From positions 1 to 21,854 of IMG/VR virus record IMGVR_UViG_3300036715_001049: a stretch of DNA of 21,854 bases, one strand, 5' to 3'. Origin of the DNA: a virus. Position numbers and translations under genes: made by a program. Positions 1-21,854 of the stretch are shown one piece after another. Below the pieces are notes generated by a model. That model was given only the letters and a program-made list of their open reading frames with translations. It was not told the DNA's origin and ran no database searches. Position 1 is the first letter of the stretch; every line of letters starts with the position of its first letter.

Positions 1-660
1 ACCGATACCCGCTTCACCGGCAATAACGCGACAATTGCACCGGACGCCAACCATATCTACCGTCCGAACAGCCGCACCACCGACGAATCGCTGACCACCG
101 GCGACGAGTTCAACTTGCAGATCATCGATAAGATGGTTGCCCGTGCCTACCAGTTTTCGACTGTCAGCGGCACCGGCGTTCCGCTCCGTCCGATGCGCGC
201 AAGTGGCCGCAAGCTGTGGGTCATGTTCCTACATGACTACCAGATCTATCAGCTCCGCTCGTCGGCTGCTGCTGGCACCTGGGTGGACTACCAGAAAGCG
301 GCCATTCAGGGCGGCGATATGGAAAACCCGCTGTTCAAGGGCGGCGATCTGATCGGCGAATATAACAGCGTCCTCTTGCACCGCGCACCTCGCGTCACGC
401 AGGGCGTCAACAGCACCACCGCTGCTGGCGTTGCCAACGCTCGCCGCGCCGTTCTCTGCGGCGCTCAGGCCGTGATGATGACGACCGGGCGCGATGTCGA
501 GATCAGCGAACAGAACAAGTTCTCTTGGGTCGAAGAATCGTTCGATTACGGCAACCAGCTTGGCGTGTCGGCAGGTTCGATCTTCGGCATGAAGAAGACG
601 CGTTACAACTCGCAGGATTTCGCGACCTTCGTGGCCGCGACTTACTCGCCAGCACCGTAA
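1..660 (+). CDS. Major capsid protein, N4-gp56/DUF4043 type (5' end outside window)
   Basis: The reading frame is open from the first base, so the start lies upstream; the first in-window TTG at 115 is internal. The visible 219 codons are the C-terminal part of a phage head shell protein. The recognisable signature is the segment around 460-620: a 'LCGAQAVMMTTGRD' stretch, then 'WVEESFDYGNQLGVSAGSIFG' and 'KKTRYNSQDFATFV', which is how I remember the C-terminus of N4-gp56 family capsid proteins (DUF4043), seen mostly in podovirus-like phages. It would self-assemble into the procapsid. The gene is followed after 13 nt by a small structural gene and then by a terminator-like hairpin, which fits high expression of the capsid. 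Family recognition is from memory of the motif; fairly sure. Confidence 0.88.
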   Translation, partial: TDTRFTGNNATIAPDANHIYRPNSRTTDESLTTGDEFNLQIIDKMVARAYQFSTVSGTGVPLRPMRASGRKLWVMFLHDYQIYQLRSSAAAGTWVDYQKAAIQGGDMENPLFKGGDLIGEYNSVLLHRAPRVTQGVNSTTAAGVANARRAVLCGAQAVMMTTGRDVEISEQNKFSWVEESFDYGNQLGVSAGSIFGMKKTRYNSQDFATFVAATYSPAP

Positions 661-673
661 GGGAACCTGAACT

Positions 674-1054
674 ATGGCACAGCCGAACCGTGAACTGCAC
701 ACCCAGCAGATCATGTATATCCGCAAGACGGTCAACTGGAACGATGCCAGCATCGCAACAGGCGTTCCGTCCTCGTTCTCCATCCCGGCGGGTGCGATGG
801 TGGTCCTTCAGAGCGTGCGTGTCCGCACCGCGTTCAACGCAGGCACTACCAACGCGCTCAATGTCGGCACCGCTGCTGGCGGCACGCAGTTCTTCACCGA
901 TGCTGCAACTGCCGGTGCGCGTCAGCCGACCATCGCTAACCTGACCTTCGCCACCGACCAGGACGTGTTTTACCAATACGCCCAGACCGGCGGCGCGGCG
1001 ACTGCGGGCGTTGCTGACATCATAATCGGCTACGTTCCGAACAACGATCAATAA
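674..1054 (+). CDS. Small structural protein, possible capsid decoration or head-associated protein
   Basis: A 126-residue protein with an ATG start 13 nt after the capsid stop and an AGGGA-like ribosome site. It is rich in Ala, Thr, Gly and Asn with alternating polar/hydrophobic stretches ('FSIPAGAMVVLQSVRVRTAF', 'GVADIIIGYVP'), suggesting an all-beta fold, with no signal peptide or membrane segment. Position directly after the major capsid gene and before a terminator suggests co-expression with the capsid, as for head decoration or cement proteins. I do not recognise the family; the decoration role is inference from place and size only. Confidence 0.8.
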   Translation: MAQPNRELHTQQIMYIRKTVNWNDASIATGVPSSFSIPAGAMVVLQSVRVRTAFNAGTTNALNVGTAAGGTQFFTDAATAGARQPTIANLTFATDQDVFYQYAQTGGAATAGVADIIIGYVPNNDQ

Positions 1055-1061
1055 TCGTCAC

Positions 1062-1094
1062 GGGCGGCGGGTTACGGCCTGCCGCCCACCTTTT
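1062..1094 (+). terminator. Hairpin plus T-run after the capsid genes, likely partial terminator
   Basis: A 10-bp stem (1062-1071 with 1078-1087, one G-T wobble) closes a 6-nt loop (TTACGG) and is followed by ACC then TTTT at 1091-1094. It fills the 52-nt gap between the small structural gene and the next gene, one of the few real gaps in the late region. The short T-run suggests an attenuator that lowers expression of downstream tail genes relative to capsid. Confidence 0.6.
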
Positions 1095-1106
1095 CAGGAG
1101 TTACCC

Positions 1107-1298
1107 ATGCCCGATTTTCGTGAAGCATCGCCCGGCGCGGCCTATCTGATCGCCGATGATGTGACTTGTGCAGAGGATGCGGAAGCCTTCGCCCTGATCG
1201 TGGTCGAAACCGACGCAATCGGCAGGCCCAGCGCATGGGGCCGCTACAAACTTGAAGGCGAGGTTTTCGAACCCGCCAAACCCGTCAAGACGAAGTAA
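1107..1298 (+). CDS. Hypothetical small phage protein (63 aa)
   Basis: ATG start at 1107 preceded by CAGGAG at 1096-1101. The product is 63 residues, acidic in the middle and basic at the end (it finishes PAKPVKTK), without membrane segment or known motif. A central 'AEAFALIVVETDAIGRPSAWGRYKLEGEVFEP' pattern looks like a small beta-rich domain. It sits between the capsid genes and the adaptor gene, so a role in the head or connector is possible, but I do not recognise it. Coding is supported by codon style and tight packing (6 nt to the next start). Confidence 0.72.
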   Translation: MPDFREASPGAAYLIADDVTCAEDAEAFALIVVETDAIGRPSAWGRYKLEGEVFEPAKPVKTK

Positions 1299-1304
1299 CC
1301 CACC

Positions 1305-1949
1305 GTGCCGGTGATTGTCACCCCGGCAGCAAATCGAACTCTCGGCGATCTCAAGACGCGGATTGCCGATGAACTTGCGCGCGCTGATCTTGCATCGCAG
1401 ATCGCGCTGGCTATCCCTGATGCCATTGCCGAGGCGATGACGCACCGCTTCTGGTTCATGGAAGTAACGGGCTACACCCTGCCAATCACAGCCGGGACTG
1501 CGAGCTATACCAGCGACGATATTGCGGCACTGGTTGAGATCGACCGGGTTCGGCTTGTGGTCGGTTCGCAGCGATACACGCTTGACCCGATGAGCGATGA
1601 TGACCGCGACCGTTTCAATGACGGGACCGCGCCGCAGGGCCAGCCTTGGGCCTACAGCCGCTACGGCGACACGTTCAGCCTCTACCCGACACCGGTTGCG
1701 ACCTATACAGTCGAGATCGACGGGCTTGGCGGCGCTGCGGCGCTTGAGGTTGACGGCGACAGCAACATTTGGACCACGACCGGCGAACGATACATCCGCG
1801 CGCTGGCCAAGCGCAACCTGCTGGTTGACGTGATCCAGAACGACAGCGCGGCCCAGACGCAGGACGCGCTGGCCAAGCGCTATCGCGACGAGTTCCTTGC
1901 CCAGACTCATCTCCGCGCCGCAACGGGGGAGATGGCCTGCAATGGCTAA
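1305..1949 (+). CDS. Phage adaptor / head-tail connector protein (SU10/P22 gp4-like)
   Basis: A 214-residue protein starting with GTG at 1305, 6 nt after the previous stop, without a strong ribosome site and so probably translationally coupled. The N-terminal helical part ('NRTLGDLKTRIADELARADLASQIALAIPDAI') followed by 'HRFWFMEVTGYTLPITAGTASYT' and a later 'SLYPTPVATYTVEIDG' is the pattern I know from phage adaptor proteins that sit under the portal (SU10 adaptor, P22 gp4/T7 gp11 class). These form a dodecameric ring joining portal to nozzle in short-tailed phages. Position between the head genes and the nozzle-like gene agrees. Family assignment is by pattern, moderately sure. Confidence 0.78.
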   Translation: MPVIVTPAANRTLGDLKTRIADELARADLASQIALAIPDAIAEAMTHRFWFMEVTGYTLPITAGTASYTSDDIAALVEIDRVRLVVGSQRYTLDPMSDDDRDRFNDGTAPQGQPWAYSRYGDTFSLYPTPVATYTVEIDGLGGAAALEVDGDSNIWTTTGERYIRALAKRNLLVDVIQNDSAAQTQDALAKRYRDEFLAQTHLRAATGEMACNG

Positions 1950-3402
1950 GCCCATCCCCTTGCAGTTCGGCGAATGGCGACCTGATATGGCCCCGCACAT
2001 GTCCCCGGCGCTGGCCGAGGCAACCAACGTGCTGCCGATTGCAGGCGCTTACGCTCCGTTCCCGGCGCATACCCTGGTAAACGGCACGGCGCTGCCTGAA
2101 GCAGCCAAGGGTTTCTTTCCGACGCTGCTGCCGGATGGAACGCCGGTTATCTATGCCGCCACGCGCAGCAAGATTTACCGGATCGCCAACGGTTCCAAGA
2201 CGGTTGCTTATGATGCATCGCCTTTGCGCGCTGGGCGCTGGTGGTTTGCCCAGGTCGGCGGCAAGCTCTGCGCTGGCTGCGAAGGGCTGGCCCCGGTTGG
2301 CGGCGACTTGGGCAGCGTATTGACCCCGCTGGGCGGTTCTCCGTCGCAAGCCGCTGTTGGCGCAGTGGTCAACCGCGATTATCTCGTGCTGGGCAACCTC
2401 AAGGGCGAGCCGGTCGACGGCGCTGTTGCCAATCGCGTGCGGTGGTCCGGTATCCTCAACCCCGACACATGGGGGACGAACGTCGGGACCGGCGCAGACT
2501 TCGAAGACATGCTCGATGAAGGCGGGCCGGTAGTTCAGATCACTGGGCGCTCGGTCGGCACGGTATTCCAGCGCCGCGCAATCACGCGGATGCAATATAC
2601 CGGCAACCCTTCGACGGTGTTCGCCTTCACCACGGTTGAGATCGGGCGCGGTGCGGTATCAGCGGGTGCGGTCTGCGATGTCGGCGCGGTGGTATTCTAC
2701 CGGGCCGATGACGGGTTCTTCGCATGGGACGGCACGCAGTCAATCCCGATTGGCACTGACCGGGTTGATGCATGGTTTGCTGAGAACGCAGATCCGACCA
2801 AGTTTGACTTGATGCGTTCGGGCTATGACCCGGCGCATCGCTGCGTAATGTGGGCCTTTGTTGAGAATGGGCAGACCGCAAACAGCGCCATCCTCGTTTA
2901 CAGCCTTGCCGACCAGAAGTTCACGCTGGTTCGGCTTGCGATGCAGGACATTGCCTCAAGCGCGACCCTGCCCACTACGCTGGAATCGATGCCCACGCCC
3001 GATACCGCAACCATTTCATGGGATGACGGGATTTACGCAGGCAAGCGCCCGGTTCTGGCCGGGATTGACGCGACCAACACTTACGGCACGTTCAGCGGGG
3101 CCAATCTGGCTTCAACCATTGTTACCGGCGATCTGCAAGCCGGGCCGGGGCTGCGCAGTTTCGTTACCGGGGTTCGCCCGATCATCGACGCGGCAGGCGT
3201 TACGGTGGCCGTAGGCGAGCGCGAGCAGGCAACCAAGGATGCGGTGGTATGGAACGCGGCATCGGGCCTTGGCGTGTCCGGCATTTGCCCGCAGCGCTTC
3301 GATGGACGCTATCTGCGCTACAGGCAGACTACCTTGGCAGGCGAGGCATGGACGCGCGCCAGCGGGCTTGAGATCGAAGTTCAGGGGAGCGGGGTCCGAT
3401 GA
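1942..3402 (+). CDS. Putative tail nozzle / DNA-stabilisation-like protein
   Basis: 486 residues from the ATG at 1942, which overlaps the end of the adaptor gene by 8 nt and has GGGGGAG upstream at 1924-1930; an upstream TTG in frame (1897) has no such support. The sequence is beta-rich with repeated short 'blades' (for example 'VIYAATRSKIYRIANG', 'AVVFYRADDGFFAWDG', 'SAILVYSLADQKFTLV'), compatible with a beta-propeller such as that of the P22 gp10 or SU10 nozzle proteins. It follows the adaptor gene, as expected for the nozzle that closes the tail tip and holds packaged DNA. The propeller fold and nozzle role are inference; a generic virion protein is the alternative. Confidence 0.72.
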   Translation: MAKPIPLQFGEWRPDMAPHMSPALAEATNVLPIAGAYAPFPAHTLVNGTALPEAAKGFFPTLLPDGTPVIYAATRSKIYRIANGSKTVAYDASPLRAGRWWFAQVGGKLCAGCEGLAPVGGDLGSVLTPLGGSPSQAAVGAVVNRDYLVLGNLKGEPVDGAVANRVRWSGILNPDTWGTNVGTGADFEDMLDEGGPVVQITGRSVGTVFQRRAITRMQYTGNPSTVFAFTTVEIGRGAVSAGAVCDVGAVVFYRADDGFFAWDGTQSIPIGTDRVDAWFAENADPTKFDLMRSGYDPAHRCVMWAFVENGQTANSAILVYSLADQKFTLVRLAMQDIASSATLPTTLESMPTPDTATISWDDGIYAGKRPVLAGIDATNTYGTFSGANLASTIVTGDLQAGPGLRSFVTGVRPIIDAAGVTVAVGEREQATKDAVVWNAASGLGVSGICPQRFDGRYLRYRQTTLAGEAWTRASGLEIEVQGSGVR

Positions 3403-3593
3403 TCTTTGCTGCTCCTGCCGGGAATGACGTGCGCGCATGGGCGATGCGGCATGTTGACGAAATGAACAGGTTTCACCCGACCATCGATACTTGGCCGGTG
3501 TTTGCCAATGACGCGGATGCAGCTGCGGGAAACCTCAAGATCGGGCGCGGCTATGTCACGCCGGACGGAATCATGCGGAGGCGCATGGTATGA
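3399..3593 (+). CDS. Hypothetical small protein (64 aa), coupled between nozzle and GNAT-like genes
   Basis: ATG at 3399 overlaps the previous stop as ATGA, and its own stop (3591-3593) overlaps the next ATG at 3590, so translation is coupled at both ends. The product is 64 residues with no membrane segment; it begins with a helical 'AGNDVRAWAMRHVDEMNRFH' and ends 'GYVTPDGIMRRRMV'. I do not recognise it. Tight coupling in the virion operon suggests a small assembly or structural factor. Confidence 0.75.
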   Translation: MIFAAPAGNDVRAWAMRHVDEMNRFHPTIDTWPVFANDADAAAGNLKIGRGYVTPDGIMRRRMV

Positions 3594-4006
3594 GATTCCA
3601 CCCCGAAAACATCCACACCGACACATGGCCCGCGATCTACGCGGTGCTTCAGGTGGCGATGCTGCGCGCGGGTTACACGTCTCATGAACTGATCGATGAC
3701 CTGTTGACGGGCCGTGCTCAGCTTTGGGTTTTGCGGGAGGGAGATGATCCAATCGCTGCGGCTGTGAGTGAACTTGAACCCACGCCTGAGGGCCTGTTCG
3801 TCAATGGGCGATTGCTCGCCGGGCAGGGCATGTCGGGATGGCTGAATGATGCGCTGCACTGTGTCGAAAGCCACGCCCGCCGCGTCAATGCCAAGGGCAT
3901 CCGCATTACGGGCCGCAATGGCTGGGAGCGTATCCTTGAAGGCCGGGGCTGGAAGCGCCGCGCCGTGGTTATGGAATTGGCTTTTGAGCCGGAAGGAGTA
4001 GCCTGA
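3590..4006 (+). CDS. GNAT-like phage internal protein (T7 gp13-like position)
   Basis: 138 residues, starting at the ATG that overlaps the previous stop. The order of segments is that of a reduced acetyltransferase fold: an N-terminal helix pair, 'AQLWVLREGDDPIAAAVSEL' as two beta strands, a helix 'WLNDALHCVESHARRVNAKG', and the C-terminal 'IRITGRNGWERILEGRGWKRRAVVMEL' strand-helix-strand typical of GNAT proteins. The canonical acetyl-CoA loop (Q/R-x-x-G-x-G/A) is not clearly present, so enzymatic activity is doubtful. Similar GNAT-fold proteins occur beside ejection genes in podoviruses (T7 gp13 class), where they may help assemble the internal core. Fold call is by pattern; role is inference. 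Confidence 0.72.
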   Translation: MRFHPENIHTDTWPAIYAVLQVAMLRAGYTSHELIDDLLTGRAQLWVLREGDDPIAAAVSELEPTPEGLFVNGRLLAGQGMSGWLNDALHCVESHARRVNAKGIRITGRNGWERILEGRGWKRRAVVMELAFEPEGVA

Positions 4007-4734
4007 TGGGGTCGAAGAAAACCACCGAGGTTACGCCGTGGAAACCGGCTGATCCTTATATCAAGGATGCAATGGGCGCTCAGCAGGGCGGCTATGGGCA
4101 GGCCAAGGATACGCTGGCGCAGTGGTCCCCGACGCTTAACAATGCGCTGAGCCGGGCCAGCGCAACCGCGCTCAACCCGCCCGCCTATTTCACCGACGCG
4201 CGCCACCAGCTCGATAAGTCGATTAACGGCGATTACGTCAATTCGAACCCCTACACGGGCCAGATCGCCGACCTGATCGCGCAGAAGACGCAAGGCAGCT
4301 ATAACACCACGTTCGGCGGCGCAGGGCGCTCGCACGGCGGGATGGCTGCGCTGCTATCCTCGCAGGGTGTCGGCGATGCCTTGGGCAGCTTCTACAACAA
4401 CAACTACCAGCAAGAGCGCGCGATGCAGCAGCAGGCCATCGGCATGGCTCCGGGCTTCAACCAGGATGAATACACCGGGGTCAACAACCTGATCCCGGCG
4501 GTCAACAATGTCGCGATGATGCCGCTCAATGCCGCCAACGCCTATGGGCAGGGCATTACGAATACGACCTCGCCTTACACCACCACGACGGAGAAAACGC
4601 CGTTCAACATCGGGCAGGCGGTCGGGTTGGCGGCGCAGATCGGCAGCGCGTTTATTCCTGGCGTGGGGCCAATAGCAGCGATGGGTAGCCTCGGCAAAAG
4701 TGCCGGCGGCGGCTTGAGCAAGTTCCTCGGATGA
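4006..4734 (+). CDS. Putative virion/ejection protein, Gly/Asn-rich with hydrophobic C-terminus
   Basis: 242 residues; the start overlaps the previous stop as TGATG at 4004-4008. It begins with Lys/Thr-rich residues, has a middle rich in Asn, Tyr and Gln ('NNNYQQERAMQQQAIG') and ends with a Gly/Ala-rich hydrophobic stretch ('GQAVGLAAQIGSAFIPGVGPIAAMG', about residues 202-227) that could enter a membrane. It lies between the GNAT-like gene and the lytic transglycosylase gene, the place where podoviruses encode internal proteins ejected with DNA. I do not recognise a family; a fibre-adaptor or tail accessory role is also possible. Confidence 0.7.
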   Translation: MGSKKTTEVTPWKPADPYIKDAMGAQQGGYGQAKDTLAQWSPTLNNALSRASATALNPPAYFTDARHQLDKSINGDYVNSNPYTGQIADLIAQKTQGSYNTTFGGAGRSHGGMAALLSSQGVGDALGSFYNNNYQQERAMQQQAIGMAPGFNQDEYTGVNNLIPAVNNVAMMPLNAANAYGQGITNTTSPYTTTTEKTPFNIGQAVGLAAQIGSAFIPGVGPIAAMGSLGKSAGGGLSKFLG

Positions 4735-5696
4735 GCCTCGCGGACATCATGGCCGGCATGGGCCAGAAGTTCGGGGCGCTGCAAGCGCCCTTGGTTGCAA
4801 GCGGCCATCCTGCGCAGGGGTTCATGTCGCAGCAGCCCGCACCGCAGATGGCACCGCAGCGCCAGCATGGCCTTGCTGGCTTCATTGACCGCGCGCTTAA
4901 CCCGACCAATGCGCTGGGCCAGTTTGGGCAGGCTTTGGTTGCAGGCGGCGGATCGCTGTCCGATGCGATGGGCTACCTGATGCAGAGCCGCGCGGCGCAG
5001 GCCGAAAAGGCGGGCAAGTTCGGGGATTGGCAACAGCAGTATGATTACGAGCTGGCGCACCCGAAACCGGGCAGCGCGCAGCCGCACTATTGGGAAAGCA
5101 ATGACGGCTCGCTCCATGCGATCGGTCCTGACGGCAAGCCGCTGGAAGTCTATCACGATCCTACGCCCAAGATGAATTTCATTCCTGATGGGCAAGGCGG
5201 CGGTCAGTGGGTTGCCGTTCCGACCGCTGCCCCGTCCATGCCAACCACAGGCATCAGCTTCACGCCGATTGGAGGTCCGCCGCAATCAGCGTCGGGGGCA
5301 TTTCCAGTGAGCGGGACGCAGCTCGATCATATCACCATGCAGGGCGAAAGCCGTGGACGCAGGTATGCGGCAAACGGTTCGCTGCTGACCTCGCCAGCAG
5401 GCGCAATGGGCGAAATGCAGGTTATGCCTTCGACTGCTCGCGCACCCGGTTTTGGCATTCATCCTTGGGACGGTTCAAGCCCTGATGATCTGGCCCGCGT
5501 AGGGCGGGATTACCGCGCCAAGATGCAAGCCCGTTACGGCGGCGACACGGCCAAGATGTGGGCCGCTTACAATTGGGGACCGGGCAACCTCGACTCGGCA
5601 ATCCAGCGCCACGGCCCGAACTGGCTCGATCACGCGCCTGCTGAAACGCAAGCCTATGTCACCCGCAATCGCCGCAACATGATGGGGGGCAACTGA
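4731..5696 (+). CDS. Virion-associated lytic transglycosylase (SLT domain, C-terminal)
   Basis: 321 residues; the ATG at 4731 overlaps the previous stop as ATGA. Residues 1-190 are a low-complexity Gln/Pro/Ala-rich arm. Residues about 196-320 form a goose-type/SLT transglycosylase domain: catalytic Glu206 in 'QGESRG', the 'GAMGEMQVMPSTA' motif at 224-236, and 'AAYNWGPG' at 278-285 (usual form AAYNAGPG). Such enzymes cleave the beta-1,4 MurNAc-GlcNAc bond to give 1,6-anhydro ends. Lying within the structural operon, with no signal peptide, it most likely is carried in the particle and opens the peptidoglycan locally during DNA entry. The large ejection-type gene follows directly. Confidence 0.88.
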   Translation: MSLADIMAGMGQKFGALQAPLVASGHPAQGFMSQQPAPQMAPQRQHGLAGFIDRALNPTNALGQFGQALVAGGGSLSDAMGYLMQSRAAQAEKAGKFGDWQQQYDYELAHPKPGSAQPHYWESNDGSLHAIGPDGKPLEVYHDPTPKMNFIPDGQGGGQWVAVPTAAPSMPTTGISFTPIGGPPQSASGAFPVSGTQLDHITMQGESRGRRYAANGSLLTSPAGAMGEMQVMPSTARAPGFGIHPWDGSSPDDLARVGRDYRAKMQARYGGDTAKMWAAYNWGPGNLDSAIQRHGPNWLDHAPAETQAYVTRNRRNMMGGN

Positions 5697-8600
5697 TGGC
5701 CGGACAGTATCAAGAAGGCCAGCGGCTTCAGGGCAGCGATGGGCAGGTTTATGTCGTTCGGGGCGGTGTGCCTACTCCTGAGCGTGCGGTAAGCTATCCC
5801 GGTGCAATTGTGCCGCCGAACCCCATGCGCGTGCAGCAGCAGCAGCGCGAACAGGCGCGGCAGGATGCAGCGGACCGGCGCGCGCAGGCGGAGGCGGATC
5901 GCACCGCCGCCAAGTTTGCGGCAGGGTTCAATCCTGATGGCACGCCTAAAGCTCCGCCCCCAGTTGCCATCCCCGGCGATGCCAACCTGACGGGCGCGGA
6001 TTATCTCAAGACCCTGCCCCCGGCCATGCGCGGGCGCGTGCAGCAGCTTCTTGATGGGCGCTCGATCCTGACGGCCCGCGAAAAGGGAACGCCGCTTGGC
6101 CAGCAGCTTATGTATGCTGCCAATCAGGCCGATCCGACCTTCGATGAAGCCGCGAGCCATGCCCGGTTTGTCGCTCGCAACCAGTTTACCGGGATGGGCA
6201 AGGGCGCGCTCAATGTGCAGGCCGCAGACCGTCTCGCCACCCATGCCAACGACCTTTACAATCTCTCGACCCAGATGGGTGGGCCGGACTTGGGATGGTC
6301 CCCGCTGAGCAATGCTACGGCGACGGTCAACAACTCGTTCCAGCAGTCAAAAACCAGCAGTTACAACACCATTTTGCCGCTCATTGCGGGCGAACTGCAA
6401 AAGATGACCAAAAACGGGGCATCGACGCAGGCCGAAACTGACCATATCATGACTCAGCTTTCGCCGAATCATCCGATGGCCGTGCGCAACTCTGCGATCA
6501 AGGAAGTTGTGCGCCTTGCTAAGGCGCAGTTTCAGCCGCAGCGGGATAGCTGGAACTCGGCTTGGGCCGGTTCAACCCCGCCGCCGATGCCGATGGAGTT
6601 CAACCCCCGCACGATGGCAATCATCGATGCAATCCAGAACGGCAAAGACCCAATTCCCGACAACTGGACCCCTCCTGCTGGCGGTATATCAGCAGATGCG
6701 GGTGGCCCCGGTGCCGGCTCAGACGTAGGCGGTGGCAATGGTTCCGGCCCAAGCGGCGGCGCACCTACACCAATGACGCTGAACGCAGACCCATCGGTGA
6801 TGGCCTCGGTCAACGGCATCGATCAGGCTGCGGCGGGCGAAAGCACAAATACCAGCCAAGCCCCGGCAACTGGTGAAACCGCATACAAATATGACGCGCC
6901 GGTTTCGCAGCACATGTGGGACATGTTCAAGGCGGGCAAGCCTTACGAAGAGATCGCGAGCTATGCCGAAACCAACGGCTATCAGATGCCGGTTTTGCCC
7001 GATCAGAAAGCGCTCGATTACGCCAAGCAGAACAAGGCTTACAACCCGTTCCGCATCGGCAAGGAAGTGCCGGTATCGTGGCGCGATCAGCAGGGGTCAA
7101 AGCCTCTGGCATCCTTCGCGACCGGCGCGGCCAATGCGGCAACGCTGGGGACGACCGACGAAATCTACGGCGGGCTAAACGCGCTGGTCGGCAATGACTA
7201 CACGGCTGCTCGCGACAAGTTTCAGGGCATCAAGGGCGCGCGTGCCGAACTGAACCCGATGTCCAACCTTGCTGGCAATGTGGCGGGCGGTGCAGCTTCC
7301 ATGCTTCTGGGCGGGCCGATTGCTAGGGCTGCTGGCTCAACCATTGGAAGGCTGGCTCCCGGCGCTGTTGACGCAGTGCAAGCTGCGCGTGCTGCTCCGG
7401 TGGTTGCCAAGGCCGTGCAAGCCGCAGAACCCTTTGCGCCGCTTGCTGGCGATGTCGCTTATGGCGCTGGTTACGGCGCGGGTGAGAACAACCAGGACCG
7501 CATTGCCGGGGCTGAAGGCGGGGCCGTTGCCGGTCTAGTCGGCGGTGTCAGTGGGCGGATGGTTGGCAAGGGGCTGTCCGGCTTGATTGCCCCCAAAGCA
7601 GGCTTGCTTGCCCCGGTCTATTCGGAAGGCATATTCCCGACCATTGGCCAGCGTATGTCGGCAATGAATGGCGGCAAGGGCTTTACTGGCACCTTGGGAC
7701 GCGGGGTCAATACAGCAGAGCAGGCGTTGCAGTCGGTCATTGGAACTGGTTCACTTGTCCGCCGCGCCCGCGATATTCCGCGCGATCAATGGCAAATCGG
7801 CGGGTTTAACCATGCGCTCGGCGATCTAGCGCCGTTCGGCAACTTGCCGACTTCGCTACCCAAAGGTTTAGGGCCGGGAACGGATGCACATTCTTTTGCC
7901 GGGGATGCATTCGATCATGCCTATGACAGCGCCCGTGCCGGTATGCAGTTCCGCCCCGATCAGGGCTATATGCAAGATTTGCACGCTTTCCAGCAGCAAC
8001 TCGACAACGGGCTGCTGAGCGGCGAACATGCCGGACAGGTCAAGACGCTGCTTAACAACACTGTTGGTTCGCGCTTGCAGGCTACGGGCGGCGTGCTCCC
8101 CGGCGATGCTTACAAGGCCACCGCAAGCGAATTGGGCAAGGCGCAGGCCGCGTGGGCGCGCAATCCCAATACCGCCCACATGGCGGATGCGCTGGGCGAT
8201 TATCGGACGATCTTCGACAATGCGGCGCGGCGGGTTTCCGATCCGAACGCGGTCAAATTGCTCGATGCTGCCGACACGGGTTACGCAAAGCTAGTCCGTA
8301 TTCAGCGCGCGTCCGAGCTTGGCGGGGTCAAGAAGGATGCGGGGACTTACACGCCTACCAGCTTGGCGCAGGCCGACAAACAGATGTCCGGCGGGGTCCG
8401 TTCCAATGCATGGAACAAGGGCCAAGGCTTGATGCAGGACTACGCTAAGGCTGGGAAATTCCTTGAAGACACGCTGCCAGATAGCGGAACCGCGACAAGA
8501 CTCACGGTAACTGGTGCGGCAGGCCCAGCGGCCTATGCCCATCCCGGTGCGCTCGCACCCCTTGCCGCATATGCGCCGGGCATCAATCGCGCCGTCACGC

Positions 8601-8740
8601 GCATGATCGCCCCGCGCGATGCCACGTTACCGCCAGCGCTCGCGGCCTTCCTCAATAGCGCTGCGGCGAAGATCGATAACGCTGCCCCCACCATCGGACG
8701 GCTCGCTGTTCCCGCTGTTGTCGATTGGCGCAGCCAGTGA
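5696..8740 (+). CDS. Large internal virion / DNA-ejection-type protein (1014 aa)
   Basis: Start overlaps the transglycosylase stop (TGATG). Regions seen: a Gln/Arg/Ala-rich probable coiled coil at residues 45-75; a helical block at 100-285 ('ADRLATHANDLYNLSTQMGG', 'SYNTILPLIAGELQKM') resembling helical parts of phage transglycosylase-linked virion proteins; a Gly/Ser/Pro linker at 325-360; then a long Gly/Ala-rich hydrophobic region at about 515-635 ('LAGNVAGGAASMLLGGPI', 'AGAEGGAVAGLVGGVSG') with glycine-zipper character that could insert into membranes; and a helical C-terminus. Length and position after the SLT gene match internal proteins (T7 gp16/P22 gp16-like in role) that build a conduit for DNA across the envelope. 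No enzymatic motif seen. Ejection role is inference, moderately sure. Confidence 0.78.
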   Translation: MAGQYQEGQRLQGSDGQVYVVRGGVPTPERAVSYPGAIVPPNPMRVQQQQREQARQDAADRRAQAEADRTAAKFAAGFNPDGTPKAPPPVAIPGDANLTGADYLKTLPPAMRGRVQQLLDGRSILTAREKGTPLGQQLMYAANQADPTFDEAASHARFVARNQFTGMGKGALNVQAADRLATHANDLYNLSTQMGGPDLGWSPLSNATATVNNSFQQSKTSSYNTILPLIAGELQKMTKNGASTQAETDHIMTQLSPNHPMAVRNSAIKEVVRLAKAQFQPQRDSWNSAWAGSTPPPMPMEFNPRTMAIIDAIQNGKDPIPDNWTPPAGGISADAGGPGAGSDVGGGNGSGPSGGAPTPMTLNADPSVMASVNGIDQAAAGESTNTSQAPATGETAYKYDAPVSQHMWDMFKAGKPYEEIASYAETNGYQMPVLPDQKALDYAKQNKAYNPFRIGKEVPVSWRDQQGSKPLASFATGAANAATLGTTDEIYGGLNALVGNDYTAARDKFQGIKGARAELNPMSNLAGNVAGGAASMLLGGPIARAAGSTIGRLAPGAVDAVQAARAAPVVAKAVQAAEPFAPLAGDVAYGAGYGAGENNQDRIAGAEGGAVAGLVGGVSGRMVGKGLSGLIAPKAGLLAPVYSEGIFPTIGQRMSAMNGGKGFTGTLGRGVNTAEQALQSVIGTGSLVRRARDIPRDQWQIGGFNHALGDLAPFGNLPTSLPKGLGPGTDAHSFAGDAFDHAYDSARAGMQFRPDQGYMQDLHAFQQQLDNGLLSGEHAGQVKTLLNNTVGSRLQATGGVLPGDAYKATASELGKAQAAWARNPNTAHMADALGDYRTIFDNAARRVSDPNAVKLLDAADTGYAKLVRIQRASELGGVKKDAGTYTPTSLAQADKQMSGGVRSNAWNKGQGLMQDYAKAGKFLEDTLPDSGTATRLTVTGAAGPAAYAHPGALAPLAAYAPGINRAVTRMIAPRDATLPPALAAFLNSAAAKIDNAAPTIGRLAVPAVVDWRSQ

Positions 8741-8846
8741 CTTGCGGTGCTCGATCCATACGGCGGCAAGCGCCTTCCCGAACACTGCGGCTGCGATTGA
8801 TCCAAATGGCATGGCCGCAACCTAACACGAAAAGGAGCGCGGGTAA
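8741..8846 (+). other. Intergenic gap before the fibre module
   Basis: A 106-nt gap, the longest in the + strand late region. It ends with a strong ribosome site AAGGAG (8832-8837) 9 nt before the fibre ATG. I see no clear hairpin with a T-run and no good -35/-10 pair, although a weak late promoter cannot be excluded. Confidence 0.4.
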
Positions 8847-9410
8847 ATGACCTGGAGCGTTGCCGACTATAACACAAATCCCGACCTGAACGTGGCGATC
8901 AACGGGATCGACATTGCCGAACTGTGCGCGGCTGCGGGCTATAACAACGCCCTGCGGCAGATCATGGGTGATATTGCAGTCTGGGCTGCCGCATATGCCG
9001 TCACCTACCCCATCGCGATCAACAAGGGTGGATCGGGGCAGACCACTGCGGCTGCGGCCCTGACAGCATTTGGCGGGCTGAGTTCATCCTATCAGCGCCT
9101 GCCCCAAGTCGCCAAGGCTGCGGCGTTCTCGTTCGATCTCACGATGGACGGCGGGCATGTTCGCTATACCGGGGCGGCAGCGGCAGCGACAATCGACCCG
9201 AATGCAACCACGGCATTCCCGCGTGATGCTATTGTCTTGATCATCAACGATGGAACTGGCGCACTTACCATTACACGCGGCGCAGGTGTTTCATTGATAT
9301 GGGCATCAAGCGGTGCGGATGCCAACCGCACGCTGGCAGTGGGGGGCATGGCTACCATTATTCAGGTCGCAGTGAACCGCTGGTTCATTTCCGGCGCGGG
9401 GCTGACATGA
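8847..9410 (+). CDS. Tail fibre / tail spike-associated protein (187 aa)
   Basis: 187 residues from ATG 8847 with AAGGAG at 8832-8837. The motif 'PIAINKGGSGQTTAAAALTAFGG' at about residues 55-77 is a very common repeat of phage fibres, and the C-terminal part ('AIVLIINDGTGALTITRGAGVSLIW', then '[15 protein letters not shown]') is a beta-structured domain common at the end of phage fibre proteins. It opens a module of four consecutive fibre-like genes. Probable role: trimeric fibre or fibre base contacting the host surface. The fibre class is well supported; which part of the fibre it forms is not known. Confidence 0.8.
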   Translation: MTWSVADYNTNPDLNVAINGIDIAELCAAAGYNNALRQIMGDIAVWAAAYAVTYPIAINKGGSGQTTAAAALTAFGGLSSSYQRLPQVAKAAAFSFDLTMDGGHVRYTGAAAAATIDPNATTAFPRDAIVLIINDGTGALTITRGAGVSLIWASSGADANRTLAVGGMATIIQVAVNRWFISGAGLT

Positions 9411-9766
9411 CCGGCGCAGTTGCTGCGGCAATCTTCAGCGGCGCGGGGGCCGCATTTACCGCATCGATCCCGGCTACGCTTTACGGCAGCGGCATAGGCG
9501 CAACCTCATCGGGCAGCGTCACGACTGCATCAGCCACGGCGACAGTCAGCGGCGGGGTTGCGGCCTACACCTATGCATGGGCCTACGTCAGTGGCGCGTC
9601 GGGCATCACGATCAACACGCCGACAGGTTCGGGAACGACATTCACTGCCACCGTCGCGGGTACGCTGAAAGAGGCAAGCTACAAAGTCACCGTCACCGAC
9701 AGCCTTGGGCATACCGCAGTCAGCGACTTGATAGTCGTCACCCTCGAATGGATTGATTCACGATGA
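9407..9766 (+). CDS. Ig-like/PKD-like small fibre-associated protein (119 aa)
   Basis: Start chosen at ATG 9407, overlapping the previous stop as ATGA; an in-frame ATG at 9299 would read deep inside the previous gene in a shadow frame. The product is 119 residues. The pattern '[22 protein letters not shown]' followed by '[19 protein letters not shown]' and '[27 protein letters not shown]' is that of a single immunoglobulin-like/PKD-like beta-sandwich (the Y-x-W core, the 'V-T-V-T-D' strand). Such domains decorate phage tails and fibres and bind carbohydrates weakly. It has no signal peptide. Role as fibre partner is inferred from its place between two fibre genes. Confidence 0.78.
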
Positions 9767-11133
9767 CACGGCGCTCAGACATTACGGTGATGGCGGATGG
9801 GGTAACGCCCCAGTCCGGCGTATATGTGACCATCAAGAATGCGGGCGGCGCGCTGGCCGCGATCACCACGGACCTTGGCGTTGCTATCGCGGGCAGCACG
9901 GTCCTGAGCGGGCTGGACGGTTCGTTCTATTACAACGCTGCCGATGGGGCCTATACCGAGGAATACCGGCTGACCAGCAGCGGCGCTATCCGCAAGACGC
10001 TGGCAGTGACGCTGAATAGCATCGCGGGCGCTGTCACCAGCGTTGCCGCCCTCACTCTGGGTACGACTGGCGCTGATCTCACCAGCACTGTTGCCAACAG
10101 CACAACTAACCCGGTCATCACGCTCAACGTCCCGACCGCAAGCGTAGCCAATCGCGGCGCTTTGTCTGCTGCCGATTGGTCAACCTTCAACGGCAAGCAA
10201 TCCGCGATCACATTTGGCACCGGCGTGCAGACTGCGCTTGGGGTAAACATCGGCACGGCAGGCGCACCAGTGCTGTTGGGTGGCGCTGGGGGAACCCCGA
10301 CCAGCCTCACCTTGACCAACGCTACCGGCCTGCCGCTCTCGACGGGCGTAATGGGCAATCTCCCGGTCACAAACCTCGGCAGCGGGACCGGCGCATCATC
10401 CACGACGTTCTGGCGCGGTGATGGCACCTGGGCAACGCCTGCAGGCGGTGGCGGCACGACAACCAACGCGCTGACGATCAACAACGGCGGCGCGGGCGTA
10501 GCGTCGGGCGGGACGTTCAACGGCGCTTCGGCGATCACGATTAGCTACAACTCGATTGGGGCAACCCGCGCGGGTGCGATCACGTCGGGCGATCTGACGA
10601 TTGCGACCGCGCGGCTTGCTGGCCGCACGACGGCGGCGACCGGGGTGATTGAAGAGATCAGCGTCGGCTCTAACCTGTCGCTTTCGGCGGGGGTGCTGAA
10701 CACAGGTGCCACGGTGGCCTTGCTCGCATCGCCTGCGTTCACTGGCACGCCTACTGCACCGACCGCTGCCTCAGCGACCAGCACGACGCAGATTGCAACA
10801 ACTGCATTCGTGCAACAGGAAAAGGCATCGGCCATTCAGGCAGTTGCCAGCGCCTCCACAGTCACGCCAACCTTCCTGAACGATCAGGTCAACATCACTG
10901 CGCTCGCTGTTGCGTGCCAGCTTCTCAACCCGACCGGCACCGCGATTGAAAAGGGCATTGTGGTCCGCATCAAGGACAATGGCACGGCGCGCGCACTGAC
11001 CTACGACACGCAATATCGCGCTGTCGGGGTGACTCTGCCTTCGACCACGGTTATCAGCAAAACCCTTTACCTCGGCATGATCTACAATTCCACGGACACC
11101 AAGTGGGATGTGGTCGCAGTGGCTCAGGAATAG
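9763..11133 (+). CDS. Main tail fibre protein (456 aa)
   Basis: ATG at 9763 overlaps the previous stop as ATGA. The N-terminal part ('[24 protein letters not shown]') looks like a virion-binding beta domain. Typical fibre repeats follow: '[13 protein letters not shown]' at about 135-147, '[20 protein letters not shown]' and '[11 protein letters not shown]' at about 190-226, a gene-typical Gly-rich hinge, and '[20 protein letters not shown]' then 'QIATTAFV' at about 322-350, found in many fibre proteins before the tip. The C-terminal 100 residues form a beta-rich tip. Expected to be trimeric and to determine host adsorption. No chaperone or intramolecular autocleavage motif is evident. Confidence 0.88.
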
Positions 11134-11137
11134 GCCG

Positions 11138-11581
11138 ATGAAAGCGATCAACGTCCTACGGATGCGTAAGGCGGGTTCGTCCGCGCTCGGCACCCTAAGC
11201 ACCACTGAAACTACCGGCAGCAATACCGATTCCACTACCTACTGGGTTCGCGGGTTCGTCGCTGCAACCAGCACGGAGTTCGGGGAGACTGCTGCGGCTA
11301 TCGGCTCACTCGGCTCCACGGCACTTGGCGTGGCTACGGTGGTAGGCACTTACTGGCGCTCGACCATCAGCTTCACAGGTAATGGTCTGGTAACTGTCGA
11401 AGTGACTGGAAATCGCTCTGCCGGGGCCGTCAACACCTTCTCGGTCAGCGGCGTTGATCAAGGCACAGTTGGCGCGCCAACCTTCAACGCCGGGACCAAT
11501 ACAACGTCATTCCAGTTCGGATCGGCAAAAGCTAACCCGTTTGGCGCTGGCGGATCAACCCCCGCAATCGTCATTACATAA
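11138..11581 (+). CDS. Fibre-module protein, beta-rich (147 aa)
   Basis: Start at ATG 11138, 4 nt after the fibre stop, with AGGA a few bases upstream; a TTG at 11108 in frame would overlap the fibre gene. The 147-residue product is rich in Gly, Ser, Thr and Val with alternating strands ('VVGTYWRSTISFTGNGLVTVEVTGN'), and ends '...STPAIVIT'. No known catalytic motif. Being last in the fibre module suggests a fibre tip, a second receptor-binding protein, or a fibre-folding helper. Not recognised at family level. Confidence 0.75.
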   Translation: MKAINVLRMRKAGSSALGTLSTTETTGSNTDSTTYWVRGFVAATSTEFGETAAAIGSLGSTALGVATVVGTYWRSTISFTGNGLVTVEVTGNRSAGAVNTFSVSGVDQGTVGAPTFNAGTNTTSFQFGSAKANPFGAGGSTPAIVIT

Positions 11582-11592
11582 GGAGAGTAGAA

Positions 11593-11736
11593 ATGACCTA
11601 CCTGATCGGAATCATCGCCATCGCAGCCATCGGTTACGCCGTGGTCAAGCTGCTCCCCTCGTTCGGCAAGGCCAAGGACAACAGCACCGGCACGCCGCAT
11701 TCCCCGCGCGACGACCAGCCCGGCGATCTGCGCTAA
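11593..11736 (+). CDS. Tiny single-pass membrane protein (47 aa)
   Basis: ATG 11593 preceded by AGGAGAG at 11581-11587. The 47-residue product has an N-terminal hydrophobic helix (residues 3-21, 'YLIGIIAIAAIGYAVVKLL') and a charged, Pro/Asp-rich tail ending GDLR. First of a run of six tiny genes between the fibres and the phosphoesterase gene. It could be a small holin-like or lysis-modulating membrane protein; function is not determinable from sequence. Confidence 0.65.
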   Translation: MTYLIGIIAIAAIGYAVVKLLPSFGKAKDNSTGTPHSPRDDQPGDLR

Positions 11737-11751
11737 CAAGGAGTAAAAACC

Positions 11752-11841
11752 ATGTCAGGCACCCCAGGCCAACCCCTGCCGCCCCCTACGCCCACGCCCG
11801 TCCCTGTGCCGAGCGCACCTGTGCCAATCGAGCCGGGCTGA
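11752..11841 (+). CDS. Proline-rich micropeptide (29 aa)
   Basis: A 29-codon frame from ATG 11752, with a strong AAGGAG ribosome site at 11738-11743, and a TGATG overlap with the next gene (TGA 11839-11841, ATG 11841). About 13 of 29 residues are proline, in alternating P-x-P order, with almost no charge. The good ribosome site and exact coupling argue for real translation. It may be a structural peptide, or a leader whose Pro codons control translation of the next gene. Confidence 0.5.
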   Translation: MSGTPGQPLPPPTPTPVPVPSAPVPIEPG

Positions 11842-11969
11842 TGAGCGACTGGAAGATTGCGATGGTGTGCATGTTGCCGCTGCTGGCGATCTGGTGGCTA
11901 ATAGGAATGGCGGTTGATGGATTGGGGCCAGATCAAGACGCGGGCGGTATGGGCAGTGATGACCGATAA
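11841..11969 (+). CDS. Tiny membrane protein (42 aa)
   Basis: ATG 11841 overlaps the stop of the proline-rich frame. The 42-residue product has one membrane helix at about residues 6-24 ('IAMVCMLPLLAIWWLIGMA') and an acidic Gly/Asp-rich tail ending GSDDR. Part of the cassette of six tiny genes; possible holin-like or accessory membrane protein, family unknown. Confidence 0.62.
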   Translation: MSDWKIAMVCMLPLLAIWWLIGMAVDGLGPDQDAGGMGSDDR

Positions 11970-12078
11970 CCAGACTTGGGCGGTTATCGCCGCAGCAATC
12001 GGCATTGCAATGGTGGGCGTGTGGCTCTCGACCGCGCGCCAGATCGACCGCGCTTTGGAGAGGGCGTTCAAGCCATGA
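11917..12078 (+). CDS. Tiny membrane protein (53 aa), overlapping its upstream neighbour
   Basis: The frame starts at ATG 11917 (AGGA at 11903-11906), overlapping the previous gene by 53 nt; an alternative start is ATG 11959, giving 39 residues. One hydrophobic helix ('AVIAAAIGIAMVGVWLS') is followed by a basic amphipathic tail ending ALERAFKP. Its stop overlaps the next ATG (ATGA at 12075-12078). Such a helix plus basic tail is common in small phage membrane proteins near lysis genes. Function unknown. Confidence 0.6.
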   Translation: MDWGQIKTRAVWAVMTDNQTWAVIAAAIGIAMVGVWLSTARQIDRALERAFKP

Positions 12079-12260
12079 ACGAGATGTTCGATTCAATCCC
12101 CGATGGGGTTAAGCACCTGATCGACTTCCTCTCGATCACCACTCTCTTGGGGACGCTCGCTCAAATGCTACCGCACGTTGCCGCTTCGCTGACAATCGTA
12201 TGGACCGGGCTGCGGATATACGAAACCAAAACAGTGCAAGGCTGGCTGGGCAGGAAATGA
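12075..12260 (+). CDS. Small membrane protein, candidate holin-like (61 aa)
   Basis: Start chosen at ATG 12075 (ATGA overlap; GGAGAGG at 12057-12063). The 61-residue product carries an N-terminal amphipathic 'MFDSIPDGVKHLIDFLS', then two weak hydrophobic stretches ('ITTLLGTLAQMLPHVAASLTIVWTGL'), then 'RIYETKTVQGWLGRK'. I have seen this arrangement in small proteins next to tail genes in podoviruses of alphaproteobacteria, where it is sometimes called a holin. A role in lysis or in virion membrane interaction is inference. Confidence 0.65.
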   Translation: MNEMFDSIPDGVKHLIDFLSITTLLGTLAQMLPHVAASLTIVWTGLRIYETKTVQGWLGRK

Positions 12261-12403
12261 AGCTGCTCGCCGCCTTGGGGTTCGCGATGGTGCTTTTCAT
12301 CATCCGCTTCGATGGCTGGCCGTTCCTGATCGTATCGTTTTCCCTAGGTCATTTGGTTGGCCGTCGCGCACAGGTGGCCTTTGCCAACTCCCCCGCTAAG
12401 TGA
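12257..12403 (+). CDS. Tiny membrane protein (48 aa)
   Basis: ATG 12257 overlaps the previous stop as ATGA and has AGGA just upstream. The 48-residue product is mostly hydrophobic ('LLAALGFAMVLFIIRFDGWPFLIVSFSLGHLVG'), enough for one long or two short membrane segments with Arg/Asp-Gly in between, and ends 'RRAQVAFANSPAK'. Last of the six tiny genes. A small two-segment protein of this type could be a holin or antiholin; no family recognised. Confidence 0.62.
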   Translation: MKLLAALGFAMVLFIIRFDGWPFLIVSFSLGHLVGRRAQVAFANSPAK

Positions 12404-12410
12404 AGACAAG

Positions 12411-13571
12411 ATGCGCGAGGCCGCTGAGGCCCGTTTGCTCTATGCGTCCGCGACAGAAACGGCGGCGGCACTTGGCATCCCGCGCGGGACTTTATCCCAC
12501 AGACTCAGGGAAGCCGCCAAGCGCGGGATAGCGCCTGAAGCGGGGCTAAACCATCCGGTGGCCCAAGGCTTCGAATTACGGGGCTATTCCCACTACACAA
12601 AGACCGCCGCTGGCGAGCCGATATGGCTTAAGGCCCGCGCCACCGAACATGCCTATTGGGCTGGCATTGAAGCGGTGATTGAGGGCGTTTCATCGCTTGA
12701 CATTTCAGCACTGCCAACCCCGCCTGAGCCTCAATCCGACATCGTGCCATGGCTGCAAATTGGCGATGCACACATAGGTATGTTGGCCTCAGAGGAAGAA
12801 ACCGGAGCCAACTTCGACATTTCGATTGCGCAGCGCGAGATATGTGCCGCTGCCGCTGCCCTGATCGACGCAGCCCCGCCGTGCGAGCGCATGGTCATCA
12901 ATGACCTTGGCGACGGAACTCACTACGAAACATTTAAGGCGGTGACGCAGGCCCACGGGCATATCCTCGACTATGACACCCGCTATTGGAAGATGGTCGA
13001 AGCCTACGTCGAGATTTGCCAGTTCATAGTCGAACGCGCGCTGACCAAGGCGCAGACGGTCGATTGCATCTACAACCAAGGCAACCATTCCGAAAGCAAC
13101 GATAGCTGGATCGCTGTCACCATGCGGGCGCTTTACGGCAAGTCAGGCCGCGTCAACGTCCTGCGCAATGAGCGGCCCTTCATTGCCTACCGTATGGGCA
13201 AGACAATGGTGCTGGTTCACCATGGCCACAAGGCCAAGCCGGAAGCCGTCGCAAAGGTCATGGCGACCGACTATGCGGCGGATTGGGGCGAGACTGACTT
13301 CCGCTACATCGACGGCGGACACGTTCACCACAGTCAGCGCAAAGAGCTTCCGGGCTGCGTGTTTGAAAGCTGGAACAACCTCGCACCGGGCGACAAGTAT
13401 GCCCATGACGGCGGGTGGCGCTCAAAGCAGCTTATGAGCCTTGTCCTTCGCTCACGCACTTACGGCGAGCGCGGACGGACCCTGATGCCCGCCGAACTGG
13501 TGCGCGACATCATCCGCGAAAAGAACCCCGATCATTATGTTCCACCCCAGATGAGGGCGTTTGCAGCATGA
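12411..13571 (+). CDS. Helix-turn-helix/metallophosphoesterase fusion
   Basis: 386 residues from ATG 12411, 7 nt after the previous stop; an in-frame upstream start (12357) would overlap. Residues 8-40 ('LLYASATETAAALGIPRGTLSHRLREAAKRG') form a helix-turn-helix. Residues about 111-310 carry the calcineurin-like phosphoesterase motifs in order: D119-A-H121, GD-G-T-H at 167-171, GNH at 224-226, H270/H273, and GH-V-H at 303-306. These would bind two divalent metals and hydrolyse phosphodiester or phosphomonoester bonds; an Mre11-like nuclease is one option. The fusion with a DNA-binding unit suggests action on DNA. It sits between virion/membrane genes and lysis genes, so it may process phage DNA late. 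Substrate unknown. Confidence 0.82.
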   Translation: MREAAEARLLYASATETAAALGIPRGTLSHRLREAAKRGIAPEAGLNHPVAQGFELRGYSHYTKTAAGEPIWLKARATEHAYWAGIEAVIEGVSSLDISALPTPPEPQSDIVPWLQIGDAHIGMLASEEETGANFDISIAQREICAAAAALIDAAPPCERMVINDLGDGTHYETFKAVTQAHGHILDYDTRYWKMVEAYVEICQFIVERALTKAQTVDCIYNQGNHSESNDSWIAVTMRALYGKSGRVNVLRNERPFIAYRMGKTMVLVHHGHKAKPEAVAKVMATDYAADWGETDFRYIDGGHVHHSQRKELPGCVFESWNNLAPGDKYAHDGGWRSKQLMSLVLRSRTYGERGRTLMPAELVRDIIREKNPDHYVPPQMRAFAA

Positions 13572-13711
13572 ACGAAATCACCCCAAACCGTTCAAATGAA
13601 CGGCCTGATATGTGGCTTGGCAGGGACGCAGACGACAGCCCTGAAATCGTGGACGTGTTTGAACGGCCCGTTCCGCTGGTGGTTGTCGATAGCACCGAGA
13701 TCAAAGAATGA
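13568..13711 (+). CDS. Hypothetical acidic small protein (47 aa)
   Basis: ATG 13568 overlaps the phosphoesterase stop (ATGA) and its own stop overlaps the next ATG (13708). The product is 47 residues, acidic, soluble, with 'GRDADDSPEIVDVFERPVPLVVVDSTEIKE' at the end. No known motif. Tight coupling at both ends supports translation; function unknown, perhaps a partner of the phosphoesterase. Confidence 0.65.
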   Translation: MNEITPNRSNERPDMWLGRDADDSPEIVDVFERPVPLVVVDSTEIKE

Positions 13712-13887
13712 GCGCCCGCCCACTCGCGCTAACGGTCGATAGCGTCCCCGGCGACATTCCCGATTACGCCGATGCGCTGGCCGGCATCCTTGAACACCAT
13801 GCCCGGATGCTGCGGTTTGGCATTTCCACCGAAGACACGGCGCGCACCCTTTTACCGATCTTGCGGCTTGCAGCGAGGATAACCTGA
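13708..13887 (+). CDS. Hypothetical small protein (59 aa)
   Basis: ATG 13708 overlaps the previous stop as ATGA; the stop overlaps the lysozyme start as TGATG at 13885-13889. The 59-residue product has a predicted helical body ('DYADALAGILEHHARMLRFGIS', 'EDTARTLLPILRLAARI') and no membrane segment or signal peptide. It is translationally coupled to the lysozyme and could influence its expression. Family not recognised. Confidence 0.65.
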   Translation: MSARPLALTVDSVPGDIPDYADALAGILEHHARMLRFGISTEDTARTLLPILRLAARIT

Positions 13888-14330
13888 TGCCCAGACACAT
13901 TAACGCAGCCGGTTTCCAGCTTATCAAGGACTTTGAGGGCCTGCGCCTGAAAGCCTATCCCGATCCCGGCACGGGCGATGTCCCCTGGACTATCGGTTTC
14001 GGCTCGACCGTTCCTGTTGTCCACAAGGGCGATGTTATCACGCTGGAACAGGCGAACGAACGGCTCGCCAACGATCTGCGCAAGTTCGAAAGTGCAGTCG
14101 CCAATCTCGCGCCGGTCACCACCGATAACCAGTTCGCAGCGCTTGTGTCGTTCGCGTTCAACTGCGGTATCGGAAACCTTGAGGAATCCACGTTGCTGCG
14201 GATGCACCGTGACGGGCAATACACCTCGGCACGCGCACAGTTTGCCCGCTGGAACAAAGCTGCTGGCAAACCGATGGCGGGGCTGACAAGGCGCAGGGCT
14301 GCGGAAGCCGCGCTCTACGGTGCGCCATGA
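13887..14330 (+). CDS. Endolysin, T4-type lysozyme (GH24)
   Basis: 147 residues, the normal size for a single-domain phage lysozyme. The catalytic triad of GH24 is seen as E17 ('KDFEGLRLKAYPDPG'), D26 and T35 ('WTIGFGS'), with the E-to-D spacing of 9 as in T4 lysozyme and the longer D-to-T loop of P21/lambdoid forms. Further conserved parts are 'DNQFAALVSFAFNCG' and 'RWNKAAGKPMAGLTRRRAAEAALY'. It cleaves MurNAc-beta-1,4-GlcNAc bonds. There is no signal peptide or SAR anchor, so release needs a holin. It opens the lysis module and is followed by a small gene, the holin candidate and the spanins. Confidence 0.95.
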   Translation: MPRHINAAGFQLIKDFEGLRLKAYPDPGTGDVPWTIGFGSTVPVVHKGDVITLEQANERLANDLRKFESAVANLAPVTTDNQFAALVSFAFNCGIGNLEESTLLRMHRDGQYTSARAQFARWNKAAGKPMAGLTRRRAAEAALYGAP

Positions 14331-14563
14331 GCGTTATCGCCTTCCCCGGCATCAACATGGCCGATGTCCCCGCCATGCTGCACGTCTTGGCCGATCAGAT
14401 TGCAACCGGCGAATATGGCGAAGCGCGCGGGCTGGCTTACGCCTTCGTCACCGATGGGGACGATATGTATTGCAACCTGCTGGGCCGGATCAGTCAAATT
14501 GAAGGCGTGGGCCTGATGGCTATGGCTTCGACCATGCTTCAGACAATGGGGGACGAGGAATAA
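14327..14563 (+). CDS. Hypothetical protein in the lysis module (78 aa)
   Basis: ATG 14327 overlaps the lysozyme stop (ATGA) and its stop TAA overlaps the ATG of the next gene (14563). The 78-residue product is acidic and helical ('DVPAMLHVLADQIATGEYGEARGLAYAFV'), with Met-rich C-terminus ('GLMAMASTMLQTMGDEE') and no confident membrane segment. It resembles small proteins of unknown function found in many phages between endolysin and holin genes, but I cannot name the family. Confidence 0.7.
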   Translation: MSVIAFPGINMADVPAMLHVLADQIATGEYGEARGLAYAFVTDGDDMYCNLLGRISQIEGVGLMAMASTMLQTMGDEE

Positions 14564-14826
14564 TGCCACCGCTAGACACACCCGATGGCCGCAGGGGATG
14601 GGCGCTTGTTGCGCTTGTCGGCGGGGCCATGACGTTCACCGCGATTGCGTTCTTTGGCGCATGGGAATTGCGCGCCAGTGCGGGGTTCCTGTTCTGGCTG
14701 ACGCTGTGCGCTCAGGGACAGGTGGCAATCGTGCTGGCGAGCCTTGGCGGGCTGCTGGTGAAGCGCATGTTCAAGGTGACAAAGGACGGGCTGGATTACA
14801 GCGATCAGCAGGACGGCCAGCCATGA
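14563..14826 (+). CDS. Holin candidate, two membrane segments (87 aa)
   Basis: 87 residues. A short N-terminal tail is followed by two hydrophobic segments at about residues 12-34 ('GWALVALVGGAMTFTAIAFFGAW') and 39-67, then a basic/acidic C-terminal tail from about residue 67 (KRMFKVTKDGL..., ending QQDGQP). This is the shape of a two-segment (class II-like) holin. It lies between the lysozyme and the spanin pair, coupled by an ATGA overlap to the inner spanin gene (14823). It would form the lesion releasing lysozyme from the cytoplasm. The assignment rests on topology and neighbours; no family motif is recognised, and the tiny genes at 11593-12403 are competing candidates. Confidence 0.68.
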   Translation: MPPLDTPDGRRGWALVALVGGAMTFTAIAFFGAWELRASAGFLFWLTLCAQGQVAIVLASLGGLLVKRMFKVTKDGLDYSDQQDGQP

Positions 14827-15413
14827 TCGGCTGGCTCCTCGGCACGGTCGGCCTCGGCGGCATAGGCGCTGCAATCGCCTTTATCCCCGGTGCGCTGCCT
14901 GCCGTTTTAAGCGCCATCTCAGCCGCATGGGACGCCATCCGCCGTTACCCAAGGGAAGCGGCTATCGTGGGGTTGCTGATGGCCTGTGGCTGGCTGTGGC
15001 ACACGACAGGCAAGCGGAACGATACCATAGCCGCGCGGGATGCCACGATTGCCACCATGACCAAGGCCAGCGATGCAAACCACGCCGCGCAGGTCGCTCA
15101 GGTGCAGGCGATTGAAGCCAAGTCGAAACAGATCGCAAAGGACTCAGACAATGCCCATGAAACGCACCTTGCGGACGCTCGCATCGCCGCTGATCGCTAC
15201 ATCGCTGCTAACCGCGTGCGCCCATCCGCAGCCCATATCAGCACCCCCGGTCAAGCCAGCGGTGGAACAGACCCCGGAGTTCATGAAAGCCTGCCCGCAG
15301 GAACCGTCATGGTATCCGAAGGGGACGTGCAAATCTGCACAGCCAATACAACCTACGCCATAGACGCGCACAATCTGGCGCAGGCGAAGATTGACGCTGG
15401 GTTAGCGAAGTAG
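14823..15413 (+). CDS. Inner-membrane spanin, Rz-like (196 aa)
   Basis: Start at ATG 14823, overlapping the holin candidate stop as ATGA; upstream in-frame starts would run through that gene. The protein has N-terminal hydrophobic stretches (residues 3-30 and 46-60, 'AAIVGLLMACGWLW') and a long periplasmic helical part ('NDTIAARDATIATMTKASDAN' to about 130), as expected of an inner spanin. The C-terminus 'ICTANTTYAIDAHNLAQAK' resembles the conserved end of many Rz-like proteins. It would link to the outer spanin embedded in it (15151-15363) and fuse the membranes at the end of lysis. Longer and with one more hydrophobic stretch than lambda Rz. The last 12 nt overlap the end of the convergent - strand gene. 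Confidence 0.8.
   Translation: MIGWLLGTVGLGGIGAAIAFIPGALPAVLSAISAAWDAIRRYPREAAIVGLLMACGWLWHTTGKRNDTIAARDATIATMTKASDANHAAQVAQVQAIEAKSKQIAKDSDNAHETHLADARIAADRYIAANRVRPSAAHISTPGQASGGTDPGVHESLPAGTVMVSEGDVQICTANTTYAIDAHNLAQAKIDAGLAK
15151..15363 (+). CDS. Outer-membrane spanin lipoprotein, Rz1-like, nested in the inner spanin gene
   Basis: A 70-residue frame entirely inside the inner spanin gene, shifted +1. Start at ATG 15151 with AAGGA about 8 nt upstream (15157 is an alternative). The N-terminus is basic (MPMKRTLR), followed by a hydrophobic stretch and a lipobox 'LLTAC', with lipidation at Cys23. The mature part begins CAHPQPIS and is rich in proline, as usual in Rz1 proteins. Signal peptidase II would process it and it would sit in the outer membrane, contacting the inner spanin across the periplasm. 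The nested arrangement as in lambda Rz/Rz1 makes this a strong call. Confidence 0.88.
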   Translation: MPMKRTLRTLASPLIATSLLTACAHPQPISAPPVKPAVEQTPEFMKACPQEPSWYPKGTCKSAQPIQPTP

Positions 15414-15821
15414 CTCCGCCCCGGCCCGCAACTCTGCGGCGGCTTGGCGAAGTAGGGCAGCGGCTTCAAGAGCCTGTGTTTGAACATTGCGCAAGGCATC
15501 TGCCATTGTCGCGGGCTGCGGCAGATCGACGTGGAAGCCATCATCAAACTGCCGGTCGAGCGGGATCAGGGCGATGTCGGGGCTTTCGGCTGTCGGCGCG
15601 CACGAGGCATCTGCCGACACCTGACATTCGCCAACCGTAAACCAGTAACCGGGCAACGCTTCCTTGAAAGCGGCGATGGCACCTTCTAGCCCATGCGCCG
15701 GGTAGGTTTGCCAATCATGCCGGTGCTGCACATCGGCAAGCCCAGCCTCATCGCAAGCTCCGCCGGGCGAGCAACAAGCGGCAATCGGCCCCATCGCCTC
15801 GCATTTGTCTGCCAGTGTCAT
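15402..15821 (-). CDS. Hypothetical phage protein with Cys-rich N-terminus and helical C-terminus (139 aa)
   Basis: Start chosen at ATG 15821-15819, preceded by CAGGAG and overlapping, as ATGA, the stop at 15818 of the frame seen on 15818-15979; longer in-frame extension to 15983 reads a shadow of the neighbouring gene. The product is 139 residues: an N-terminal part with several Cys ('AACCSPGGACDEAGL'), a middle 'AIAAFKEALPGYWFTVGECQVSADASC' that recalls small phage accessory proteins, and a C-terminal Ala/Leu helix ('ALRNVQTQALEAAALLRQAAAELRAG'). Function unknown. Its 3' end overlaps the + strand inner spanin gene by 12 nt, convergent. Confidence 0.75.
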   Translation of the reverse strand: MTLADKCEAMGPIAACCSPGGACDEAGLADVQHRHDWQTYPAHGLEGAIAAFKEALPGYWFTVGECQVSADASCAPTAESPDIALIPLDRQFDDGFHVDLPQPATMADALRNVQTQALEAAALLRQAAAELRAGAELLR

Positions 15822-15979
15822 ACTTGCTCCTGGGTGATGGTGGCGGGGTCTAGGTTGCGGATAGTGTTCCCACACACACCGCAAGCAAACCGCTCTTGAA
15901 TTGATGAAAGCGGTTGGTTGGTGGCGTATTCTGTCGAGAGAAACGCTTGGGCTTGGTCGAAACACACCTTCGCCCCGCC
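15818..15979 (-). other. Out-of-frame continuation of the preceding gene (53 codons)
   Basis: Read in the -1 frame relative to the gene starting at 16170, this stretch encodes 53 residues including 'DQAQAFLSTEYATNQPLSSI', 'QERFACGVCGNTIRNLDPAT' and 'ITQEQV', then TGA at 15820-15818. The stop overlaps the next ATG (15821-15819) as ATGA, the same coupling used across this genome. The segment contains a C-x2-C pair ('FACGVCGN'). No in-frame ATG is present; a GTG at 15967-15965 with weak GGGCGAAG ahead could start a short independent gene instead. Most likely the C-terminal half of a frameshifted gene. Confidence 0.55.
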
Positions 15980-16170
15980 TCAATCCCGGCCTTCACCCCT
16001 TCGATCCGCGCGCGTTGTTCGGCTGCTTGGCGGTGGCGGGCGAAGGCTTGGGCAACCGCGTCTATATCGAGTTCCCAGTATCCATCGCAAGACATGACAT
16101 TGGCCGCGCTTATAGCTTCCTCCGCCATTTCATAATCCCCCGTCACCAAAAGCGCTGTGTTCTCGGTCAT
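15850..16170 (-). CDS. Hypothetical phage protein, reading frame apparently broken near its middle
   Basis: ATG 16170-16168 with AAGGAG upstream, overlapping the HNH stop as ATGA. The frame is open for 106 codons, but only residues 1-66 ('MTENTALLVTGDYEMAEEAI' to 'VKAGIEAG') look natural; residues 67-106 become basic and Cys/Phe-mixed with 'RRCVSTKPKRFSRQNTPPT'. In the -1 frame from 15979 a more natural protein continues (see the next entry) and ends exactly at the ATGA overlap with the following gene. So the true product is probably about 117 residues, with a frameshift in the G-run at 15976-15973. It could be a mutation, a sequencing error or programmed slippage. No known family; the joined protein ends with a C-x2-C motif. 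Confidence 0.6.
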   Translation of the reverse strand: MTENTALLVTGDYEMAEEAISAANVMSCDGYWELDIDAVAQAFARHRQAAEQRARIEGVKAGIEAGRRCVSTKPKRFSRQNTPPTNRFHQFKSGLLAVCVGTLSAT

Positions 16171-16607
16171 GTCGGCTCCTTGAGTGCTGCGATTGCTGAC
16201 AAGTCGCGCGATGCCTGAATTGCCTTGTCGCGCCAGTAGTGCAACCGAGCGGTTTCGTTTATGTGCAAAGGCTCGTCGCGCTGCACCTTGTCATTGGTAT
16301 TGTTCTGGACCGTTCCGAAATAGAGGTGCGCCGGATTGCAGCAAGCAGGGTTGTCGCAAGTGTGCAGGGCCAGCATCCCGAACGGTTCTTCGCGCTTTGT
16401 TGCGATCAGCGCCAAGCGGCTCGCTGTGACGTTGCAATAGCTGGCAAGCTTGAACCGGCCATAACCATTTTGATTGAGACTAGCTTGCCAGCGCCAACAT
16501 TCATCGGGGCCGCGCATATCCACCTTGGACCAAAAGCGCATGATGCGCAGTTTACCAATTGGCCCTTCAAGATAGGGCAGAATCGACTTAGGGAGCGGGT
16601 CAGCCAT
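16167..16607 (-). CDS. HNH endonuclease, homing type (146 aa)
   Basis: Start at ATG 16607-16605 with AGGAGGTGCAAT directly upstream; the longer in-frame extension crosses the tRNA fragment and attP region and is not credible. The HNH signature is seen as 'CWRWQAS' (C37-W-x-W40) with 'GYGRF' (48-52), then 'LHTCDNPACCNPAHLYFGT' (81-99) and 'NNTND' (102-106), the beta-beta-alpha metal fold with H82, N91 and H94. Such free-standing phage HNH enzymes cut one or both strands of DNA. The position where many relatives have AHR reads ASR, a small departure. First gene of a - strand cluster beyond attP, probably a mobile or moron gene. Confidence 0.88.
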   Translation of the reverse strand: MADPLPKSILPYLEGPIGKLRIMRFWSKVDMRGPDECWRWQASLNQNGYGRFKLASYCNVTASRLALIATKREEPFGMLALHTCDNPACCNPAHLYFGTVQNNTNDKVQRDEPLHINETARLHYWRDKAIQASRDLSAIAALKEPT

Positions 16608-16636
16608 ATTGCACCTCCTGAGTGCGGTTGTGGTTA

Positions 16637-16671
16637 GGGCCGATGTTGAGGTTGCCACCTCGCGTCGGCCC
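16637..16671. repeat. Nested inverted repeat upstream of the HNH gene
   Basis: A 7-bp outer arm GGGCCGA (16637-16643) pairs with TCGGCCC (16665-16671), with an inner 4-bp AGGT/ACCT hairpin (16649-16652/16657-16660) closing TGCC. On the + strand it is followed by GTTTTGTG, so it could end + strand transcripts; on the - strand it lies in the HNH leader, 30 nt before the start codon. Which function, if any, is not clear. Confidence 0.45.
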
Positions 16672-16702
16672 GTTTTGTGTGACCAGGAATGTGCCGCCAG
16701 TG

Positions 16703-16738
16703 TGTCGCACTGTGCCGCTTGTTGCCGCACTGTTCCGC
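16703..16738. repeat. Two near-identical 16-bp repeats beside attP
   Basis: TGTCGCACTGTGCCGC (16703-16718) and TGCCGCACTGTTCCGC (16723-16738) differ at two positions and are spaced 20 bp apart; a third partial copy TGTGCCGCC lies at about 16690-16698. The regular spacing, two helical turns, suggests protein-binding sites, for example integrase arm or excisionase sites, or operators for the HNH promoter. Confidence 0.5.
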
Positions 16739-16778
16739 CAAGGCGTTGACGGATACCGGGCTTCAACCTAACGAAAGC

Positions 16779-16874
16779 GGCAGAAGTCCTAGTGTGCGCC
16801 CGTAGCTCAGCCGGATAGAGCACCAGATTCCTAATCTCGTGTTCAAGGTAGCACAAACTGGCAGAAGTCCTAGT
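16779..16874. other. attP: Presumed phage attachment site attP, bracketed by 15-bp direct repeats
   Basis: The exact repeat GGCAGAAGTCCTAGT occurs at 16779-16793 and again at 16860-16874, 81 bp apart. Between them lies a 42-nt identity to the 5' half of a tRNA-Arg. The right copy ends on the integrase stop codon, so the integrase gene abuts the site, the normal order for tyrosine-integrase phages. The repeats may be integrase arm-type sites; the core is probably the anticodon stem-loop of the tRNA fragment. No attB can be seen in this window, so the exact core is unproven. Confidence 0.65.
16796..16837 (+). other. tRNA-Arg(CCU) 5' fragment, not a complete tRNA
   Basis: The stretch reads as tRNA 5' arm GCGCCCG, then D-arm GCTC/GAGC (16805-16808 and 16817-16821 region), then anticodon arm CCAGA with loop TTCCTAA and anticodon CCT at 16830-16832. 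The 3' strand of the stem keeps only TCT (16835-16837) before diverging. There is no variable loop, T-arm or acceptor 3' strand, so it cannot fold into a tRNA. It is the part shared with the host gene at the attachment site. Confidence 0.75.
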
Positions 16875-17884
16875 CATTTCTCGCCTGTTCCGGTGGATTG
16901 TGACTCGGAATGTGACCAAACCATTTCGGATATGCGGTCAAAGGCTGTTTTGTGCTGCGCCGGTTCAATGTGGGCATAGCGCATGGTCACCGAGATATTC
17001 GAGTGGCCAAGCGCTTCGCAAATGTCAGCCAGATCGGCACCGCTCATGCGCGCCCAGCTTGCAAAGGTATGGCGCAAATCATGGAACCGGAAGTTCTCAA
17101 GACCGGCGCGCTTAACCGCGTTCTGCCAGCGTCTGCGGAAGTTGGTAGTGTCGAACACCTTGCCGCGCCGGTCGGTGACTGTAGCAAGCGCCGCGCGGGC
17201 TTCCGAAGTCAGCCGGACGCTGTGCATGTGATCGCCTTTGACCGCGACCGTAATGCGCGAGCTGGATAGATCCACTTCGCGCCAATCAAGGTAGAGCAGG
17301 TTTGCTTTGCGCAGTCCGGTCGCCACGGCCATCTTGACCAGCTTTTGCAATTCTGGATCGCAGACCGAAAGCAGAAATGCGTATTCATCGCGGCTCAGGA
17401 AGCGGATGCGGTTAGGCGGCTCTGGCAGCTTGATCCGCGACCATGCCAAGGCAGGTATTTGCTGTCCGTGCATTTGATTGGCATGATTGAGCGCCGCTAG
17501 CAGGCAGGCATAATCCCGATTGACCCCGTGCGCCTGCAAGCCCTCGCCGCGCCGGGTCGCGCGGTAGTCGAGCAACATGGCGTTGGTTAGGTGCATGATC
17601 GGCAACTCAGGGCCAAGGATGCGGGATAGCGCGTCGAGCTTGGCGAATATGCTAGGGGCCGACTTGCGCTCCTTGCCCCGCTCGTTCCAATAGCTGCCAA
17701 GGCAATCCCGCAGCCGCCAAGCATCCTTATCTGTTTTGCGATTCTTGGCATCATGGCGCTTGTTTGCCTCGACTATCGCGGCTTCGCGCTTCCCCGTGCA
17801 GCCCGTGCTTCCTCGAAGTCGAATACCGTTGACGGCAAACGAGTATTGCCAGAACGGGGAGCCTTCGCGCTTATAGAGAGGCAT
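16874..17884 (-). CDS. int: Tyrosine integrase
   Basis: 336 residues, start ATG 17884-17882. N-terminal part (1-50) is a SAM-like arm-binding region ('GSPFWQYSFAVNGIRLRGSTG'), then a core-binding region (55-145), then the catalytic domain with R192 ('ATGLRKANLLYL'), K216 ('AVKGD'), H268-x2-R271 ('FHDLRHTFASW'), H294 ('GHSNIS') and the nucleophile Y303 ('MRYAH'). All catalytic residues are present. It recombines attP with the host tRNA-Arg attB. Its stop touches the right direct repeat. It is the last gene of the early - strand operon and its first 112 nt overlap the excisionase-like gene, so expression is tied to that operon unless an internal promoter exists. Confidence 0.95.
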   Translation of the reverse strand: MPLYKREGSPFWQYSFAVNGIRLRGSTGCTGKREAAIVEANKRHDAKNRKTDKDAWRLRDCLGSYWNERGKERKSAPSIFAKLDALSRILGPELPIMHLTNAMLLDYRATRRGEGLQAHGVNRDYACLLAALNHANQMHGQQIPALAWSRIKLPEPPNRIRFLSRDEYAFLLSVCDPELQKLVKMAVATGLRKANLLYLDWREVDLSSSRITVAVKGDHMHSVRLTSEARAALATVTDRRGKVFDTTNFRRRWQNAVKRAGLENFRFHDLRHTFASWARMSGADLADICEALGHSNISVTMRYAHIEPAQHKTAFDRISEMVWSHSESQSTGTGEK

Positions 17885-18045
17885 TCTCGCGCCCTTTCGA
17901 CAAATTGGCTTAGATCGTCTTGTGAATAACGAATGGTGCGCCCGAAGCGAATGAAAGGCAACGCGCCGTCCTGGCGGGCCTTGCGCAGGGTCCGCACGCA
18001 GACCTTGAGCGTGTCAGCCGCTTCGGCCTCGGTGAGCAGCGCCAT
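17773..18045 (-). CDS. Excisionase-like small DNA-binding protein (HTH, MerR/Xis type)
   Basis: Start at ATG 18045-18043 (or the GTG just before it at 18048), overlapping the DUF1367 stop. The 90-residue product has a winged helix-turn-helix of the excisionase type at residues 4-53: 'LLTEAEAADTLKVCVRTLRK', then 'ARQDGALPFIRFGRTIRYSQ' and 'DDLSQFVER'. Such proteins bend attachment DNA and turn integrase towards excision. Its last 112 nt overlap the integrase start, and the C-terminal tail (55-90) is low-complexity Arg/Ala/Ser, which suggests that the overlap is tolerated there. An alternative is a small regulator of the operon. Confidence 0.78.
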   Translation of the reverse strand: MALLTEAEAADTLKVCVRTLRKARQDGALPFIRFGRTIRYSQDDLSQFVERARECLSISAKAPRSGNTRLPSTVFDFEEARAARGSAKPR

Positions 18046-18476
18046 CACGCCGCAAACCCCTCAACCGCTTCCCTGATCGCCTCATTATCGGCGGGAAGCC
18101 ACCAGCGTTGCACCGCCTTTACGGCAGCATCATAAAACGGCTCAAATTCCTGCTGGTTCATGCTGGCGAAATTGATGCTATCGGGCGCGAATATCTCCCG
18201 CGATGCCCCTTCCAGCTTGATCCAGCGGCCATGTCCGAGCGTGGCTTTGACAGCGAGCAGCACGTCATCCGGCCCGCTGAATTGCTCGCAGTTGTCGGCA
18301 ACGATGCCCAGGAGCGCGAACATCTTGCGGTGATGCTGCGGATTGCGTGGGCGCGAGGCTTGCATGGCGACGGTCTGGCCAAGTTTGGTCCCGGCGTGAA
18401 ATTCGCGGGCCGCTGCGCTGACGGGTTGCCAGCCCTGCAATGTCTTTCGGACATGTTGGGGCGCTGTTTTAGCCAC
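18045..18476 (-). CDS. DUF1367 family protein (143 aa)
   Basis: Start chosen at GTG 18476-18474, just inside the end of the previous gene (stop 18471-18469), giving 'MAKTAPQHVRKTLQGWQPVS'; an upstream in-frame start (18611) would overlap by 140 nt. The features known from DUF1367 are visible: the N-terminal 'VRKTLQGWQPV', 'RPRNPQHHRKMFALLGIVADNCEQF' at about 45-70, and the C-terminal 'EFEPFYDAAVKAVQRWW'. DUF1367 proteins are phage proteins of unknown function found near recombination and replication genes. Here the order HNH, DUF1367, excisionase, integrase is preserved with overlaps. Role unknown. Confidence 0.82.
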   Translation of the reverse strand: MAKTAPQHVRKTLQGWQPVSAAAREFHAGTKLGQTVAMQASRPRNPQHHRKMFALLGIVADNCEQFSGPDDVLLAVKATLGHGRWIKLEGASREIFAPDSINFASMNQQEFEPFYDAAVKAVQRWWLPADNEAIREAVEGFAA

Positions 18477-18822
18477 GTTCGCGCTCCATCCTGATAGCCC
18501 TGATCTCGGCGGCTTTGGGGCTGGCTTTGGCAAATTCCTCGGCCAGCGTGTGAAGGTCGATGCCGTGCCTGCGTTCGAACGGGCCTTCGCCAATCCGGTG
18601 TTGCTCGGCATGGTGGTCGCGGCAACCGCTCACGGTGAACCAGTCGGACGGCTTGCGGCCTGTCCCGGCATCGCTTCCGGCGCGAATGTGCATCACCTCG
18701 ATAGGTCGCCCGCCGCATCCCGGCACAATGCACTCGTGATTGCGAACGAATGTGCAATGTGCCTGCGAGCGCCACCTTTCACTGCGCTGCTTTGGCTTTG
18801 GGATACGGCGGGGAAGGGTCAT
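18469..18822 (-). CDS. Putative HNH-type nuclease, DUF968-like (117 aa)
   Basis: 117 residues, start ATG 18822, 11 nt after the SSB stop. The zinc/HNH-like arrangement is visible: 'CIVPGCGG' (C31, C36), 'VMHIR' (H45), then 'GCRDHHAEQH' (C67, H70, H71, H75), a pattern seen in DUF968/NinG-type phage proteins and in the Ref-like nucleases. These act on DNA in recombination or packaging contexts. Its C-terminal end is highly charged ('AEIRAIRMERERG'). Nuclease activity is inferred from the metal-ligand pattern only. Confidence 0.75.
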   Translation of the reverse strand: MTLPRRIPKPKQRSERWRSQAHCTFVRNHECIVPGCGGRPIEVMHIRAGSDAGTGRKPSDWFTVSGCRDHHAEQHRIGEGPFERRHGIDLHTLAEEFAKASPKAAEIRAIRMERERG

Positions 18823-18833
18823 AACCGATTGTC

Positions 18834-19217
18834 CTAAAAAGGAATTGAGTCGTCCAGGTCGTCAATGGGCTTATTACCGCCGCCGCCTGTATCCCCCTGC
18901 GAACCACCGGCCTGCCCGCCATCACCGCGCCCACCCTGCAAGGCGATCTCATTGGCGCGAATGTTAAGCTGCGGCTTGCCTTCATAATCGCCCAGCGCAA
19001 ATTCGCCTGAGACGGTCACTGACGCGCCTTTTAGCAAATAGGGGGCCAATGCCTCGCCACGCTTGCCCCACAGGCTGACGCGCCACCAGTTCGTTGACTT
19101 GTCGCGCCCGTCGCGCTGATCGACTGCCACGGAAAAGCTGCACACAGCATCCCCGCCTTGGGTCCGGCGCAGTTCGGCATCCTTGCCAAGTTTGCCCGCG
19201 ATAATGATTGTCTGCAT
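18834..19217 (-). CDS. ssb: Single-stranded DNA-binding protein
   Basis: 127 residues. The N-terminal OB fold is clear: 'IIIAGKLGKDAELRRTQGGD', 'AVCSFSVAVDQ', 'NWWRVSLWGKRGEALAPYLL', 'KGASVTVSGEFALGDYEGKP' and 'QLNIRANEIAL'. Then a Gly-rich linker (95-115) and the acidic tip 'DDLDDSIPF', which is the partner-recruiting end of bacterial SSBs. It protects single strands during recombination and replication. It follows the YqaJ exonuclease gene after 2 nt, so it probably acts with the annealing protein and exonuclease. Confidence 0.93.
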   Translation of the reverse strand: MQTIIIAGKLGKDAELRRTQGGDAVCSFSVAVDQRDGRDKSTNWWRVSLWGKRGEALAPYLLKGASVTVSGEFALGDYEGKPQLNIRANEIALQGGRGDGGQAGGSQGDTGGGGNKPIDDLDDSIPF

Positions 19218-19219
19218 GG

Positions 19220-19846
19220 TTATGCTGCCTTCCGATATTCGATGGTGAGGTGTTCAACCGTCGCGGCGACTTCCGCGAGGAACGGGATAAGTTCGGCCTC
19301 GATCTCGGCCAGCAAGGCATCGTCGCGGTCAACGCGGCGAACGTGCAGTTGCATTTCAGGCGGCATACGCGGGTCGAAGCTGGCGAAGTCGCACCATTGC
19401 CGTTCGGTGCAGGCCATCTGCCATTGCATTTGCAGCATGTATTTCTTGTCGATCCCCGCTCCGGTCAAAGCGGCAAGATGAGTTGAGGTGTTCGGGCATT
19501 TGATCTCGACCAGCCCATCGAAGCCAACCAGGCCATCGGGTGACGCGCCGGTCAGTTCAACTGCGGGGTGATCGACAAAGCCAATCTCGGCCACGGCATC
19601 CCCGATAAGGGCGCTGTAGGCATCCCGTGCCGCCGCCTCGGTGTCGATGCCCCATTGCATCGCCGCGTTGCTGTAGCTGTCTGCTGGACGACCTGTGAGG
19701 CGTTCCGCGACAAGCTGGGCGTGATAGTTAGCCCGGTCTGCGCCGAAGCCCGTTTTCGTGCGAGCCATGACCTTGTGCAGCGCGCTTGCCGTAACCTTGC
19801 CAGCGCGGGCCGCGAACCAATCGTCGGAGCGTTGTTCTTCAAGCAT
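19220..19846 (-). CDS. YqaJ-type recombination exonuclease
   Basis: Start at ATG 19846-19844, overlapping the ERF stop by 8 nt; an upstream in-frame start (19897) reads inside the ERF gene. The 208-residue product shows the PD-(D/E)xK core of the lambda exonuclease/YqaJ family: 'QRSDDWFAARAGKVTASALHKVM' at 5-27, E70 ('GIDTE'), 'GASPDGLVG' (D104), 'LVEIKCPNT' (E114, K116), and 'YMLQMQWQMACT' (136-147). It digests one strand of double-stranded DNA from ends, giving a 3' overhang for the annealing protein encoded just upstream. Length is close to that of lambda Exo (226). Strong call. Confidence 0.9.
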   Translation of the reverse strand: MLEEQRSDDWFAARAGKVTASALHKVMARTKTGFGADRANYHAQLVAERLTGRPADSYSNAAMQWGIDTEAAARDAYSALIGDAVAEIGFVDHPAVELTGASPDGLVGFDGLVEIKCPNTSTHLAALTGAGIDKKYMLQMQWQMACTERQWCDFASFDPRMPPEMQLHVRRVDRDDALLAEIEAELIPFLAEVAATVEHLTIEYRKAA

Positions 19847-20543
19847 TGGCTGCCTCCTTGTTCGTTTCTGCCGCCACCAGCTTTGCCAGCTTGTCATTCA
19901 GCATCCGCTCGGCTTCAGCGAAGCGGTCGGTGGGGAGGCTGGGCAGATCGCTAATCTTGAAATACTGGTTGAACGTCAGCGCGTTTGTCGCGGTCGCCTT
20001 CTGAAGCGATTGCAACTTGACGACCTGTTCATCGGTGATTGGGGGTGCGGGGCTAACTGCGCTGCTGCTTTGTCCCCGCGCTGCGACTTCGGGCGTATGC
20101 GCGTCTGCGTCATTGTCGCCCTCGATCGGAATTGCAAACGTCATAAAGGCCGCGTATTTGTAAGCCGCGCTCATGGCCTTGTTGGTAGCCTTGTCGCCGC
20201 TATCCATCGCCTCGCCAAAGGTCGCTGCGGTGTGAATGCTGCCATCGTCTGCCGAGACAAAATCAAACTCTGCATGGACGGTGACGTAGAACAGCGCGCC
20301 GCCGTTCTTACTGGAACGCTCAACACATTCCCGGCTGATAACGCGGGGAACGATAACCAGGCCATGCGAGGCGAGCAGCGGAGACAGTGCAGCGTAAACG
20401 TCATCAATGCCCCGAAAATTGTAACCGCTGCCTTGCTGGTTGCGGCGGTTCTTTGCGATACCGACTTTCGCCAGTTCACCCTGCACTGCCGCGATCTTGG
20501 AATAGACCGATGAACCGGCCTGAATCTTTGACTGTGCGTTCAT
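19839..20543 (-). CDS. ERF family single-strand annealing protein
   Basis: 234 residues, start ATG 20543-20541 with AGGAG upstream. The ERF domain is seen at residues 12-140: 'VYSKIAAVQGELAKVGIAKN', 'YNFRGIDDVYAALSPLLASH', 'GLVIVPRV', and 'GEAMDSGDKATNKAMSAAYKY', which are the best-known ERF signatures. A Ser/Pro/Ala linker (155-170) leads to a charged helical end. ERF proteins (P22 Erf) anneal complementary strands and promote circularisation of the phage genome. Coupled to the exonuclease gene by an 8-nt overlap (ATGCTTGA), an SSAP-exonuclease pair as in lambda Red and P22. Confidence 0.92.
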   Translation of the reverse strand: MNAQSKIQAGSSVYSKIAAVQGELAKVGIAKNRRNQQGSGYNFRGIDDVYAALSPLLASHGLVIVPRVISRECVERSSKNGGALFYVTVHAEFDFVSADDGSIHTAATFGEAMDSGDKATNKAMSAAYKYAAFMTFAIPIEGDNDADAHTPEVAARGQSSSAVSPAPPITDEQVVKLQSLQKATATNALTFNQYFKISDLPSLPTDRFAEAERMLNDKLAKLVAAETNKEAANA

Positions 20544-20637
20544 TGCACTACTCCTGCGTTAAGGATGGAAGCCCGAAAGGGCGAGAACGAAGGGCTCGAC
20601 GCGAAGCGCGACAGCCTGTGCCGAAGGCAACGCCCGT
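20544..20637 (-). other. Intercistronic gap with three small hairpins before the ERF gene
   Basis: A 94-nt gap, the only sizeable one in the - strand early operon. It contains GCCCgaaaGGGC (20571-20582), CGCgaaGCG (20600-20608) and TGCCgaaGGCA (20619-20629), three short stems each closing a GAA-type loop. No T-run follows, so classical termination is unlikely. The ERF ribosome site (AGGAG) lies downstream. Possible RNA processing or attenuation element; a chance occurrence in GC-rich DNA is not excluded. Confidence 0.4.
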
Positions 20638-20868
20638 TCACCGGCACTCCCCACAAATCACCCTCTCAGGCGTAAGCACTGAAATGGTGCCAACGATCAG
20701 GGCGAGGCAGGCGAACACGAGGAACCCGCCCCCGATCAGCCGCACGACCACGTTTGCGGTGCTGGGCAGATCATCGCTTACAATGGGGCCGGGAACGCGC
20801 TGGCGGTCTTGGACGCGGATGGGTCGCCATGACTGCGCGTTGCCGTGGGTGCGGATGGGCGGGGTCAT
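20638..20868 (-). CDS. Small membrane-anchored hypothetical protein (76 aa)
   Basis: Start chosen at ATG 20868-20866, which overlaps the previous stop as ATGA; an ATG four codons upstream (20880) lies inside the preceding gene. The product is 76 residues with a basic, soluble N-terminal part, a hydrophobic helix ('VVVRLIGGGFLVFACLALIVGTISVL') at about 41-66, and a short C-terminal tail with two Cys ('RVICGECR'). Topology suggests a membrane anchor with the tail outside or inside. No family recognised. Confidence 0.72.
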   Translation of the reverse strand: MTPPIRTHGNAQSWRPIRVQDRQRVPGPIVSDDLPSTANVVVRLIGGGFLVFACLALIVGTISVLTPERVICGECR

Positions 20869-21065
20869 TTCGCGTTCCATTCATCCTGAAGCTGCTGCCA
20901 TCTCGCGGCACCCATATCTCGCCGCGCCCGTGCAATTTCGGCATCGAGCGTGAACGAGCCGGCCATAGTCCCGGCGGTGGGATCATCGCGCCAAACGTGG
21001 CGAGCCTCTGCCATTGCGGATTGTTCGCAGGCTGTGCGGGTGCGGGTGCGGGTGCGGGCGCTCAT
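20865..21065 (-). CDS. Hypothetical small protein with RT repeat at the N-terminus (66 aa)
   Basis: Start ATG 21065-21063 overlaps the previous stop as ATGA. The N-terminus is 'MSARTRTRTRTACEQ', written by a TGCGGG tandem repeat in the DNA; an alternative start at M18 ('MAEARHVW') would remove it. The remaining 48 residues are soluble and charged, with 'SFTLDAEIARARRDMGAARW' and 'QQLQDEWNAK' at the end, a helix that could bind partners. Function unknown. Confidence 0.68.
   Translation of the reverse strand: MSARTRTRTRTACEQSAMAEARHVWRDDPTAGTMAGSFTLDAEIARARRDMGAARWQQLQDEWNAK
21035..21058. repeat. (TGCGGG)4 hexanucleotide tandem repeat
   Basis: Four perfect copies of TGCGGG on the + strand (CCCGCA on the coding strand), inside codons 4-11 of the 66-residue gene. 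Because the unit is 6 bp, copy changes keep frame and only add or remove Arg-Thr pairs, so this may be a slippage-tolerant, length-variable tract. Confidence 0.85.
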
Positions 21066-21379
21066 GCTTCCCGCTCCCAGCGTTCCATCATCTGCCGGTC
21101 ACGCATCTGCTCGTAACGGTAGTCTGCTTCGTCAGCGGCATCCTCGGCCATGTCGTCATGGCTGCGGGCGATGGCCTGTTCGAGCAGCGCATCTTCCTCG
21201 GCATCGGACAGCGCAAAGGGCTTGCCGTTATGCGTGATGCTTTCGATCTCGCATTCGCCGCCCTCGGCTGGCTGCCAGTATGTCGCGGGAACAAACGGCG
21301 TGACGCTGTAGGTCACGTCCAGTTCGATCTCGTGCCGTCCGACCATGTGATCGACGGTGAAGTGGAAGGTGCGGCTCAT
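21062..21379 (-). CDS. Hypothetical acidic early protein (105 aa)
   Basis: Start ATG 21379-21377 overlaps the stop of the preceding gene (ATGA), and its own stop overlaps the next start. The 105-residue product begins with a beta-rich part ('FHFTVDHMVGRHEIELDVTYSV'), and ends in a strongly acidic then basic helix ('DDMAEDAADEADYRYEQMRD'). This resembles small proteins of unknown role in the early regions of sphingomonad and other alphaproteobacterial phages, but I cannot name a family. Confidence 0.72.
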   Translation of the reverse strand: MSRTFHFTVDHMVGRHEIELDVTYSVTPFVPATYWQPAEGGECEIESITHNGKPFALSDAEEDALLEQAIARSHDDMAEDAADEADYRYEQMRDRQMMERWEREA

Positions 21380-21663
21380 GGCCGAAACCCCCCAAACAAA
21401 GCAGCGCCCGGCAGTTCCTCGCCAATGCGGCAGGCACCATCGAACATGCTATCATCGGCAGCGTTTTCCAAATCGGCCCATGCGTCATCGAACGCGGCAT
21501 CCACCGGCTGCAATGCGTCAATGAATGCATCGCTGCGATCTAGGTTGCCGTCTGCGCCTTGGATAAGGTCCAGCATGATTGAAAGCTGGGCGCGTTCGTC
21601 AAGGCGGCGGTAAAGCGCGCGGACTTGGGCTAGCGGGGTGATGGGGGTGTAGGCGGTGGCCAT
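21376..21663 (-). CDS. Hypothetical early protein, first gene of the operon (95 aa)
   Basis: Start ATG 21663-21661, with GGAG about 11 nt upstream and two palindromic operators starting 34 nt upstream; thus probably the first gene transcribed from the controlled promoter. The 95-residue product is helical and acidic ('LAQVRALYRRLDERAQLSIM', 'DDAWADLENAADDSMFDGAC') with no membrane segment. Function unknown; it may be a small host-takeover or regulatory protein. Confidence 0.7.
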   Translation of the reverse strand: MATAYTPITPLAQVRALYRRLDERAQLSIMLDLIQGADGNLDRSDAFIDALQPVDAAFDDAWADLENAADDSMFDGACRIGEELPGAALFGGFRP

Positions 21664-21696
21664 GAGAAGGTGTCTCCGTTGTGGAAACCCTTCTGC

Positions 21697-21742
21697 CGTG
21701 TAGTCTGCTACACGTCAAGCAGAATAATGTAGTCTGCTACAT
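21697..21742. promoter_or_regulatory. Pair of palindromic operators in front of the early operon
   Basis: Two inverted repeats share the 14-bp core TGTAGTCTGCTACA. The left one, CGTGTAGTCTGCTACACG (21697-21714), is palindromic over 18 bp apart from its 4-nt centre; the right one, ATGTAGTCTGCTACAT (21727-21742), over 16 bp. The centres are 29 bp apart. A -35-like TTGACG reads leftward at 21718-21713, at the edge of the left operator, but no convincing -10 follows. This is the layout of a dimeric repressor (CI/Cro-like) controlling the early operon. The repressor gene is not in the window. Confidence 0.8.
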
Positions 21743-21748
21743 ATTTTT

Positions 21749-21847
21749 TCAGCGCAGGTCTTTCAGCGTGCATTGGCGATAGCGCCAACCCTGCGCACCG
21801 CCGGGGTATGTTACCCAATCCGAGCCGCACTGCCCGCGCGCCGTCAT
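21749..21847 (-). CDS. Possible small protein or C-terminus of a gene entering from the right (32 codons)
   Basis: From ATG 21847-21845 a 32-codon frame reads 'MTARGQCGSDWVTYPGGAQG', 'WRYRQCTLKDLR', stop TGA 21751-21749. It has two Cys, three Trp/Tyr-rich positions and codon style like its neighbours, and ends 7 nt before the right operator. The frame is also open upstream to the window edge (gat before the ATG), so it may be the end of a longer gene. Small size makes the call weak. Confidence 0.4.
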   Translation of the reverse strand: MTARGQCGSDWVTYPGGAQGWRYRQCTLKDLR

Positions 21848-21854
21848 ATCGGCT

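Follow-up and report, generated by a model that had tools for sequence, protein, structure and literature searches.

The 21,854-base linear virus record analysed here (the window) very probably carries the attP of a temperate Sphingomonadales (Erythrobacteraceae-like) phage, which would rebuild the host tRNA-Arg(CCU) gene from a phage-borne 5' half and a promoter-like element. Judging from sequence comparison, the phage belongs to a lineage that is fixed on this 5'-half mode and has the promoter-like element nested in a conserved attP, a combination that seems to be new. In the usual account of phages that target tRNA genes, the host promoter stays in charge; if the element acts as a promoter, this lineage appears to take over transcription of the host tRNA gene in each lysogen.

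Anatomy of the attachment region

The features of the region are listed below by window coordinates and strand, with their basis in brackets.

16167-16607, minus: HNH endonuclease, left of attP (PHROG 1872, E=4.6e-23)
16678-16716, plus: left arm of attP with four TGTGHC sites (16678, 16690, 16701 and 16711), spacing 12/11/10 (shared by 8/8 main-clade members)
16746-16774, plus: promoter-like TTGACG-N17-TAACGA, directed at the tRNA 5' half (motif conservation)
16774-16793, plus: 20-nt direct repeat, left copy, within the predicted leader that separates the -10 from the tRNA (repeat search)
16796-16837, plus: tRNA-Arg(CCU) 5' half, 42 nt, putative attP core and gene-rebuilding half (identity, in-silico recombination)
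16855-16874, plus: 20-nt direct repeat, right copy, with its final base in the int stop codon (repeat search)
16874-17884, minus: 336-aa tyrosine integrase, convergent with the tRNA half (PF00589, E=4e-27)
16899-16916, plus: right arm of attP with a TGTGAC pair at 12-bp spacing (16899 and 16911), within the int 3' end (conserved pair)
17773-18048, minus: small HTH_17 protein, overlapping the int start by ~110 nt (PF12728, E=1.5e-11)

From left to right, attP comprises four TGTGHC sites, the promoter-like element, the tRNA 5' half and two TGTGHC sites in the int end. The TGTGHC sites are probably integrase arm-type sites. The spacing of the four left sites is kept in all eight main-clade members examined (window, L027, G001, G511, G171, G374, G002 and G617), and the array occurs once in the window with 0 expected. 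The right-arm pair, within or adjoining the int 3' end, was present in 8/8 main-clade members examined and in G405 and L005 too. In two relatives, L170 and L040, the arms carry CGGGACTATTCCGGGA-like repeats in place of TGTGHC, which are probably the arm sites of a sister clade.

The predicted attP covers ~16678-16916 and is bigger than first noted. The limits of 16779-16874 that the preliminary description gave lie inside it, but mostly follow the 20-nt direct repeat. This repeat was dropped as a candidate integrase arm site, since its positions (-22 and +60) are common to relative L027 only, while the TGTGHC arrays are conserved throughout.

Left of attP lie genes for a major head protein (truncated at the record end), a virion protein, an endolysin and the HNH endonuclease, and right of it those for the integrase, the HTH protein, a NinB-like protein, an SSB, an exonuclease and an Erf-like protein. 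With structural and lysis genes on one side and recombination genes on the other, the site is a free attP and not a prophage end, in line with the earlier reading of the window as a non-integrated phage genome. The int 3' end faces the tRNA half, and the attP core lies outside int, whose end is overlapped by the right arm sites alone. By its position, which resembles that of orf36 in phage D3, the HTH_17 protein may possibly be an excisionase. The HNH endonuclease shares 61% identity with the gene adjoining attP in Sphingopyxis phage VSN-002; this neighbour is not conserved, being absent from the main-clade loci tested, and VSN-002 alone has one.

The tRNA-Arg(CCU) 5' half

Bases 16796-16837 equal nucleotides 1-42 of a tRNA-Arg with anticodon CCT and diverge beyond this point. 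The fragment, GCGCCCG-TA-GCTC-AGCCGGATA-GAGC-A-CCAGA-TTCCTAA-TCT, consists of the acceptor 5' strand, the D arm and the anticodon stem-loop with CCT. ARAGORN detected no complete tRNA in the window, which as a record is a 21.9-kb fragment.

The intact tRNA-Arg(CCT) gene of Allopontixanthobacter sediminis matches the fragment at 42/42 nt from nucleotide 1 (G001:C1:728302-728343). The exact 42-mer was found in 3 of 398 genomes of the A. sediminis family, each time in an intact tRNA-Arg(CCT), and alignment to these identical host genes confirms the preliminary assignment of the fragment as the first 42 nt of tRNA-Arg(CCU). The same 42-mer gave 0 matches in the viral contig scan, and a DNA similarity search with attP against phage records gave 0 matches as well. 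When the window attP was joined in silico with the A. sediminis attB at position 39, a complete tRNA-Arg(CCT) resulted at attR and none at attL.

Integrated relatives and the point of exchange

Relatives of the window integrase were found at 72, 62, 61 and 48-49% identity. The closest, on viral contig L027 (72%), has the same layout of arm sites, TTGACG-N17-TACCGA, tRNA-Arg(CCT) 5' half and int. The nearest integrated one is that of A. sediminis G001 (62%), in a prophage of ~40 kb with attL at 114848(+) and attR at 155186(+). There, a host tRNA-Arg(TCT) 5' half lies beside int with host sequence upstream, and a complete tRNA-Arg(TCT) lies ~40 kb away with phage sequence ahead of it.

Further prophages were delimited in Novosphingobium silvae G002 (Thr-TGT, ends 131922/107242) and, at Arg-CCT, in G171 (164624/126047), G374 (879642/884627), G599 (29596/68542) and G617 (5749/46352). 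G511 (Arg-TCT) and G405 (Pro-TGG) show the same two-ended layout with the ends on different contigs. In each integrated relative, ARAGORN detected a complete tRNA at attR, while attL gave none. The displaced 5' fragment of G001, G171, G002, G374, G599 and G617 precedes the restored tRNA and shares its orientation, with the integrase in between, and int is unbroken in integrated relatives, G001 among them. In G171, G374, G599 and G617, the gene that precedes the stranded half has an end similar to that of the gene preceding the intact N. silvae tRNA-Arg(CCT), which marks this flank as host DNA; the likeness was judged by eye, as were several half and orientation labels, from printed sequence.

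The attL and attR sites of the integrated relatives are identical from tRNA nucleotide 1. They first differ at position 40 in G511, at ~40 in G002 and at 42-43 in G374, G617, G001 and others, so that the exchange falls 5' of position 40. In G599 they differ once at position 9 and again at 40; the lower limit of the exchange derives from the single difference at position 9, which possibly reflects later drift. Strand exchange most likely takes place in the anticodon loop (33-39), which is consistent with the crossover proposed in the preliminary description.

Taken together, the anatomy suggests the following course. The integrase would carry out recombination between two anticodon stem-loops, one in attP and one in the host tRNA-Arg(CCU) gene, at exchange points that we place by inference. 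The left arm of the phage (promoter, leader and tRNA nucleotides 1 to ~39) would join the host 3' half, and a complete tRNA would be rebuilt at the prophage end far from int, as the sequences of the relatives show for their own sites. The hybrid tRNA would be transcribed from the phage promoter, and the host promoter with the host 5' half would be stranded next to int, directed against its 3' end.

Two other readings of the fragment have to be weighed against an attP with a tRNA 5' half. It could be a relic or a transduced tRNA piece, with the real attachment core elsewhere. No specific evidence favours such a relic, though the genomes searched contained no integrated copy of the window's own phage; wherever the ends of a relative were located, the tRNA 5' half marks both prophage ends, and it is framed by conserved arm sites, making a relic highly improbable. 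Equally, a canonical 3'-half integration might have been misread through the orientation of the tRNA. Integrases farther from that of the window do carry 3' halves (L034, L036, L039, L041, G756; phages D3, Medea1, Cruim01 and Musica), but the window fragment has the acceptor 5' strand and the D arm, with neither T arm nor 3' acceptor strand, and we regard a misreading of this kind as next to impossible. An attP carrying the 5' half, as originally proposed, is thus supported by the prophages of the integrase relatives, in which the host 5' half adjoins int and a complete hybrid tRNA lies at the opposite end. The expected prophage split at the tRNA with attL and attR was recovered in these relatives and not for the phage of the window itself. 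Neither an intact tRNA-Arg gene accompanied by the phage at another locus nor a relic origin of the 42-nt match was seen.

The promoter-like element

The preliminary description had argued that a phage supplying the 5' half must also supply a promoter. Indeed, promoter-like TTGACG-N17-TA precedes the 5' half in the window, and such an element does so in most relatives, including ones found without use of the motif. Of 13 upstream regions supplied by phages, 9 contain TTGAC[AG]-N17-TA, where dinucleotide shuffles predict 0.015; this figure overstates independence, as the motif was spotted in the same sequences and these are related.

A cleaner test used the four-site TGTGHC array as the sole query against 2.9 million viral contigs, leaving the promoter motif unused. 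It returned 12 contigs, 10 of which have a tRNA 5' half just downstream, preceded in 8 of the 10 by TTGAC[AG]-N17-TA. One of the matches is L027 again. Seven further contigs are attR sites, and all seven (7/7) have a complete tRNA (Arg-CCT, Arg-TCT or Thr-TGT) as well as the motif, which lies 27-28 nt past the array; two of the array-scan contigs, L174 and L181, are near copies of one another. L183 and L184 are attP sites that pair the array with a 5' half. The remaining matches, L178 and L185, are TGTGAC-rich repeats without a tRNA and were set aside as unrelated.

The hexamer and the 17-bp spacing are conserved although the spacer sequence varies. The -10 of the window fits TATAAT poorly past TA. 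A generic sigma-70 scorer proposed an N18 register for the window and G374, which we set aside, the fixed N17 being the register common to the relatives. Host tRNA promoters scanned in the same way resemble the motif (e.g. TTGACC-N17-TAGAGC, TTGCCT-N17-TAGAGG). The distance from motif end to tRNA is 20-32 nt in the phage-supplied regions versus 9-11 nt in most host tRNA promoters scored.

One tRNA-Arg(TCT) gene was detected in G001 and one tRNA-Thr(TGT) gene in G002, each behind phage sequence, and one would expect both tRNAs to be essential. These sole detected copies are presumably expressed from the phage side, and transcription of the hybrid tRNA from a phage promoter gains weight from them. 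The lysogens sequenced to date imply that the phage promoter must work, and we infer that the hybrid tRNA is transcribed from TTGACG-N17-TA.

It is conceivable that attP does carry the 5' half while the hybrid tRNA is read through from other phage promoters and the TTGACG motif serves another purpose. The motif is missing from L183, L184 and the Pro-targeting relatives G405, L005, L040 and VSN-002, as read-through would allow. Against it, the hexamer and its spacing are kept between differing spacers, with the motif in 16 upstream regions, 7 of them located independently of it; host tRNA promoters look similar in the same scan; and the neighbouring HNH gene, being divergent, is not expected to provide read-through. 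We consider read-through quite unlikely and favour the TTGACG element as the promoter of the hybrid tRNA. A literature search on phage-supplied tRNA promoters in 5'-half phages found no report among the papers covered.

tRNA halves among related integrases

In a tree of 32 integrases, some branches of which are weakly supported, the inner clade around the window uses 5' halves only, wherever the site is known. L003, unlabelled in the tree, also carries a 5' half (L183 is the same contig). A separate tRNA-Pro(TGG) clade is mixed, with 5' halves in L040 and VSN-002 and a 3' half in L036, and the minimum number of polarity changes on the tree is four. L036 carries the opposite half of the same tRNA-Pro(TGG) to VSN-002 (L170) and L040; the fragment is on the int-distal arm in both L036 and VSN-002, with the tRNA flipped. 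Since the anticodon stem is a dyad, a polarity change may require no more than use of the integrase core in the opposite direction.

Two relatives, PP496355 (L005) and VSN-002, have tRNA-Pro(TGG) 5' halves in circular genomes. The 'telomere resolvase' of VSN-002 (MZ127829.1) is a relative of the window integrase with the 5' half directly after it, and looks like an integrase with its attP and not a telomere resolvase. L005 is Microcystis phage Mvi-Yong1342-1 (PP496355.1); its integrase groups with those of sphingomonad phages and its attP has the tRNA-Pro half, so that its host may be an alphaproteobacterium in the Microcystis culture.

More distant relatives show other arrangements. L046 has an apparent tRNA-Thr(CGT) 5' half that is int-proximal, with the tRNA directed away from int, and the integrase of L041 adjoins a 3' half resembling tRNA-Sec. 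In L165 (G756), a tRNA-Pro 3' fragment is present several times, in tandem-like fashion, next to the integrase at bases ~500-760; the copies are possibly traces of repeated integrations.

Discussion

The lineage, its sister clade with both polarities at Pro-UGG and the attP signature offer a test bed for the choice of tRNA half and for polarity change, and the compact signature picks out new members of the lineage.

An antisense effect of the stranded host promoter on int is possible. The promoter-like element sits between the integrase arm sites and the crossover, and a more speculative scheme, which we hold to be unlikely, is that assembly of the recombination complex switches off the tRNA made from the phage promoter, while the stranded host promoter gives antisense int RNA in the lysogen. 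If true, tRNA supply, integrase silencing and excision would be coupled.

The use of 5' halves is uncommon among known elements. Islander lists 3,760 islands with 3' fragments and 159 with 5' fragments, of 3,919 (PMC4383910), and a passage of PMC6563490, citing Zhao and Williams 2002, describes recombination with the tRNA 5' region as much rarer. The Islander 5' tDNA islands resemble the window lineage in having a tyrosine integrase, a crossover in the anticodon region and a displaced 5' fragment upstream of the restored tRNA. As listed, these cases are scattered (PMC4383910), whereas here a single phage integrase lineage uses 5' halves throughout, with a stereotyped attP that includes the promoter-like element.

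Recombinant bacterial tRNAs use their original promoter with very few exceptions (PMC8371274). Archaeal pTN3-like elements use the tRNA 5' half as their site and have the recombinant tRNA transcribed from the integrase promoter (PMC8371274); expression from element sequence is what we propose here, too. In those elements, integration splits int, and the int promoter drives the tRNA (PMC8371274), whereas in the window lineage int stays whole and is convergent with the tRNA half, and the attP core lies past the int stop codon.

Pseudomonas phage D3, which targets tRNA-Ser, shares with the window an integrase of 28% identity, an HTH gene overlapping int and an attP directly after int. D3-type phages keep a 3' half between crossover and int, that is int-proximal, and retain the host promoter, while the window phage carries a 5' half. 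In the tRNA-dependent lysogeny of mycobacteriophages, integration likewise falls in the anticodon region and the phage supplies transcription of a needed tRNA (PMC10865867). Those phages encode a whole separate tRNA and the host gene is not rebuilt (PMC10865867), in contrast to the window, where ARAGORN detected no whole tRNA. Finally, integration of ICEKp1 beside a tRNA also alters which promoter faces int (PMC13023037). In ICEKp1 the host tRNA promoter drives int (PMC13023037), whereas in the window lineage the stranded host promoter would be directed against it.
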